In this document: one piece after another, positions 1 through 64,000 of the stretch
Position numbering within the stretch: position 1 is the first letter of the stretch
How the letters are laid out: each line of letters starts with the position of its first letter
Assembly (NCBI GenBank): GCA_938002655.1
Contig: CALLAC010000012.1
Coordinates: forward strand, 42,187-106,186
Direction: 5' to 3'
Source: an uncultured Cytophagales bacterium
Lineage (GTDB): Bacteria > Bacteroidota > Bacteroidia > Cytophagales > Thermonemataceae
DNA length: 64,000 nucleotides
Position numbers and translations under genes: made by a program
The notes under the pieces: generated by a model
Told to the model about the DNA's origin: nothing
Database searches by the model: none
What the model saw: the letters and a program-made list of their open reading frames with translations, nothing else

Positions 1-12
1 ATAAAAATGCTT

Positions 13-411
13 TCATATTTTACAATTTTTATGCGTTCGATAATTTTTGAAATGTAAAATTGCCAGCCCGATAGACCCCAAATAGCTCAAAATTATCCAA
101 TTTCCACCCAATAAAATGCCACAAGCAAACACCAAATAAGCTACGTAAAACAATATTTTTCTGCTTTTACTTACTTTTTTAGTAGCTAAAACCACAGCAA
201 GCAATCCTACTGCCAAAAATACAAAATCGAGCCATTCCCACCATGCGTTTTCTTCTAAATCTTTCACAAAACTAAATATTATCGGTTGTAGCATCAAGAG
301 CAAAGGCAATAACAAACAATGCACAAGGCAAATAACAGAGCTTATCATTCCGAGCATATCGGCATTGAAGGAAGAAAAATACCTACTACGATTTGATGAA
401 TATAATTTCAT
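13..411 (-). CDS. MerC-domain membrane protein
   Basis: A 132-residue protein with about four hydrophobic membrane segments. The first contains C28-L-V-H-C32 followed by a leucine run, the typical metal-binding helix of MerC-family proteins, and the C-terminus ends in a basic His/Cys tail (HKNC). In the family MerC carries mercuric ions inward; in Bacteroidetes, MerC-domain proteins often occur in zinc-starvation (Zur) gene sets without other mer genes, and no merA or merT is seen here. It is divergent from an ABC transporter, and a 25-bp palindrome lies 20 nt before its start codon. I infer transport or handling of zinc or a related metal. The start is the first ATG after the palindrome. Confidence 0.75.
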   Translation of the reverse strand: MKLYSSNRSRYFSSFNADMLGMISSVICLVHCLLLPLLLMLQPIIFSFVKDLEENAWWEWLDFVFLAVGLLAVVLATKKVSKSRKILFYVAYLVFACGILLGGNWIILSYLGSIGLAILHFKNYRTHKNCKI

Positions 412-430
412 AAATAGAATTTTATGATTA

Positions 431-455
431 AATTTTGCAACAATGTTGCAAAATT
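431..455. promoter_or_regulatory. Zur/Fur-like palindromic operator
   Basis: The sequence shows a perfect inverted repeat with 12-nt arms (AATTTTGCAACA and its complement) around one central base. It lies in the divergent interval between the MerC-like gene and the ABC transporter. Read on the minus strand, positions 456-449 spell TAATTTTG, a match to the Bacteroidetes -7 element, so a bound repressor would cover the merC promoter. Fur-family repressors bind AT-rich palindromes with a TGnAACA-type core. Naming it a Zur site is inference from the metal-related neighbours. Confidence 0.65.
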
Positions 456-526
456 AGTTTATTTGCGAGAATAATTTTACTTTTAGTACAAATTTATTTT
501 GATACAAACTTATCTTAAACGAAAAA

Positions 527-1153
527 ATGTTGAAAATCAGGAATTTGAGCCATTTTTACCAAGAAAAGCAAGTTTTTTCAATCAGTAATTGGGAAATACA
601 CAAAGGCGAAAATTGGCTTATTCTGGGAAAATCGGGTAGCGGAAAAAGTACTTTGTTGCATATTTTGGCAGGTTTGCTCTCACCTACACAAGGGCAAATC
701 TTTTTTCAAGACACTGAATTTACCCAACTCAAAGGTGAAAAATTAGACCTTTTCAGAGCTCAAAATATAGGTTTTGTATTTCAGAAATCGCATTTAGTTC
801 AGACACTTTCAGTTTTAGATAATCTTTTGCTTGTGCCTTTTTTGGCAAAAGAAAAAAGTAATAAAGAAAAAGCAGAAAATTTACTTAGCAAACTCAATGT
901 TTTGCACAAAAAAAAGGATTTACCCAAAAATTTGAGCCAAGGTGAACAGCAACGCATCAGCATTGCCCGTGCCTTGATGCTATCGCCCAAACTCATTTTG
1001 GCAGACGAACCCACTGCCAGCCTCGACGACGAAAACGCCCAAGAGGTGATTGCTCTCTTTAAGCAAGTTAGCCAAGAACTGAACGCTACTTTGCTTATCG
1101 CTACCCACGACCAACGCATCAAAAATCAGTTCTCAAATATTTTTCAAATGTAA
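527..1153 (+). CDS. ABC transporter ATP-binding protein, LolD/MacB type
   Basis: A 208-residue ATPase subunit with Walker [10 protein letters not shown] near residue 36, the ABC signature LSQGEQQR near residue 137, Walker B LILADEP, and the switch His in ATHDQR near the C-terminus. Length and sequence fit the LolD/MacB/FtsE branch, whose partners are permeases with large extracytoplasmic loops. The permease gene follows after 29 nt, so the two form an operon. It would power a mechanotransmission-type transporter at the inner membrane, probably acting on a metal ligand or lipoprotein given the His-rich permease and the upstream palindrome. Confidence 0.88.
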
Positions 1154-1182
1154 AAAATTTAATTTAATACGCTGTACTAAAA

Positions 1183-2415
1183 ATGAACTTACTGAAAATC
1201 AGCATTAAATACATTCAGCAAAAATGGCTTGGCACAAGCCTTAATGTATTGCTTTTGGGCTTGGGTTTGGGGCTAATTGTAATTACCTTGCTTGTATTTA
1301 AGCAAATAGAGCAAAATTTTTACCGAAATACCCAAAACATTGATATGGTAATAGGAGCAGAGGGAAGTCCTCTGCAATTGGTTTTATCGAGTATTTATCA
1401 CATTGATGTCCCGACAGGCAATATTTCCCTTTCGGAGGCAGAAAAGATTACGCAAAACAAACTCTTCGTCAAAAAAGCTATTCCTATAAGTCTGGGCGAT
1501 AATTTCAGAGGTTTCAGAATTGTGGGCACTACGCTTGCTTATCCCGAAAATTACCAAGCCAAACTGCAAGCAGGCGTTTGGTGGCAAAAAGAAATGGAAG
1601 CAGTACTTGGAGCAGAAGTTGCCAAAGCCGAAAACTTGAAAATCGGAGATACATTCTTCGGCGGACACGGTACGCAAAACGACAACAACGAAGACCTGCT
1701 CCACAAAGACAAACCCTACAAGGTTGTAGGCATTATGCAAAAAACCAATACCGTATTAGATAGGCTTGTATTGACAAGTTTGGAAAGTGTGTGGCACATT
1801 CACGAGCACCAAGACCACGAACACCATCACGAGGAAGGCGAAAATCACGACCATAACCACGACCACGAAGAAGATGACAAAGAAATTACGGCTTTGCTCA
1901 TTACGTTTGGCTCACCGATGGCGGCTATCAATCTGCCTCGCCAAGTTGATGCTCTGGACAATATGCAATCGGCTGTACCGATGGCAGAAGTGGCTCGTAT
2001 GCTCACGATTTTAGGCATCGGAGCCGATGCCCTCAAAGCCTTAGGCTATGTGCTTTTGGCAGTGGCAATGCTGGGAGTTTTCATTGGTATTTACAATGCT
2101 TTGCAAGAACGCCGCTACGATTTAGCTCTAATGCGTTTCTTGGGTGCATCTAAAGCTCAACTTTTCGGACTTATCATTTTAGAAGGTTTTTTAATTACTT
2201 TTTTAGGGACAGCTTTCGGATTATCTGTGGGGCATTTCGGATTAGAATTGCTTGCTCAAAGTTTTACTCAAAACCTTTATTTTGAGCTCAAAGGCTTACT
2301 TTGGGTACAAGAAGAACTTTGGCTTATTGCCTTTGTGTTCTTGCTTAGCGTAATCATCTCTACAATTTTAGCTTTGCAAGTCTACAAGATTGATGTAATC
2401 AAAACCTTGCAATAA
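1183..2415 (+). CDS. MacB/FtsX-type ABC permease with His-rich loop
   Basis: A 410-residue permease with one N-terminal membrane helix (about residues 18-40), a long periplasmic domain and three C-terminal helices (from about 285, 325 and 375), the FtsX/MacB_PCD layout. Unusual is a His/Asp/Glu-rich stretch at about residues 205-235, with roughly a dozen histidines in clusters such as HEHQDHEHHH. Such stretches are seen in zinc-binding proteins, for example ZnuA and the ZrgA component of Vibrio. With the preceding ATPase it forms a complete exporter-type ABC unit. The substrate is unknown; I infer a zinc-linked role. A strong terminator follows its stop codon. Confidence 0.85.
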   Translation: MNLLKISIKYIQQKWLGTSLNVLLLGLGLGLIVITLLVFKQIEQNFYRNTQNIDMVIGAEGSPLQLVLSSIYHIDVPTGNISLSEAEKITQNKLFVKKAIPISLGDNFRGFRIVGTTLAYPENYQAKLQAGVWWQKEMEAVLGAEVAKAENLKIGDTFFGGHGTQNDNNEDLLHKDKPYKVVGIMQKTNTVLDRLVLTSLESVWHIHEHQDHEHHHEEGENHDHNHDHEEDDKEITALLITFGSPMAAINLPRQVDALDNMQSAVPMAEVARMLTILGIGADALKALGYVLLAVAMLGVFIGIYNALQERRYDLALMRFLGASKAQLFGLIILEGFLITFLGTAFGLSVGHFGLELLAQSFTQNLYFELKGLLWVQEELWLIAFVFLLSVIISTILALQVYKIDVIKTLQ

Positions 2416-2420
2416 AGCAA

Positions 2421-2454
2421 AAAAGGTGATTGAGCGGAGCCGAAATCACCTTTT
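2421..2454. terminator. Bidirectional terminator
   Basis: An 11-bp perfect stem (AAAAGGTGATT with AATCACCTTTT) and a 12-nt loop separate two converging genes. The A run on one side and T run on the other would serve both strands. Confidence 0.8.
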
Positions 2455-2473
2455 CTTGCAAAAAGATTTATTT

Positions 2474-3196
2474 TTACGAAAACTGCGGGAAAGGGTCTTT
2501 GAGTTTTTTTCCTTTCTTCACTTCTTCCCACTCTTGCGGCGTACAAAGGCAGGCTTCCAATTCTTTTATAATCAAATCTTTATTCATATCTTGCCCGATA
2601 ATGACGATTTCGTTCATTCGGTCGCCAAATTCTTTATCCCAGCGAGCTTCAATGAGGTCTTTATTTTCTACGAAGGAAGGGTACATCATTCGTTGCGAGA
2701 AAGGCATACTACACCACCACACGCCTGCGGGGTCGGCACGGAGCGAGCCACCTGCCTGCCCCCAACTCAAAGCCATATCGGGGCGAGAAGCCAACCAAAA
2801 TAGCCCTTTGCTACGGATAATTGTTGAGTGCCAATCGTTTGCTAAATAATTCCAAAACCTTTCGGGGTGAAAAGGACGCTTATTTCGGAATACAAACGAA
2901 CTGATGCCGTATTCTTCGGTTTCGGGGGTGTGGGTATCTTTGTTGAGTTCTTGTATCCACCCTGCCGACTGCGAGGCTTCGTCGTAGTTAAAAAGTCCGG
3001 TGCCTATTACTTCGTTAAGTGGCACACGTCCAAACTCAGCAGGAATGATTTTTGCCGAAGGATTGAGTTTCTGCAAAACTGCTTTCAACTCGCCCAAATG
3101 ATGTGGGGCAATCAAATCGGCTTTATTAAGAACTATTACATTAGCGAACTCAATTTGGTCGGTAATACGAATGAGGGGGAATTTTACTATCATCAT
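2474..3196 (-). pseudogene. COG0523 (CobW/YciC) GTPase, 5' truncated
   Basis: A 240-codon frame that matches only the back half of a COG0523 metallochaperone GTPase. Present are DQIEFANVIVLNKADL (the NKxD guanine-recognition motif, near residue 25) and the whole CobW C-terminal domain to a normal stop. Missing are about 170 N-terminal residues with the P-loop GxxGxGKT and the zinc-binding GCxCC motif. Upstream of the first ATG the frame closes at a TAA after a dozen codons, and no P-loop is encoded before it. Zur-regulated COG0523 proteins deliver or salvage zinc in other bacteria. It cannot bind GTP normally, so I call it a decayed gene; a stand-alone C-terminal protein is less likely. Confidence 0.75.
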
Positions 3197-3374
3197 GCAA
3201 AAAATGAGATAGAGTTTGCAAACAGCACGGGCGATTTACTTTGATAAAGCGTTATCCGATGAGCTTATCTCACACAAAAATACAAAATTTTTCCGTCAAA
3301 AACTAAAATTCTATTAAAAATTCTCTATCACAAATAGTCAAGAATGAATAAGAGAGAGCCAATGATAATGATAG
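3197..3374. other. Intergenic, truncation junction
   Basis: The stretch directly upstream of the truncated CobW gene shows no coding potential and no obvious inverted repeat of an insertion sequence. It joins the CobW remnant to the transposase-like remnant that starts near 3375. Confidence 0.5.
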
Positions 3375-3659
3375 TTTGAAGTCAATCAAGGAGGCAAAAA
3401 ATATTTGTTACACATTGAAATTCAGAGCAAAGAAGACGAACAAATGCTCAAACGAATGTATATGTACAGTGCCTTGCTTCACGATAAATTTTCCTTACCT
3501 GTCAAGCAAGTGGTATTTTCTTTGCTTGAAAAAACCTAAATGCGGCATGCTTTGGATATGGGCTATTTTACGTATTCATACAAGTTAGTTAGTTTGTACG
3601 AAATTTTTCACAAAGAGTTTCTAAAAGAATTGGAAAATCTTTTTCTTGAAATGCTATAA
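3375..3659 (+). pseudogene. Rpn/PD-(D/E)XK transposase-like remnant
   Basis: One reading frame gives GGKKYLLHIEIQSKEDEQ followed by MLKRMYMYSALLHDKF, then an in-frame TAA at 3537-3539, then MRHALDMGYFTYSYKLVSL to a stop at 3657-3659. The pattern LLHIEIQ, R-M-Y-Y and SLP-V is that of the Rpn family (recombination-promoting nuclease / putative transposase, PD-(D/E)XK fold; the E-x-Q is part of the active site). The N-terminal quarter is absent and the frame is broken, so it is a fossil. It lies between the truncated CobW gene and parE. Confidence 0.6.
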
Positions 3660-3760
3660 GATAATGTTCTGTAAGTTATCAAATTAAATATCAATTTCTC
3701 ATAAAAATTTTCGTAGTGGTGTAAAAAGTATGATGATAAAATTTGATTGATTTTACAAGT

Positions 3761-3779
3761 TTTAAAGACCTTACAGGTT
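3761..3779. repeat. Dispersed repeat, copy 1 (ACCTTACAGGTT type)
   Basis: TTTAAAGACCTTACAGGTT occurs here and again, identical over 19 nt, at 62213-62231. Related palindromic forms lie near 62091 and 63798. It is in the parE leader, just upstream of its promoter. Confidence 0.55.
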
Positions 3780-3800
3780 TCTAAATTTTCTAAAAATTGC

Positions 3801-3808
3801 TACTTTTG
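3801..3808 (+). promoter_or_regulatory. Putative parE -7 element
   Basis: TACTTTTG fits the Bacteroidetes -7 consensus TAnnTTTG and lies 29 nt before the parE ATG. A weak -33 (TTTC) is found 19 nt upstream. Confidence 0.45.
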
Positions 3809-3836
3809 CTAAAAAATATAAACCTTAAAACCAATT

Positions 3837-5726
3837 ATGACGACTAATAGCGTTCAATACAACGAAGAAAGCATCAAATCATTAGAACCTCGTGAGCATA
3901 TCCGTTTACGTCCAGGAATGTATATTGGTAAATTAGGTGACGGTTCTTCGCAAGACGATGGTATTTATGTACTTGTCAAAGAAATTATTGATAATTCCAT
4001 TGATGAATATACGATGGGTTTTGGGAATAAAATTGAGATAGAAGTCAGTGAAAATAGAGTACAAGTACGCGATTATGGGCGGGGCATTCCTTTGGGAAAA
4101 GTGATAGATTGTGTTTCCAAAATCAATACAGGTGGAAAATACGACTCATCAGTTTTTCAGAAATCTGTAGGTTTGAATGGCGTAGGTACAAAAGCTGTAA
4201 ACGCTCTTTCTAAATATTTTATGGTACAATCTTTTCGTGATGGACAAAGCAAAAGAGCTGATTTTCAGCAAGGTATACTTGTAAAAGACTATCCAATACA
4301 ACCCACTACCCAACCCAATGGTACACTTGTTATTTTTGAACCTGATGATACTATTTTCAAAAATTATAGTTTTATTCCTCAATATCTTGAAGAACAAATT
4401 TGGAACTATGCTTTTTTGAATGCAGGGCTGAAAATTATCTTCAATGGGCAAACATATGTTTCTAAAAATGGTCTTTTAGACCTTCTGAAGCGTAAAACTA
4501 ATGAAGATGAAATTCGCTACCCAATTATTCATTGCAAAGGAAACGATATTGAGTTTGCTCTTACGCATGGCAACCAATATGGAGAAGAATATTACTCTTT
4601 TGTCAATGGACAGCACACTACTCAAGGCGGTACGCATTTAGCGGCTTTTCGCGAGGCACTTGTAAAAACTATTCGAGAGTTTTTCAAGAAAGAATTTGAT
4701 GCTTCGGATATTCGTGCTTCTGTAGTAGCCGCAATCAGTATTCGTGTGCAAGAACCCGTGTTTGAATCGCAAACGAAAACTAAATTAGGCTCTACCAACC
4801 TTTCCCCTGACGAAAACTCCCCAAGCATTCGGGCATTTATCAACGATTTTGTCAAAAAAGAATTGGATAATTACTTGCATAAAAATCCGCAAACTGCCGA
4901 AGCTATGCTCAAACGCATTTTGCAATCGGAGCGTGAGCGTAAAGAAATTGCAGGCATTAAGAAACTTGCTAACGAAAGAGCCAAAAAAGCCAATTTGCAC
5001 AACAAAAAACTTCGCGATTGCCGTATCCATTACGACGACTACAAGCACGAACTTCGCCAAGATACTACGCTATTCATCACAGAAGGTGATTCGGCAAGTG
5101 GCTCTATTACCAAAGCTCGTAATCCACTTACCCAAGCTGTTTTTTCTTTGCGAGGCAAACCACTCAATTGCTACAATATGAGCAAAAAAGTAGTATATGA
5201 AAACGAGGAGTTCAATCTTCTCCAACATGCCCTCAATATTGAAGACGGCTTGGAAGGCTTGCGTTACAACCGAGTTGTCATTGCTACCGATGCCGATGTA
5301 GATGGTATGCATATTCGCCTGCTTTTGCTTACTTTCTTTTTGCAATTTTTCCCTGATTTGGTACGAAATGGGCACTTGTACATTTTAGAAACTCCACTTT
5401 TCAGAGTACGTAACAAGCAAAAAACCATTTATTGCTACTCGGAACAAGAAAAACAAAAAGCTATCCGACAGCTCGGCAGAAATTCCGAAATTACACGCTT
5501 CAAAGGTTTGGGAGAAATTTCTCCCGATGAATTTGCTGAATTTATTGGCGAAAATATTCGTTTAGAGCCTATAATACTTAAAGAACATACCCATATTCCA
5601 AAAATTTTGGAATATTATATGGGTAAAAACACACCTGCTCGCCAAGAGTTTATCATCAACAACTTACGAGTAGATTTAGAAGCCCTCTCCGAAGAAGAAA
5701 TTATCGCAGAAATGGAAATGGTGTAG
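3837..5726 (+). CDS. parE: DNA topoisomerase IV subunit B
   Basis: ParE supplies the ATPase half of topoisomerase IV, which decatenates daughter chromosomes together with ParC. The 629 residues start with the GHKL ATPase ([20 protein letters not shown], then [11 protein letters not shown]), continue with the transducer domain and end with the TOPRIM region, in which EGDSASG lies near residue 416 and [12 protein letters not shown] further on. The [16 protein letters not shown] signature is that of ParE in Bacteroidetes rather than of GyrB, and the length fits. No parC is adjacent. The gene is convergent with recX, with only 3 nt between the stop codons. Confidence 0.93.
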
Positions 5727-5741
5727 CCTCTACACCATTTC
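5715..5741. terminator. Hairpin built from both stop codons of parE and recX
   Basis: A 12-bp perfect stem (GAAATGGTGTAG with CTACACCATTTC) closes a 3-nt loop. The left arm holds the last codons and TAG of parE; the right arm holds those of recX on the other strand. Both proteins therefore end in Glu-Met-Val or Asn-Glu-Met-Val. It likely works as a shared transcription stop or mRNA end-protecting hairpin. Confidence 0.75.
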
Positions 5742-6200
5742 ATTTACAATATCCCAGACAATATCGCTCTCAAATCCTTTACCAATGGCATAATAAGCAA
5801 GTTTTTGTTTGCGTTTCAGTGGATTTTTTTCACTGATCTTCTCATTTTTCTTCATCAGCAATTCTCGCACAGTGGCTTCATAATCTTCATCAGCAATTTC
5901 GTTGAGGGCTTCTTTGATGCAGTATTCTGTAATATGATGCATTTGCAAAGCTTGGCGAATTTTGCGTTTGCCCCATTTTTTTATGCGAAACTTACCTCCT
6001 GCAAAAGTCTTGGCAAAACGCTCTTCATTGATAAAACCCTGCGTAACAAGTTCGGCAATAACCCACTCTATCTCTTCGTTATCAAGCCAATACGTTTCTT
6101 TTAGTTTTTTTCGGGCTTCATACTGAGAACGTTCCTGATACGCACACCACGATACCATTTTTTGCAAAGCCTCTTTTGCCGAAACTGCTTTTCTGTTCAT
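5730..6200 (-). CDS. recX: Regulatory protein RecX
   Basis: A small 156-residue, strongly basic helical protein of the RecX family, which binds RecA filaments and limits recombinase activity. Visible are three-helix repeats with the typical W-x-I-R-Q-A-L and G-x-x-N-E-E-R-F-A signatures (GFINEERFAKTFAGGKFR, near residue 75). No recA lies nearby. It is convergent with parE and shares a terminator hairpin with it. Upstream it is divergent from the arginase gene over 152 nt. Confidence 0.85.
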   Translation of the reverse strand: MNRKAVSAKEALQKMVSWCAYQERSQYEARKKLKETYWLDNEEIEWVIAELVTQGFINEERFAKTFAGGKFRIKKWGKRKIRQALQMHHITEYCIKEALNEIADEDYEATVRELLMKKNEKISEKNPLKRKQKLAYYAIGKGFESDIVWDIVNEMV

Positions 6201-6352
6201 AGTTTTGCTAGTTTCATTTGTTTGTATTGTTTTGGTACATTTTCAAGTTTTTTGCATAAAAATTTTGATAATTCGAGGCAAATCTATATCTTGCTAACAT
6301 TCAAATTTTGCCGTAGCAATCTGCAATTATATCATCTAAAAAAGAAATCTAT

Positions 6353-7345
6353 ATGCGTTCCGTTTGTATATTAGCCACTAAAAGTGAATTGGGTGCTGGC
6401 ACCCGAGGAGCTAGCTTGGGTATCGATGCGATACGCTTTGCTAGCCTGAACAAAAATAAAAAATTTTTTCAGCAATATCCTTATTTAGAAATTTCAACCA
6501 ACAACGAGGCATTATTCTACGATACTCCTCACATATTCGCAAAAAATATTGATGCTATTCTCAAAAATCAGACTGAAATTTGCCAAAAAGTTTATGAATG
6601 CTTAAAAAAAGAATATTTTCCTTTGGTTATTGCAGGCGACCACTCTTGCTCCAACGCTACCATAGCAGGTATCAAACAAGCCTTTCCTGAAAAAACCTTG
6701 GGAGTAGTATGGATAGATGCCCACGCTGATTTACACTCGCCTTTCACTACCCCTTCGGGAAATATGCACGGTATGCCTCTTGCAATGGCTCTTGCCGAAG
6801 ATAATTCGAGCCAACAAGTAAACAATGTAAAGCCTGAAACCCTTTTCTATTGGGAGCAAATCAAAAATTTAGGTATACCAGGGGCAAAAATCTCTCCATC
6901 ATATTTAGTTTACATAGGTGTACGCGATACCGAGCCACAAGAAGAAGCCTTCATCGCTCGACATAAAATTCGTAATTACACAGTCGAAGAGCTCCGACGC
7001 CGAAGCATAGAAGTAGTGGTTAGAGAAATTTTGGAAGAAAAACTTGCAAAATGCGATTTAATTTATATCTCGTTTGATGTAGACAGTTTAGATAGCAGTA
7101 TTTCGGTAGGCACAGGCACACCTGTTTCGGGTGGTTTGAGCGTAGCCGAAGCCAAAGAAATTAATGCTTATTTACTACAAGATATGCGTGTATGTGCTTG
7201 GGAAATGGTAGAAATTAACCCCTTGCTGGATACCAAAGGCAATAAAATGGGCGAAGTAGCTTTTGAAATTTTAGAAAGTAGTGCAAATGCATCGCAAATG
7301 GTTTATCCTCCTAAAAAATTTCAGATAAGCCCCTCATTTGCATAA
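6353..7345 (+). CDS. Arginase/formiminoglutamase family hydrolase
   Basis: A 330-residue ureohydrolase. The di-manganese site is complete: H97 in AGDHS, D122, H124 and D126 in DAHADLHSP, and D242 and D244 in SFDVDSLD. The substrate loop TPSGNMHGMPLA is that of arginases, which cut L-arginine to ornithine and urea; formiminoglutamase remains possible. It sits alone, divergent from recX and upstream of a glycosyltransferase. The cytoplasmic enzyme would serve arginine catabolism. Confidence 0.83.
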   Translation: MRSVCILATKSELGAGTRGASLGIDAIRFASLNKNKKFFQQYPYLEISTNNEALFYDTPHIFAKNIDAILKNQTEICQKVYECLKKEYFPLVIAGDHSCSNATIAGIKQAFPEKTLGVVWIDAHADLHSPFTTPSGNMHGMPLAMALAEDNSSQQVNNVKPETLFYWEQIKNLGIPGAKISPSYLVYIGVRDTEPQEEAFIARHKIRNYTVEELRRRSIEVVVREILEEKLAKCDLIYISFDVDSLDSSISVGTGTPVSGGLSVAEAKEINAYLLQDMRVCAWEMVEINPLLDTKGNKMGEVAFEILESSANASQMVYPPKKFQISPSFA

Positions 7346-7468
7346 ATTTTTGTATACAAGTAAATCAGCATATTATTCCATAGTAGAAAGTTCTTGCAAA
7401 AAACCGAAGAAAATTACTCTGAATAGCAAAAATTCTGTAATTTTTCGTGCAAAATTATATGAAAACGC

Positions 7469-8467
7469 ATGAAGAAAAATTACCGAAAAATTCTTGTTAT
7501 TCAAACTGCTTTTATTGGTGATGTAATTCTTGCTACGGCTGTAATAGAAAAATTGCACTCTTTTTATCCTGATGCAGAAATTTTCATTTTAGTGAAAAAA
7601 GGCTATGAATCGCTTTTTGCAGGGCATCCGTTTCTGGCTGATACTTGGGTGTGGGAAAAAGGCAAATATAAGTACAGAAATCTTTGGCAAACTTTACAAA
7701 AAATTCGAATTGAACGCTTCGACTTGCTTATCAACTTACATCGTTTTGCATCATCAGGCTTTTTGATGGCCTTTTCGGGAGCAAGAGAAAAATATTGTTT
7801 TCGTAAAAATCCTTTTTGGTGGCTAGCGAGCCGAAGTTTTCCCCACAAATTTCAAAAAAATTTACACGAAGTTGAACGCAACCATCAACTTATTGCCAAG
7901 CTCACCGATGAAAAACCTGCTTTCCCTCGCCTCTACCCCACAGCTACCGACTATGAAAGTATCAAGCCTTATCTTACGGATAATTATATTTGTATTGCTC
8001 CTGCTTCGGTATGGGCTACCAAGCAGTTTCCTGCTCATAAGTGGGTAGAATTTATCAGAATGCTTTTCCCTTCGGAAATAAATATCTATTTGCTTGGAGC
8101 CAAGCAAGATAGCAAGTTATGTGAGCGAATTATTGCCGAAAGTCGCTATCCTTTCATACAAAATTTAGCAGGTAAATTGAGCCTTTTGCAGTCGGCGGCA
8201 CTGATGAAAACAGCAAAGATGAACTATGTGAACGATTCTGCTCCTTTGCATTTAGCCTCTGCGGTAAATGCCCCTGTATGTGCTATTTTTTGCTCTACCA
8301 TTCCTGATTTTGGTTTTTTCCCTCTTGCAGAAAAATCATATATTGTAGAAACCTCGCAAAAACTGCGTTGTCGTCCCTGTGGTTTACACGGCTACAAGGC
8401 TTGTCCGCAAGAACATTTTGCCTGTGGTGAAACTATTGCAGTAGAAAATTTGGTAGAAATATTGTAA
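7469..8467 (+). CDS. GT9 heptosyltransferase-like glycosyltransferase
   Basis: A 332-residue GT-B enzyme of family 9 (ADP-heptose:LPS heptosyltransferase type). The N-terminus KILVIQTAFIGDVILATAV is the family signature, and the nucleotide-sugar half has APASVWATKQFPAHKW and the motif NDSAPLHLASA near residue 255. A Cys-rich tail (CRPCGLHGYKACPQ) is common in this family. It would add a heptose-like sugar to a surface glycolipid at the inner face of the inner membrane. The next gene follows after 6 nt, suggesting an operon. Confidence 0.87.
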   Translation: MKKNYRKILVIQTAFIGDVILATAVIEKLHSFYPDAEIFILVKKGYESLFAGHPFLADTWVWEKGKYKYRNLWQTLQKIRIERFDLLINLHRFASSGFLMAFSGAREKYCFRKNPFWWLASRSFPHKFQKNLHEVERNHQLIAKLTDEKPAFPRLYPTATDYESIKPYLTDNYICIAPASVWATKQFPAHKWVEFIRMLFPSEINIYLLGAKQDSKLCERIIAESRYPFIQNLAGKLSLLQSAALMKTAKMNYVNDSAPLHLASAVNAPVCAIFCSTIPDFGFFPLAEKSYIVETSQKLRCRPCGLHGYKACPQEHFACGETIAVENLVEIL

Positions 8468-8473
8468 AAATTT

Positions 8474-8878
8474 ATGTTTCAATGGCTTGCAATAACATTT
8501 TTTTTGTTTAGTTGCTGTGTTTTGCAAGCTCAAACACAAGAAAATACTATTTTACAAGATAGCATCTATACATTTGCAGAAATAATGCCTCAGCCTGAAA
8601 GCGGTTATGCCAAATTTTACAAATATTTGCAAGAAAACTTGTACTATACCCAAGAGGCTCTGGATAAAAAAATTGAAGGATATGTGTTTGTGAGTTTTAT
8701 TGTAGACAAAAGAGGACAAATTCACAACATTAAGATAATCAAAGGGTTAGGTTATGGATTAGACGAGGAAGTTATCAGGGTATTTTCGGAAAGCCCCCCG
8801 TGGAGAGCCGGTTATCACAACAAAGAGCCTGTAAATGTAAAAATGACATTCCAGGTAGTTTTCAGACTGCCGCGATAA
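8474..8878 (+). CDS. TonB C-terminal domain protein
   Basis: A 134-residue exported protein with an N-terminal hydrophobic signal (ending near residue 20, before QTQEN) and a TonB_C domain: EGYVFVSFIVDKRGQI, then IKIIKGLGYGLDEE and SPPWRAG. It lacks the long Pro-rich linker of classical TonB, so energy transduction to outer-membrane receptors is uncertain; periplasmic TonB_C proteins of this size are frequent in Bacteroidetes. It lies 6 nt after the GT9 gene and ends 6 nt before the convergent asparaginase gene. Confidence 0.8.
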   Translation: MFQWLAITFFLFSCCVLQAQTQENTILQDSIYTFAEIMPQPESGYAKFYKYLQENLYYTQEALDKKIEGYVFVSFIVDKRGQIHNIKIIKGLGYGLDEEVIRVFSESPPWRAGYHNKEPVNVKMTFQVVFRLPR

Positions 8879-8884
8879 GTCTTT

Positions 8885-9943
8885 TTAACTCATCTCGCCG
8901 CGTAAAGAAGTAGCGAGTAACGTTTCTATTTCTTTTTTCTGCAAATTTTGCCCCAAAAGAAACATCGTTTTCGTTACAGCCGCCTCGGTGGTTATATCTT
9001 TTCCGCTTACTACGCCCATATCTGCCAAAGATTTGCTGGTTTCGTATTTACCTTGCATTACCATTCCTCCGTAGCACTGCGAAATATTGAGCAATATTTT
9101 TCCTTGTAAAATAGCCTTTTCAAGCGTTTTAAGGAAGTGTTCGTGGGTGGGTGCATTGCCCGAACCGTAGGTTTCTAAAATAATTGTCTGCAAATCGTTT
9201 TCTAGAAGAGCCTTTTCTAAAAAAATATCAGGCATACCCGGAAAAATTTTTACTAAACCTACCGAATTTTGCATTTGCGTATGCACACGCAGAGGTTTAG
9301 TAGGCAATGGCATGATGGCTGAAAAATTGTACTGAATATCAATACCTACCTCTGCCAAATGAGGATAATTCTGCGAACTGAATGCATCAAAATGGCGACT
9401 TTCTACCTTTCGTGATCGGTTGCCTCTCCAAAGAAAATAATCAAAATAAATACACACTTCAGGCACAAGAGCCTTGCCTTCAGCATTTTTAGAACCTGCT
9501 ATTTCTAAAGCCGTAACCAAATTGGTACGAGCATCGTTGCGAGCTTGCCCGATAGGTAATTGGGCACCTGTGAGAATGACAGGTTTGGCAAGATTTTCCA
9601 ATAAAAAACTCAAAGCCGAAGCTGTATAAGCCATCGTATCGGTACCGTGTAGAATAACAAAGCCGTCGTAGTTTTCATAATTTCTTTCAATGATTTCTGC
9701 TAAAATAAGCCAATGGTTTGGCAAAATATTGGAAGAGTCCAGAGGTTTATCAAAAGCAATTACTGTAATTTCATAATCGAAGCGATTAAGCTCGGGAATA
9801 CGTTCCTGAATTCGCTCAAAATCCAGCGGGCTCAATACTCCTTGTGCGTTATAGCCCATTCCCAGCGTACCACCTGTGTATATTACTAAAATTGCCGCTT
9901 GCGGAGGCAATGGAGTAGCCGTGTTGATAGTGATAGTTCGCAT
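8885..9943 (-). CDS. ansA: Type I L-asparaginase
   Basis: A 352-residue cytoplasmic asparaginase that converts L-asparagine to aspartate and ammonia. The two catalytic threonine regions are present: VIYTGGTLGM near residue 21 and VILHGTDTMAYTASALSFL near residue 98. No signal peptide is seen, which fits type I rather than the periplasmic type II. It starts at ATG 9941-9943. A small Cys-containing gene and tolC lie upstream on the same strand. Confidence 0.9.
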   Translation of the reverse strand: MRTITINTATPLPPQAAILVIYTGGTLGMGYNAQGVLSPLDFERIQERIPELNRFDYEITVIAFDKPLDSSNILPNHWLILAEIIERNYENYDGFVILHGTDTMAYTASALSFLLENLAKPVILTGAQLPIGQARNDARTNLVTALEIAGSKNAEGKALVPEVCIYFDYFLWRGNRSRKVESRHFDAFSSQNYPHLAEVGIDIQYNFSAIMPLPTKPLRVHTQMQNSVGLVKIFPGMPDIFLEKALLENDLQTIILETYGSGNAPTHEHFLKTLEKAILQGKILLNISQCYGGMVMQGKYETSKSLADMGVVSGKDITTEAAVTKTMFLLGQNLQKKEIETLLATSLRGEMS

Positions 9944-9987
9944 AACAATAAAAATGCTTGATTAGCAATTTTGTGGGCCTAGAATAT

Positions 9988-10269
9988 TTATTTTTTAGTT
10001 TTTCGCGGTCTTTTGCTTTTTCTGTATTTTTCTGAACCAATAAAGCCTCCTGCACCGTGATAAGCCTCACAAACAAGCATCAACTTTCTTTTACATTTTT
10101 TGCAAAACATTTCAATATGAGCATAATCAGTGTTATCGCCCATATCACAAGTAATTTCTAGGATACCTTCTTTGGCTAATGTATAGACCAAATCTAGGTA
10201 ATAATCAAGCGAGCTACGGCTACCAATACTCTCGTAACGTGGAATATCCCTACAAATGCATTGAGCCAT
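9988..10269 (-). CDS. Small Cys-rich protein of unknown function
   Basis: About 93 residues, starting MAQCICRDIPR; an ATG 18 nt upstream is possible but is only 3 nt after the tolC stop. Cysteines form a CxC near the start and a CxxC (FCKKCKRKL) in the middle, compatible with a small zinc site, and the tail is very basic (SEKYRKSKRPRKTKK). I do not recognise the family. It follows tolC closely on the same strand and is probably co-transcribed with it. Confidence 0.5.
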   Translation of the reverse strand: MAQCICRDIPRYESIGSRSSLDYYLDLVYTLAKEGILEITCDMGDNTDYAHIEMFCKKCKRKLMLVCEAYHGAGGFIGSEKYRKSKRPRKTKK

Positions 10270-10290
10270 AAAAATTACATTCAGCATCTG

Positions 10291-11697
10291 CTACTCTTGC
10301 TCCCAAAATCGCTCGCCTGCCGCCCAACGAAGCATTGCTTTGGCTTTCTCGTATTTTGCTTGCAGAGCAACAAGTTTCACTTGCAAATCGATCAGTTTAC
10401 TTTCACGTGCATTGACAAGGAACACCGAACTTTCACCATTTACAAAACGTTGTTGTTCGGCATCACGCAATTTTTGCTGGTTGTTCACGATATCTTCTTG
10501 CAAACGCAAATTTTGCTCCATCAGTTTAAGTTCATTGTATGAAGCTCGTACTTGAACAAGAATTTGTCTTGTAAGCTGGCTTTGCTCAAATTCTGTTTGA
10601 TTGATTTTGAAGCGAGTTTGAAAAATTTTACCTCTTTCTTTACGCAAAAAAAGTGGAAAGCTGGCATCTAAACCTATCTTATAGTTGTTGGCAAAATAAT
10701 CGGCATTTACTGCAAACTTCATCGAATTGTAAGCCGTAAGTACGTTGTAATGTAAATTGATACGTGGCTTTATTCTATCTAGCTGAAAGCGTCTTTCGAT
10801 ATCCAAATGTGTAAGTTTGAAACGAATTTTTTGGATTTCGGGGTGATTTTGCTCGGCAAATTGTAAGAGTTCGTTGAGGCGGGCTTCACTGAAAGGTTCA
10901 ATTTGGCTGATAGTTTCAGGAATAGCATTTTCGGGCAATTCTACGGGTGTACTTTCGTTCCACAAATGTACCGAAAGCAGCAGTCCTGCGTTGCGAAAGT
11001 CTATTTCAGCTTGGCGAAGCTGAATGGTACGCTCTTGCAGTGCTATCTTTGCCTCTACCGAATCAATTGTAGCGGCTTCTCCAAATTGTACAAGCTCTTT
11101 GATGAAATTGAATCGCTCTTCGGCAAGTTCATAGCCCTTGCGAATAAAAATTAGTTCGTTGTAACGAGCATACCATTCCCAATAGTCTTTGGTAGCCGAA
11201 AAAAAAAGTTTATTCAACTCCTTAATTCTTTCAGCCTCTGCCATTTGTTGCATCACCTGAGCTTGCCGAAAAACAGCACGACGAGCATCGATAAGCAAAT
11301 CTTGCCCCAAAGGAATGCTTATCCCTGCATACAGCAAACCTCTGTCTGGCGATTTGTTTTCGGTATCGATGAGTTCTCCTTCATTTAGCTCGTAGCCTGC
11401 TTTCAGTTCTCCTATCCAAATAGGAGTTTTCAGACGGCTATCCCAATAGCTATAATAAAATTTATTTTTAAGCGTTTTTTGCAGGTAGTCTACTTCGAGC
11501 TTTGGGTCAAAATTTCCACGAGCTATGCGAATTTCTTCTTGGGCAATACGCGGATACAAGTCAATTTGTTTCACTATCGGATGATGCCGAAGCATTTGAG
11601 CATACAAATCTTTTAAGGTAAAAATTTGTAAAGTATCTTGGGCACCAAGCATACCTTGCCACAAAAAAATACAAATCAAAAAAACTATCTTCTTCAT
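10291..11697 (-). CDS. TolC-family outer membrane efflux protein
   Basis: A 468-residue protein with an N-terminal signal peptide (KKIVFLICIFLWQGMLGAQ) followed by two long helical OEP repeats typical of TolC/CusC channels, rich in Gln, Glu and Leu heptads (for example the region about residues 330-460). Such proteins form trimeric outer-membrane exit ducts for RND or ABC exporters. No RND pump or membrane-fusion gene is adjacent, so its partner is elsewhere. A small Cys-rich gene follows directly downstream. Confidence 0.85.
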   Translation of the reverse strand: MKKIVFLICIFLWQGMLGAQDTLQIFTLKDLYAQMLRHHPIVKQIDLYPRIAQEEIRIARGNFDPKLEVDYLQKTLKNKFYYSYWDSRLKTPIWIGELKAGYELNEGELIDTENKSPDRGLLYAGISIPLGQDLLIDARRAVFRQAQVMQQMAEAERIKELNKLFFSATKDYWEWYARYNELIFIRKGYELAEERFNFIKELVQFGEAATIDSVEAKIALQERTIQLRQAEIDFRNAGLLLSVHLWNESTPVELPENAIPETISQIEPFSEARLNELLQFAEQNHPEIQKIRFKLTHLDIERRFQLDRIKPRINLHYNVLTAYNSMKFAVNADYFANNYKIGLDASFPLFLRKERGKIFQTRFKINQTEFEQSQLTRQILVQVRASYNELKLMEQNLRLQEDIVNNQQKLRDAEQQRFVNGESSVFLVNARESKLIDLQVKLVALQAKYEKAKAMLRWAAGERFWEQE

Positions 11698-11789
11698 AGC
11701 TATTCTTTTTTTGCACTCGCAATTTAAGAAAATCGACTTAAAGAAAAAGAAAGTTTTAGAAAAAACGCATATTTTTGCTCAAAAACAAT

Positions 11790-12773
11790 ATGCCACAAGT
11801 TTTTATTACAGGAGCTACCGGACTTTTGGGAAGCTATCTTGCCAAAGGATTTTTAGATGAGGGCTATGCCGTAAAAGCTCTCAAAAGAACCCATTCTAAA
11901 ATGGATTTTTTAGGCGAATATGCCTCCAAAATCCATTGGATAGAAGGCGATATTTTTGACCTTTTGATTTTAGAAAAAGCGATTGAAGAAAATGATTTAG
12001 TCATTCATTCAGCGGCAGTAGTTTCTTTTGATAGTGCCGATAAAAATTTGATGATGAAAACCAATGTAGAAGGCACTGCCAATGTGGTAAATGTTTGTTT
12101 GAGCAAGAAAATAAAAAAATTCGTACACATCAGTTCGGTGGCGGCTTTGGGCAAAAAAAAAGGGCAAATATACGTAAATGAAGAGAGCCGTTGGGAAGAT
12201 TCGGATTGGTATACCAACTATGCCCAAAGTAAATATCTTTCGGAAATAGAAGTATGGCGAGGAATTAGCGAAGGTTTGCCCGCTGTGATAGTTAATCCGT
12301 CGTTAATTTTGGGTGCAGGTAATTGGCAACAAACCAGCCTGAAAATATTTCATTATATTGCCAAAGGTGGTAAAATGTACCCCACAGGCCTTGCAAACGT
12401 AGTAGATGTACGCGATATAGTGCGAGCAGTGCTGCTGCTTTCAGAAAGTCCTATTTTGGGGCAGAGATTTATACTAAACGGACATACTTTGAGCTACAAA
12501 GAGCTTTTCGAAAAAATTGCTCTATTGATGAATAAAAAACCTCCTTTTCTGAAAATAACTCCCCTGCTAGCAGAAATTGCTTGGCTAGTGAGCAGTTTAC
12601 TTGCTTTGCTGACATTCCGTCGCCCTTTTATTAGCAAAGAAACAGCTCGCAATTCGCAAAGAAAAGTGATTTATGAAAATGAAAAACTCCAAAAAGCTAT
12701 ACCTACTTTTTCTTTCACACCTCTACACGAAACTTTAGAGTGGGTCGTCAGTCAATCTGTTCAACCTCTCTGA
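11790..12773 (+). CDS. NAD-dependent epimerase/dehydratase family protein
   Basis: A 327-residue extended short-chain dehydrogenase. The N-terminal Rossmann motif TGATGLLGSYLAKGF starts at residue 7, followed by the acidic GDIFD turn, and the active-site Tyr-Lys pair lies in NYAQSKYLSE near residue 155. The overall form resembles the dihydroflavonol-reductase/3-beta-HSD-like branch, so the substrate is open. I chose ATG 11790 rather than an upstream TTG because TATTTTTG, a -7-like element, overlaps that region. The last 13 nt overlap the convergent PAS gene. Confidence 0.82.
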   Translation: MPQVFITGATGLLGSYLAKGFLDEGYAVKALKRTHSKMDFLGEYASKIHWIEGDIFDLLILEKAIEENDLVIHSAAVVSFDSADKNLMMKTNVEGTANVVNVCLSKKIKKFVHISSVAALGKKKGQIYVNEESRWEDSDWYTNYAQSKYLSEIEVWRGISEGLPAVIVNPSLILGAGNWQQTSLKIFHYIAKGGKMYPTGLANVVDVRDIVRAVLLLSESPILGQRFILNGHTLSYKELFEKIALLMNKKPPFLKITPLLAEIAWLVSSLLALLTFRRPFISKETARNSQRKVIYENEKLQKAIPTFSFTPLHETLEWVVSQSVQPL

Positions 12774-14131
12774 ACTTCATGCACCTTATCTATAACTTCG
12801 TGAACTATTGTATCTAGTTCTTGTGTAGCTTGAATCAAAAAGTTGAAATACTTCCGATTTTCTTCACTCATTTCTTCGGGATTTATCAGTTGTATCAAGC
12901 CCAGAATGTTGGCTACAGGCTTACGAACTTTATGCGATTGCACATAAGCAATTTCGCGGAGTTGCATATTTTGTTTTTCCAAGAGTAATTCATATTTTTT
13001 GCGTTTGTCGATATCGCAAGCATTATATGAAACGCCTATTAAATTACCCTCGGTATCGTAGGCAGGAAAAAAAGAAACCAGAAACCACAATTTTTCTTTT
13101 TCATTTATTTCTATGCAAACTTCCTCTACAATCGTTTCTCCTTGTAAGGCTCTTTCTGTGTAATTTTGAAAGTCTTTTTCCCTACTTGGTACTACATATT
13201 TTCTAAAATCTTCGCCTTCTTTCATTTCAGCACCAAATACTTTTTTGATATTCTCAAAAGCTCTCCTGTTGAAAGAGAGAATTTTGTAATCAGTGCCTAT
13301 CAAAATGTTATTATCGTTAGTACTATCTATGATAGCTCGCAGTTTGGTTTCTGAACTTTTGAGTTTATCTCGCATACGCTTTTTTTCATCGATATCGAAG
13401 GTACTCAATGAAACTCCAAGTACATTCCCATTTTCATCATACACAGGGGCGTATTTCATTTTTAGCCAAAGTTTTTTTCCTTGAAACTCTCTTTCTTGCT
13501 CCAATTCAATCGTTTCGCCCTGCATCGCTTTTTTGAAAGCCTCTATAAAATCTAAATAGGCTTCTGGTAAAATATATTCTAAAAAATTATCATTTTCGCT
13601 TACATTTTTATTGAAAATCATCTGCGAAAGTTCTTGTGCTTTTTTATTGTACAGAAGCACTTTGAAATCGGGGCTAATAAGCACCTGACTATGCTCCGAA
13701 CTTTCTAGTAAAGCTCTTAGCTTGTTTTCACTTTTTTTAATTTTTTCTTGGCTTTCAATAAAAAAAGAAACATCATATCCAATTCCTAAAATTCCACAAA
13801 CCTCTCCTTCTTTATTTTTAAAAGCCGAAAATTCCCAATGAGTAAGCGAGAAATTTTTTTGTTCAGATTTTTGCTTATGTAAGTATAAAGAAAATGTTTT
13901 TTCAGGATATTGCATACATTTTTTTACTGTTTCAATAGCTATGTTACAATCTTCGGGAGCAATTGTAAGCAAAGCACTTTTCCCAAGAATTTCTGTTTCG
14001 TAAAAAAAATTTTTCCTAAAAGTTTCATTGAAATAGAGATAATTACTTTCTAAATCTGTAATTATTACAGCAAGAGTGGTACTGTTAGCCAAATAAGATG
14101 GAATCATCAAAACTATTTCTGAAATATTCAT
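12761..14131 (-). CDS. Triple-PAS sensor protein with DHp helix but no ATPase domain
   Basis: A 456-residue soluble protein with three PAS domains (about residues 15-130, 140-255 and 265-385), each ending in the typical G-x-S/G-x-D-I-D pattern. A dimerization helix follows, with QSHKVRKPVANILGLIQL near residue 405, where the His sits as in Bacteroidetes histidine kinases. The protein stops about 40 residues later, so the whole HATPase_c (CA) domain with N, G1 and G2 boxes is missing, and the downstream DNA belongs to the convergent epimerase gene. It may accept phosphate from another kinase, act as a dimer partner or be a truncated kinase. Confidence 0.8.
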   Translation of the reverse strand: MNISEIVLMIPSYLANSTTLAVIITDLESNYLYFNETFRKNFFYETEILGKSALLTIAPEDCNIAIETVKKCMQYPEKTFSLYLHKQKSEQKNFSLTHWEFSAFKNKEGEVCGILGIGYDVSFFIESQEKIKKSENKLRALLESSEHSQVLISPDFKVLLYNKKAQELSQMIFNKNVSENDNFLEYILPEAYLDFIEAFKKAMQGETIELEQEREFQGKKLWLKMKYAPVYDENGNVLGVSLSTFDIDEKKRMRDKLKSSETKLRAIIDSTNDNNILIGTDYKILSFNRRAFENIKKVFGAEMKEGEDFRKYVVPSREKDFQNYTERALQGETIVEEVCIEINEKEKLWFLVSFFPAYDTEGNLIGVSYNACDIDKRKKYELLLEKQNMQLREIAYVQSHKVRKPVANILGLIQLINPEEMSEENRKYFNFLIQATQELDTIVHEVIDKVHEVQRG

Positions 14132-14205
14132 AAGCAAATTCAAAAAATATTATCAAATGCAAATATAATTATTTGTGTAAGTAATTTCAAAATTTTATAA
14201 AAAAA

Positions 14206-14226
14206 ACTGCCGTTAGAAACAGCAGT
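14206..14226 (-). terminator. Rho-independent terminator after the phasin-like gene
   Basis: The minus strand forms ACTGC/GCAGT plus an inner GTT/AAC pairing with one mismatch, followed by a run of eight T. It lies about 40 nt after the stop codon of the phasin-like gene. Confidence 0.7.
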
Positions 14227-14251
14227 CTTTTTACGTATGCTTATTAAAATC
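14224..14251. repeat. 28-nt repeat, copy A
   Basis: The segment has TTACGTATGCTTATTAA at its core and matches 20531-20558 in 26 of 28 positions. It lies between the stop of the phasin-like gene and its terminator. Confidence 0.6.
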
Positions 14252-14263
14252 AACTTATTTGGT

Positions 14264-14755
14264 TTATTTTTGCTTTTTACCTGAAAACGCTTTGAGATAA
14301 TCTTTGACAGCATTCATCATTACATTGTAGCCGCCCACACCTGATGCTGAAAACTCTTTGAAAGGACGCATAAAAGGCTCGAACCATGCTTCATATATTT
14401 TATTCCATACTTCGTTGATTTGCTCTATGCTTCCCGTTTTGAAGATATCGGCATATTCACCTGCATTTTCTCTGATATAATCAAACCAATTTTTGCCGAA
14501 ATTTTCTTGCATTTTTTGTAAATCCAAAAGATGGCTGGGCATTGAAATACCTGCGTGTTTTTGTAAAAGCTCATTCATTTCTCGCATCAATTTGGTTTGT
14601 TCATCAAACCAATTTTTATAGGCTTGTGTGAATTTTTCTACAAAATTTTCTTTTCCCCAAGCCTCTACTATCTGACGAACCGCTTCCAAGAACAGTTCCA
14701 TCTGTTTGGATTGTACTTTCGTCAGAATCTCTAGCACTTCTTTACTTTGATTCAT
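14264..14755 (-). CDS. Phasin/PhaE-like helical protein
   Basis: A 163-residue, almost wholly helical, charged protein without signal peptide or membrane helix, rich in Lys, Glu, Trp and Phe (KNWFDEQTKLMREMNELL and similar). Its size and pattern resemble phasins or PhaE subunits of class III PHA synthases, but I cannot show homology and no phaC is near. I chose the ATG at 14755 because the 49 codons upstream are Lys/Asn/Phe-rich and overlap the divergent promoter region. Possible role: granule coating or membrane-surface protein. Confidence 0.5.
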   Translation of the reverse strand: MNQSKEVLEILTKVQSKQMELFLEAVRQIVEAWGKENFVEKFTQAYKNWFDEQTKLMREMNELLQKHAGISMPSHLLDLQKMQENFGKNWFDYIRENAGEYADIFKTGSIEQINEVWNKIYEAWFEPFMRPFKEFSASGVGGYNVMMNAVKDYLKAFSGKKQK

Positions 14756-14891
14756 ACATGCCCGATTTCTCAACACAAAAATAGTAAGAATGTTTTTGCT
14801 TTCAAAAAAAAATTTACTTTTTTTTGATGTAAAATTTTTATTATTTCCATATTTCAATATTTTTTTTGTACTTTTCAAATATTTTACAAAA

Positions 14892-15995
14892 ATGTTAAAC
14901 AAAATTTTATTGGGCTATTGTATCATTTTTTTTGAAAATATTTTTTTTTACCAAAAAATTCGGATTTTTCTTTCAGAAATTCAGCAAATATGCTTTTTTT
15001 GTTTGATTTTGGCTTTTTCTGCTTGTAAAAAACAAGAAAAAATAAGCCAAAATTGGTATCATTGGAAAGGAACGCTTCGTCTGGATAGTTTAGAGCGTAT
15101 GTATGCCGAACAATTGCAGAGCCAAACGCTTTATCTACGCTTTTTTGACGTAGATTTTCACCCTGAGCAAAAAGCTATTCCCATAGGCGATTTGCAAATA
15201 CTAAATGCAAACATAAGCCCTTTTCAGCAGGTGGTAGCTGTTGTTTTTATTACCAACCGCACTATGCTGCAAACTACCTCGTCTGAAATAAAAGATTTAG
15301 CCGAAAAAATCATGAACAAAATCTTTGCCAAATCTCGAACTCATCAGTTACTTTTGCAAGGCATACAATTAGATTGCGATTGGAGCGAAAAGTCTCGTAA
15401 TAACTTTTTCTTGCTCTGCAAAGCTGTAAAACAAATTTGTCAGACGAAAAAACTCAGATTCTCTGTAACTATTCGTTTGCATCAGTACAAGTATTTTTCC
15501 CATACAGGCGTTCCCGATGCCGACGAAGGTATTTTGATGCTCTACAACATAGGGAATGTAGAAGGGGAAAATACCCAAAATTCTATTTTAGACCTCAAAC
15601 TTGTAGAAAAATACTTGCAGAATGCTGAAAAATACCCTTTGCCACTCAAAATAGCTTTGCCTTTGTTTCAGTGGGCAGTTGTAAAACGAATGGGCAAAGT
15701 GGTGCATTTACTTTCTGAAATCACCGAAAAAGATTTACAACAAAATCCTCATCTAAAAAAAATTCAAGAAAAGCATTACAAAGTGAAAAAAAATCATTAC
15801 TTTGGAGGTGTTTTTTTGTATGAGCAAGACGAATTGCGTTGGGAAAGTGTGAGCCTTGAAAGTTTAGAACAACTTAACAAAAAAATTGCCTCTAAAATAC
15901 TCACTACCGAAATAATTTTCTTCCATTTAGATAGCCAACTTATTCAACAATATCCTTATGAAAAACTTGCAAATTTGGTTTGTTATTGGCTTTAA
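14892..15995 (+). CDS. Putative lipoprotein of a conserved Bacteroidetes type, unknown function
   Basis: About 367 residues from ATG 14892; a hydrophobic stretch ends in a lipobox-like LAFSAC, so the mature part would start at that Cys and sit in the outer or inner membrane. The first 30 residues before the hydrophobic core are unusual, and the real start may be a later non-ATG codon. The mature part has IQLDCDW near the middle and RLHQYKYFSHTGVPDADEG, suggesting a TIM-barrel-like fold, possibly glycosidase related, though no catalytic residues can be assigned. It overlaps the next gene by 38 nt, implying translational coupling. Confidence 0.6.
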   Translation: MLNKILLGYCIIFFENIFFYQKIRIFLSEIQQICFFCLILAFSACKKQEKISQNWYHWKGTLRLDSLERMYAEQLQSQTLYLRFFDVDFHPEQKAIPIGDLQILNANISPFQQVVAVVFITNRTMLQTTSSEIKDLAEKIMNKIFAKSRTHQLLLQGIQLDCDWSEKSRNNFFLLCKAVKQICQTKKLRFSVTIRLHQYKYFSHTGVPDADEGILMLYNIGNVEGENTQNSILDLKLVEKYLQNAEKYPLPLKIALPLFQWAVVKRMGKVVHLLSEITEKDLQQNPHLKKIQEKHYKVKKNHYFGGVFLYEQDELRWESVSLESLEQLNKKIASKILTTEIIFFHLDSQLIQQYPYEKLANLVCYWL

Positions 15996-18159
15996 TGTGT
16001 TTGCTCTCTGCAACACTTGGCACGTGGAAAGTTGTGGCTACTTTGAGCCCGACTGGGAAATTTATCGTTTTTTTAATCCTGAACTATCTCAAAATAGCCG
16101 CTTTCGTCCCTTGTATTTTTCTTTTAGCCGTTTTTATGAAAACGAAGATATAATACAGAAAAATGAAAAAGACGAAAATCTTGTAGAATGGCAAACTTTT
16201 ATGGAAAATAAAGTTTCTACCAAGGATTTAGAAGCTATTATCTACAAATCTACCCAAACCGATTGGGATAAAATTCGCAGTTTTATCCTTTTACAAAAAC
16301 CGCTCAACGACAAAAAACTTGCCGAAAATAGTGTTGTACAATATTGGGCAACCCAAAAAAAAGATGCCGAAGCCATTGAATACCTTTCTTTTGCTAAAAA
16401 ATGTGAACGTTATGTCTTTATCGAAGACCCTTGGGCAGAAACACCTCCCAACGCCCAAGAAAATCTTTTGGCTTATTCCAAAGAAGCAGAAAAACGTTTT
16501 TCCTCTGCCAAAGATGTGTTCATCAAACTTCGCTATGGCTACCAAGCCGTGCGTTTGGCTCATTATGCCAAAGATTACAAAAGAGCCATTTTACTCTACG
16601 ATAATCTGTTGGAACCACTCAAAACTGAAAATATCGTGAAATATTGGGCTTTGGCTCATAAAGCAGGAGCTTTACAAAAAATGGGACAAAATGCTCTTTC
16701 TGCTTATCTTTTTGCCCTTGTATTTGAAAAATCTACCGCTAAGCGAATTAGCTCATTTCTAAGTTGTAAAATCTTTACCGATGAAGACTGGAAAAAAGCA
16801 GTAAGCTATTGCAAAAACAATCATGAAAAAGCAACTTTATTTTTGATTCGTGCTATACACCCCCAAAATCTCATACTTCCTGAAATGATGGCTATTTATA
16901 GCCTTGTTCCTGACTCCGACTATCTGGATATGCTTCTTTTGCGAGAAATAAATAAAATTGAAATGACCCTAATGCCCCTACGTAGTACAGAAAGTGGTTT
17001 TGCCAATACCGACCAAATTGCCCTATACCGAGCTTATCTGCCTAAACTTCAATCTTTTGTAATGCAGTACCTCAAAACTGCCAAAAATCCTCAAAAACAA
17101 GCTCTGTGGATAATGGCTTTGGGATATTGCCACTATTTAATGGAAAAGCCTCAGGAAGCTCGCAAAAGCTTCGCTTCACTCAAAAAAGAAAACCTTTCTC
17201 CCGATGCCCAAAAGCAAATACAAGTATTTGAAATAATGCTTGAACTGGCTGAACTCAATATTTTGGAAAAAGATACCGAAGAGAAAATTTATCAGAAAGT
17301 AGTAGCTACGCAAAATAAAGCCTTGAAGGAACTTATGCGAGCCACTTTTGCACGTCTTTACGAAAGACAAGGCGAAAAAGCCAAAGCCTATCTTTCACAA
17401 GCAGACCTTTATCGAATTAAAACTGAACAAAAACTACTTGATGAACTCATTGCTTTTGCTTCGCAAGATAGCTACACAAGCTACGAAAAGGAACTATTAT
17501 CCAAAATACATGCCCAAAAACCGAAAAATGTTTTACAAGAAATTAAAGCTACTTTGCTTTTGCGTGCAGGTAAATTAGAAGAGGCTGAAAATTTATTCAA
17601 ACAATCAGGTATTGTAATAACCCTTGAAGGCGACCCCACCAGCGATGAACTGATTGATTGTATCAACTGCCCTCGTAAAAAAAACTATACCAAACTGAAC
17701 TTGATTAACCAAATCAGAAATTTAGAAGCACAAGCTCGTAAAGGCTCGGCAGACGCCTATCATAAACTCGGTAATATCTATTACAATACTACCTATTTCG
17801 GACATGCTTGGCAAGCAATGGATTATTTCCGCAGTGGAGCAACATTAGGTAATCATACCGATTGTTCCAAAGCTCAAGAATATTACGAAAAAGCCGCACA
17901 ACTCTATGAAAAAGCAGGTAACCGAGAAATGGTGGCTCGTCTCACTTTCCTTGCCGCCAAAGCTGAGCAAAATCAAATGTTCTTGACAGATAAATTCAAA
18001 AAAGAGCAAAGCGAAAAAATGTTCAGCAACGATATTGGTTATATGTTTATACCTGAATATCGCACCAACTTTCAAAATTTAAAAAACAAATACCGAAATA
18101 CGCAGTTTTACCGAAACATCTTGAAAGAATGCTATTATTTTAGCTATTTTGTAAGATAG
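15958..18159 (+). CDS. Large TPR/SEL1-like exported protein, unknown function
   Basis: A 733-residue protein with a hydrophobic N-terminus, then CGYFEPDWEIYRFFNPE near residue 26, and a long helical repeat region with TPR-like units (for example AYHKLGNIYYNTTYFGHAW near residue 600, and a SEL1-like YYEKAAQLYEKAGN further on). It overlaps the upstream lipoprotein gene by 38 nt. The two genes form a fixed-looking pair, and I infer one complex at the cell envelope. No enzyme motif is visible. A CxxC (CINCPR) occurs near residue 567. Confidence 0.7.
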   Translation: MKNLQIWFVIGFNVFALCNTWHVESCGYFEPDWEIYRFFNPELSQNSRFRPLYFSFSRFYENEDIIQKNEKDENLVEWQTFMENKVSTKDLEAIIYKSTQTDWDKIRSFILLQKPLNDKKLAENSVVQYWATQKKDAEAIEYLSFAKKCERYVFIEDPWAETPPNAQENLLAYSKEAEKRFSSAKDVFIKLRYGYQAVRLAHYAKDYKRAILLYDNLLEPLKTENIVKYWALAHKAGALQKMGQNALSAYLFALVFEKSTAKRISSFLSCKIFTDEDWKKAVSYCKNNHEKATLFLIRAIHPQNLILPEMMAIYSLVPDSDYLDMLLLREINKIEMTLMPLRSTESGFANTDQIALYRAYLPKLQSFVMQYLKTAKNPQKQALWIMALGYCHYLMEKPQEARKSFASLKKENLSPDAQKQIQVFEIMLELAELNILEKDTEEKIYQKVVATQNKALKELMRATFARLYERQGEKAKAYLSQADLYRIKTEQKLLDELIAFASQDSYTSYEKELLSKIHAQKPKNVLQEIKATLLLRAGKLEEAENLFKQSGIVITLEGDPTSDELIDCINCPRKKNYTKLNLINQIRNLEAQARKGSADAYHKLGNIYYNTTYFGHAWQAMDYFRSGATLGNHTDCSKAQEYYEKAAQLYEKAGNREMVARLTFLAAKAEQNQMFLTDKFKKEQSEKMFSNDIGYMFIPEYRTNFQNLKNKYRNTQFYRNILKECYYFSYFVR

Positions 18160-18259
18160 CCTTCTCTTACCAATGTTATACAGATGTAAATTTTTGAACA
18201 TATATGTCTTTCGCTTTTACTTACTAAAACAATAACAACCCTGAAACTAACACACTGAT

Positions 18260-20446
18260 ATGAGGTTTTTGTATTTCTTGAAGATTTTCGGACTTTTTTG
18301 GCTTTTTTCACTTCAATTTGTTTCTGCTCAACTAAAACCTTATGAAATTCCTGAAAATATTGAAGTAGAAAACATTAGTAAGTATTTTGTGTATTACGAA
18401 GATGCTTCCAAACTGATGTCGCTGAAAGAAATAGACAAAATGGAAGCAGAAAAATGGAAACCCATTACCAGAGATGACCCCAATTTAGGCTTTAAGAAAA
18501 TCAATCTATGGCTTAAATTTCAGTTATACAACAATTCTAACAAAGCAGAAACTTTCTATTTAGAGTTTGACTATCCTCTTTTGGATAAAGTAGATATTTT
18601 TAGTAAAAATGGGGAAAGTTCTTGGGAAAAAGTAATCAACACAGTTGGAGATGCCGTTCCATTTAATACAAGACCTTTTTTTTACAGAAATTTCATTTTT
18701 CCACTCAAATTAGAACCTTTTGAAACTCGCTCTTTTCTTATCAAAATTAATAGTGATAGCTCTTTGCAATTTCCTGCTTATCTTTACTCACTACCAAGGC
18801 TTATCAAACACATAGCCATTACAGATATACTCTTTGGCTTTTTTTATGGCATTTTACTCATAATGGGCATTTACAATTTGGTGCTATTCTTTGCAATTCG
18901 TAACAATAGCTATTTGTATTATGTAGTTTATATTGCTTTTTATGGTACGGTGCAAGCGGCACTCAACGGACACGCCTTTCAATACTTATGGCCCAATGCC
19001 ACTTGGTGGGGAAATACCGTAGTACCTGTGGGTTTGTGTGCAGGCGGAGCAGGGGCTATTCTGTTTATGATTTCTTTTTTAAGCACAGAAAAATATTTGC
19101 CTCGTTTTAATAAAGTTTTATGGGGCATTATAGCACTATTGGGAGTATTTTCTCTACTCGGCTTGGTACTTCCTTATTCTATTTCAGTAAGAATAGGTAC
19201 CATAGCTATGCTGGTGGTAGGGATTGTGGAGTTATCAACGGGTTTGGTAGTTTGGCGTATCGGAAATAAATCGGCAATTTACTTTATTTTATCTTGGGCA
19301 TTTTTTCTTGTAGGTATCATGACGGTAGCTCTTATTGCCGCAGGAGCTATCCCTAATCATCCTTTTTTACGTATTTCGCACCTTATAGGGGCAATGTTTC
19401 AGGTGGTAGGGTTGTCTTTTGCTTTGGCAGACAGAGTAAATACCATTCGCCGTGAACGTGCTTTGGCACAAGCAGAAGCCCTACGTGCTTTGGAAGAAAA
19501 TGCTCGCATCATCAAGGAACAAAATGAAATGCTCGAACAAAAAGTTGCCGAAAGAACACGCCAGTTGCAACAAAAACAAGAAGAAATTCTTGCTCAAAAC
19601 GAAGAATTACAACAACAAAGAGAAGAAATTATGGCTCAAAGAGATTTTATTGCAAAGAAAAACAAAGAACTCACCGAGTTGAATACACATATGAGCCAAA
19701 GTATTCAATATGCCAGTCAGATACAAAAAGCTATTCTGCCTACCGAAGAAACCATTAGAAAATATGTAAGCGATTTTTTCCTTATTTATTTGCCCAAAGA
19801 TATCGTTTCAGGAGATTTTTACTGGTTTTCTCCAATAGAAAAACATCTGTTTTTTGCTGTCGTAGATTGTACAGGACACGGCGTACCAGGAGCTTTCATG
19901 AGTATGATAGGCAATACCTTGCTCAATAAAATTATTAACGAGAATAAAATTTTTGACCCTGCTCAAATTCTTTCTGCTCTCAACGAAGGAGTAATCACCT
20001 CGCTCAGACAAAGAGAAACAGGCAATAACGATGGCATGGACGTATGTTTGTGCCGTATAGATGCAAAAAACGAAGAAGAATTTGAATTATATTTTGCAGG
20101 AGCCAGACGCCCCTTATACATCTTTAAAGACGATAACATTATTGAACTGAAAGGCTCGCGTAGTCATATCGGAGGCAGTGGTTTAGGAATGATGCAAAAC
20201 CCTTACCAAACTTATCATTGCTCACTTCAAAAAGGTGATGTTATTTACCTTTCTACTGATGGCTATACCGATAGTCCGAACCCCGATAGACAAAAATTTG
20301 GTACCGATAAACTCAGAACTTTACTTTTACTTTATGGCAAAGAACCCTTAGATAGACAATGCTATTTTTTGAAAGAAGAGCTTTTGATGTTTCAGAAAAA
20401 TGCCACCCAAAGAGATGATATTTTGGTAATGGGCATAAAACTATGA
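18260..20446 (+). CDS. 7TM-DISM receptor with SpoIIE/PP2C phosphatase output
   Basis: A 728-residue membrane receptor. After a signal peptide comes a periplasmic 7TMR-DISMED2 domain (about residues 30-165), seven membrane helices (about 185-395), a Gln/Glu-rich coiled coil (about 405-485) and a SpoIIE-type PP2C domain. The phosphatase metal motifs are intact: DIVSGDFYW, AVVDCTGHGVPGAFMSM, and the later STDGYTD. Such proteins dephosphorylate Ser/Thr on anti-sigma antagonists or other partners in response to an outside ligand. No partner kinase or STAS gene lies nearby. A paralogous output domain is found in the TPR protein at 47966-50047. Confidence 0.88.
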   Translation: MRFLYFLKIFGLFWLFSLQFVSAQLKPYEIPENIEVENISKYFVYYEDASKLMSLKEIDKMEAEKWKPITRDDPNLGFKKINLWLKFQLYNNSNKAETFYLEFDYPLLDKVDIFSKNGESSWEKVINTVGDAVPFNTRPFFYRNFIFPLKLEPFETRSFLIKINSDSSLQFPAYLYSLPRLIKHIAITDILFGFFYGILLIMGIYNLVLFFAIRNNSYLYYVVYIAFYGTVQAALNGHAFQYLWPNATWWGNTVVPVGLCAGGAGAILFMISFLSTEKYLPRFNKVLWGIIALLGVFSLLGLVLPYSISVRIGTIAMLVVGIVELSTGLVVWRIGNKSAIYFILSWAFFLVGIMTVALIAAGAIPNHPFLRISHLIGAMFQVVGLSFALADRVNTIRRERALAQAEALRALEENARIIKEQNEMLEQKVAERTRQLQQKQEEILAQNEELQQQREEIMAQRDFIAKKNKELTELNTHMSQSIQYASQIQKAILPTEETIRKYVSDFFLIYLPKDIVSGDFYWFSPIEKHLFFAVVDCTGHGVPGAFMSMIGNTLLNKIINENKIFDPAQILSALNEGVITSLRQRETGNNDGMDVCLCRIDAKNEEEFELYFAGARRPLYIFKDDNIIELKGSRSHIGGSGLGMMQNPYQTYHCSLQKGDVIYLSTDGYTDSPNPDRQKFGTDKLRTLLLLYGKEPLDRQCYFLKEELLMFQKNATQRDDILVMGIKL

Positions 20447-20530
20447 AATTTTATCTTGCAAGTACACACAAAACAAAAAAATATTTTATTTTTTTCTTGC
20501 TTTTCTTAAACTTTTGTTACACTTTTGCAT

Positions 20531-20558
20531 AGTCTTCTTACGTATGCTTATTAACATC
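20531..20558. repeat. 28-nt repeat, copy B
   Basis: Matches 14224-14251 in 26 of 28 positions. It lies just upstream of the terminator-like hairpin between the DISM phosphatase gene and murG. Confidence 0.6.
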
Positions 20559-20565
20559 TCTCACG

Positions 20566-20593
20566 ACCCTCTTTTGACAGAGGGTATTTTTTT
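20566..20593 (+). terminator. Rho-independent terminator before murG
   Basis: ACCCTC and GAGGGT form a 6-bp stem with an 8-nt loop, followed by A and seven T. It likely ends transcripts coming from the DISM phosphatase gene; the T run overlaps the -33 element of the murG promoter. Confidence 0.65.
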
Positions 20594-20621
20594 GCTTTTT
20601 CCAAGTTCATGTTTAACTTTG
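20591..20621 (+). promoter_or_regulatory. murG promoter
   Basis: TTTG at 20591-20594 and TAACTTTG at 20614-20621 are 19 nt apart, an exact fit to the Bacteroidetes -33/-7 consensus. Transcription would start near 20628, only about 15 nt before the TTG start codon at 20643. Confidence 0.7.
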
Positions 20622-20642
20622 CTCATTGAAAGCACAAGCACA

Positions 20643-21734
20643 TTGAAAAAAGTAATTATTAGTGGTGGGGGTACAGGCGGACACATCTACCCTGCCATAG
20701 CTATAGCCAATGAAATCAAACTACAAGCTCCTGCTACCGAAATTTTATTCGTAGGTGCGAATAATCGTATGGAAATGCAAAAAGTACCGCTAGCAGGCTA
20801 TAAAATTATTGGTTTAGATATCGCTGGAATTGAGCGAAAGCTAAGTACTGAAAATTTACGCTTCCCTCTCAAACTCCTGAAAAGTCTTGTACAAGCTCGC
20901 AAAATTTTACAAAAATTCAAGCCTGATATATGCATAGGTGTAGGAGGATACGCCAGTGCCCCTACATTGCTAATGGCCTCCCTGATGAATATTCCCACAC
21001 TTATTCAAGAACAAAACAGCTATGCAGGTATTACCAACAAACTTTTATCAAGAAAAGCTAAAAAAATATGCGTAGCTTATCCCCAAATGGATAGATATTT
21101 TCCCAAAGAAAAAATTGTTCTTACAGGCAACCCCGTACGGAAAGATATTTTAGAGCTTGAAAATAAACGGCTTAATGCTTTGCAATATTTTGGTTTGCAA
21201 GAAAACAAAAAAACTATTCTGGCGATAGGCGGTAGCCTCGGAGCAAGAACTATCAATTTAAGTATACAAAAAAATATAAACAGACTTATAGAAAATGATA
21301 TTCAGATGATTTGGCAAACGGGTAAAAACTTCTATGAAACTGCTCAAAAAAGTGTATCTGAAGCCCAAACAACCCTTATCAAGGTTTTTGATTTTATCAA
21401 TGTAATGGATTTAGCCTATTCGGTGGCAGATGTAGTTGTTTCCAGAGCAGGGGCTTTATCAATTTCAGAATTATGTTTGGCAGGAAAGCCTTGTATTTTA
21501 GTTCCCTCGCCCAATGTAGCCGAAGACCACCAAAGTAAAAATGCCAAAGTGCTTGTAAGTAATAGAGCCGCCTTAATGGTTGCCGATAAACACGCCGAAG
21601 CCTTTTTAGTAGGTGATGCGATTGATTTGCTCTTTGATGAAACCTTACAAAAAGAATTACAAAGAAATATTCGACGCTTTGCCAAACCCAATGCCGCCCA
21701 AGAAATCGTCAGAGAGATAATGCAGATTTGGTAA
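20643..21734 (+). CDS. murG: MurG, UDP-GlcNAc transferase of lipid II synthesis
   Basis: The 363-residue enzyme adds GlcNAc to lipid I at the inner face of the membrane, giving lipid II. It has the N-terminal KKVIISGGGTGGHIYPA signature, GVGGYASAPTL, and the donor-site block GALSISELCLAGKPCILVPS with NVAEDHQSKNA. I chose TTG 20643: homologues begin right at this motif, and a promoter and a terminator lie inside the longer open frame upstream. It is monocistronic here rather than in the usual mur/fts cluster. A strong bidirectional terminator follows. Confidence 0.92.
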   Translation: MKKVIISGGGTGGHIYPAIAIANEIKLQAPATEILFVGANNRMEMQKVPLAGYKIIGLDIAGIERKLSTENLRFPLKLLKSLVQARKILQKFKPDICIGVGGYASAPTLLMASLMNIPTLIQEQNSYAGITNKLLSRKAKKICVAYPQMDRYFPKEKIVLTGNPVRKDILELENKRLNALQYFGLQENKKTILAIGGSLGARTINLSIQKNINRLIENDIQMIWQTGKNFYETAQKSVSEAQTTLIKVFDFINVMDLAYSVADVVVSRAGALSISELCLAGKPCILVPSPNVAEDHQSKNAKVLVSNRAALMVADKHAEAFLVGDAIDLLFDETLQKELQRNIRRFAKPNAAQEIVREIMQIW

Positions 21735-21738
21735 AAAA

Positions 21739-21770
21739 GAAAACGACAGGCTCGCGAACCTGTCGTTTTC
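21739..21770. terminator. Bidirectional terminator between murG and coxA
   Basis: A perfect 12-bp stem (GAAAACGACAGG with CCTGTCGTTTTC), 8-nt loop, with A and T tracts inside the arms. It separates murG from the convergent respiratory operon. Confidence 0.85.
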
Positions 21771-21788
21771 AGTTTAGTTTTTGATAAT

Positions 21789-23720
21789 TTATGCAGTTAG
21801 CTCCTTCTTTTTAGCAAGTTTTGCAAGTTCGAGAGTTGTATCGTGTGGCAACATTTCCTCTTTTTCCAATGCGATCATTTCGTTTTCGTGAGGCAGATTG
21901 GAATGAGGTGTCATTGAATAAGGTACATTTTGAGGGATAAAGTCGGTGAATCCATCTTTTTCAGCATTAGGTTTGCTGTAATCATAAGCCCAACGATACA
22001 CAAAAGGAATTTGACCAGGCCAGTTTCCATGTCCGGGTTCAAGAGGGGCTGTCCATTCCAAGGTATTAGAATTCCAAGGGTTTTGGGTGGCTTTTCTACC
22101 TCTCCACATCGAGTAGAAGAAGTTGAAACCGAAAATCAGTTGAGCACCAAAGGTAATTACAGCGGCAACACTGATAAATTGGTTCAAATTCAGATATACC
22201 TCATCACGGAAAGCGGCATATGCTGAAAACTCATAATAACGGCGAGGGAAACCAGCAATTCCGATAAAGTGCATAGGGAAAAATACCAAATACACACCTA
22301 CAAATGTAAGCCAGAAATGAATATAACCTAGTTTCTCATCCATCATTCTACCAAACATTTTAGGGAACCAGTGATAAATACCCGCCATCATTCCGAAGAA
22401 GGAAGCCGAACCCATCACCAAGTGGAAGTGAGCTACTACATAATAAGTGTCGTGCAAGTAAATATCCAGGGCGTTGTTACCTAAAATGATACCTGTTACT
22501 CCACCTGAAATGAACAAAGAAACTAGCCCAACAGAGAAAAGCATTGCAGGTGTGTAACGAATATTTCCTCTCCAAAGCGTAGTAATATAGTTGAAAGCTT
22601 TTACCGCCGAAGGAACTGCAATGATAAGCGTTAGGAACATGAAGATACTGCCCAAGAAAGGGTCCATACCTGTTACAAACATGTGGTGAGCCCAAACAAT
22701 GAACGAGAGTACTGCAATTCCCAACATTGAACCAATCATTGCTTTATAACCAAAAATAGGCTTGCGAGCATTAGTTGCAATGATTTCAGAAGTAATACCC
22801 AAAGCAGGTAAAAGAACGATATACACTTCGGGGTGCCCGAGGAACCAGAACAAGTGCTGATACAAAATCGCACTACCACCCGTATGGTCCAGAGCTTGTC
22901 CAGCTACATATATATCTGATAAATAAAAGCTTGTTCCCAACATTCTATCAAACATCAAGAGTAAAGCCGCAGAAAAAAGTACAGGGAAAGAAAGCAAACC
23001 AATGATAGCAGTAATAAAGAACGCCCATACCGTAAGCGGTAGACGAGAGAAAGTCATTCCTTTGGTACGAAGGTTGATTACTGTGGTGATATAATTGATG
23101 CCCCCGAGCAATGATGAAACGATAAACAAAGTCATGGATATGAGCCAGTAAGTCATTCCTGCTCCTGAACCTTTGAGAGCTTGTGGCAAAGCACTTAATG
23201 GTGGATATACTACCCAACCTCCTGCGGCAGGACCGCCGTCAAGGAAGAAGGAAGCCGCCATAACTACACTCGAGGCAAAGAAAAACCAGTAAGAAAGCAT
23301 ATTCAAAAATCCCGAAGCCATATCTCTAGCTCCTATTTGTAAAGGAATAAGGAAGTTAGAGAACGTTCCGCTTAAACCTGCTGTAAGCACAAAGAACACC
23401 ATAATCGTTCCGTGCATTGTAACCAAAGCTAAATAGAATTCAGGATCTAGTTGTCCTTGTCCAGGATCACCTGTGACCCACTTACCCAAGATTGGCTTGA
23501 GCCAAGTGTAATCCATTTCAGGAAAACCAAGTTTCAAACGGAACAAGATAGAAAGTAAACCACCTACAAAAGCCCATAAAATGCCTGTTACCAAAAACTG
23601 CTTGGCAATCATTTTATGGTCGGTAGAAAACACATACTTTGTTAAAAAAGTTTCGTGATGATGCTCGTGATGTTCGTCATGAGTATGTACATCGTGAGCG
23701 TGTGCAACTGCTGTAGCCAT
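21789..23720 (-). CDS. coxA: Cytochrome c oxidase subunit I
   Basis: A 643-residue, 12-helix heme-copper oxidase subunit, last gene of the act-cox operon. It reduces oxygen at the heme-CuB centre. Seen are WFLGHPEVYIVLLP (CuB His and cross-linked Tyr), the HHMF pair after IVWA (CuB ligands), and HDTYYVVAHFHLVMG (heme ligands). The GHPEVY form marks an A-type enzyme. The N-terminal tail is His-rich (HAHDVHTHDEHHEHHHE), which is unusual and might hold copper. Subunits III and IV are not encoded in this operon. Confidence 0.95.
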   Translation of the reverse strand: MATAVAHAHDVHTHDEHHEHHHETFLTKYVFSTDHKMIAKQFLVTGILWAFVGGLLSILFRLKLGFPEMDYTWLKPILGKWVTGDPGQGQLDPEFYLALVTMHGTIMVFFVLTAGLSGTFSNFLIPLQIGARDMASGFLNMLSYWFFFASSVVMAASFFLDGGPAAGGWVVYPPLSALPQALKGSGAGMTYWLISMTLFIVSSLLGGINYITTVINLRTKGMTFSRLPLTVWAFFITAIIGLLSFPVLFSAALLLMFDRMLGTSFYLSDIYVAGQALDHTGGSAILYQHLFWFLGHPEVYIVLLPALGITSEIIATNARKPIFGYKAMIGSMLGIAVLSFIVWAHHMFVTGMDPFLGSIFMFLTLIIAVPSAVKAFNYITTLWRGNIRYTPAMLFSVGLVSLFISGGVTGIILGNNALDIYLHDTYYVVAHFHLVMGSASFFGMMAGIYHWFPKMFGRMMDEKLGYIHFWLTFVGVYLVFFPMHFIGIAGFPRRYYEFSAYAAFRDEVYLNLNQFISVAAVITFGAQLIFGFNFFYSMWRGRKATQNPWNSNTLEWTAPLEPGHGNWPGQIPFVYRWAYDYSKPNAEKDGFTDFIPQNVPYSMTPHSNLPHENEMIALEKEEMLPHDTTLELAKLAKKKELTA

Positions 23721-23811
23721 AATATTTTTTTTTGGATTTTACTATTCAGTGCAAAAAATTTACACAAATATATTAAAACATATATGATTATACAAGTAAA
23801 GATAGCTGATT

Positions 23812-24945
23812 TTAGTCAGTATTTTTGACATTTTCTACAAATGCCTGACCAGCGTTCTGTTTCATCTTCATCTGACGCTTAACAGCTTCTAATACATATT
23901 CTTTGTTTTTCACTACAAAGGGTTCTTGTTTAGCTACCCAAGCCTCGTACTCTTTCTCATCAAGCACTACTACTCTCATACGCATACTGAAATGACCTCT
24001 TCCACAAATTTCCTGACAAACAATCTCATAATCAAAGGTTTCCCAACGAGCTTTGATATCAGCAGGATCACCTTTGGTGGTTGAAGGGTCTGGCTTTAGA
24101 TATTCAGGGTTTGTTTTGAGTTCTTCACGCATTTCTTGGGTAGTTTTGGTAGGGATAAACCACATTGTAGTAGGCTGGCCAGGAACAGCATCCATTTTCT
24201 GACGGAAATGAGGTAAGCTAACGCTGTGGATAACGTCGCGAGCACGTATCTTCAGCTGAATAGGCTTTCCTTTCACCAAAACAAGTTCAGTAGCCTGAAA
24301 GTCGTCATTTACATTTTTATCGGTGAAATCCAAACCGAGCTCGTTTATATCATCAGTGTAGCGGAAGTTATAGCCACCAAATTTACCATCTTTACCGGGA
24401 TAGCGTGCAATCCAGTTAAATTGCTTGCCTACCACTTCTATCTGAATAGCATTTTCAGGAGCATCTTTGGTAACTTTTCTCCACAAATTCCAACCTGTGA
24501 ACACTAAAATTGCAAGTATAATAGCAGGAATTATAGTCCATACTACTTCCAACTTTGTGTTGTCTGGATAAAACGTAGCTTTATTGTTTCGTTTGTAACG
24601 ATACTTGTAAGCAAAGTAAAACAAACCTGTGTTGGTTACTAGAAACATCAGGATAATAATCACATGAGCAATTTTAGAAAGCCAGTCATACTCGGCACCG
24701 TGTACAGAGGCCTCAGGTTGTCCCCATAAAGTCATATGCCGACTAGCATACCAAAACGCCCAAATAGTACCTGCTAGCGGCAACAACAAGAATAAATATG
24801 CATGAAAATTGTTGGTTGATATATCAACCTCTTCATTTTTCTTGTTTTTGCTACGCAAGATAGATACTAGGTTCGACATTCTGAACACAATAAAGAACAT
24901 CGCTAGTACCAAAGCTACAATAAAAGTTAGAAGCAGACCGTTCAT
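23812..24945 (-). CDS. coxB: Cytochrome c oxidase subunit II
   Basis: A 377-residue subunit with three N-terminal membrane helices (one more than the usual two) and a periplasmic cupredoxin domain. The CuA ligands are present: His in DVIHSVSLPHF and the set CQEICGRGHFSM. It takes electrons from cytochrome c or directly from the neighbouring alternative complex III. No fused cytochrome c domain is seen at the C-terminus. It lies between actF and coxA. Confidence 0.93.
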   Translation of the reverse strand: MNGLLLTFIVALVLAMFFIVFRMSNLVSILRSKNKKNEEVDISTNNFHAYLFLLLPLAGTIWAFWYASRHMTLWGQPEASVHGAEYDWLSKIAHVIIILMFLVTNTGLFYFAYKYRYKRNNKATFYPDNTKLEVVWTIIPAIILAILVFTGWNLWRKVTKDAPENAIQIEVVGKQFNWIARYPGKDGKFGGYNFRYTDDINELGLDFTDKNVNDDFQATELVLVKGKPIQLKIRARDVIHSVSLPHFRQKMDAVPGQPTTMWFIPTKTTQEMREELKTNPEYLKPDPSTTKGDPADIKARWETFDYEIVCQEICGRGHFSMRMRVVVLDEKEYEAWVAKQEPFVVKNKEYVLEAVKRQMKMKQNAGQAFVENVKNTD

Positions 24946-25011
24946 AAGTTTTTATTTTTTGCTATTATAAAAAAATGTTCAGCGAGTTTGTTTTCAAAAA
25001 ATTAAAGAATT

Positions 25012-26364
25012 TTAAATGCTGTGATGCAAACTTTCTTCCATCATAGGATGATTTTTGGCAATCAGGCCTTGTCTTGAAAGTTGATTTGCAAATACATACA
25101 CAAATGCACAAGCAAAAAGCATCAGTGTACCTATTTCTATAAGGAAAAATCCGCCGTTTCCTTTTACTGTACCAGGCATCACCATCACAAAGAAATCTAA
25201 ATAGTGCCCCATCAAGATAGCAAAAGCAGTAATTTTCAAGAAAATTTCTTTACGTTTGGCATCTCTTGTCATCAAGAATAAAAATGGGAAAAGGAAGTTG
25301 ATAATTACATTCATCACAATCATTGGCGAATAGACGCCTTCTAGACCATCGTGGCGAGCTACCCAATATTCAATTTCTTCGGGAATATTAGAGTACGCTT
25401 GCAACATATATTGAGCAAACCAAATGTAAGCCCAGAATATGCTGAATGCAAACATAAATTTACCTAAATCGTGTAAATGGTTTTCGTTAACCATTTTCAA
25501 ATAGCCATTCTCTTTCAGATATACTACTGCTAGCGTAAGAACAGCCAAAGCCGAAACCCAGCTACTTGCGAATACATACCAACCAAACATTGTACTGTAC
25601 CAATGCGTATCAATACTCATTACCCAATCCCAAGCAGAAACAGATTCGCTCAAACCAAAGAAAACAATAAAAATTGCTCCAATAGTGATATTGCGTTTGT
25701 GATAGCTAAAATCTGTCTTATCTGTCAAATAATCTTCTGCTACCGAATTTTTAATGAGCATACGATACAATGCGTACCATATTCCAATAAAAGCTACTAA
25801 ACGTAAGACCCAAAACAGCGGGAAAGAACCTGCCGCAAGTGGGAAGAAGAAAAATCCTGCTTTTCCTGCGATAATAGGGTCATAAGTGGCTTTACCTTTT
25901 TCGTAGAGGTCGTGGTGTGTCCAGTGAAAGAGGTCATGCCCACCTAAAAAGAAAGTAATCAGCAGAACAGGTGCAGTAAAAGGTAAAAATGCTCCGAAAG
26001 CCTCTGCAACCCTACGAATAGTAGCCGACCAACCCGCATAGGCTACGTATTGAATAGCTACAAATAAAACCCCCATTGCGGCAATATACGTAAAGAAAAC
26101 TCCATTAAGCCATAAATTAGCCCAAAGACGCGTAAGCGGTGTTGCTCCGTGATGCCCTACTTCTGCGTGTTTTCCAGCATCTTGAGCGGCTTTGCCTGCT
26201 TCGTGAGCTTCATGATGACCAAAACCAATACCTGCATACGCCAAGATAACTCCCAAAACAAGCAACACAAGTCCCACACCCATTCCAATTGCAAGTTTCT
26301 TTTTGAGTTCGGGAGTAAAAGTGTATTTTTCGTTCAAATTGTAATGTACGTGTACCTCTGCCAT
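25012..26364 (-). CDS. actF: Alternative complex III subunit ActF
   Basis: A 450-residue membrane protein with about ten helices, homologous in pattern to the NrfD-like subunit ActF of the quinol:cytochrome c oxidoreductase of Rhodothermus marinus and Flavobacterium johnsoniae. Characteristic are HDLFHWTHHDLYEKG and the segment WVMSIDTHWYSTMFGWYVFASSW near residue 250. It has a role beside ActC in quinol binding or proton movement. A His-rich stretch sits after the first helix. Encoded between actE and coxB. Confidence 0.9.
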   Translation of the reverse strand: MAEVHVHYNLNEKYTFTPELKKKLAIGMGVGLVLLVLGVILAYAGIGFGHHEAHEAGKAAQDAGKHAEVGHHGATPLTRLWANLWLNGVFFTYIAAMGVLFVAIQYVAYAGWSATIRRVAEAFGAFLPFTAPVLLITFFLGGHDLFHWTHHDLYEKGKATYDPIIAGKAGFFFFPLAAGSFPLFWVLRLVAFIGIWYALYRMLIKNSVAEDYLTDKTDFSYHKRNITIGAIFIVFFGLSESVSAWDWVMSIDTHWYSTMFGWYVFASSWVSALAVLTLAVVYLKENGYLKMVNENHLHDLGKFMFAFSIFWAYIWFAQYMLQAYSNIPEEIEYWVARHDGLEGVYSPMIVMNVIINFLFPFLFLMTRDAKRKEIFLKITAFAILMGHYLDFFVMVMPGTVKGNGGFFLIEIGTLMLFACAFVYVFANQLSRQGLIAKNHPMMEESLHHSI

Positions 26365-26427
26365 AAGTATAATTTATTAAAAATTTAGACACAAGACAGT
26401 AAGCACAAGATGGGCTCTTGTGCGAAA

Positions 26428-27114
26428 TTACTTTTTAGCTTCCTCTTTTTTCTCCTCTTTCTTTTCTTCTTCTTTTACCACAGGCGTACCATCAGGATTG
26501 ATTTGCCCTTGCAATACGTGAACATAGCTCACAATTTTCCAACGCTCCAAAGCATTCATTTGTGAGGCGTGTGGCCACATTCTACCTTTTCCGTGGGTAA
26601 TCACGTGGAATATATGACCGCCATTAACTTTGGCAAGCTGGCCTCCTGCCAAGTTGGCTACCCCACCATATTTTTGCCCTACTTTGCCATCACCTTTTCC
26701 TTCGGCTCCGTGGCAAGGCTGGCAAAAATATTCATACAAAACTTTACCTTCTGCTATTACTTGTTTGGTAATTTTCAGAGGATTTTTCAAATTTTTTGCG
26801 GCTTCTTCCAAACTATCAGGGTGAGTGCGATAAACCATTAAGCCTAGATCGTACTCTTCGCCTGTGCTTGCATCTTTATAAATGGTTTTGTAGTTTCTAC
26901 GAGCTACCGTACCTTGTGCAGGCTCACGCAGATTGATACCATAAGGATTGATTTTATTGATACTATCCTTTACTATACTATATGGCTCATATGCCGTAGA
27001 AACATACATATTAGGAGCAAACTCGGTACCAGGGTCATTCGGACCACGCTGACACGAATGTAACACAAAGCTTGCTACAATCACTGAAAAGACAATATAT
27101 TTTTTCAAGTTCAT
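26428..27114 (-). CDS. actE: Alternative complex III cytochrome subunit ActE
   Basis: A 228-residue lipoprotein, with Cys21 after FVLHS as lipid anchor, carrying one cytochrome c domain: heme motif CQPCH at about residues 131-135 and a distal Met in RMWPHASQM. In the known complex, this subunit holds the exit heme for electrons. The C-terminus is an uninterrupted Lys/Glu-rich tail of about 20 residues. Sits between actD and actF in the operon. Confidence 0.92.
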   Translation of the reverse strand: MNLKKYIVFSVIVASFVLHSCQRGPNDPGTEFAPNMYVSTAYEPYSIVKDSINKINPYGINLREPAQGTVARRNYKTIYKDASTGEEYDLGLMVYRTHPDSLEEAAKNLKNPLKITKQVIAEGKVLYEYFCQPCHGAEGKGDGKVGQKYGGVANLAGGQLAKVNGGHIFHVITHGKGRMWPHASQMNALERWKIVSYVHVLQGQINPDGTPVVKEEEKKEEKKEEAKK

Positions 27115-27135
27115 TGTACGTTTTCGTTTAATGTA

Positions 27136-27681
27136 TTAAGACTTTTCAACAATACGCGGAGGAGGTGTAGTTTCTGCACCATATTTGATAAGAATCTGTC
27201 TGATTTCTTCAACAGATTTGGTATTTTTATCCAAATCAACTACCAAAGCGTACTTATCATCTGTGGTGCGTCTATCGAACATAAATTCTACTTTTCCGGG
27301 TCCCATATTATTCGTAATCAAGAAAGTAGCTACCATACCCAAAGCACAGATTAGTACGGTTGCCTCAAAAGTTACGGGCACCATCGTAGGAGGATACAGA
27401 GGATTTTTTCCTCCAATAATCATAGGCCAATCTATTTTCATCATAAAGGTTATCATCGTAATAGCCAGTATAGTACCCGTAGCACCAAACATAAAAGCGG
27501 CAATAGGAATGCGTGTACGTGGATGCCCGATATATGTATCTATGTGATGAATAGGATGCGGTGAATACACCTCTTCTACTTTTACTCCTTCTTTTTGTAC
27601 CTTTTTTACGGCTTCTACTACCTTTTCTTCATGGTCGTAGATTCCTACCAGATATTTTTTAGGTTCTTTACTTTTGGCCAT
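27136..27681 (-). CDS. actD: Alternative complex III subunit ActD
   Basis: A 181-residue DUF3341 protein with a cytoplasmic N-terminal domain (YLVGIYDHEEKVVEAVKK), two membrane helices around residues 60-85 and 95-120, and a short cytoplasmic end. This is the standard form of ActD, a membrane subunit without cofactors that binds beside ActC. Encoded between actC and actE, 22 nt from actE. Confidence 0.92.
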   Translation of the reverse strand: MAKSKEPKKYLVGIYDHEEKVVEAVKKVQKEGVKVEEVYSPHPIHHIDTYIGHPRTRIPIAAFMFGATGTILAITMITFMMKIDWPMIIGGKNPLYPPTMVPVTFEATVLICALGMVATFLITNNMGPGKVEFMFDRRTTDDKYALVVDLDKNTKSVEEIRQILIKYGAETTPPPRIVEKS

Positions 27682-27708
27682 TGTACTCGATTTTTGTAAG
27701 TTTTAGAA

Positions 27709-29220
27709 TTATACTTGGTTTCCTTTGTCGTAAACAGGCGTTGCTTTAAGCGTTTCTGCACCTGCTTTTAGTTTGGCAAATGCTTTTTCTCTTGCCTCCT
27801 CACTTACAGAGTTCAATACAGTTTTCACTTCTGCCATATTGATTACAGGCAAGTATTTTGCAAATAAGAAAAAGCAAACAAAGAATAAACCAAAGCTGAA
27901 CACATAGTCGCCTACATCATAAATAGTAGGAACAAAGTAAGTCCAACTGGAAGGTAGATAATCTCTATGTAAAGAGGTAACAATAATTACAAAACGTTCG
28001 AACCACATACCCACATTCACCACAATAGAAAGCACAAAAGTCCAAACCAAATTGGTACGAATAGATTTGAACCAGAAAAGCTGTGGTGAAATTACATTGC
28101 AAGACATCATTGCCCAATATGCCCACCAATACGGACCGAAAGCACGGTTGATAAATGCATAACTTTCCGCTTCTACTCCCGAATACCAAGCAATGAAAAA
28201 CTCTGTAATATATGCCACCCCTACAATAGAACCTGTAAGCATCACAATTTTATTCATCAGCTCGATATGTTCCATTGTGATATAGTCTTCTAATTTGTAC
28301 ACAACACGTGTTACAAGCATGAGTGTAAGCACCATTGCAAAGCCCGAGAAAATCGCACCTGCAACAAAGTAAGGAGGGAAAATAGTAGTATGCCAACCAG
28401 GAATTACAGAGGTGGCAAAGTCAAAACTCACGATGGTATGCACAGAAAGTACAAGCGGAGTAGAAAGACCTGCCAAAATCAAGGCTACATATTCGTATCT
28501 TGCCCAAGTTTTTGAGCCACCTTCCCAACCAAAAGAGAGCAATCTGTAAATAAATGCGGCAATAGGACGTCGTTTTTTGAGTTTGGCTTTGCGTTCTTCG
28601 GGGGTATCGGTAGGGAGCAAAGGGTTTTCTTCCAAAGTACGTACAAAGCGGTCGCGAATAGTACCCAAATCAGGAATGAGCCCTACGTACCAAAATACCG
28701 TAGAAACGGTAAGATAGGTAGAAATCGCAAATACGTCCCAAACAAGTGGTGAGTGGAAATTCACCCAAAGCGAACCGTATGTATTAGGCAAAGGCAAAGC
28801 CCAATGAGCAAGCCAAGTACGCCCCATGTGCATCAGAATAAACGTACCTGCACAAATCACAGCAAAGATAGTCATCGCTTCGGCGGCACGATTGATAGAG
28901 GTTCTCCATTTTTGGCGGAAAAGCAAGAGAATAGCAGAAATGAGCGTACCTGCATGACCGATACCAACCCACCACACGAAGTTGGTGATATCCCAAGCCC
29001 AACCTACGGTTTTATTTAATCCCCACACACCTATACCATACCACCACGTATGAGCTAGGGCCAATCCTCCTACTACAAAAAGTAATACTGATACTCCAAA
29101 AGCCATTAACCAGCTTTTGCTAGGAGCTTCTTCTACCCTCTTACAGATGTCTTCTGTAATATCGTGCATCGTTTTACCACCTGTTACGAGGGGCTCTCTT
29201 ATGGCTGATGTTACTTGCAT
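27709..29220 (-). CDS. actC: Alternative complex III NrfD-like subunit ActC
   Basis: A 503-residue polytopic protein with about ten helices of the NrfD/PsrC family, the main quinol-binding membrane subunit of alternative complex III. Visible family segments are VGIGHAGTLISAILLLFRQKWR near residue 90, FHSPLVWDVFAISTYL near residue 155, and MWFERFVIIVTSLHRDYLPSSW near residue 405. It anchors ActB and passes electrons from quinol to its Fe-S clusters. Next to actB and actD. Confidence 0.94.
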   Translation of the reverse strand: MQVTSAIREPLVTGGKTMHDITEDICKRVEEAPSKSWLMAFGVSVLLFVVGGLALAHTWWYGIGVWGLNKTVGWAWDITNFVWWVGIGHAGTLISAILLLFRQKWRTSINRAAEAMTIFAVICAGTFILMHMGRTWLAHWALPLPNTYGSLWVNFHSPLVWDVFAISTYLTVSTVFWYVGLIPDLGTIRDRFVRTLEENPLLPTDTPEERKAKLKKRRPIAAFIYRLLSFGWEGGSKTWARYEYVALILAGLSTPLVLSVHTIVSFDFATSVIPGWHTTIFPPYFVAGAIFSGFAMVLTLMLVTRVVYKLEDYITMEHIELMNKIVMLTGSIVGVAYITEFFIAWYSGVEAESYAFINRAFGPYWWAYWAMMSCNVISPQLFWFKSIRTNLVWTFVLSIVVNVGMWFERFVIIVTSLHRDYLPSSWTYFVPTIYDVGDYVFSFGLFFVCFFLFAKYLPVINMAEVKTVLNSVSEEAREKAFAKLKAGAETLKATPVYDKGNQV

Positions 29221-29253
29221 ATATCTTGTTGGTTTTGAATACTAATGAAAAAA

Positions 29254-32200
29254 TTAGGCTTTTTTGTTTTCGTCTTGATTTCTAATTTTAGCTAAATAGG
29301 TAACATTGGCTTTCACATTGATTTCTTCAAGCAAATGATAAGCACGAGGGTCATTGGCAACAATATCTTTCTTTTCGTTTTTGGTAATATCCACCATTTT
29401 CACAATTTCACTTTCAGGGTCATTCATATCTCCAAAAACAATCGCTCCCGTAGGGCAAGCCTGCTGACAAGCAACCTTAATATCACCATCTTTTAGTTTA
29501 CGTTTCTCTTTTTTCGCCTCTAATTTACCTTCCTGAATACGTTGCACACAAAGCGAACATTTTTCCATAACCCCACGAGAACGCACCGTTACATCAGGAT
29601 TTAGCACCATTCTACCCAAATCAGATTGGGACATAAAGTTCACGGTAGTGAATTTTTCATCGTTGGTGTAATTGAACCAATTGAAACGACGCACCTTGAA
29701 GGGGCAGTTGTTCGCACAATAACGTGTACCTATACAGCGGTTATAAGTCATTTGGTTCAAACCTTCTGAACTGTGTGTAGTGGCTAGCACTGGACAAACT
29801 GTTTCGCAAGGAGCATTATTACAATGCTGACACATTACAGGCAAGAATACTACTTCGGGGTTATCAGAAGGTTCTTCCATTTTCTTATAGCCTGCAATAC
29901 TTTTATCATTGGTATCTGCATCGGTACTGTAATAGCGGTCTATACGTAGCCAGTGCATTTCACGGGCATAAACGATTTCTTGCCTACCTACCACAGGTAC
30001 GTTGTTTTCAGACTGGCAGGCTATCAAGCAAGCACTGCAACCCGTACAAGCGTTGAGGTCGATGGCAAGCCCCCACCAATGGTTTTTATTGTAGGCTTCT
30101 TCATGTCCTTTCCACATGGTAAGCTCGGTAGGCTTTTTAGGACCCTCAGAAGTCTGAATATACACATCGTATTTCTCACGAATAATTTTCGGATTTTGGG
30201 TGTATTCAGCAAGTTTAGCTTCTCGAACATGCCCTCTACCCATAAGCGTTTGATGAGTTTGGGTAAGAGCCATCTGTACTTTTTTATTAGTTTTGCTCAA
30301 AGCAACTTCATCGGATGCATATACTAAACATTCGCCCTTCATAGCGACTGCGGGATAAGCATTTTGCCCTACACCGTTACCACATTTACCTATATCGGTA
30401 TGTCCGTAGCCTAAAGCAATAGAGACAGTATCTTTTTGCTGTCCGGGCTGAATAAGCACAGGAAGTTCAAAAGAAAAGCCTTTGGTCGTAACTTTCACAA
30501 TATCTCCTGTTTCTACACCCAATTCTTTGGCATATGCCTTAGAAATAGCGGCGTAATTATCCCAAGTAGCTTTGGTTATAGGGTCGGGAAGTTCTTGTAG
30601 CCAGGGATTATTAGCGAATTTGCCACTACCCAAGCCAATTTTTGTGTATAAGTGCAATTCTTTACCCTTACTTTCCTTGAAAGCAATGGCAGAAACTGCC
30701 GCATTTACATCAGCTTTAAAGACAATTTTCGTATCTTCGGCTACCGAAGTAGTTTCGAATACACCATCGTGCAGTGCTTTTATCCAAGCATTTTCAAAAT
30801 CAGTAACTTTGAGCAAGTTGTTTTTCCAATAACTACGCAAGAAATTGTAGTAAGTAGTTTTAGAGCCTGCCCAAGTGAGGAAACTATCTTGTGCTTGACG
30901 TGTGCCTTCGGGATAGATAAAAGTAATAGCAGGTTGTTGCAAGCTATAATGCCCCGCACAAGGCATCGCATCGCCCCAAGCCTCTAAGAAATTGGCATCA
31001 GGACAGATGTATTTGCAAAGTTTGGCAGTTTCATCGGCACGATCAGCAAGAGAAATGCTCAAAGGTACGTTTTTTAGTGCTTCGGCTATTTCTTTACCAC
31101 GCCAATAATCATAGACAGGATTAGTACCATAAAAGATTACTGCCCCCACGCTACCACCTTTGAGTTCATCAACGAATTTTGCCATTTCTTCGTCGTTACC
31201 TTGTTTGGTATAATTGGGATGAGCCAAATCGATGGTAGAGCCATAGCTTGATAGTTCGTTATTGATAGCATTGACTAGAATTTGAACATTGACATCGTTT
31301 GAGCCACACACTACAAGAGCTTTACCTTTGGCATTTTTAAGGTCGTTGGCGGCTTTTTTGATTTTTTCTACTACTGCACTATCGCTGATAGCAGGTATGC
31401 TCAATCCACCAATTATTTCATTGTACAAGTGAGCTACTACCAAAGCCTCTTGCGAAGGACGAATAGTAACCCGATAGTCGGCATTTGCACCTGTAAGCGA
31501 CATCCCGCTCTCGAACTGGTAGTGGCGAGAGATAGTAGTTTTATCTTTATTGAGGCGACGCGTTTTTGCATATTGCCTACTGTATTCCAAGGCATTGAGC
31601 CAAGTACCCAAGAAATCAGCGTTGATACTTACAATCACATCAGCTTTACTGAAATCGTAAGTAGGCAAAGCATACACACCAAAAGATTTTTCGTTTGCCT
31701 TCAAAATACCATAAGCTGAAATAGCATCATAAGTTACTACTTTTGCAGAAGGATACTTTTTGGTAAATTCAGCCAAAACAGCCTTTGTCGAGGGGCTAAT
31801 AATAGTGTGCGTTACAATATAAATAGTGCCAGAGACGCTTTGCAGAGCATTGATAATTTCTCGGTCGGCATCTTTGATTTTGATTTTTTGGTTTCCTTTC
31901 ATAAAGGAGTCAAGGCGGGCAAGGTCGTACAAATTAAGTACCGAAGCCTGTACACGTGCCGAAGTAGCCCCTTTGGTAACTTTTGAAAGCGTATTTCCCT
32001 CAATTTTGATAGGTCTGCCTTCACGAGTTTTTACCAAAATACTGCAATATTCACCATCAGCAAAATAAGTACTTGCATAATAATTGGGAATGGAAGGGTC
32101 AATTTCTTCGGGTTTATTCAAATAAGGAATAGCATTTTTTACAGGAGCTTCGCAAGCCGCCAGCGATACTGCCGCAACGCTAAAACCCATTAGTTTCAAA

Positions 32201-32343
32201 AAATCGCGTCTTGACGTATTACCACTCTCATCTTTTTCGGCAATGGGCAGAAATTCGGGAAACTCTCTATCTGCCTTTTTCACAAACTCAAGGTCGTTAT
32301 TCAGTTCTTCAAAACCTTTCCAATATATTTTTTTGTTTTCCAT
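29254..32343 (-). CDS. actB: Alternative complex III Fe-S/molybdopterin-fold subunit ActB
   Basis: A 1029-residue fusion. It has a Tat signal with RRDFLKLMGF near residue 45, then a large domain with the fold of molybdopterin oxidoreductases (to about 730) that in this family binds no Mo cofactor, then a ferredoxin domain with four Cys groups: CTGCSACLIACQ, CQHCNNAPCETVCP, CIGTRYCANNCP and CSLC with CQQACPTG. These can hold one [3Fe-4S] and three [4Fe-4S] clusters. The subunit faces the periplasm and links quinol oxidation in ActC to the hemes of ActA. Confidence 0.95.
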   Translation of the reverse strand: MENKKIYWKGFEELNNDLEFVKKADREFPEFLPIAEKDESGNTSRRDFLKLMGFSVAAVSLAACEAPVKNAIPYLNKPEEIDPSIPNYYASTYFADGEYCSILVKTREGRPIKIEGNTLSKVTKGATSARVQASVLNLYDLARLDSFMKGNQKIKIKDADREIINALQSVSGTIYIVTHTIISPSTKAVLAEFTKKYPSAKVVTYDAISAYGILKANEKSFGVYALPTYDFSKADVIVSINADFLGTWLNALEYSRQYAKTRRLNKDKTTISRHYQFESGMSLTGANADYRVTIRPSQEALVVAHLYNEIIGGLSIPAISDSAVVEKIKKAANDLKNAKGKALVVCGSNDVNVQILVNAINNELSSYGSTIDLAHPNYTKQGNDEEMAKFVDELKGGSVGAVIFYGTNPVYDYWRGKEIAEALKNVPLSISLADRADETAKLCKYICPDANFLEAWGDAMPCAGHYSLQQPAITFIYPEGTRQAQDSFLTWAGSKTTYYNFLRSYWKNNLLKVTDFENAWIKALHDGVFETTSVAEDTKIVFKADVNAAVSAIAFKESKGKELHLYTKIGLGSGKFANNPWLQELPDPITKATWDNYAAISKAYAKELGVETGDIVKVTTKGFSFELPVLIQPGQQKDTVSIALGYGHTDIGKCGNGVGQNAYPAVAMKGECLVYASDEVALSKTNKKVQMALTQTHQTLMGRGHVREAKLAEYTQNPKIIREKYDVYIQTSEGPKKPTELTMWKGHEEAYNKNHWWGLAIDLNACTGCSACLIACQSENNVPVVGRQEIVYAREMHWLRIDRYYSTDADTNDKSIAGYKKMEEPSDNPEVVFLPVMCQHCNNAPCETVCPVLATTHSSEGLNQMTYNRCIGTRYCANNCPFKVRRFNWFNYTNDEKFTTVNFMSQSDLGRMVLNPDVTVRSRGVMEKCSLCVQRIQEGKLEAKKEKRKLKDGDIKVACQQACPTGAIVFGDMNDPESEIVKMVDITKNEKKDIVANDPRAYHLLEEINVKANVTYLAKIRNQDENKKA

Positions 32344-32406
32344 ACGTTAAACTTGCTTTAAGTGAGCCTCGCAATGAGGATTGAAGTAAGTTTTTATGTA
32401 ATTTTG

Positions 32407-33651
32407 TTAGTAATGACACTTTGAACATTCTAAGCCGCCTATATCTTCTACTTTGAATTTGATTTTCCCTTTGGATTTATGGAAAGCAAGGAGTTTCTCA
32501 TAATAAGGGTTCAAAACATCTTTGCCATCTGCATCTTTTGTAGTATAGCTTACGAGTGTTTGGCGATGGCAATCTATACACCAGCCCATAGTGAGTGGTG
32601 CACGTTGTTGAATTACTTCCATTTCTTTTACTTCGCCATGACACTGCTCGCAGGCAATTTGCCCTGCAACGGTATGTTGTGAATGATTGAAATAAGCTAA
32701 ATCGGGCAAATTATGCACTCTCACCCAAGGAATAGGCTGATTGTTTTCGATGTAGCTGTAAATTTTTTGTATGTTAGGCGAGCCAGTCTTAATAGCATTG
32801 TGGCAGTTCATACAAATATTTGTCGAAGGAATGCCCGCAGATTTTGCCTTCATTACAGTAGTATGGCAATACTGACAAGCTATTTCGTATTTACCAACGT
32901 GTAGCTTATGAGAGAAAGGGATGGGTTGGGTAGGAGCATAGCCAATCTGCATGCCTACGTCCATCACTTTATCAATACCCGCTTTGGCAACGATAAGGAA
33001 GATGATACCTGCTACTGTGCCGATAAAGGCTTTACTACCCAAAATTTTAGCCAAATCAAATTTAGACTCTACAATTTCTCTGTCTGCTTCGTCCAAATCG
33101 TCTCTTTGTTTGAGCAATTTAGTCAGCAAGGAAGTAAGTACCAAAAGCACTGCAAGAATAACGAGCAAAACAGCCGCCAAAGCACCCAAAATAATATTAG
33201 TATAACCACTATCAGCCACTACGGCTGTGGTGGCTCCGCTCGTTTGTGTAGCAGCGGCAGTAGCTTTTACAGGCTCTTTTTTGCTTTCTTCGTCGATATA
33301 AGCTAAAATATTTTTAATATCTTGGTCAGAAAAATCGGGAAAAGAGTTCATTGCAGTCTGATTCCACTCTTCGTAGAGCTTCACTGCAATAGGATCACCG
33401 CTCTTAATCATAGATTGCGAATTGCGAATCCATTTAATAAGCCACGCTTCTGTACGACGCTGGCTTACATCTTTCAGAGCAGGACCTGTGGCATTAACAT
33501 GAATTTTGTGGCAAGTCGCACAATTTTGTGCATATAACTCTTTTCCTTTGGCGACATCGGCTTTGTCCTGAGCCATCAGAGTACTGGAAAGTAACAATAC
33601 CCAACAAGTTGCCATCGCCAAGATATACCGAGTGAAAGTTTTGTTGTGCAT
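32407..33651 (-). CDS. actA: Alternative complex III multiheme subunit ActA with extra N-terminal heme
   Basis: A 414-residue cytochrome, first gene of the operon. After a signal peptide it has a monoheme cytochrome c domain (CATCH at residues 44-48), an Ala/Val-rich helix (about 152-176), a second hydrophobic segment, and a C-terminal part with five more CxxCH sites (CQYCH, CMNCH, CEQCH, CIDCH, CSKCH). Six hemes in all; the five at the end are the classical ActA set, the first is the additional domain common in Bacteroidetes. I chose ATG 33651; ATG 33675 is also possible. Codons further upstream are excluded by the promoter at 33711-33741. Confidence 0.92.
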   Translation of the reverse strand: MHNKTFTRYILAMATCWVLLLSSTLMAQDKADVAKGKELYAQNCATCHKIHVNATGPALKDVSQRRTEAWLIKWIRNSQSMIKSGDPIAVKLYEEWNQTAMNSFPDFSDQDIKNILAYIDEESKKEPVKATAAATQTSGATTAVVADSGYTNIILGALAAVLLVILAVLLVLTSLLTKLLKQRDDLDEADREIVESKFDLAKILGSKAFIGTVAGIIFLIVAKAGIDKVMDVGMQIGYAPTQPIPFSHKLHVGKYEIACQYCHTTVMKAKSAGIPSTNICMNCHNAIKTGSPNIQKIYSYIENNQPIPWVRVHNLPDLAYFNHSQHTVAGQIACEQCHGEVKEMEVIQQRAPLTMGWCIDCHRQTLVSYTTKDADGKDVLNPYYEKLLAFHKSKGKIKFKVEDIGGLECSKCHY

Positions 33652-33710
33652 AGAGGTAAAATTATTAGCGTGCATTTTTTCTATTGAAAAAATCGTTTCT
33701 TTTAGCAGTA

Positions 33711-33741
33711 CAAAAATAATAGGCGTTTTTTTACTTACAAA
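33711..33741 (-). promoter_or_regulatory. Promoter of the act-cox operon
   Basis: On the minus strand TTTG (33741-33738) and TATTTTTG (33718-33711) are 19 nt apart, an exact match to the Bacteroidetes consensus. Transcription would start near 33704, about 50 nt before the actA start, and read eight genes down to the terminator at 21739-21770. Confidence 0.7.
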
Positions 33742-34002
33742 CACAATTCGTAACAAATTCAAAATTTTCAAAGCAGATTTTTTTAGCTTTTTCATAAAAC
33801 ACTGATTTTCAGTTTTTAGCCAAAAAATATACAGATAATTTAGAATTTTTCTAAACAAGCTCTCCATGCTTTCAGAAGAATTTGCGTCAGATGCTTTACA
33901 TTTTGTTGCAGAAGTTTGTTTTGATGTTTTAATACTTTTTCTGGAAAAAACTTTATTTTCAGAGGGGCAACACAACCAACCAAATAATGTTGCATATTAA
34001 GC

Positions 34003-35229
34003 TCAATACTCCTGAAAGTTAAGGTCTTTGCCAAAAGTTTCCTCCAGCTGACTTACCGACCAAATAGCGAGAGCAAATACCACAATACCCACCACTGCGG
34101 CACTTTCCAGCCTTCCTAAAAAATTTTTGAGTAAGTTGTAGCTAATATCGACAAGTACAAAAGAACCTCTCACAAAATTGGGAACAGTAGTGGTGACAGT
34201 TGCTCGCAAATTCGTACCAAAATGCTCTGATACCGAAGTAATAGAAATCACCCAATATCCCGAAGCTATTCCCAAGGCAAAGCATAAGGCATAGAACAAC
34301 TCTAATGAAATACCGCCACTCAACAGATAAGTAGCACTGAAAATAGCTCCAAGTATCAGGAACAGGAATTGTACTTTTTTCCGAGAGCGTGTCCATTGGC
34401 TTATTAAGCCGCTTGCCATATCCCCTACACTCAGCCCTGAATAGGCAAAAAGTATAGCCCAACGAGGCAATGGAATTTCAGACATTTGCAGGGCTTCGCC
34501 AAACTCTTTACAGAAAGAAACTAAAAGCCCTATCACGTACCAAACAGGAATGGTACAAATAATAGAATACAGATAAATTTTCAATCTTTTTGAGTTATTG
34601 AAAATCATTGCAAAATTGCCTCTCTGTACATTTTCTATTTTGGATTGAGAAAACAAGCCAGATTCAGCTACTCCTACCCTCAAGAGCAATAGGGCAATTC
34701 CCATACCGCCCCCTATCCAAAAGGCAGGTCGCCACCCAAATTTATTGCTTATCAGTGAAGCTACTACTGCCCCCAAGAGCCCTACCGAAGCCACCACCGT
34801 AACTCCATAACCTCGCTTATCTTTACTCATAATTTCATTTACAAGCGTAATACCTGCACCCAACTCGCCTGCTAAGCCAATACCTGCAATAAAACGCAAT
34901 ACTACATATTGTTCAATATTTGTGACAAAACCATTGGCAATATTGGCAAGCGAATAGGTAATGATAGAACCAAAAAGTACCGAAAGGCGTCCTTTTTTAT
35001 CTCCTAAAATCCCAAACACAATACCACCAAGCAACAGCCCTATCATCTGCGTATTGATAAGCAAATGCCCATAGTTTTCAATATCTTCGGCAGAAGTATA
35101 ACCCAAACCTTTCAGACTTTCTATGCGAATAATACTGAAAAGCAGCAAATCATAAATATCTACAAAGTAGCCCAAAGCCGCTACCATCACAGTAAGCCAA
35201 ATTTTTTGAGTAGAAATTTTGCCCTCCAT
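34003..35229 (-). CDS. MFS transporter of the metabolite:H+ symporter type
   Basis: A 408-residue protein with 12 hydrophobic segments. It has the MFS signature loop between helices 2 and 3 (GILGDKKGRLSVLFG, near residue 75) and the acidic DIYDLLLFS in helix 1, a feature shared with metabolite:H+ symporters and sugar transporters. The substrate cannot be named. Its neighbours (act operon and tRNA-like RNA) give no clue. It starts at ATG 35227-35229. Confidence 0.8.
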   Translation of the reverse strand: MEGKISTQKIWLTVMVAALGYFVDIYDLLLFSIIRIESLKGLGYTSAEDIENYGHLLINTQMIGLLLGGIVFGILGDKKGRLSVLFGSIITYSLANIANGFVTNIEQYVVLRFIAGIGLAGELGAGITLVNEIMSKDKRGYGVTVVASVGLLGAVVASLISNKFGWRPAFWIGGGMGIALLLLRVGVAESGLFSQSKIENVQRGNFAMIFNNSKRLKIYLYSIICTIPVWYVIGLLVSFCKEFGEALQMSEIPLPRWAILFAYSGLSVGDMASGLISQWTRSRKKVQFLFLILGAIFSATYLLSGGISLELFYALCFALGIASGYWVISITSVSEHFGTNLRATVTTTVPNFVRGSFVLVDISYNLLKNFLGRLESAAVVGIVVFALAIWSVSQLEETFGKDLNFQEY

Positions 35230-35331
35230 AGATTTGTTGGTTTGTTGTGTTTAGTATGAGTTTAATATAGAACTCGCTATGCAAAGCTAAAAAACTTTTC
35301 AAGATTTACTGAAAATTTGACTAAAAAAACA

Positions 35332-35369
35332 AAAAAGGCTTGAATATTGGGAGAATATTCAAAGCCTTT
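35332..35369 (-). terminator. Terminator of the tRNA-like RNA
   Basis: On the minus strand AAAGGCTTTGAATATT pairs with AATATTCAAGCCTTT (one bulged base, 5-nt loop) and is followed by a T-rich stretch. It begins about 10 nt after the 3' end of the tRNA-like RNA. Confidence 0.8.
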
Positions 35370-35379
35370 GATTTTGAGC

Positions 35380-35526
35380 TGTAGGGGAAGGATTCGAACC
35401 TTCACAGGGAGATTAGGCAAAGGGCTTCGTAGCCGTAACATCTACAACTACCGAGCCATAGCTTTTTTTCTGTATCCCTGCCCCCGAGAATGGAGGGTGT
35501 GGCTGCCAGAATTTCACCACCCTACA
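35380..35526 (-). ncRNA. tRNA-like RNA with a 77-nt variable region
   Basis: Reading the minus strand: acceptor TGTAGGG pairs fully with CCCTACA; TG at positions 8-9; a 3-bp D stem (GTG/CAC) around a Leu-like D loop containing GG; an anticodon stem CCCTC/GGGGG around loop CATTCTC; a variable region of 77 nt (35480-35404); and a perfect T arm (GAAGG, TTCGAAT, CCTTC). The variable region is closed by CAGGGA/TCCCTG and holds an inner stem GGCT..GTAG with CTAC..AGCC. The anticodon loop has A instead of U33, so decoding is doubtful. No CCA is encoded and the next base is G. It has its own promoter and terminator. A normal class II tRNA has a variable arm of about 10-20 nt. Confidence 0.6.
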
Positions 35527-35549
35527 AGGTAGTAACTGAATTTTTGCTA

Positions 35550-35581
35550 CAATATTAGAGGAAACCCGATATTATTGCAAA
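35550..35581 (-). promoter_or_regulatory. Promoter of the tRNA-like RNA
   Basis: On the minus strand TTTG (35581-35578) and TAATATTG (35557-35550, one mismatch to TAnnTTTG) are 20 nt apart. The start would be near 35543, about 17 nt before the mature 5' end. The remaining bases from 35582 to 35666 are AT-rich leader of the Lrp gene with no further feature seen. Confidence 0.55.
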
Positions 35582-35666
35582 TTTTTTCAAAAAAACTTTC
35601 AAAAAATTATGATTTTTTCAAAAATATTCATTTTATTTAGAAAATTTTCAAAAACATCTTTCTAAT

Positions 35667-36131
35667 ATGCCTGAAAATTATCAATTTGATAAAACCGACT
35701 TTCGCATCATCAATCTGCTTTTACAAGATGCCAATCAGCCATACAGTAGTGTAGCAGAAAAGGCTTTTGTTTCCAATGGCACCGTACACGTACGAATGGA
35801 AAAGCTCAAACGTTTGGGTGTAGTACAAGGTGCTACGCTCAAATTGGATTATCACAAATTGGGCTGGGACATTACTGCTTTCATTGGTATTTATTTGGAA
35901 AAAAGTTCGCTATACGAAGAAGCTGTAAAAGCCTTGGAGGCAATCCCTGAGGTAGTAAATTTACATTATACGACAGGAGCATATAGTATCTTTGCAAAGA
36001 TTATTTGCAAAGATACCAACCATTTGCGAGCCGTACTAAATGAGAAAATTCAAACCGTGCCTGGCGTACAACGCACTGAAACATTTATTTCTTTGGAAGA
36101 ACGGCTCAACCGCCCCCTTTTACTCCATTAG
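35667..36131 (+). CDS. Lrp/AsnC-family transcriptional regulator
   Basis: A 154-residue regulator with an N-terminal winged helix (DFRIINLLLQDANQPYSSVA, then VSNGTVHVRMEKLKRLGVV near residue 36) and a C-terminal RAM/AsnC effector domain (GIYLEKSSLYEEAVKALEAI; TGAYSIFAKI near residue 105). Such proteins form octamers and respond to amino acids. No target site was found; ilvE lies 3 kb away on the other strand. Its last 12 nt overlap the convergent GH3 gene. Confidence 0.9.
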   Translation: MPENYQFDKTDFRIINLLLQDANQPYSSVAEKAFVSNGTVHVRMEKLKRLGVVQGATLKLDYHKLGWDITAFIGIYLEKSSLYEEAVKALEAIPEVVNLHYTTGAYSIFAKIICKDTNHLRAVLNEKIQTVPGVQRTETFISLEERLNRPLLLH

Positions 36132-39101
36132 TGCCTGATAAACAATATCTTGCACTTTTCGTCGCGTATGATATTTAACGATACGATTATTATCGTTGGG
36201 ATGCACCCGATTAGAAAGAAAAATAATAATAAGTTGTTTTTCGGGCTCTACCCAAGCTACTGTGCCTGTATAGCCTGCGTGTCCGTAAGATTTTTGAGTA
36301 GAAAATTGCGAAATATAAGCAAAAATTCCTTCTTTGGGAGGTTTATCCCAGCCCAAGCCTCTACGATTGAGGCTATCTGTTTGTGAAGTAAAAAGCTCTA
36401 TGGTTTCGGGAACAAGATAGCGAACTCCGCCGTAGTAGCCTTTTTGCAAGTTCATTTGCAAAAGTTTGGCAAGGTCGTTGGCAGTACCAAAAAGCCCTGC
36501 ATGGCCCGCCACGCCGCCTACAAGAGCGGCAGTAGGGTCGTGCACGGTACCCCAAACCAGTTCTCTGCGAAAGTATTTATCATTTTCGGTAGGAACAATT
36601 CGTTCTTTGGGGAAATGCTCCAAAGGTCGGTAGCAGAGGGTATAAGCCCCTAGAGGCAGATAAAAGTTTCGTCGCAAGAATTGCTCCATAGGTTCGTTTA
36701 GCAATTTGTCAGCAATTTTTTTCATAATGAAAAACCCTAAGTCGCTGTATTCGTAAGGATAGCGTTTGCGTTTCTTTTTAAGTAATTCGGTTTCAATTAC
36801 CCATTTCCATACAATTTCTTCGATATCTTTACGAGCGAACAAATTAGGGGCAACCTGCACGCAAAAAGTATCATTTTTGGTATATCTGAAGTATTTTTCG
36901 GAAGGCTCTCGCATTTTACCCAAAGTACGCTTATAAAAAAGTTCATAAGGCTTCAGCCCCGCCTGATGCAGCAAGATATCATGAACAATCAAGTTTTTTT
37001 TGTTGCTTTGGGCAAGCTCGGGTAGATAATCAGAGGCTTTGAGCGAAAGGTCTAATTTACCTACATCAAAAAGAAACATCAAAGCCTGCACTGTACCTGC
37101 TACTTTACTGATAGAAGCTAAATCGTAAATGCTTTGTAAAGTAACCTTTTGCGTGCTTTCATATTCGTGATAGCCATAAGCTTTGTGCCATACCACCTTT
37201 CCTCTACGAGCTACAAGCACTTGGCAACCTGGAAAAACTCTATTCAAAATGGCACTCTGAATAAGCGTATCCATTTTACGAAGTGTATCGCTACTCATTC
37301 CGACACTTTCAGGGCTGAAACCATATTGCAGGCGAGCTATTTCTGAGGTTTTTTGTCCATCTCCTTCTTGTATATTTTCTACGGATACAGGCATCTCTCC
37401 TTCTGTGCCAAAAGCTCCAAAAACCATTTGAGGAACGTATTTGAGCGTAAAATCATTCTCTTCGTAAGCTACCAAAACATTGCGAGGCTTAAAAAAACGT
37501 ATAGCATAAGGATTACCAAATATGCAAAGCAAGGTATTTTTATGCTTTCGTTGAATTTGCTCCACCGCTTGGATAGTAAGGCTATCGATGCCGTATTTCT
37601 TCGTAGCAAGTCTGCTCATTCCAAAAATACCTACAACCAAAGTTTTGCTACTATCCAATTTTTGTAGTTTTTCAGCAATATTTTGCCAATTTTCTTTGGT
37701 GGTTTGCAAACTCAAATGCTCAAATTCGGTATAATAGGAAAGCATTTCTTGCCAAATTTGCTCACTTTTTGGACTTGCATTGATTGCCACCGAAGCAAAG
37801 TGATGGAGGTCTAAATGAACAAAAGGCACCAAACTATCCTGATTGCGAGCCAGTGTGATAGACCTCTGATAGATTTTTTCAGTAAGTTTCTCAAATTCTT
37901 TTTCAGGATTAAGTTCTTGGGTTAGATTTGGCAAAGTAATGGGTTTGTAGCAATGAAGCTCTGCTTGGTACTTAGCTCTCAAAATTTTCTTGACACTTCG
38001 CTCAAAATCCTCTTTTTTGATTTTTTTCTTTTTCAATGCTTTTTTGATTGCTTTTACTGCCAAAGGGATATTGGTTGGAAATAGCAAAACATCATTTCCC
38101 GCTTGCAAGGCGAGCATTTCCAATTCGCCTGCGGGAAAATAATCGCTTACTCCTTTCATATTGAGGGCATCGGTAAAAATAAGCCCCGAGAAACCCATTT
38201 TTTCTGTAAGCAAAACTTTCACTACATTTTCGGAAAGTGTGCTTGCATAATTAGGACGTGTTTCGTAGGCAGGGATATTCAGATGAGCCACCATTATACC
38301 TTGTACACCTGCCTCAATCAGTTTGTAAAAGGGATAGAGTTCAAGGCTATCCAAACGCTCTGTACTGTGTTTGAGTTGGGGCAAAGCATAGTGGGAATCT
38401 TGGTCGGTATCGCCATGTCCGGGAAAATGCTTAGCAACTGCCATGATACCACTTTTCTGTAAGCCTCGCATATAGGCTATGCCTTTGCGAGCTACTTTTT
38501 CTTTGTTTTCTCCAAAAGAGCGAAACCCTATGACAGGGTTAGCAGAATTGTTGTTGATATCCACTACGGGAGCAAAATTTATGTGTATGCCTAAGCGTTT
38601 GCACTGCCTACCGATTTGCTCGCCCATTGCTTCAATGAGGCTATCATTTTCAGCTCGTAAAGCTCCTAAGGTAATCTGATACGGATAGGCCAGCGTACTA
38701 TCCAGACGCATAGCCAGCCCCCATTCAGCATCGATGGCAATGAGTAGTGGTACTTTGCTTTTGGCTTGATAGCGATTTGTCAGTTGAGCTTGTTTGTAAG
38801 GGTTCCCTTGAAAAAATATCAAACCACCGATATGATATTCTTTAATGAGTTTTTCTATTTCTCGGTAGTGTTTTTCGTCTTTATTGGAATACGCCGCTAC
38901 CATAAAAAGTTGCCCGATTTTTTCATCAAGGCTTAACCTGCGAAAAACACTATCTACCCAACGCTCTTGCGGGCTAAAAAAAACAAAACTCGGCTCAATA
39001 ACATATTTTTCTGCAAACGAAACTACCTTGTTATGTTGTAATAGAGTAAATAAGGGAGTTAGAGCAGGCAATAAAGCCACTGCTACCAGTTTCTTATACA
39101 T
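36120..39101 (-). CDS. GH3 beta-N-acetylhexosaminidase fused to a beta-lactamase-like domain
   Basis: A 993-residue exported enzyme with two modules. Residues about 45-385 are a NagZ-type GH3 barrel with KHFPGHGDTDQDSH at 224-236 (catalytic His/Asp loop) and FTDALNMKG with nucleophile D311; a Rossmann-like GH3 second domain runs to about 575. Residues about 600-990 are a class C beta-lactamase/DD-peptidase-like domain with S663-I-S-K666 and YSD, plus GHAGYTG near the end in place of KTG. The pairing points to peptidoglycan turnover, removing GlcNAc and acting on peptides or esters of muropeptides. The N-terminus looks like a signal anchor. The fusion is known in Bacteroidetes. Confidence 0.88.
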   Translation of the reverse strand: MYKKLVAVALLPALTPLFTLLQHNKVVSFAEKYVIEPSFVFFSPQERWVDSVFRRLSLDEKIGQLFMVAAYSNKDEKHYREIEKLIKEYHIGGLIFFQGNPYKQAQLTNRYQAKSKVPLLIAIDAEWGLAMRLDSTLAYPYQITLGALRAENDSLIEAMGEQIGRQCKRLGIHINFAPVVDINNNSANPVIGFRSFGENKEKVARKGIAYMRGLQKSGIMAVAKHFPGHGDTDQDSHYALPQLKHSTERLDSLELYPFYKLIEAGVQGIMVAHLNIPAYETRPNYASTLSENVVKVLLTEKMGFSGLIFTDALNMKGVSDYFPAGELEMLALQAGNDVLLFPTNIPLAVKAIKKALKKKKIKKEDFERSVKKILRAKYQAELHCYKPITLPNLTQELNPEKEFEKLTEKIYQRSITLARNQDSLVPFVHLDLHHFASVAINASPKSEQIWQEMLSYYTEFEHLSLQTTKENWQNIAEKLQKLDSSKTLVVGIFGMSRLATKKYGIDSLTIQAVEQIQRKHKNTLLCIFGNPYAIRFFKPRNVLVAYEENDFTLKYVPQMVFGAFGTEGEMPVSVENIQEGDGQKTSEIARLQYGFSPESVGMSSDTLRKMDTLIQSAILNRVFPGCQVLVARRGKVVWHKAYGYHEYESTQKVTLQSIYDLASISKVAGTVQALMFLFDVGKLDLSLKASDYLPELAQSNKKNLIVHDILLHQAGLKPYELFYKRTLGKMREPSEKYFRYTKNDTFCVQVAPNLFARKDIEEIVWKWVIETELLKKKRKRYPYEYSDLGFFIMKKIADKLLNEPMEQFLRRNFYLPLGAYTLCYRPLEHFPKERIVPTENDKYFRRELVWGTVHDPTAALVGGVAGHAGLFGTANDLAKLLQMNLQKGYYGGVRYLVPETIELFTSQTDSLNRRGLGWDKPPKEGIFAYISQFSTQKSYGHAGYTGTVAWVEPEKQLIIIFLSNRVHPNDNNRIVKYHTRRKVQDIVYQALME

Positions 39102-39244
39102 AGCATAGTGTAGATTATTTTCTACCCAAAGTAAGGCAAATTTTGTTCCAAAAGAAAGTTTTGAAAGAGGATTTAATGATGAAATTTAAAGCAAAGTGGA
39201 ATACATTCAGGGTATTCCACTTATAGTTTCAAGAAATTAGCCCA

Positions 39245-40309
39245 TTACAAAACCATTAGCCAATGATGAGTATCTTCAATTTCACCATTACGAAGTTGGG
39301 TGAGGTAGTTGTAAATTTTATTGCCCAAAGTACGTTTTTCGAGAGGTGGGAGTTCAAAATCTTTGCCCTCGTAGTGCATAGTTTTCACGTGAGCTACTAC
39401 TGCCGCTGTGCCCAAACCGAAGGCTTCATCTAATGTACCATTTTGTAATGCTTCAACAATTTCTTTGACACTTACTTTGCGTTCTTCTACTTCGTAGCCC
39501 CATTCACGAGCCAAAATAAGAACACTATCCCGTGTAACTCCTTTCAGGACAGTATCTCCCAATTCGGGGGTAAGGACACGGTTGCCTATTCTGAACATGA
39601 TGTTCATTGTACCTACTTCTTCAATATACTCGTGGGTAAGGCAATTAGTCCATAGTGCCTGATGATAGCCCATTTTTTGCACTTTTACAGCCCCATACAA
39701 AGAGGCGGCGTAATTCCCTGCGGTTTTTGCACAGCCCATGCCTCCTTGGGCTACACGAGAGTAATGGGTTTCTATTTTCAAGCGAACAGGCTCAGAATAG
39801 TAATTGCCTACGGGACAAGTAAAAATGATAAATTTGTATTCTTGGGAAGGTCTTACTCCCAAAAATTCTTCGGAAGCAAACATAAAAGGGCGAATGTACA
39901 AAGTTGCACCTTTCTGCTTGGGTATCCATTTTTTATCTATTTCTAATAGTTGTTTGATACCACCTATGAATAAATCTTCGGGAACAGCAGGCATACACAT
40001 TCTTTCGGCAGAAGCGAGCATACGCTTGTGGTTTTCCCAAGGTCTGAAAACAGAAATACGCCCATCTTTCATGTATTGAGCTTTCAAGCCTTCAAAAATA
40101 CTTTGCCCATAATGGAGTACAGACATTGCAGGGCTCATGTACAAATTACCATAAGGCATAACTCTGGCTCTTACCCATTCACCGTTTTTATATTCTGCTA
40201 CGAGCATGTGGTCTGAAAAAACTTTCCCAAAACCAAGATTATCAAAATCTACACTATCTATACGAGATTTTGAAGTAAGTTCAATGTCTAATGGCAATGT
40301 TTCAATCAT
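39245..40309 (-). CDS. ilvE: Branched-chain amino acid aminotransferase
   Basis: A 354-residue fold-type IV PLP enzyme that transfers amino groups between glutamate and Leu, Ile or Val. Visible are SVLHYGQSIFEGLKAQY near residue 65, the PLP-lysine region VAQGGMGCAKTAGNYAASL near residue 190, and EEVGTMNIMF plus GVTRDSVLILA further on. Length and signature fit the class II-like enzymes of Bacteroidetes. The cobalamin adenosyltransferase gene lies upstream, 20 nt away, on the same strand. Confidence 0.93.
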   Translation of the reverse strand: MIETLPLDIELTSKSRIDSVDFDNLGFGKVFSDHMLVAEYKNGEWVRARVMPYGNLYMSPAMSVLHYGQSIFEGLKAQYMKDGRISVFRPWENHKRMLASAERMCMPAVPEDLFIGGIKQLLEIDKKWIPKQKGATLYIRPFMFASEEFLGVRPSQEYKFIIFTCPVGNYYSEPVRLKIETHYSRVAQGGMGCAKTAGNYAASLYGAVKVQKMGYHQALWTNCLTHEYIEEVGTMNIMFRIGNRVLTPELGDTVLKGVTRDSVLILAREWGYEVEERKVSVKEIVEALQNGTLDEAFGLGTAAVVAHVKTMHYEGKDFELPPLEKRTLGNKIYNYLTQLRNGEIEDTHHWLMVL

Positions 40310-40329
40310 AGTTTCATTGTTTAATTATT

Positions 40330-40884
40330 TTAGATACGTGGTTTCCAGGGTATTTCATCGATGCCAAGTTCTTGATGCATTTTTCGGCAAAGCATAAATA
40401 AATAGTCTGAAAGTCGATTGAGATAGCGAACAATCAGTTCGCCTGCTATAATTTCTTCTTCGTGAGAAAGTTTCAGCACTAATCTTTCGGCACGACGACA
40501 AACAGTGCGAGCAATATGCCCAAACGAAATGGAAGGATGCCCACCGGGTAAGATAAAAAAACGCATTGCAGGCAACTCCTCGTCCATTTTATCAATTTCT
40601 TTTTCTAAAAACTCTACATCAGCATCTAACAAATCAGGTATTTTCTTTTTTTGATTTTCGGGTTCAGAAGCCAAAAGCGAGCCTATGGTAAAAAGTCTAT
40701 CTTGAATTTCTTTCAAAATATCTTTTCGCTTTTCATTCACTTCTTGGTCGCGAACTAGCCCTATGTACGAATTAAGCTCATCTACGGTACCATAGCTTTC
40801 GATACGTAAGTGAAATTTGGCTACTCTTTTGCCACTTGCAAGAGAGGTTTGCCCTTTATCACCTGTTCTAGTATAAATTTTCAC
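40330..40884 (-). CDS. Cob(I)yrinic acid a,c-diamide adenosyltransferase, PduO type
   Basis: A 184-residue trimeric adenosyltransferase that makes adenosylcobalamin from cob(I)alamin and ATP. The ATP-binding N-terminus KIYTRTGDKGQTSLASG and the later FILPGG plus RTVCRRAERLV and RYLNRLSDYLFMLCR are family hallmarks. The start codon seems to be GTG (40882-40884). It precedes ilvE in a likely operon; no other cobalamin genes are near, which fits use of imported cobalamin. Confidence 0.9.
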   Translation of the reverse strand: MKIYTRTGDKGQTSLASGKRVAKFHLRIESYGTVDELNSYIGLVRDQEVNEKRKDILKEIQDRLFTIGSLLASEPENQKKKIPDLLDADVEFLEKEIDKMDEELPAMRFFILPGGHPSISFGHIARTVCRRAERLVLKLSHEEEIIAGELIVRYLNRLSDYLFMLCRKMHQELGIDEIPWKPRI

Positions 40885-41065
40885 AGAAAATTTTGTATTT
40901 TTTTACTAACGCAAAGAAAAGTATTTTTATTGTAAAACCCAAATCAAACAGAAAGAGTTGAAGCAAGCATGCATGCAGATTTTAAGCTACGAAAACAGAT
41001 ACATCGTCAGCAAAGTGCAAAATTTTTGCAAAGAGAGTGTACAATTGCTCTTATGAGGCTTAGAT

Positions 41066-41093
41066 GATGTTGTCGCAGAAAAGCGACAACATC
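41066..41093. terminator. Inverted repeat downstream of lpd
   Basis: A perfect 11-bp stem (GATGTTGTCGC with GCGACAACATC) with a 6-nt loop, 8 nt after the lpd stop. No T run follows on the minus strand, so it may be an RNA-stabilising hairpin. A similar sequence forms the sdhB terminator. The rest of 40885-41065 shows nothing recognisable. Confidence 0.55.
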
Positions 41094-41100
41094 GTTAGAA

Positions 41101-42507
41101 TTAAATGTGCAGAGGTCTATTTTCGGAAGCGGCAAGGCAAGCCTCTTTTACAGCTTCCATATAAGTAGGGTGAGCATGGCTTTGGCGAGCAATGTCTTCG
41201 GCAGATGCTCTAAATTCCATAGCCGTTACTCCTACGGCAATCATATCGGCGGCTCTTGCTCCGATAATGTGCATACCTAAAATTTCGTCTGTATCTTTGT
41301 GAGCAAGCACTTTTACAAGTCCGTCTGTATCCATACTTGCTCTTGCTCTGCCCAATGCCTTGTAAGGGAACTGCCCTACTTTGTAAGGAATGCCTTTTTG
41401 TTTGAGTTCTTCTTCGGTAAAACCCACTCCTGCTACTTCGGGCCAAGTATAAACCACATTCGGAATAAGCAAATAATTGATATGCGGCTTTTGTCCTGCA
41501 ATAGTTTCAGCAACAAAAATGCCTTCTTCTTCGGCTTTGTGAGCAAGCATAGCACCACGTACTACATCGCCTATGGCATAGATGCCTTTTACTTGGGTTT
41601 CTAGATGCTCATCAACTTCTATTCTGCCCTTTTGATCGGTTTTCAGACCTGCATTTTCCAAAACCAACCCTTCGGTATAGGGCTTTCTACCGATAGCAAT
41701 AAGGCAGTATTCGGCTCTGAACTCTTGCGTTTCGCCTTTGGCATTATCGGCTTTTACAATTACTTCTCTACCTGTGTTTTCTACTGAGGTAACCTTATGA
41801 TTGAAGTGGAAATCGATGCCTAACTTTTTGGTTGCTTTGAATAGTTCTTTGCCCATCGTGCCGTCCATAGTAGGAATCATAGAAGCGGCGTATTCTATCA
41901 TTGTAATTTTTGTACCCAGACGAGCGTATACCGAACCCAACTCTGCTCCAATTACACCTGCCCCAATTACAATCATTGATTTGGGGAGTTTTTCCATACT
42001 CAACGCTTCTGTGGAGGTAATGATGCGTTTTTTATCAATCTGCACACCAGGCAAAGTTGCAGGTTTAGAACCAGTAGCGATAATGATGTTTTTGGCAGTA
42101 ATCTGTTCGCTAGAACCATCTGCTTTCGTAATTTTGAGTGTATTTTTATCTACAAAGGAGCCTAATCCATTAAAAACACTAATTTTATTTTTATTCATTA
42201 GAAACTGTACGCCATCGCAAGTTGTTTTTACGACTTCGTTTTTGCGTTTTATCATTTGTGTAAAGTCTAATTCTATCTCCTTTATCCGAATACCATGCTC
42301 AGCGAAAGTATGCAAAGCATTGTAATAGTGCTCCGAAGAGTCTAGTAAGGCTTTGGAAGGAATACAACCCACATTCAGGCATGTACCGCCTAATGTATTG
42401 TATTTTTCAATAATAGCGGTCTTTAAACCCAATTGAGCAGAACGAATAGCGGCTACATACCCGCCTGGCCCTGAACCAATGATGGCTACATCAAATTGAA
42501 ACTGCAT
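41101..42507 (-). CDS. lpd: Dihydrolipoyl dehydrogenase
   Basis: A 468-residue FAD enzyme, the E3 of 2-oxoacid dehydrogenase complexes and the glycine cleavage system. It has the FAD site AIIGSGPGGYVAAIRSA at residue 6, the redox disulfide GGTCLNVGCIPSKALL near residue 38, the NAD site VIGAGVIGAELGSVYARLG near 180, and the C-terminal HAHPTYMEA active-site His near 445. I chose ATG 42507, where the FAD motif begins, over an upstream in-frame start. Confidence 0.93.
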   Translation of the reverse strand: MQFQFDVAIIGSGPGGYVAAIRSAQLGLKTAIIEKYNTLGGTCLNVGCIPSKALLDSSEHYYNALHTFAEHGIRIKEIELDFTQMIKRKNEVVKTTCDGVQFLMNKNKISVFNGLGSFVDKNTLKITKADGSSEQITAKNIIIATGSKPATLPGVQIDKKRIITSTEALSMEKLPKSMIVIGAGVIGAELGSVYARLGTKITMIEYAASMIPTMDGTMGKELFKATKKLGIDFHFNHKVTSVENTGREVIVKADNAKGETQEFRAEYCLIAIGRKPYTEGLVLENAGLKTDQKGRIEVDEHLETQVKGIYAIGDVVRGAMLAHKAEEEGIFVAETIAGQKPHINYLLIPNVVYTWPEVAGVGFTEEELKQKGIPYKVGQFPYKALGRARASMDTDGLVKVLAHKDTDEILGMHIIGARAADMIAVGVTAMEFRASAEDIARQSHAHPTYMEAVKEACLAASENRPLHI

Positions 42508-42644
42508 TTTCAGTAAGTTTATGGTTGAAAAAAAATCTGCTGTGAAAATAATTAACTTAACCAATATTCCCAAAAGCTGAAGCTAACTTTTTAAGATAAA
42601 ACAGACAAAAGCATTTTGTACAGCAATGATGAGATAATCTTTCG

Positions 42645-42716
42645 TAGCCCCGGCGGGAATCGAACCCACATCAAAAGTTTAGGAAACTTCTATTCTATCC
42701 ATTGAACTACGGGGCC
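42645..42716 (-). tRNA. tRNA-Arg(CCT)
   Basis: A complete class I cloverleaf: acceptor GGCCCCG/CGGGGCT, D arm GTTC/GAAT, anticodon stem GAAGT/ACTTT with loop TTCCTAA (anticodon CCT), T stem GTGGG/CCCGC with loop TTCGATT, and discriminator A. CCA is not encoded. It reads the AGG codon. Confidence 0.93.
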
Positions 42717-42820
42717 TTTGGTTATTCGAAAACTGTTACAAAAATATCTTTTTCACTTCAATCCTACAAATTTGCCATCAAGTTTTTTGAAATTTCTTCC
42801 AAGCGTATTCCGAAAAACGC

Positions 42821-42828
42821 TAACTTTG
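42821..42828 (+). promoter_or_regulatory. gltX -7 element
   Basis: TAACTTTG is an exact match to the -7 consensus; transcription would begin near 42835, about 20 nt before ATG 42856, which supports that start over codons further upstream. A clear -33 is not seen. Confidence 0.5.
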
Positions 42829-42855
42829 CAGTCTTCAAAAGTAAACTATCCAAGA

Positions 42856-44406
42856 ATGAAACCTGTGAGAGTTCGTTTTGCTCCCAGTCCTACGGGAGGT
42901 TTGCATATTGGCGGAGTGCGTACAGCTCTTTACAATTATCTATTAGCCAAACAAACAGGCGGAACCTTTATCATACGCATTGAAGATACCGACCAAACTC
43001 GCTACGTAGAAGGTGCAGAAGAGTACATTATCGAAGCTCTGCGTTGGTTAGGCATTGAAGCCGACGAAAGTCCTGAAAAAGGTGGCAAACATGCTCCTTA
43101 TCGACAATCGGAAAGAAAGCCTATTTATCAAGAATACGTAAAAAAACTTATCGAAAATGGCAGTGCTTATTATGCTTTTGATACCGAAGAAGAACTAGAA
43201 GCTATGCGTCAGCGATTGGAAGCGGCAAAAGCCAAAAATACTTCTTACAATATAGTTTCGCGTATGCAAATGAAAAATTCCCTCACTTTACCTGCTGATG
43301 AAGTAGAAAAACACTTACAAAGTGGGCATCCTTATGTTATACGCCTAAAAGTACCTGCCAAACAAACCATTCGTTTCAAAGACCTCATTCGGGGTTGGGT
43401 TGCCGTAGAAAGTACAACGCTAGACGATAAAGTGTTGCTCAAATCTGATGGCATGCCTACCTATCATCTTGCCAATGTAGTTGATGACCACCTGATGGAA
43501 ATCACGCACGTAATTCGTGGCGAAGAGTGGTTACCTTCTGCTCCTTTTCATGTGCTTTTGTATCAGATGTTTGGCTGGGAACACCCCGAATTTGCTCATT
43601 TACCGCTTATTCTTAAACCTGACCTCAAAGACAGCAAAGGGAGAATTATTCAGGAAAATCATGGTAAACTTTCCAAACGCGACGCCGAAGCTATGGGCTT
43701 TCCTATTTTTCCGCTTACTTGGCAAGGTTCTATTGGCTATCGCGAAGCAGGGTATTTGCCCGAAGCTATTATCAACTTCTTAGCTCTTTTGGGCTGGAAC
43801 CCAGGCACCAATCAAGAAATTTTTTCAATGCAAGAACTCATACAGCTATTTTCTGTAGAGCGTATTGGTAAATCTGGTTCAAAATTTGAAATTGAAAAAG
43901 CCAAGTGGTTCAATCAGCAATATTTGCGAATGAAATCAGGCAAAGAGTTGCTCCCATATTTGATAAATGGCTTACAAAAAGCTCACATTCCTTATACCCA
44001 ATACACCGAAGAACAACTTATCGCTATTTGCGAAGTAATGAAAGAGCGTGCTACTTTCCCTGATGATATTTGGCAAGAAGCTCGCTACTTCTTTGAAAAA
44101 CCTACCTCTTATGATGAAACTATTATCAAGCAAAAATGGAATCAACAAACTTGCCAGATAATTGCCTGGCTCAAAGAAAAATTTGCCCAAGAAAATGATT
44201 TTTCAGGCCAAAAAGCAAAAGAAGCCTTACACCAAGAAGCTGAAAAGAAAGGTTTGAAAATGGGACAAGTAATGCCTGTTTTACGAGTAGCCCTCACAGG
44301 CACAAGTGCAGGACCCGATTTAGCCGCTATTATGCAGATTTTAGGTAAAAATGAAGTAGTAGAACGCTTGGAAAATGCTTTGAAAAGCATCGCTATCCCA
44401 CAATAA
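42856..44406 (+). CDS. gltX: Glutamyl-tRNA synthetase
   Basis: A 516-residue class I synthetase that charges tRNA-Glu. It opens with RVRFAPSPTGGLHIGGVRTA, containing the HIGG form of the HIGH motif, and has KLSKRD (the KMSKS equivalent) near residue 275. The C-terminal anticodon-binding domain is complete. I chose the ATG at 42856, where homologues start and which follows a -7 element. hisA begins 12 nt after its stop. Confidence 0.95.
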   Translation: MKPVRVRFAPSPTGGLHIGGVRTALYNYLLAKQTGGTFIIRIEDTDQTRYVEGAEEYIIEALRWLGIEADESPEKGGKHAPYRQSERKPIYQEYVKKLIENGSAYYAFDTEEELEAMRQRLEAAKAKNTSYNIVSRMQMKNSLTLPADEVEKHLQSGHPYVIRLKVPAKQTIRFKDLIRGWVAVESTTLDDKVLLKSDGMPTYHLANVVDDHLMEITHVIRGEEWLPSAPFHVLLYQMFGWEHPEFAHLPLILKPDLKDSKGRIIQENHGKLSKRDAEAMGFPIFPLTWQGSIGYREAGYLPEAIINFLALLGWNPGTNQEIFSMQELIQLFSVERIGKSGSKFEIEKAKWFNQQYLRMKSGKELLPYLINGLQKAHIPYTQYTEEQLIAICEVMKERATFPDDIWQEARYFFEKPTSYDETIIKQKWNQQTCQIIAWLKEKFAQENDFSGQKAKEALHQEAEKKGLKMGQVMPVLRVALTGTSAGPDLAAIMQILGKNEVVERLENALKSIAIPQ

Positions 44407-44418
44407 GCCTTACTTTTT

Positions 44419-45135
44419 ATGCGAATAATTCCTGCCATAGATATTATTGACGGCAAATGTGTTCGCCTTACACAAGGCGACTATGCCCAAAAGAAAATTT
44501 ACAACGAAAATCCACTAGAAATAGCCAAGCAATTTGAAGCGGCAGGTTTTCGTTACTTGCACTTAGTAGATTTGGACGGAGCAAAAGCCAAAAAAGTTAT
44601 CAATCTGAAAGTTTTAGAGCAAATTGCAAGCCAAACTTCTTTGCATATCGATTTCGGCGGCGGCGTACAATCCGATGAAGATTTGCAAAAAGTTTTCAAA
44701 GCAGGAGCTAAACAAATTACTGCTGGCAGTATCGCTATCCGAAACCCCGATTTAGTACAAAAATGGATAGATTCGTACGGAACAGAGCAGATTATCTTGG
44801 GAGCAGATGTTCGCAATGAGCAAATTGCCGTAAGTGGCTGGCAAGAAGTTGCCCGCCAAAGCCTTTGGGAATTTTTAGATTTTTACGAAAAAAAAGGCAT
44901 ACAATACGTAATTTGTACGGATGTAAATAAAGACGGGCTCTTGCAAGGAACAGCCACAAATTTATATGAGAAAATTTTACGAAAATTCCCTCGTCTCAAA
45001 CTCATTGCAAGTGGTGGTGTAGCTTCTTTGCAAGATATTCAGGCTCTGCAACGTATCGGTGTAGAAGGTGTAATTATCGGTAAGGCTATTTATGAAGCCA
45101 AGATTTCCTTGCAAACATTGAAATCTTTTTGTTGA
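44419..45135 (+). CDS. hisA: HisA, ProFAR isomerase
   Basis: A 238-residue TIM barrel that isomerises ProFAR to PRFAR in histidine synthesis. Visible are the first catalytic Asp in IIPAIDIIDGKCVRL (residue 8), HLVDLDGAKA near residue 49, DFGGGVQ, and the second catalytic Asp in CTDVNKDGLLQG near residue 172. It follows gltX by 12 nt. No other his gene is adjacent; hisH lies 16 kb downstream. Confidence 0.94.
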   Translation: MRIIPAIDIIDGKCVRLTQGDYAQKKIYNENPLEIAKQFEAAGFRYLHLVDLDGAKAKKVINLKVLEQIASQTSLHIDFGGGVQSDEDLQKVFKAGAKQITAGSIAIRNPDLVQKWIDSYGTEQIILGADVRNEQIAVSGWQEVARQSLWEFLDFYEKKGIQYVICTDVNKDGLLQGTATNLYEKILRKFPRLKLIASGGVASLQDIQALQRIGVEGVIIGKAIYEAKISLQTLKSFC

Positions 45136-45213
45136 TTTTTGCCCTGAGAAACAGATTTCACCCCGAAATATTGCACTTTTCAGAAAAACCTTGTAGTTTT
45201 CGCAAAAAAAGCT

Positions 45214-46257
45214 ATGGCAAAGAAAAGTGTAAGTAAAAATCGTACCCAAGAAAAGCATTTGGCTGTGGCTTTACAAGGAGGTGGCTCTCACGGAGCATTT
45301 ACTTGGGGAGTTTTAGATAGACTCTTGGAAGAGGAAAATTTGAAACTAGACGGCTTTTGCGGTACCAGTGCAGGAGCTATGAACGCCACCGTGTTGGCGT
45401 ATGGCTTAATGCTTGGTAGTAGAGAAAAAGCACGTGAACTTCTGCATACATTTTGGACAAAAATTTCACAATCCTCTCGTTTTTCGCTTCTGCAACCCAC
45501 CTGGCTTGATAAGCTCAACAGCAAAGGCAATATGGATTATTCGCCTGGTTTTCTCTATTTTGAGTTCCTTTCTATGTTCTCCTCGCCCTTTCAGTTTAAC
45601 CCTATGGATTACAACCCCCTGCGAGATGTACTTTTGGAAATTGTAGATTTTGAAAAACTTAAAACTTGCCAAGAAACCAAACTCTTTGTATGTGCTACCA
45701 ATGTGCGTACAGGCAGAGCCAAAGTTTTTGACTTGAAAAACATCTCCATCCATGCCGTAATGGCTTCAGGCTGTTTGCCTTTTTTATTCAAAACCGTAAC
45801 TATCGATGGCGAAGATTACTGGGACGGCGGCTATATGGGAAACCCGCCCATTTTCCCACTCATCGACGGCACAAATTGTAATGATATTCTCATTGTACAA
45901 GTCAACCCTATTCATATTGAAGAAAGCCCCACAGATGCTCCCGCTATTCGCGACCGTATCAACGAAATTAGTTTCAATACGCCCCTCATGCTCGAAATGC
46001 GTAAAGTAGCTTTCATAGATAGACTGCTAGACATGGGCATCAACCCTGATGGTAAATTCAGACGTATTTTTATTCATCATATCAACCCTGAAAAAGATAT
46101 TGCCGACTACAACGTCTCCAGTAAGCTCAATGCAACCTGGGATTTTATCGAACACCTTTTCCGTATGGGCAGAAAATACGCTTCCGATTGGCTAGATTTA
46201 CATTATGATAGCATCGGTGTTCGTTCTTCCTGTGATATTCGCAAAACTTTTCTATAA
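45214..46257 (+). CDS. Patatin-like phospholipase, paralogue 1
   Basis: A 347-residue lipid acyl hydrolase. The oxyanion loop QGGGSHGAFTWG, the nucleophile elbow GTSAGA with S52, and the DGGYMGNPP Asp form a complete Ser-Asp dyad. It has no signal peptide, so it is probably cytoplasmic or peripheral. A close paralogue lies at 51747-52757, with the same ending (GV.S.C..R..FL). A TPR protein follows after 17 nt. In some bacteria this subfamily is near PHA genes; here that link is inference. Confidence 0.88.
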   Translation: MAKKSVSKNRTQEKHLAVALQGGGSHGAFTWGVLDRLLEEENLKLDGFCGTSAGAMNATVLAYGLMLGSREKARELLHTFWTKISQSSRFSLLQPTWLDKLNSKGNMDYSPGFLYFEFLSMFSSPFQFNPMDYNPLRDVLLEIVDFEKLKTCQETKLFVCATNVRTGRAKVFDLKNISIHAVMASGCLPFLFKTVTIDGEDYWDGGYMGNPPIFPLIDGTNCNDILIVQVNPIHIEESPTDAPAIRDRINEISFNTPLMLEMRKVAFIDRLLDMGINPDGKFRRIFIHHINPEKDIADYNVSSKLNATWDFIEHLFRMGRKYASDWLDLHYDSIGVRSSCDIRKTFL

Positions 46258-46274
46258 ACTCAAAACCAAATTGT

Positions 46275-46775
46275 ATGAGTAAGTTTTATGAAAATACCGA
46301 ATTAGACAATATGTTCTTTGAAGCTGATGAACTTATCAAACAAAACCGTATAGGCGATGCTATGAATAAATTGATGGAGATTGTTCAAATCAATCCTGAT
46401 TATGGCAGAGCCTACAACCATTTAGGATGGATTTATGAGACAAAATTTAAAGATTTTCTCAAAGCAGAAGAATATTACAAGAAATCTTTGGAGAAAAGCC
46501 CCGAATATCTGCCTACTTATATCAATTATGCCATTTGTCTTTCTACTATGAATAAATTTGATGAGCTGAAAGTACATTTAGAAAAAGCTCTCAAACAGCC
46601 AGGCATTGCAGTCAATCAAGTATACAACGAATACGGCATCATGTATGAAATGCTCGGTAACTACGACGAAGCCATAGAAAATTATCAAAAAGCGATAAGT
46701 TTATCACTCAATCCTAATGATATCCAAATTTACCAAGATTCAATCAGCCGTTGCAATATGAAAAGAGGAAGATAA
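46275..46775 (+). CDS. Small TPR protein
   Basis: A 166-residue soluble protein made of three to four tetratricopeptide repeats (for example YGRAYNHLGWIYE near residue 43 and VYNEYGIMYEMLGNYDEA near residue 116). No signal peptide. It sits 17 nt after the patatin gene and may be its partner, as TPR proteins mostly mediate contacts. Confidence 0.8.
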   Translation: MSKFYENTELDNMFFEADELIKQNRIGDAMNKLMEIVQINPDYGRAYNHLGWIYETKFKDFLKAEEYYKKSLEKSPEYLPTYINYAICLSTMNKFDELKVHLEKALKQPGIAVNQVYNEYGIMYEMLGNYDEAIENYQKAISLSLNPNDIQIYQDSISRCNMKRGR

Positions 46776-46832
46776 AATTTTAATATTTGAGCACTAAATT
46801 TTTTGTATCCAAAAAATTTCAGAAATTTTCTG

Positions 46833-47255
46833 ATGAAAACTTACCATGCACTGGCGCTGATTTCAATGCTTTTTGCTGGGCTTACTTCTGTAATTGCCAA
46901 AGCAGGCCTGAAAAATGTTTCGGGAGATACAGGGCTGGCTATCCGAACACTTTTTGTTTTTACTTTTATATGGCTCAATATTTTTGCCTTCAATTCATTG
47001 AAAGATTTTTCAAATCTTACCAAGAAAGATATTTTATTTCTCGGCATTTCAGGACTTACCACTTCACTTTCATGGATTTTCTATTACAAAGCTATCAAAA
47101 TAGGTTCAGTTTCAGAAGTTGCTCTTATTGATAAAGGAAGCATACTGATTACACTTTTGCTTTCTTTTATCTTTTTGAACGAAACGTTCACCTGGCGAAT
47201 ACTGATTGGAGCTTTGCTAATTGTTGCAGGAATTTTGGTACTTACATGGAAATAA
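46833..47255 (+). CDS. Half-size EamA/DMT-family transporter
   Basis: A 140-residue membrane protein with five hydrophobic helices, that is one EamA domain where most family members carry two. The signature SLSWIFYYKAIKIGSVSEVA and the final FLNETFTWRILIGALLIVAG match the family. It probably works as a dimer. The start at ATG 46833 puts the first helix right at the N-terminus. Substrate unknown. pyrE follows after 42 nt. Confidence 0.8.
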   Translation: MKTYHALALISMLFAGLTSVIAKAGLKNVSGDTGLAIRTLFVFTFIWLNIFAFNSLKDFSNLTKKDILFLGISGLTTSLSWIFYYKAIKIGSVSEVALIDKGSILITLLLSFIFLNETFTWRILIGALLIVAGILVLTWK

Positions 47256-47297
47256 AATTGGTTGAAACAAAATCGTCGTAAAAGAGGAGAAAAACTT

Positions 47298-47942
47298 ATG
47301 AAAAAAATATCAGAACAAATAGCAGGCTATCTTTTAGAGATTGAAGCTATACGACTTCGCCCCCATGAACCTTTTCAGTGGACTTCGGGCTGGCTTTCGC
47401 CCATTTATTGCGATAATCGTCTTACACTCTCTTTTCCACAAATCCGCACTTTTATCAAAAATGCCTTTGTTGAAACTATTAAGCATCATTTTCCCCAAGT
47501 AGAGTGTATTGCAGGCATAGCCACCGCAGGCATTCCCCAAGCCTCACTCATTGCCGATGCAATGGATCTGCCTTTGGTATATGTGCGTTCGGAAGCTAAA
47601 AAACACGGCTTGGGAAATCAGATTGAAGGGAAAATTGTACCTAAACAACAAGTGATTGTTATTGAGGATTTGGTTTCTACGGGAAAAAGCTCGGCAAAAG
47701 TCATAGAAGCTCTTCAAGCCGCTAACTTCAAGGTGCTCGGACTTATTTCTATTATGAGCTATGGCTTTGAACAAGCTGAAAAAGTTTTTCAAAATCTACA
47801 TATACCATTTATCTCACTTACTACTTTTCAAGAGGTTGTTGTAGAGGCTATGAAACGAGATTTGGTAAGTGAAAAAACTATGGCTATTTTGCAAGAATGG
47901 CGTAAAAATCCCGAAAACTGGGGGAAAACTATTCAAATTTAA
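47298..47942 (+). CDS. pyrE: Orotate phosphoribosyltransferase
   Basis: A 214-residue enzyme that makes orotidine monophosphate from orotate and PRPP. Seen are FQWTSGWLSPIYCDNR near residue 25, the Lys pair in VRSEAKKHGLGNQIEG, and the PRPP loop VIVIEDLVSTGKSSAKVI near residue 120. I chose the ATG at 47298 (KKISEQIAGYLLEI), where homologues begin. Other pyr genes are not nearby. Confidence 0.93.
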   Translation: MKKISEQIAGYLLEIEAIRLRPHEPFQWTSGWLSPIYCDNRLTLSFPQIRTFIKNAFVETIKHHFPQVECIAGIATAGIPQASLIADAMDLPLVYVRSEAKKHGLGNQIEGKIVPKQQVIVIEDLVSTGKSSAKVIEALQAANFKVLGLISIMSYGFEQAEKVFQNLHIPFISLTTFQEVVVEAMKRDLVSEKTMAILQEWRKNPENWGKTIQI

Positions 47943-47965
47943 TTTAGAACTTATTGATTTACCTT

Positions 47966-50047
47966 ATGCGTTGGTTTGTATTAGGAATAGTTTGGGCATT
48001 TGCTTTTCCTCTTTTTTCACAGAAAAAAGCTCTCATTGATAGTCTGCAAAAAGAACTTGATAAACACCCCAAGCCTGACAGCATACGTCTAAAAATTCTG
48101 ATAGAACTAGGCTGGCAATATCGCAATGCCAATATCAATAAAGCTTTCGAATACAACCAAGACGCTATTTACCTTGCCAAAGAACTAAAAAACGAAGCTA
48201 TCTTAGCCAAAATTTTCAATCATAGGGGTATTTTATACCGCAATATTAGCGACTTTCTCGAAGCAGAGAAAAAATTTTATGAAGCTCTGCACATTGCCGA
48301 AAAATACCAAAATTTACAAGAAATTGCTTATGCCTATAACAATTTAGGCGATTTGCTCCGAATTACAGGTAATTCTACCGAGAGTATCAAATTTATGCAA
48401 AAAGCCCAAGAAATTTTCAAAAAACTCAAAGATAAAAGAGGCGAAGCCTATACGTACATTCGTTTGAGTGAGGCTTTTCAGAAACTTGGCGATTTGGAAA
48501 AAGCCGAAGAAATGGCTCTAAAATGCCTCATGTTACGGCAAAATTTGGGCAATCAGCAAGATTTAGGGGCGGCTTTCAACAGAGTAGGCGACGTTTTGGT
48601 TATCCGAGAAAAATACAACGAGGCTTTGGAATATTACCAAAAAGCCTTGGATATTGCTATCACACAAAATGATGCCACAGCCAAAGTTTCTGCCTTACAA
48701 GATATTGGCAAGGTATTTATTCGCACTCAACGCTACAAAGAAGCTGAAAAGTACTTGATGGAAGCCCTAGAAATTGCAAGAAAATTTCAGAGTAAAGAAC
48801 AAGAAAGTAATATCTACGAACTTTTGAGCGAGCTGTACGAAAAACAAAACAAAATAGATAAAGCCTATTTCTACTACAAAAAAAGGCAAGCTCTGCGTGA
48901 TACTATATTTAGCCAACAACGTATGCTCCAAATAGACCAAATGCGTGTCCGCTATGATTTACAACAAAAAGAAAGCGAAAATAAAATCCTGAAAGAAAAA
49001 CTTCAAAAAGAGCAGATTATTCGGGTTTTGGGTTTTATATTTTCGTTTGTAGTACTTTTAGGCGGAATTTGGATTTTCTTGAACAATCGCAAAATCAATA
49101 AAATCAACTACCAACTTGCCCAAAAAAATGACGAAATAAAAAATACTTTGAAAGAATTGGAAGAAGCCAATCGCCAGATTATAGCTCAAAGCCAAGAAAT
49201 TGAAATTCGTAACCAAGAAATTGAGTTAAAAAATCAAGATTTTATTCAAAGTATTGGGTATGCTTTGGTTATACAAGAGGCTATGCTACCCAATAAAGCA
49301 ATGCTTGATAGACTTTTGGGAGAATATTTTGTGATTTGGGAGCCCAAAGATATTGTAAGTGGCGATTTTTATTGGATAGCAGAAAAAGAAGATTTCCTGA
49401 TTCTTGCTGTTGGCGATTGTACAGGGCACGGCGTTCCTGGAGCCTTGATGAGTAGTTTGGGCATAAATGCCCTCAATGTGGTAGTTCACGAAAGAGGTGT
49501 TATCCAACCTTCTGAAATCTTGGAGCAAATCCATCAAGAAACTTTTATTCTTTTACACAAAGAAGCCAGCCAAATCATCGATGGAATGGAATTAGGCGTT
49601 TTGGTTATTCATAGAAGCAGAAATATGTTGTATTATGCAGGAGCAGGCATACCACTATATTACATACAAGAGTATCAGTTGCATGTATTAGAAGCCAACA
49701 AGAGTTCGGTAGGTAGCAACTTCCGCAATACAGAGCCTTTTAGCGAACATAAAATTTATTTGGAATACCCCACTTATTTTTATCTAGCTTCCGATGGCCT
49801 TAAAGACCAATTTGGTGGGAAACAAAAAAAGAAATTTGGCTCCAAACAAGTTAAAAACTTACTCAAAGAACTCAGCTCCTTGCCTATGTCGCAACAAAAA
49901 GAGTTGATTTCCAAAACTTTGTATCTATGGAAAAAAGAAGGCAACGAAGCACAAACTGATGATATTACGCTAATTGGTTTTCGCTACAACCCTATCAAAC
50001 ACTTTTCAAATACATCTTCTTACGAAAATCACTATCAGACAAATTAA
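47966..50047 (+). CDS. TPR sensor with SpoIIE/PP2C phosphatase output
   Basis: A 693-residue protein with a signal peptide, six to seven TPR units (about residues 40-310, for example NNLGDLLRITGNSTESI), one membrane helix (about 352-372), a Gln/Glu/Asn coiled coil (to about 425) and a SpoIIE-type PP2C domain with DIVSGDFYW, VGDCTGHGVPGALMSS and ASDGLKDQFGG. It thus reads a periplasmic signal and removes phosphate from Ser/Thr in the cytoplasm. The start at ATG 47966 places the signal peptide correctly. Its 3' end overlaps an antisense small gene by 42 nt. Confidence 0.87.
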   Translation: MRWFVLGIVWAFAFPLFSQKKALIDSLQKELDKHPKPDSIRLKILIELGWQYRNANINKAFEYNQDAIYLAKELKNEAILAKIFNHRGILYRNISDFLEAEKKFYEALHIAEKYQNLQEIAYAYNNLGDLLRITGNSTESIKFMQKAQEIFKKLKDKRGEAYTYIRLSEAFQKLGDLEKAEEMALKCLMLRQNLGNQQDLGAAFNRVGDVLVIREKYNEALEYYQKALDIAITQNDATAKVSALQDIGKVFIRTQRYKEAEKYLMEALEIARKFQSKEQESNIYELLSELYEKQNKIDKAYFYYKKRQALRDTIFSQQRMLQIDQMRVRYDLQQKESENKILKEKLQKEQIIRVLGFIFSFVVLLGGIWIFLNNRKINKINYQLAQKNDEIKNTLKELEEANRQIIAQSQEIEIRNQEIELKNQDFIQSIGYALVIQEAMLPNKAMLDRLLGEYFVIWEPKDIVSGDFYWIAEKEDFLILAVGDCTGHGVPGALMSSLGINALNVVVHERGVIQPSEILEQIHQETFILLHKEASQIIDGMELGVLVIHRSRNMLYYAGAGIPLYYIQEYQLHVLEANKSSVGSNFRNTEPFSEHKIYLEYPTYFYLASDGLKDQFGGKQKKKFGSKQVKNLLKELSSLPMSQQKELISKTLYLWKKEGNEAQTDDITLIGFRYNPIKHFSNTSSYENHYQTN

Positions 50048-50191
50048 AAACATCACAATAGAAATTCGATTGATGCCGTGCATTATACGAATATTTTGAT
50101 TGATGGGGTAGCGAGGGTCATGTTTTTTAAATACTCTGACGAAATATGCAAAAAACTCACCTAGCTTGAAATAATGCAAAAATTTTGACAT
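50006..50191 (-). CDS. Small membrane protein, possibly DUF6728
   Basis: A 61-residue protein, SKFLHYFKLGEFFAYFVRVF at the front, a polar PDPRYPIN-type middle and a single C-terminal helix after MHGINRISIVMFLICLIV. This layout (LGE..Y, N.R.MHGIN.IS..MFL) recalls a small protein family widespread in Bacteroidetes that I believe is DUF6728; the name is from memory. It overlaps the end of the TPR phosphatase gene by 42 nt on the opposite strand. Function unknown. Confidence 0.55.
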   Translation of the reverse strand: MSKFLHYFKLGEFFAYFVRVFKKHDPRYPINQNIRIMHGINRISIVMFLICLIVIFVRRCI

Positions 50192-50289
50192 ATCCTGTAA
50201 ATATAATATCCGAACATAGTTTGTATTGCATGAAATAACATTTTTGAGAGAAACTTTGTTACGAAATTCTCAACAATTGCTCTTATTTT

Positions 50290-51744
50290 TTACAACAATA
50301 GCCTAGCAATTGCCTCTCTACTTGCTTTTTTCTTTTCTAATTTTTGCAGAATAGTAGCTTTTGCCACTCTTTCGGGACAATTATGAGCAATACAACGCTC
50401 GCAAGTTTCGCCTACTTTTCGGGTAAACAAACTTTTGCTTTGCAAAAAACTTATCAATTTTTGCGAGTGAGAAGTAATTTTAATGCCTACTGCCACACTA
50501 CTTAATGCAGGTGTAGGCGAAAGAGAGCGAGCCATTGCCAATACCCAATACCGATTATCCGAATTATAATACTCTGAAATTTGCGATTTGCATAAGATTT
50601 CTTTCCCAAGTGTAGATGTTTGTTGTAAATCTTTTAAGATACTGATGGAAATCCAACGTCTACAATAATGCTCACCAAGTGCCGAAGCATGAGGATTGTG
50701 CAAACCCGAAAGATGAAGTTCTTTTGTTAGATTAAACTGATTTTCAGCGTTATCAAATCGTAAGAAAAAAAGTTCATTCAAGCCAAAGTGTTTCGGTAAC
50801 AAATTTGTAAGACGATACAAAAAAGTTTCAGGACTAACGTGATATTTAGCAAGTAAAGCTGTAAGAAACTCTGCCTGAAAAGTTTCTTTCTTAAAGAAAA
50901 CCTCTAAGTCTGCTATCAATTCACTTTCGGGCAAAAGCAATGCTCCTGCAAAATAAGATGCCCGAAAATTATTCAGAACTTCTTCAAAAGATTTTACCTC
51001 GACCCAAGAAAAAGTATAAGTTCTTTGAGCAGGTTTTAGCAGGGCATAGCCTATTTCTCGTGCCAACACAAAAAGTCTTTGCTCTTCATTAAGTAAATGA
51101 TTGATAAACAGCGTTTTACCTTTTAGTAAAGAACGCAGATGTTGCAGAGAGGGTTCAAACTCAAACTCTTGTACCTGAATATGAAAATTTTCTTGCAAAA
51201 CTTCTTGTAAAACTTGTATTTGCAGAATTGTACTATGAGGAAAATACATTTCCCGACATTTTTTAGCTTCTATCTCCAAATCTGGAAAATAATTTTCGTG
51301 CATTTCCTGATAAGAACGCAAGGCTGAAAAATAAAACTCTTCAATTTGCATATCATAACTGCGAGCAATTTCTAGAAGCGTACTGATAAAAGCCGTTACC
51401 TTATCAGGAGCATTGACAAGAATTTCTAAAAACTGAGCTGGCTCGATACCAAAAATTTCAAGCGGAAATTCTTCAAAAAAGCCCGAAGCCAGCAATTTAC
51501 TCAGCGGTAAGAGTTTTTTGTTGAGTTTGAGCGAAACAAGCCAGTCGTAATTTACGCCCAATGCCTCAGCAAGGGTAACAATTTTTTCGCTTTGCGGATA
51601 TTTTTTGCCTTTTTCAATTTCGTTGAGATAGGAAACAGAAATACCTGTTTTGTGAGCAAGTTCAGAAAGCGAAAGCCCTTTTTCTTGTCTTGCCTGCTTG
51701 ACCTTCAAGCCTAAAATAAGCCGTATGTATTCTTTGCTTATCAA
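50290..51744 (-). CDS. XRE-family regulator of the ScfR/RamB type
   Basis: A 484-residue regulator: HTH_XRE at residues 10-70 (ARQEKGLSLSELAHKTGISV and YLNEIEKGKKYP), a middle IrrE/ImmA-like domain around FVLAREIGYALL where the HExxH zinc site is not kept, and a C-terminal DUF2083-like domain with CERCIAHNCPER. This layout is that of regulators of short-chain acyl-CoA metabolism such as RamB and ScfR, which sense acyl-CoA. The start is probably TTG at 51742-51744, two bases after the patatin stop; the two genes form an operon, so the regulator may respond to the patatin's lipid products. Confidence 0.78.
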   Translation of the reverse strand: MISKEYIRLILGLKVKQARQEKGLSLSELAHKTGISVSYLNEIEKGKKYPQSEKIVTLAEALGVNYDWLVSLKLNKKLLPLSKLLASGFFEEFPLEIFGIEPAQFLEILVNAPDKVTAFISTLLEIARSYDMQIEEFYFSALRSYQEMHENYFPDLEIEAKKCREMYFPHSTILQIQVLQEVLQENFHIQVQEFEFEPSLQHLRSLLKGKTLFINHLLNEEQRLFVLAREIGYALLKPAQRTYTFSWVEVKSFEEVLNNFRASYFAGALLLPESELIADLEVFFKKETFQAEFLTALLAKYHVSPETFLYRLTNLLPKHFGLNELFFLRFDNAENQFNLTKELHLSGLHNPHASALGEHYCRRWISISILKDLQQTSTLGKEILCKSQISEYYNSDNRYWVLAMARSLSPTPALSSVAVGIKITSHSQKLISFLQSKSLFTRKVGETCERCIAHNCPERVAKATILQKLEKKKASREAIARLLL

Positions 51745-51746
51745 TT

Positions 51747-52757
51747 TTACAAAAATACTTCTCGTAAATTACAAGTAGATTCTACACCAATTTTTTCATA
51801 ATTTTCAGAAAGCCATTTTTCGGCGGCTTCTCTGCCATGGGCACGCAAACGCAGTAGAAATTTCCAATCGGCGTTGAGCTTACTTGAAACACTCATTTCG
51901 CTCATAAGCTCTTCGGGATTGATGTGATGAATATTGATTTTACGCGACTTGCCATCCAAATTCAAACCTAATTGCAGAAGCCTTTGTATAAGATTTACAC
52001 GTCGCATTTCGTGCATTAAGCTGGTATTAAAACTCAATGTGTTGATGCGATCGCGTATTTCATCGGCAGTACGAGGCACTTCTTTAATTCGTATCGGATT
52101 GATTTGTATGAGTAAGATGTCGGAGGTTTCGGTATCATTGATAAGCGGGAAAATAGGTGGATTACCCATGTAGCCGCCGTCCCAGTAATAGTTGCCATCA
52201 ATTTCTACAGCTTTAAACAAAAAAGGTAAGCAAGCCGAAGCCATAACGGCTTTAAGGCTGATTTCCTCACCTGAAAAAATCTTTGCTCTACCTGTACAAA
52301 CATTCGTAGCACACACGAATAACTTACAACCTTTGTAAGATTTGAGAGCCTCGAAATCTACTAAACTTTCTAAAATACTTTCCAAAGGGTTGTAGTCCAA
52401 AGGATTAAACTGATACGGGGAAAACATCATTATAAAGAAATCCAACATTTGGTAAGCAGGCGAATAATCTAACTTTCCACCATCACCAAACCATTTTTCA
52501 TACAAACTAGGTTGTATGAAGGAAAATTTTTGCTCATCAGCAATTTTTTTCCAGAATTTATAGAGTAAATCAATGGCTCCTTTTCTACCTCCCTGCATTA
52601 AGCCATAAGCTACAACGGTTGCATTCATAGCTCCTGCACTTGTTCCACACAAGCCATCAATTTGCAAGCGTTCATCTTCTAAAAGCCTTTCTATTACGCC
52701 CCAAGTAAAAGCCCCGTGCGAGCCTCCTCCTTGCAATGCCAAATCTAGTGTTTTCAT
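51747..52757 (-). CDS. Patatin-like phospholipase, paralogue 2
   Basis: A 336-residue patatin with QGGGSHGAFTWG at residue 9, nucleophile S40 in GTSAGA and the DGGYMGNPPIFPLI Asp motif. It is closely related to the protein at 45214-46257 over its whole length. I chose ATG 52757 (KTLDLALQGGG) because the upstream codons overlap a divergent promoter. It is followed after 2 nt by the ScfR-like regulator. Cytoplasmic; substrate lipids unknown. Confidence 0.88.
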   Translation of the reverse strand: MKTLDLALQGGGSHGAFTWGVIERLLEDERLQIDGLCGTSAGAMNATVVAYGLMQGGRKGAIDLLYKFWKKIADEQKFSFIQPSLYEKWFGDGGKLDYSPAYQMLDFFIMMFSPYQFNPLDYNPLESILESLVDFEALKSYKGCKLFVCATNVCTGRAKIFSGEEISLKAVMASACLPFLFKAVEIDGNYYWDGGYMGNPPIFPLINDTETSDILLIQINPIRIKEVPRTADEIRDRINTLSFNTSLMHEMRRVNLIQRLLQLGLNLDGKSRKINIHHINPEELMSEMSVSSKLNADWKFLLRLRAHGREAAEKWLSENYEKIGVESTCNLREVFL

Positions 52758-52789
52758 TAAAAATATGATTTGCTTGCAAATATAAAAAA

Positions 52790-52821
52790 CTTGCAAGGCA
52801 AGTGCAAAAATTGTAGCTTTG
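52790..52821 (+). promoter_or_regulatory. Promoter of the TPR gene at 52853
   Basis: CTTG at 52790-52793 and TAGCTTTG at 52814-52821 are 20 nt apart, close to the Bacteroidetes consensus. The start would lie near 52828, 25 nt before the ATG. Confidence 0.55.
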
Positions 52822-52852
52822 AAGAAAAAATAATTCCTACAACTTTATTCAG

Positions 52853-54166
52853 ATGTACTTACTCAAAAAAACGTCTCATTTTTCTGCTCTTAAACTGAAA
52901 AAAATGTTTAGTTTCCAATATTGTTATATTTTGCAAAGCAAGATATCTTTTTTTATCGTTTGTAGAATTTACTTATTTTCGTTGTGTTTTTGTTTGCAAA
53001 ATAGTTTTGCACAAAAAAAGGCTTATTCTGCTTTGGATAGCCTTCCACCTATTTTACTTATGGACGAAAGCCTGCAAGCCGAGCTTGCCGATGCCCTTGA
53101 CCAAATGTATAACTTTCAGTTTCCAACCGCCGAAAAAGAATTCTTACAAATACGCCAACGCTACCCAGAGCACCCTCTCCCTTATTTCCTGATGGCTTTG
53201 AGCCAATGGTGGAAAATTATGCCCAATACCGATAATAATGCTTACGACGATATTTTTTTAGCTTACATTGATACTACACTTCGCAAAGCCGAAACTTTGT
53301 ACCAAGCCAATCCGAAAAATGTAGAAGCCTCTTTTTTTTTGGCGGCGGCTTATGGCTTCAAAGGCAGGCTCCACGCCGACCGCGAGCAGTGGCTCAAAGC
53401 CGCTTCTGCAGGTAGAAATGCTCTGCGAAGCATGCGTAGAGGCAAGGAAATCAATGCTTTAAGCCCCGAATTTCTGTTTGGTGATGGGCTGTACAACTAT
53501 TTTGCCGAATGGATCCCCGAAAATTATCCTTTTCTTGCTCCTATTGTAGCCGCTTTCCCAAAAGGCAATAAAGAATTGGGCATCAAGCAATTGGACGAAG
53601 TAGCTCGTAAAGCCTTTTACACGCGTGTAATGGCAAACTATTTCTTGATGTTCATTTACAATAGTGAAGGCAAAACGCATCTGGTTGCTCCTATCGCCAA
53701 AAGAATGTACGAAGCCTATCCACAAAATCCTTATTTTCACCGTATACATGCTATAAGTAGCTTCTTTATGGGACGTAGCGAAGAAGCCGAAACGCTTGCC
53801 AAAGAAATTTTAGACAGAATCGAAAAAAAACAATTTGGCTACGAGGCTATCAGTGGGCGTTTTGCCGCTTATATTTTAGCCCAGACGCACCTGGGAAAAG
53901 ATCTCCTCAAAGCCATTGAATATTTTGAAAAGGTTATTTATTTTGCCGAAACCATAAAAGCATACGATTCAGGCTACTATCATACATCTTTGGAATGGCT
54001 TTACAAGCACTATCGCCAGCAAGGCAAATTAGAAAAAGCAAGAGAATATCTAGAAAAATTAGCTCGCCATGCTGAAAAAAAAAATAAAAAACGCAAAACT
54101 GCCCGTAAAGAGCTCCGACAGCTCAAACGTGATATTAGAAAACAAAAACAGATTGAAGGTTTGTAA
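52853..54166 (+). CDS. Exported TPR-like protein
   Basis: A 437-residue protein with a late signal peptide (hydrophobic CRIYLFSLCFCLQNSFAQ near residue 50); the true start may be ATG 52904, which gives a normal signal length. The mature part is all helical with TPR-like repeats (QFPTAEKEFLQIRQRYPEHP, FFLAAAYGFKGRLHA, AIEYFEKVIYFAETI) and a very basic C-terminus (KKKNKKRKTARKELR). No enzymatic motif. It is convergent with the SpoIIM-like gene, 2 nt between stops. Confidence 0.7.
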   Translation: MYLLKKTSHFSALKLKKMFSFQYCYILQSKISFFIVCRIYLFSLCFCLQNSFAQKKAYSALDSLPPILLMDESLQAELADALDQMYNFQFPTAEKEFLQIRQRYPEHPLPYFLMALSQWWKIMPNTDNNAYDDIFLAYIDTTLRKAETLYQANPKNVEASFFLAAAYGFKGRLHADREQWLKAASAGRNALRSMRRGKEINALSPEFLFGDGLYNYFAEWIPENYPFLAPIVAAFPKGNKELGIKQLDEVARKAFYTRVMANYFLMFIYNSEGKTHLVAPIAKRMYEAYPQNPYFHRIHAISSFFMGRSEEAETLAKEILDRIEKKQFGYEAISGRFAAYILAQTHLGKDLLKAIEYFEKVIYFAETIKAYDSGYYHTSLEWLYKHYRQQGKLEKAREYLEKLARHAEKKNKKRKTARKELRQLKRDIRKQKQIEGL

Positions 54167-54168
54167 AA

Positions 54169-55218
54169 TTATTGGTAAAATACACCCGAATATTCACTTT
54201 GCTCTCCCTGTTTACGTATTTTTTCACGTTTTTCTACTACAAAAGGATAAATCACAAAGTAAAACATCACCAACACCAACGAACCTATAATAATGAGTAG
54301 TTTCAGAATAACGTGCATATCCGCATAACGCGTAACAAAACTTTCTATGAAAGCGGCCAGAGTAATAAACGGCAAAAGACTTAACATGATTTTCCCACCT
54401 TTTTCTGCCCCTCGCTTGAAAGACTCACGACGCGAGTAGGTTTTTGGAAAAAAAATACTATTACCCATTACAATCCCTGCCCCTCCTGCTAAAATAATAG
54501 ACCAAATTTCAATGGTGCCGTGCAACCAGATAACACTTGCCGACTCCCAAAGCAAATTTTCTTTGTAAAAAAGTGTTTGAAAAGTACCCACCATTACACC
54601 ATTTACAAAAAGAATGTACGCCGAGCCAATAGAAAGCAACAAAAAAGCATGAATTCCTACAATGCTTACCAAACCTCCCCAAACAAAACTCGTAAAAGCA
54701 ACACTAATGTTGTTGTAAGCTATCGCCAAAAACATCATTACAGGCTCTTTTTCATCATATACTGCCATTGGCTTGCCTTCTTTGATGTTTTGCAGTGTCA
54801 TTTCTACGTAATTGTTTCCTAAAATACCCCGAGCAAATTCGTATTCGCCTGCTTTATCGTTGAGGGTAGAAACTACGCCGATAGCACAAGAAATTGTAAA
54901 AATCAAAAAAGCCACGAGCATCTGCTTACGTACCGAAGCCATCACCAGCGGTACGTCTTTTGTCCAAAATTGGGCAATTTGCAAAAAACGAACACTTTGC
55001 TGTTTGTAGATAGTTTGATGTATGCGTGCTGTAAGTGAATTGAGGTATTTAGCAATAGGACTATTACCATAATGCGTACGAGCATACGAAAGGTCTTCGC
55101 AGAGTTCAATAAAAATTTCGCTGAGCCTATCTGGGTGAACCTTACTTAAATTGCGAGTTTGTTGCTCAATTTCTTCCCATTTTTTTTTATTTTTGCCTAA
55201 AAATGCTCCCTCTTTCAT
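54169..55218 (-). CDS. SpoIIM/DUF95 family membrane protein
   Basis: A 349-residue protein with a soluble helical N-terminal part (about 100 residues, KKKWEEIEQQTRNLSKVHPD) and five to six membrane helices (from about 105). The helices with NNISVAFTSFVWGGLVSIVG, NGVMVG and LHGTIEIWSIILAGGAG match the stage II sporulation protein M fold. The organism is no spore former; such proteins occur widely and are poorly understood. Its ATG overlaps the stop of the XRE gene (55215-55218), so the two are translationally coupled. Confidence 0.82.
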   Translation of the reverse strand: MKEGAFLGKNKKKWEEIEQQTRNLSKVHPDRLSEIFIELCEDLSYARTHYGNSPIAKYLNSLTARIHQTIYKQQSVRFLQIAQFWTKDVPLVMASVRKQMLVAFLIFTISCAIGVVSTLNDKAGEYEFARGILGNNYVEMTLQNIKEGKPMAVYDEKEPVMMFLAIAYNNISVAFTSFVWGGLVSIVGIHAFLLLSIGSAYILFVNGVMVGTFQTLFYKENLLWESASVIWLHGTIEIWSIILAGGAGIVMGNSIFFPKTYSRRESFKRGAEKGGKIMLSLLPFITLAAFIESFVTRYADMHVILKLLIIIGSLVLVMFYFVIYPFVVEKREKIRKQGEQSEYSGVFYQ

Positions 55219-56120
55219 CGGATATTTTCAATTTTGCCTGCACTCAACAAAAGCTGAAACCGCCAAATTTCGAAAATTTCACGCAAATATATTTTATGAT
55301 ATTGCGAAAGCCCTGCAATCGCAATATAGCCTTCATTTCTCAAACGATTTTCAGCTTTTCCGTAAATTAAACCTTGTTTTTGTGTAAGAAAAAGATAGGT
55401 TTCGCCTGTTTGTACGTTGTACCAATTTTTCAGGTACGAGCCTATGCAAATAGATTTTTCCATCGGAAAAGTTTTATCCATTTCAAAAGCCCTGTATTCC
55501 TGATTTCTGGGGAGCAGGCTTATTTGGATTTTCGGCAAACTTTCTATAAATTGTCTTTCAGCGTAATGAGCCAAATAATTGATAAGATTATTTTGCTTGA
55601 CAAAAGGAATGTCGCCTTTATCGGTATCTGTAAAAAATTCAGTCTGGTTTTCTTCTGAAAATAAGCCATCATCGAGCGTGGGATAAAATTTCTCCTTAAT
55701 TTCTTCGTATTTTTCTTCTCGGCGAACTTTTTTGGTTTCGGGGTGGATTTTTCCTTTCTCTAATGCTCGCCAATCGCTTTTGGCTTCAGGCTTTTCAGTA
55801 CGAATTTCTTCTTTATGCAAAACTTCTAAAATCTCTTCGCTCAAAAGTTCATCTGTTGTACTTTCATTACTTGCCGCTATCTTTTCAGGAACTTTGATAG
55901 GACTAATTTCCAAAGTACTTACATCAACCGACATGAGTTGCTCCATAGTGATACCAAACATTTTGCAGATTTGCATCATCACGGCAAAATTTGGATTGGC
56001 TCTACCCTCTTCATACGACCCCAAAGCCGAACGCTTAATACCCAAAATTTGAGCAAATTCTTCTTGCGTACAATCGCTCATGTGGCGTAAATAACGTAAA
56101 TTCTTGCTTAATTGGCTCAT
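55215..56120 (-). CDS. XRE-family transcriptional regulator coupled to SpoIIM
   Basis: A 301-residue protein: an N-terminal HTH_XRE (residues 5-62, CTQEEFAQILGIKRSALGSY then EEGRANPNF), a long acidic/basic linker (about 80-150) and a C-terminal region without recognisable domain. I chose ATG 56120 as the HTH then starts at once. It overlaps the following SpoIIM-like gene by 4 nt (ATGA). It may control this operon itself. Confidence 0.78.
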   Translation of the reverse strand: MSQLSKNLRYLRHMSDCTQEEFAQILGIKRSALGSYEEGRANPNFAVMMQICKMFGITMEQLMSVDVSTLEISPIKVPEKIAASNESTTDELLSEEILEVLHKEEIRTEKPEAKSDWRALEKGKIHPETKKVRREEKYEEIKEKFYPTLDDGLFSEENQTEFFTDTDKGDIPFVKQNNLINYLAHYAERQFIESLPKIQISLLPRNQEYRAFEMDKTFPMEKSICIGSYLKNWYNVQTGETYLFLTQKQGLIYGKAENRLRNEGYIAIAGLSQYHKIYLREIFEIWRFQLLLSAGKIENIR

Positions 56121-56247
56121 TCCTCCTTGTGAAAGTTTTTCAAAATTTGCAAAAACCTGACAAATATCAAAAGGTTTTCCGAAAAAATAAAACAAACATT
56201 ACCCAAATATAAGTTTTTTTCTTAAAATTGTGCAAAAACTTTTGCTC

Positions 56248-56766
56248 ATGAGCAACAATATATTTTTCGCTGTTTTACACCTGATATTAACCTTACTTTT
56301 AGCCATACTTGTAACATTTAGCACTACAAGGCTTTTTATACGTGCTTTACGCCGAAAATATCAAATAACCACCAAAAACACGGCATTTGCTATTCTTTTG
56401 GCATCTGTAATTTTTGCCGTAGGTTATATTTTATCAGGTTTGGTAGAGCCCATTTTCAAGATGGTGGCTATGGTAAAAATGATTGAAAAAAGCAGTACAG
56501 ATATATTTTTTACAGTTTTGAAGTACAGCATTATTTTTGTTGTTTTAGGTTTTTTGCTTTCATTTTTGGTAGTTATTACAGGAATGTATCTTTTCAATCT
56601 TATCAATACAGAAATTGATGAGCTACAAGAAATTAGCGAAAACAATATAGCCGTAGGAATTTTAGTAGGAATAATTATTACAGTGATTACACTTTTTGTG
56701 AAAGGAGCTGTAGTGTTTCTGGTAGAAAATCTTATTCCTTATCCCGATTTGCCTATTAGAACCTAA
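56248..56766 (+). CDS. DUF350-like membrane protein
   Basis: A 172-residue protein with four hydrophobic helices in two repeated pairs; TTKNTAFAILLASVIFAVGY and SENNIAVGILVGIIITVITL are the two equivalent N-x-A-x-x-I-L repeats typical of DUF350. Function unknown. It is divergent from the XRE gene and 35 nt upstream of rimM. Confidence 0.65.
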   Translation: MSNNIFFAVLHLILTLLLAILVTFSTTRLFIRALRRKYQITTKNTAFAILLASVIFAVGYILSGLVEPIFKMVAMVKMIEKSSTDIFFTVLKYSIIFVVLGFLLSFLVVITGMYLFNLINTEIDELQEISENNIAVGILVGIIITVITLFVKGAVVFLVENLIPYPDLPIRT

Positions 56767-56801
56767 AATCTTCTTGCTTTTGTTCAAAAACATCAAACGA
56801 T

Positions 56802-57347
56802 ATGTCCGATTTACATCAAGATGATTGTTTTGAATTGGGTAAAATCTTAAAAACTCACGCTCTTTACGGAGAAGTGAGTGTTTTTTTAGATGTAGATTAT
56901 CCCCAAGATTACCAAACTCTACAAGAAGTTTGGGTAGAAATAGAACAAAAACTCCAAAAATTTGAAGTAGAAGGCGTACGTCTGTTGCCCAACAAACCCC
57001 AAACCGCTCTGCTCAAACTCAGAAATATTGATAGCATTGAGCAAGCCCAAGAAATTGTAGGTGCAAAACTTTTTTTGCCACTCACTTTTTTACCCGAACT
57101 TGGCGAAAAGCAGTTTTACTTTCATGAGATTATTGACTTTTTGGTAGTTGATAAAGTTTTGGGTAATTTAGCTCAAATCCAAGATGTTTATACTACCACG
57201 CAAACAGCTTTACTTGTAATGCTCTACAAAGGCAAAGAAGTGCTAATCCCTATCCATGACGAAGTGATTTTGCAAGTAGATAGAAAAGAAAAAAAACTAT
57301 ACGTAGCTCTGCCCGAAGGGCTACTAGATGTATATTTGCAAGGTTAG
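56802..57347 (+). CDS. rimM: Ribosome maturation factor RimM
   Basis: A 181-residue 16S rRNA processing factor that binds ribosomal protein S19 during 30S assembly. The N-terminal barrel begins with GKILKTHALYGEVSVFL (residue 12) and the C-terminal PRC-barrel holds YFHEIIDFLVVD and the typical ending LIPIHDEVILQVDRKEKKLYVALPEGLLD in shorter form. It is not beside rpsP, trmD or rplS as in many genomes. Confidence 0.9.
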   Translation: MSDLHQDDCFELGKILKTHALYGEVSVFLDVDYPQDYQTLQEVWVEIEQKLQKFEVEGVRLLPNKPQTALLKLRNIDSIEQAQEIVGAKLFLPLTFLPELGEKQFYFHEIIDFLVVDKVLGNLAQIQDVYTTTQTALLVMLYKGKEVLIPIHDEVILQVDRKEKKLYVALPEGLLDVYLQG

Positions 57348-57503
57348 AGTTTGCCTATAACTTGCATCATAATAGGCTTTCTTAGCTCAAAGTTTTGTTT
57401 ATTTAGATTGATTTTAGCCAAAAATTATCTTAATATTGTGCCATATCCACAAACAATTTTAATGAACAAGATTTTTTTATAGTAAATAAAACCTATCACA
57501 ACT

Positions 57504-58280
57504 ATGGCAGGTAATAGCACTCAAAAATTAAATCTGACTCTTAAAATTTGGCGACAAAAAAATAAGAACGACAAGGGCAGAATGGTAGAGTATAAAGTTA
57601 CGGCTTCTCCAGATATGTCTTTTTTGGAAATGCTTGATGTACTCAACGAAGACTTGATTCGCAAAGGTGAAGACCCCATTGCTTTCGACCACGACTGCCG
57701 TGAAGGTATTTGCGGAATGTGTAGTTTGTTTATCAATGGACAGCCCCACGGACCCAAACAAACTACTACTTGCCAACTTCATATGCGTAGTTTCAAAGAT
57801 GGCGACACCATCTACATTGAACCTTGGCGTGCCAAAGCCTTCCCTGTTATCAAAGATCTGGTAGTAGATAGAAGTGCCTTTGACCGAATCATTCAAGCAG
57901 GCGGGTACATTTCCGTAAATACAGGTGTAACCGTAGATGCCAACGAAATTCCTATCCCCAAACACGTAGCCAGCGAGGCTATGGATGCTGCTACTTGTAT
58001 TGGCTGTGGTGCTTGTGTGGCTTCTTGCAAAAATGCCTCGGCTATGCTTTTTGTTTCAGCTAAAATTGCTCATTTGGGCTTACTACCCCAAGGGCAAGCC
58101 GAACGCAAACGCCGCGTACAAAAAATGATTGCTCAAATGGATGCCGAAGGCTTTGGCTCTTGCACCAACACAGGTGCTTGCGAAGCCCAATGCCCCAAAG
58201 GAATTTCGCTTCGCAACATTGCTCGTATGAATAGAGATTACTATGTAGCTAAACTCACTGCCGAAGAAGAATTGGTATAA
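57504..58280 (+). CDS. sdhB: Succinate dehydrogenase/fumarate reductase iron-sulfur subunit
   Basis: A 258-residue subunit with an N-terminal [2Fe-2S] ferredoxin domain ([20 protein letters not shown] and the following C in TTTCQL) and a C-terminal domain with [15 protein letters not shown] and [15 protein letters not shown] for the [4Fe-4S] and [3Fe-4S] clusters. It belongs to the long-insert type found with a single diheme cytochrome b (sdhC) in Bacteroidetes. sdhA and sdhC are not adjacent. It passes electrons from succinate to menaquinone, feeding the act/cox chain. Confidence 0.93.
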
Positions 58281-58291
58281 AGTAAAATCTT

Positions 58292-58334
58292 GCGACAGCA
58301 TCAATCTGCATGGTGTTGTCGCCTGATTTCTTTT
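58292..58334 (+). terminator. sdhB terminator
   Basis: GCGACAGCATC pairs with GGTGTTGTCGC (11 bp, two G-T) around a 9-nt loop and is followed by a T-rich tract (TTTCTTTTT). It resembles the inverted repeat at 41066-41093. Confidence 0.65.
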
Positions 58335-58339
58335 TAAGC

Positions 58340-58972
58340 TCAAATTTTCTTCAATGCTTGCTGAGGGCGTGCATAGCTAAAACGTGCTATCTCTTGAGCT
58401 TGGTAGTAAGCATCCAAACCACTTACTACTGCTGTGCCTGCTTTCTGCAAATCAATAAAGCCATCTGAACGCAAGCATTCATCAGGTACAAAAAACTCTT
58501 GTACTTCGCCGATTATCAAATATACTTCGTTGGTAGGGATAAAAATAGCTTCTACAAATTTCATTCCTATCTGAATGAGGCTCTCAGCTACGAAAGGAGC
58601 AGGAAAGTTGTTCTTGTAGACAGGTGTCAAACCACAAGCCTCAAACTCTGAAACCTCTTTGGGATATTTGGCGGAAGTTTGATGAGCCTTCTCTACCCAA
58701 CTTGTATGCACGTGATTAAAAGTATAAAAGCCCGTTTGGTGAATATTGTCGTAAGTATGCCTTTCTACGGTAGTAGGTCGCATTACAAAGGCAATATGCG
58801 GCGGATTTGCCCCCAAATGCACCAAAGAATTAAAGATAGCAAGGTTTTCATTACCTTTTACATCTTTTGTACCTATAAGGTTGGCATTTTTGAAACCTAA
58901 AAGAGTATTCATTAGGTTTCGGCGATACAAGGTTTCTAATGCTAGCAAAGATTTTTTTGTAAAATGAGCCAT
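58340..58972 (-). CDS. Flavin reductase family protein
   Basis: A 210-residue FMN-binding split-barrel protein. The front part (GFKNANLIGTKDVKGNENLAIF with the later PPHIAFVMRPTTVERHTYDN) is typical of the flavin-reductase-like family, which bind FMN and either reduce free flavin or act as oxidoreductases. Substrate not known. It follows metK on the same strand, but with a terminator in between. Confidence 0.82.
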   Translation of the reverse strand: MAHFTKKSLLALETLYRRNLMNTLLGFKNANLIGTKDVKGNENLAIFNSLVHLGANPPHIAFVMRPTTVERHTYDNIHQTGFYTFNHVHTSWVEKAHQTSAKYPKEVSEFEACGLTPVYKNNFPAPFVAESLIQIGMKFVEAIFIPTNEVYLIIGEVQEFFVPDECLRSDGFIDLQKAGTAVVSGLDAYYQAQEIARFSYARPQQALKKI

Positions 58973-59036
58973 AATAAAACAAATTTTTCATCTCTGTTTG
59001 AAACTGAAATGCTGTAAAATTGTTTGAAAAATAAAA

Positions 59037-59064
59037 ACCCATCAGGCAAGCGAGCCTGATAGGT
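59037..59064 (-). terminator. metK terminator
   Basis: On the minus strand an 11-bp stem around ATCAGGC/GCCTGAT with a 6-nt loop runs into a TTTTTATTTTT tail. It lies about 25 nt after the metK stop. Confidence 0.8.
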
Positions 59065-59090
59065 TCTCAGTAAAGTTTTTTCAGAAAGAC

Positions 59091-60374
59091 TTATTTTTTT
59101 AAGGCAAAGGCTTTGCGGATAGCCTCTACGTAATCCAACTTCTCCCAAGTAAAGAATTCAACTTCTTTTTTAGTTTTTTTACGGATTTCTTGCTTGCTAT
59201 TTTTATCTTCTTTTACTTCCACATACGAAATATCGACTTTGGCTTTGTAAGGCTCTCTGCCCATGTGTCCGTAAGCGGCAGTAGGAGAGAAAATGGGATT
59301 TTTCAGACCTAAACGCTCAACAATAGCTTTGGGACGCATATCAAACATTTCTGCAATTTTTTCAGCGATTTGGGCATCGGTCAGTTTGACTTTGGCTGTA
59401 CCAAAAGTATTTACATTGAGCGAAACAGGTCTGGAAATTCCTATTGCGTAAGCTACTTGCACCAAAATCTCGTCAGCCAATCCTGCGGCAACGATATTTT
59501 TTGCAATATGACGAGCCGCATAGGCGGCACTTCTGTCTACTTTGGAAGCATCTTTGCCTGAAAATGCTCCTCCACCATGGGCACCTTTTCCGCCGTATGT
59601 ATCTACAATAATTTTTCGCCCTGTAAGTCCTGTATCGCCATGCGGGCCACCAATAACAAATTTTCCCGTAGGATTGATATGGTAAATGGTTTTTTTATCT
59701 AAAAGTTCGGCAGGAATAACACGTGCGATAACGTGCTTTTTCACATCTTCGCTAATTTTTTTGAGCATTTTAGCTTCTGTATCAAACTCATCGTGTTGGG
59801 TAGAAACCACAATGGTGTGCACTCTCTTGGGCTTGCCTTTATCGTCGTATTCAATAGTAACCTGCGATTTGGCGTCAGGACGTAAATAAGGCATCAGCTC
59901 GGGCTCTTCTTTTCGGATACGAGCCAACTCCTTGACAATTCTGTGTGAAAAAGCCAATGCCATCGGCATATATTCGGGGGTTTCGTTAGTAGCATAACCA
60001 AACATCATTCCTTGGTCACCTGCTCCTTGGTCTTTATCCAAACCTTTTCCTTCGTCTACTCCTTGGGCTATATCAGGCGATTGAGCATGAAGAGTCACCA
60101 TTACCCCACAAGATTTAGACTCAAATTGATATTCGGCTTTGGTATAGCCAATACGCTCAATGGTTTGACGTACCACTTCGGGGATATCTACATAGGCTTG
60201 TGTAGTAACTTCACCTGCAATTACTGCCAACCCTGTGGTCACAAGCGTTTCACAAGCAACACGCGAATTGGGGTCTTGGGCAAGCATTGCATCAAGAATA
60301 GCGTCAGAAATTTGGTCTGCCACTTTATCGGGATGTCCTTCAGATACTGACTCAGAGGTGAATAAATATGCCAT
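59091..60374 (-). CDS. metK: S-adenosylmethionine synthetase
   Basis: A 427-residue enzyme that makes SAM from methionine and ATP. It has [20 protein letters not shown] near residue 5 (ATP and metal binding), [12 protein letters not shown] near residue 120, and the P-loop-like [16 protein letters not shown] near residue 270. I chose ATG 60374, where the family starts. A short insert with [14 protein letters not shown] lies before the C-terminus. The region upstream holds no recognisable SAM riboswitch. Confidence 0.95.
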
Positions 60375-60505
60375 TGATTTTTGAAATTTTAGTTTTTTTA
60401 GTAAAACAACATTTTTTTCGCAAAATAAAATTTTGAGTGGCAAATTTATAGATTTTTTCAAATTTGCTGTATCTTTTTACAATTTTTTGATTTTCAAAAA
60501 TAAAT

Positions 60506-61096
60506 TCAGCCTTTTTGTAGAAAGTTTTTCAACACTTCTTCTCCTACATTACTACTTTTCTCGGGGTGAAATTGCACTGCATAAAAATTTTTATATTGTA
60601 AAGCGGCACTAAACGGCAAAATGTACGTAGTTTGAGCCGTAGTAGCCGAACCTAATTCTGCATAATAGCTATGCACATAATACACATACGAACCATTAGC
60701 TACATTTCTAAAAAGCTCTGTTTGCAAATTTTCAATGCTATTCCAACCTACGTGAGGCACTTTATTGCCTTTATCCGTAGGAAATTTCTTAACGCTCAGG
60801 TCAAAAATACCCAAGCACTCCGTATTTCCTTCTTCCGAATGCTTGCAAAGTAATTGAAGCCCCAAACATATTCCCAAAACAGGCTGAGTAAGACTGCTGA
60901 TAACTTTATCTAAACCTTTACTTTTCAGATAGTTCATAGCAGAGCTTGCCTCTCCTACACCAGGGAAGATTACGCGGTCAGCTTTTTGTAAAATTTCGGC
61001 ATCATCGGTTAAAATCCCTTCTGCTCCTATACGTTTCAAAGCAAATAAAACAGATTGTACGTTTCCTGCGTTGTATTGTACGATGGCGATAGTCAT
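60506..61096 (-). CDS. hisH: HisH, glutamine amidotransferase of IGP synthase
   Basis: A 196-residue class I glutamine amidotransferase that gives ammonia to HisF to form imidazole-glycerol phosphate. It has YNAGNVQSV, the oxyanion PGVGEASSAM, the nucleophile Cys in GICLGLQLL near residue 77, and the His-Glu pair in VQFHPEKSS near residue 180. The start is ATG 61096. hisF is not adjacent; divergent from mnmD. Confidence 0.93.
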   Translation of the reverse strand: MTIAIVQYNAGNVQSVLFALKRIGAEGILTDDAEILQKADRVIFPGVGEASSAMNYLKSKGLDKVISSLTQPVLGICLGLQLLCKHSEEGNTECLGIFDLSVKKFPTDKGNKVPHVGWNSIENLQTELFRNVANGSYVYYVHSYYAELGSATTAQTTYILPFSAALQYKNFYAVQFHPEKSSNVGEEVLKNFLQKG

Positions 61097-61149
61097 TTTT
61101 AATAGTTTAAAATGTATGCAAAAAAGCAAAATTCAAAATCAAAAAACAA

Positions 61150-61824
61150 ATGCTCACGCTCTACACCACAACCGATGGCTCAAAAACACTTCTAAATACA
61201 GCTCTCAACGAAACTTACCATTCTCGGAATGGTTCTATTGCTGAATCTTTACACGTATTTTTGCAAGCAGGTCTGTACGATTGGCTCGCCTACCATCCTG
61301 ACTTTCAAGATACAATAAAGATTTTAGAAATAGGGTTTGGTACAGGGCTAAATGCTTTACTCACTTTACAAAGTGCCTTGCAGAAAAATCTTTTTATTTA
61401 CTATCAAACTTTGGAAACCTACCCCCTTACCTACGAGCACGTAAAGCCTTTGCAATATGCTGAACAGATTGATAGCCATTTAGAGCCTTATTTCCAAGCA
61501 ATGCACCAAGCCGAATGGAATAAAGCCGTTCCTATTTCAGATAATTTTGTTTTAGAAAAAAGAAAAATTGCTTTGCAAACATATCAAAGCCAAGCAATTT
61601 TTGATATTGTATATTTTGACGCCTTTGCCCCCAACATACAGCCTGAAATGTGGGAAATAGAGCAAATCAAGCGTACTACCGACGCTATGAGGCAAGGTGC
61701 TTTTTGGGTTACTTATTCTGCCAAAGGGCAACTTCGTAGAGATTTGAAAGCCCTTGGATTAGCAATAGAAAAATTGCCTGGTGCTTTGGGAAAACGAGAA
61801 ATGACCAGAGCTAGAAAATTATAA
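61150..61824 (+). CDS. mnmD: tRNA mnm5s2U-type methyltransferase MnmD
   Basis: A 224-residue SAM-dependent methyltransferase equal to the methyltransferase half of bifunctional MnmC (DUF752). It has the SAM motif ILEIGFGTGLNALLTL near residue 58 and YFDAFAPNIQPEMW near residue 155, plus WVTYSAKGQLRRDL. It would methylate nm5s2U34 in tRNA wobble positions. The oxidase half of MnmC is absent, as is normal in stand-alone MnmD proteins. Confidence 0.88.
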   Translation: MLTLYTTTDGSKTLLNTALNETYHSRNGSIAESLHVFLQAGLYDWLAYHPDFQDTIKILEIGFGTGLNALLTLQSALQKNLFIYYQTLETYPLTYEHVKPLQYAEQIDSHLEPYFQAMHQAEWNKAVPISDNFVLEKRKIALQTYQSQAIFDIVYFDAFAPNIQPEMWEIEQIKRTTDAMRQGAFWVTYSAKGQLRRDLKALGLAIEKLPGALGKREMTRARKL

Positions 61825-62229
61825 TTTTTTTTGATTTCTACACAAAACTGACTTTCTGCAAGAAAGATTTTGTGTTTACAATATTTTTTTATGAAAAATA
61901 CATCATAAGTTGGTGTTTAAAGATTTGCCAAAATTAGCACAACAGGATAACTTGTAAAGATACGTGAAAGATGCCATTTCCGAGTAGGCTTCGACAGGAG
62001 CAACAATGAAATCATATTCAAACAAAAGTAGTTTTTACAAAAATACATTTGTAACGATTTTGAAACCCCATGCTTCAAACCTAACCAAAAACCTGATGGG
62101 TTTTAAAAACCTTTACGTAAAAGAAGCAAAGCAAAAAAATAAAAAACACATTACGGACAGTCTCACAACTGCAAACTCTTTCTCTAACAAGATAGAAGCA
62201 GTTCGTTCGGTCTTTAAAGACCTTACAGG
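61825..62229. other. Intergenic with hairpin, repeat and a doubtful small frame
   Basis: The first part has a nested hairpin (ACACAAAA/TTTTGTGT with CTTTCT/AGAAAG inside, 61840-61875) followed by a T-rich stretch, the likely mnmD terminator. From 62006 a 75-codon plus-strand frame runs to 62233, but it reads through two copies of the ACCT..AGGT repeat and looks like chance coding. Nothing else was recognised. Confidence 0.5.
62091..62117. repeat. Dispersed repeat, diverged copy
   Basis: ACCTGATGGG, TTTTAAAAA and CCTTTACG form a palindrome-like unit similar to the ACCTTACAGGTT repeats at 3761, 62213 and 63798. Confidence 0.4.
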
Positions 62230-62231
62230 TT
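62213..62231. repeat. Dispersed repeat, copy 2
   Basis: Nineteen nucleotides identical to 3761-3779. Its last bases overlap the stop codon of the small lipoprotein gene on the minus strand. Confidence 0.55.
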
Positions 62232-62557
62232 AGTGGCTAGTATATTGAATGCTATTGTAAAATTCAAATAATGTGGCGAGTTGCGGTAATTGTGCTTGGC
62301 TTAAATGCATGCTTGTGGTACGAATGGTGGTTGGCATTGTCATTCGGGCATTGGTAGCTTTTAGGTTTTCAAAAGCAGTTTGAGCGTGGCTCAATTTGTA
62401 GGGGTTCGGGATTTCGCCCAAGATACGAATTTGGGGCAGTTTTTCAGCGGTTTCCATAGTTGGCTCAATTTTCTTTTTCTGACAAGAAAACACCAACAAG
62501 GCACAAAACAGAGCTACATAGCGAGTAGCGTTGTACGTTAGAATTTTTTGAGTTCAT
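62230..62557 (-). pseudogene. Small lipoprotein gene with a start-region frameshift
   Basis: The frame encodes TRYVALFCALLVFSC followed by QKKK, a good lipoprotein signal and lipobox, but it has no normal start codon. An ATG at 62557-62555 opens another frame; removing one A from the A6 run (62549-62544) joins it as MNSKILTYNATRYVALF, giving a complete signal. The body is about 85 residues (PQIRILGEIPNPYKLSHAQ) and ends at a TAA that overlaps the repeat at 62213-62231, so the 3' end may also be cut. Either a sequencing error, slippage-controlled gene, or decayed gene. Confidence 0.55.
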
Positions 62558-62634
62558 AAAAATAAAGATTTTGGTTTGAAATACAAACGCAATATAAAAT
62601 TTGCAAAAACTTAAATTTCATTTCAGTATCGCCA

Positions 62635-63708
62635 CTAACACAATTTCACGTAGCTCCCCAAGCACCTGATTTGCCCTTCGTATTTTTCTAAAATTCTTTG
62701 TACGTTTTTGTCTTCAATATGCCCTTCAAAATCAATGTAAAACCAATATTTGAATTGAGCTTCATTTTTTCGGGGGTGGCTTTCAATTTTATTGAGGTTG
62801 ATGCCGAAGCGGTCGAATTCTTGCAAAAACATCGCCAAACTGCCTGGTTTATCGGGTAAATCTACCAAAATAGTGGTTTTATCGTTGCCGCTGGCTTGGT
62901 TGCTGAAAGTTTTACTAATAATTAAGAAACGGGTGGTATTGTGGGCATTATCTTCTACATTGTCAAAAAGTACGGGTAAATCGTAGATTTTAGCGGCGAT
63001 ATGCGAACACAAGGCGGCTGTACCTACTTCTTGGCTTGCTTGCTCGGCGGCTTTGGACGTAGATTCTACATTCACCAACAGGGCATTGGGAAAGTAGTCG
63101 TTCAGGAACTTTCTACACTGCCGAAACGCAATTTCACGAGAATAAATTTTGCTTATTTTTTTAATGTTTTCTTCATTACTTGCCAAAGAAAAATGAATAG
63201 GCAAAGGGATTTCCGCTACTATCCGAACATCAATTTGGTTGAGCAAATCAATAGTTTCGGTAACGGTTCCTTCTTGGTTGTTTTCGATAGGCACCACCCC
63301 AAAACGCACTCTTTCGGTATGGACGCTCTCAAAAACAGCTTTGATGGTAGGCAAAGAAATGTATTCGCTCATTGCCCCAAAACGGCTTTCGGCGGCTTGG
63401 TGCGAAAAACTGCCCTCAGGACCTAAAAATGCCACTTTTTCGGGCATCTCTATATTGCGGGCTACGGCAAAAATTTCCAAGAAAATAGCATCTATCGCCG
63501 CCTGATTGAGCAAACCTTTGTTTTGTGAGGCGAGTCTTTGCAGAATAGCTCTTTCGCGTTCGGGGCGGTAGATGAGTGCATTATGCGTTTTTTTCAGTGT
63601 CCCGATTTCCTTCACAATGTCCATTCGGGCATTGAGGAGTTCTAAAAGTTGGGTATCTATGTCGTCTATTTTTCTTCGGAGTTCTTGCAAAATACTTTCT
63701 ACGTTCAT
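62635..63708 (-). CDS. pheA: Bifunctional chorismate mutase/prephenate dehydratase
   Basis: A 357-residue P-protein for phenylalanine synthesis. Residues 1-85 are an AroQ-type chorismate mutase (LRRKIDDIDTQLLELLNARM), residues about 90-270 are prephenate dehydratase (VAFLGPEGSFSHQAA, then the TTRFLII motif near 255), and the end is an ACT domain (LPDKPGSLAMFLQEFDRFGINLNKIESHP) that binds Phe for feedback control. Confidence 0.92.
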   Translation of the reverse strand: MNVESILQELRRKIDDIDTQLLELLNARMDIVKEIGTLKKTHNALIYRPERERAILQRLASQNKGLLNQAAIDAIFLEIFAVARNIEMPEKVAFLGPEGSFSHQAAESRFGAMSEYISLPTIKAVFESVHTERVRFGVVPIENNQEGTVTETIDLLNQIDVRIVAEIPLPIHFSLASNEENIKKISKIYSREIAFRQCRKFLNDYFPNALLVNVESTSKAAEQASQEVGTAALCSHIAAKIYDLPVLFDNVEDNAHNTTRFLIISKTFSNQASGNDKTTILVDLPDKPGSLAMFLQEFDRFGINLNKIESHPRKNEAQFKYWFYIDFEGHIEDKNVQRILEKYEGQIRCLGSYVKLC

Positions 63709-63797
63709 ACATTTAGCTGATTGAAAAGCTAAAATTCAGAAAAAAACACAAAAGAGAAAACAATTTCAAAGGATTTTTTATTTCATTGTACACTAAA

Positions 63798-63820
63798 AAC
63801 CTATAAGGTTTCTTAAACCT
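63798..63820. repeat. Dispersed repeat, palindromic copy
   Basis: AACCT-ATA-AGGTT forms a small perfect palindrome, followed by TCTTAAACCT. It is related to the copies at 3761 and 62213 and sits right at the start of the truncated receptor fragment. Confidence 0.45.
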
Positions 63821-64000
63821 TTTAGCGTAAGCTACACGTTTGCAAAGCTAAAAAGTACAATAGATTGGACGGGGAACGTGTTCAGCCCGATGCCTTTGGT
63901 AGTGGTAGAAAATGATTTTCGCCCCGAAAAATCCCCTTGGTATAGCATTCAGAATGTACAGATTACGACTAAAATCAATGAAAAATTACAGATTTATGGA
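63821..64000 (+). pseudogene. TonB-dependent receptor fragment, 5' truncated, runs off the window
   Basis: The frame reads SVSYTFAKLKSTIDWTGNVF, then SPMPLVVVENDFRPEKSPWY and SIQNVQITTKINEKLQIYG to the edge. DWTGNV-x-SPM, RPE-x-SP and Y-x-SIQN are features near the C-terminus of outer-membrane TonB-dependent receptors. The plug and most of the barrel are missing: a stop codon lies in frame at 63794-63796 and a palindromic repeat is directly upstream. The gene end lies beyond 64000. Confidence 0.6.

Follow-up and report, generated by a model that had tools for sequence, protein, structure and literature searches.

The described RNAs closest to the RNA reported here are the class II tRNAs, tRNA-Leu especially, with which it shares the cloverleaf, a GGYAG-type D loop, an A15-U48 pair, a TTCGANY T loop, and an additional stem in the variable region. 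It differs from these tRNAs in presenting G73 instead of A73, a U1-A72 pair, an Asp-type anticodon loop, a length of 107–203 nt (median 144 nt in the cellular set), and a structured variable-arm domain, and it is recognized neither by ARAGORN nor by the Rfam tRNA model (RF00005). With tRNA-Asp and tRNA-Asn, the substrates of AspRS and GatCAB, it has G73, U35, C36, C38, and G2-C71 as well as U1-A72 in common; however, it presents a pyrimidine at position 37 (G in 4/139 RNAs), bases other than U33 and G34 in part of the RNAs, a giant variable arm, and no sign of decoding. tmRNA (RF00023) likewise places a tRNA-like end on a longer RNA and occurs in some phages beside tRNA genes, but the RNA studied here gives no Rfam tmRNA match and has full D and anticodon arms. 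In the non-canonical tRNA-Sec and allo-tRNAs an altered cloverleaf may exclude the molecule from the normal decoding cycle, as may be the case here, although acceptor length and anticodons differ; we know of no non-canonical tRNA that combines the loop, the arm, and the regulator of this RNA. Y RNAs (YrlA) are bacterial RNAs with a tRNA-like module; in the present RNA, by contrast, the acceptor stem encloses the whole molecule, and no Ro60 domain was found among the commonest neighboring families shown.

The locus lies in a 64,000-nt stretch of DNA from an uncultured Cytophagales bacterium (the window), in which an earlier note, made from the sequence alone, had described a free-standing 147-nt tRNA-like RNA. 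This RNA is present on the minus strand (Table 1), with each of the parts described for it, i.e., the 7-bp acceptor, the Leu-type D arm, the anticodon arm with its CATTCTC loop and A33, the T arm, and, within the 77 nt that separate the anticodon stem from the T stem, a CAGGGA/TCCCTG stem and a distal hairpin. The consensus promoter and strong terminator also described were borne out in part: a σ70 scan found no site directly upstream of the RNA on the minus strand and a terminator pattern scan of the locus found none, but the RNA is preceded by a Bacteroidetes-type promoter-like element and followed by a terminator-like inverted repeat (MFE of −14.4 kcal/mol; 0/200 shuffles as good). Among 160 distinct upstream regions of relatives, 124 presented TAnnTTTG, the Bacteroidetes −7 promoter element, at ≤130 nt from the RNA, as compared to ~16 in mononucleotide shuffles.

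Table 1. Positions in the window of the tRNA-like RNA, its parts, and its flanking features.
Feature	Position	Strand	Remarks
tRNA-like RNA	35379..35526	-	148 nt with discriminator G73, 147 nt without; 5′ end 35526, 3′ end 35379; from sequence, parse, and covariance-model relatives
Acceptor 5′ strand TGTAGGG (1–7)	35520..35526	-	7 bp with CCCTACA at 35380–35386
Leu-type D arm GTGAAATTCTGGCAGCCAC	35499..35517	-	A14, A15, G18G19 (our own numbering)
Anticodon arm CCCTC-CATTCTC-GGGGG	35481..35497	-	5-bp stem; loop 35486–35492 with A33 U34 U35 C36 U37 C38
Giant variable-arm domain	35406..35479	-	Closed by an AGGG/CCCT stem; CUAA in the internal loop; distal hairpin hypervariable
T arm GAAGG-TTCGAAT-CCTTC	35387..35403	-	5-bp stem
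Acceptor 3′ strand CCCTACA	35380..35386	-	G73 at 35379, encoded C74 at 35378
Bacteroidetes-type promoter-like element TTTGCAA-N17-TAATATTG	35550..35581	-	One mismatch to TAnnTTTG
Intrinsic-terminator-like inverted repeat, then T run	35333..35369	-	From sequence; fold z −4.9
AsnC/Lrp-family regulator gene, 154 aa	35667..36131	+	Divergent from the tRNA-like RNA; NCBIfam AsnC 158 bits

The only tRNA called in the window by ARAGORN, and by Rfam at gathering score, was a tRNA-Arg (42644–42716). In 10 loci with the tRNA-like RNA, cmscan at E ≤ 1 placed no Rfam family on the RNA itself and gave no tRNA (RF00005) match; weak matches to other families, far below their cut-offs, fell on a neighboring hairpin or overlapped parts of the RNA (L008, L070, L068). 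Identity with tmRNA was rejected, since in a search of the RNA's own genome the tmRNA model gave it no score and scored a separate tmRNA gene. A search for named or annotated copies with three phage copies of the RNA found no match in 50,697 phage records, a search with one copy found none in a plasmid collection, and no publication describing the RNA was found by title or abstract in a literature coverage that leaves out most subscription journals. As far as Rfam and these database and literature searches reach, the family is new.

Folded as a single sequence, the window RNA presented an MFE of −53.9 kcal/mol (shuffles, −45.4 ± 3.8; z = −2.2; 4/200 shuffles as good). Covariation in relatives, which is the decisive evidence over a single-sequence fold, argues that the molecule is selected as a folded RNA. 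In a MAFFT alignment of 19 RNAs, 99.4% of the cells in 25 pairs were paired and 16 pairs showed changes on both sides, with 47 double-change cells as compared to 11.4 in shuffles (0/500 as high); slid controls of the same alignment were 49–64% paired. A further 60 matches (56 distinct rows; alignment A4, which was fitted to the model) were 98.6% paired, again with 16 doubly changed pairs and with 117 double-change cells vs. 27.6. The closing stem of the variable-arm domain covaries as well, and among phage RNAs (n = 44) double changes were found in 23/34 pairs, RNAalifold adding two covarying helices inside the domain. The tertiary core is that of a tRNA: besides the four covarying arms, 139 distinct cellular RNAs presented U8 (138), A14 (139), A15 (139), and U at the place of 48 (133), together with a GGYAR D loop that includes G18G19 (137) and, nearly always, a TTCGANY T loop. 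The abundance of compensatory changes in relatives, along with the promoter-like and terminator-like signals that flank a gene standing alone, agrees with the earlier view that this is not a dead tRNA. A recent insertion into an ordinary tRNA, which that note had also considered, is not supported, given the covarying closing stem of the insert, a CUAA string in the variable-arm domain of 128/139 RNAs, and the relatives read, which are not the 75- to 90-nt tRNAs expected in that case save for one arm-less form of 76 nt (see below). A fusion of two tRNA halves had been proposed from a D-arm-like string in the insert; this string (GCTCGGTAG) is indeed there, but it sits in the hypervariable region and was found in only four RNAs from three genomes of the window's genus (233, 18, and 61 RNAs checked), which speaks against the fusion. 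Pairing of the anticodon loop with an internal GGGAUAAA stretch was also considered and is not claimed, as loops were seen by eye to have changed at position 37 without a matching change.

A DNA search gave matches in 15/39 relatives, and at these loci complete tRNA-like RNAs were read, in many cases as tandem pairs or triplets; across all loci, arrays reached seven copies (L070), with spacers down to 12 nt (L003). The search of other Cytophagales genomes suggested in the earlier note was carried out with a covariance model (R1) built from 19 RNAs; because all 19 have TCTC, members with other loops may be under-sampled. R1 matched at E ≤ 1e-18 in 173/241 genomes of the order, three of these genomes lying at 7.7e-21 to 3.6e-20. 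One of the three (L231; G019:C23:55338-55413) was read and is a 76-nt form that lacks the variable arm and has a CTATCTC loop, G73, and a terminator-like hairpin behind it; it looks like a side branch. Genomes G220 and G230 presented E-values of similar size, and the AsnC ortholog of G019 is on a contig other than that of L231. The remaining 68 genomes gave nothing better than 2.4e-17, and their matches were regarded as ordinary tRNA genes, since in phage loci (e.g., L306 and L317) weak R1 matches fall on tRNA-Leu genes called by ARAGORN; among the 68, G021 nevertheless has a genuine copy (L010), truncated where its contig stops. Samples that overlap the order sample and one another gave matches at 1e-17 in 69/395 genomes class-wide and 42/395 phylum-wide, a threshold that admits an ordinary tRNA-Leu, as the match in one of the 42 (L247 in G929) proved to be on reading; three phylum-wide matches (G844, G852, and G909) belong to another class. 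A TCTC-selected pattern scan of named genome contigs gave at least 119 stretches, and the RNA was found in 74 of the 80 examined; carriers include Hymenobacter, Spirosoma, Dyadobacter, Cyclobacterium, Algoriphagus, Fulvivirga, Emticicia, Flammeovirga, Saprospiraceae, and others, as well as one MAG labelled Ignavibacteriales. The other six stretches, which we take to belong to other phyla, look like chance matches. The original observation is therefore confirmed and concerns much more than one gene; that the RNA represents a wide, conserved family of folded RNAs is nearly certain.

The family also has members outside cellular genomes. In IMG/VR, 105 stretches matched the TCTC-type pattern, and 79 of the 80 examined contained the RNA, which in three of the 79 is truncated at the edge of the contig. 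Eight of ten proteins scanned from eight viral loci matched phage families, including terminase (L289), DNA polymerase (L297 and L274), and RNA ligase (L317); the carriers are likely phages of Bacteroidota. Within the fetched stretches, tRNA genes were found in 41/79 loci and none in 38/79, and tmRNA in 14; four phage contigs (L277, L297, L328, and L345) carried 12 to 25 tRNA genes plus tmRNA, with up to 24 tRNA genes in L277 and 25 in L297. The phage RNAs are much diverged in sequence, but in alignment A10 (n = 44) they kept U1-A72 (43/44), G2-C71 (43/44), and G73 (44/44); A1-U72 was seen in two phage RNAs (L325 and L329) and A2-U71 in one. Hairpin-like insertions in the D loop were observed in L338:7143-7311, L277:7909-8079, and L319:1468-1626. 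Some phage RNAs, e.g., L276:4452-4598, have palindromic distal-hairpin tips of changing sequence. Palindromes of ≥8 nt were found in 43/61 phage RNAs (12.0 in mononucleotide shuffles) and in 16/122 cellular RNAs (20.6 in shuffles); homodimerization via a palindromic tip would thus be at most a phage feature, the cellular palindromes being below shuffle level.

Base counts by position were taken from the 139 distinct cellular RNAs, obtained from 155 model-found rows by removing four exclusions (L010, truncated at the contig edge; L052:1154-1226, incomplete; L231, 76 nt; and L247, a tRNA-Leu) and then identical rows. TCTC-selected sets (A2 and viral) were kept out of the loop counts, which were made from alignment columns; a parser favoring UC at 35–36 gave an equal result. 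U1-A72, G2-C71, G73, U35, and C36 were invariant (139/139) and C38 nearly so (137/139), with the acceptor pairs from about 3 to 7 covarying. Position 33, by contrast, was U in 106 RNAs and another base in 33, position 34 was G in 115 and another base in 24, and position 37 was U in 125, C in 10, G in 4, and never A; the window RNA itself, with A33 and U37, has neither the U33 nor the purine 37 of a decoding loop. Most of the positions expected to be read by a synthetase or an amidotransferase are fixed, and those required by the ribosome alone are loose.

The ends of the RNA also resemble those of tRNA genes. An encoded C74 follows all 232 model matches that have a next base, a few of these matches being partial, and CCA follows 15; 30 of the 31 tRNA genes that ARAGORN read in the window's own genome also encode C74. 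Before U1, A was found at −4 in 146/160 and at −2 in 141/160 RNAs, and G never at −1 to −4. Tandem arrays with spacers as short as 12 nt would need tRNA-type processing, presumably by RNase P and with CCA addition. The sole tRNA-Asp found in the window's own genome (G000:C29:3256-3329; L040 and L257) has two mismatches in the acceptor stem and no encoded C74, which represents either a sequencing error or decay; the tRNA-Asp genes read in congeners are normal.

Asp identity is given as G73, G34, U35, C36, and C38, with G2-C71 as a minor element (PMC9976931, PMC6523644). In E. coli, G1-C72 assists AspRS in positioning the 3′ end (PMC9976931). G34 is a strong determinant of Asp identity. For GatCAB, U1-A72 allows amidation, which G1-C72 and U20a prevent (PMC9976931, PMC4206432), and a non-discriminating AspRS is offered as another reason to keep this enzyme (PMC4206432). 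The window RNA has all five of G73, U35, C36, C38, and G2-C71, but U34 and U1-A72 in place of G34 and G1-C72; the family therefore presents the larger part of the Asp determinants, and U1-A72, the pair that allows amidation, replaces G1-C72. It also lacks U20a, position 20a being A in our numbering because G18G19 is followed by C-A in 138/139 RNAs and by T-A in one. With U34, the window RNA has a Glu-type triplet, and charging there could be with Glu. A tRNA-Leu would have A73 and a Leu anticodon; here, G73 is found in 139/139 RNAs and the anticodon is NUC. Binding by LeuRS or SerRS is conceivable, as the D arm and the A15-U48 core are Leu-like, yet all four Leu tRNAs of the own genome have A73.

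The distribution of GatB is compatible with such an amidation. Across 39 genomes, GatB was found in all 28 RNA-positive and in 7/11 RNA-negative genomes (28/0/7/4, p = 0.004), an association that is not significant without four small genomes (28/0/6/1, p = 0.2) and that treats related genomes as independent. AsnRS was above its cut-off in 38/39 genomes and AsnB above its own in 34/39, so no Asn shortage explains the RNA, and tRNA-dependent asparagine supply as its purpose is weakened. The own genome gave no GlnRS match, and its GatCAB can therefore be explained otherwise. Among 11 GlnRS-positive genomes, however, nine have both GatB and the RNA and the other two have neither, which fits a role of GatCAB on the RNA because AsnRS and GlnRS together could make GatCAB dispensable for normal charging.

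Upstream of the RNA, and divergent from it, lies an AsnC-type gene. The window regulator scored 158.1 bits with NCBIfam AsnC (PRK11179), the best of eight families and below the 227-bit equivalog cut-off; it is AsnC-like, not an equivalog of E. coli AsnC. Such a gene (≥161 bits to the window protein) was the first upstream gene, and divergent, in 91/156 array loci, a set in which the fetched DNA of 12 loci contains no upstream gene and some loci occur twice, having been taken from one contig or from nearly identical ones; it was also adjacent and divergent in 8 of 12 further RNA loci, including three from another class. RNA and AsnC ortholog co-occur in the 39 genomes (27/1/3/8, Fisher p = 2e-5, kinship ignored; 27/1/2/5, p = 4e-4, once the four genomes no larger than 1.6 Mb are set aside). 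The RNA-positive genomes in these counts include G021, on account of its truncated copy, and G019, on account of the 76-nt form. The sole RNA-positive genome without the ortholog (G012) has an RNA (L007) without CUAA. In 11 to 16 of the 68 loci scanned, the gene directly behind the AsnC-type one has SufBD-type domains and is of the SufB type involved in Fe-S assembly (e.g., L124:2854-4299). Downstream genes differ by locus, with no family above 7/107. No AsnC homolog was found at 1e-8 in 80 viral loci; action of the RNA in trans is therefore most likely, with AsnC as its presumed regulator.

We propose that the RNA is transcribed, cut out, and CCA-tailed as tRNAs are, is charged with Asp or Glu, is possibly amidated by GatCAB, does not decode in the normal way, and is controlled by AsnC; this is the best single reading, with a probability of roughly 0.3 to 0.4. 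The part of it that holds the RNA to be charged and not to decode normally is likely. An AsnC-type regulator (E. coli AsnC responds to asparagine) would sense the amino-acid state and set the level of the RNA from the divergent promoter. AspRS or GluRS would read U35, C36, C38, G2-C71, and G73, Asp being the likely amino acid and Glu that of some lineages, and U1-A72 would mark the charged RNA for amidation. The variable-arm domain may pass the aminoacyl-RNA to a dedicated partner and bar it from normal decoding, and the aminoacyl-RNA may have a use that is linked to translation but is distinct from the usual reading of codons. The regulatory tRNA mimic considered in the earlier note would survive here in spirit, as a mimic whose function differs from decoding.

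A doubtful but serious alternative is that the RNA is a regulatory RNA of AsnC, with the tRNA fold providing stability and processing, the UCUC loop or variable-arm motifs binding mRNAs or a protein, and no charging. The divergent AsnC gene, the near-invariant UC-N-C at 35–38, and a GACCAC motif in 60/61 phage and 35/122 cellular RNAs are consistent with this, and E. coli has small RNAs under the control of Lrp; however, the invariant U1-A72, G2-C71, G73, and C74 are features of an aminoacyl end, superfluous for a base-pairing RNA, and the phage loci have no AsnC, 41/79 of them having tRNA genes.

It is unlikely that the RNA is a working tRNA-Asp isoacceptor (GUC) that reads GAC and GAU, perhaps at special sites with a variable-arm factor as for tRNA-Sec. 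Non-U33, non-G34, and the absence of A37 argue against decoding, and a tRNA-Asp gene was matched in 11/11 genomes searched as well as in the RNA-carrying phage L277; the tRNA-Asp of the own genome is unusual, but the congeners read have normal ones. This is set against U33-G34-U35-C36 occurring together in 85/139 RNAs, a commonest loop (CTGTCTC) that differs from that of the own tRNA-Asp (CTGTCAC) only at 37 (the window loop differs at 33, 34, and 37), and the tRNA genes beside the RNA in the viral loci just mentioned. Less probable still is a decoy or replacement directed against host nucleases that target tRNAs, serving phages as counter-defense and hosts as a sensor of tRNA damage: the RNA was found in nearly all pattern-matched viral contigs, the fetched stretches of 38/79 being free of tRNA genes, and an RNA-ligase gene lies ~2.4 kb from it in L317, but it is also kept in most cellular genomes of the order, linked to AsnC, and the 25 Pfam families most frequent in 107 downstream and 68 second-upstream genes include no defense family. 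The readings of the RNA as a tRNA-Leu in decay that has taken up an insertion, or as a leader acting in cis on the MFS gene whose start codon lies 150 nt downstream, are refuted, despite the Leu-type D arm, by compensatory changes throughout, differing downstream genes, tandem arrays, and phage copies.

Under the proposed reading, i.e., a charged, non-decoding RNA, the family might constitute a class of housekeeping RNAs derived from tRNA, in addition to tRNA and tmRNA: a carrier whose Asp or Glu would be amidated on the RNA by GatCAB, handed over through the variable arm, and controlled by AsnC; we put this forward only tentatively. An RNA that 173/241 sampled genomes of the order carry, with as many as seven copies in tandem and often beside a conserved regulator, and that many phage contigs carry too, has been missed by ARAGORN and has no match in Rfam. 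It also gives reason to re-examine unexplained GatCAB genes where both AsnRS and GlnRS exist (9/39 genomes, all nine RNA-positive). If the RNA is charged and yet does not decode, it shows that the identity signals of tRNA can be maintained independently of codon reading, and it points to a new use of aminoacyl-RNA.
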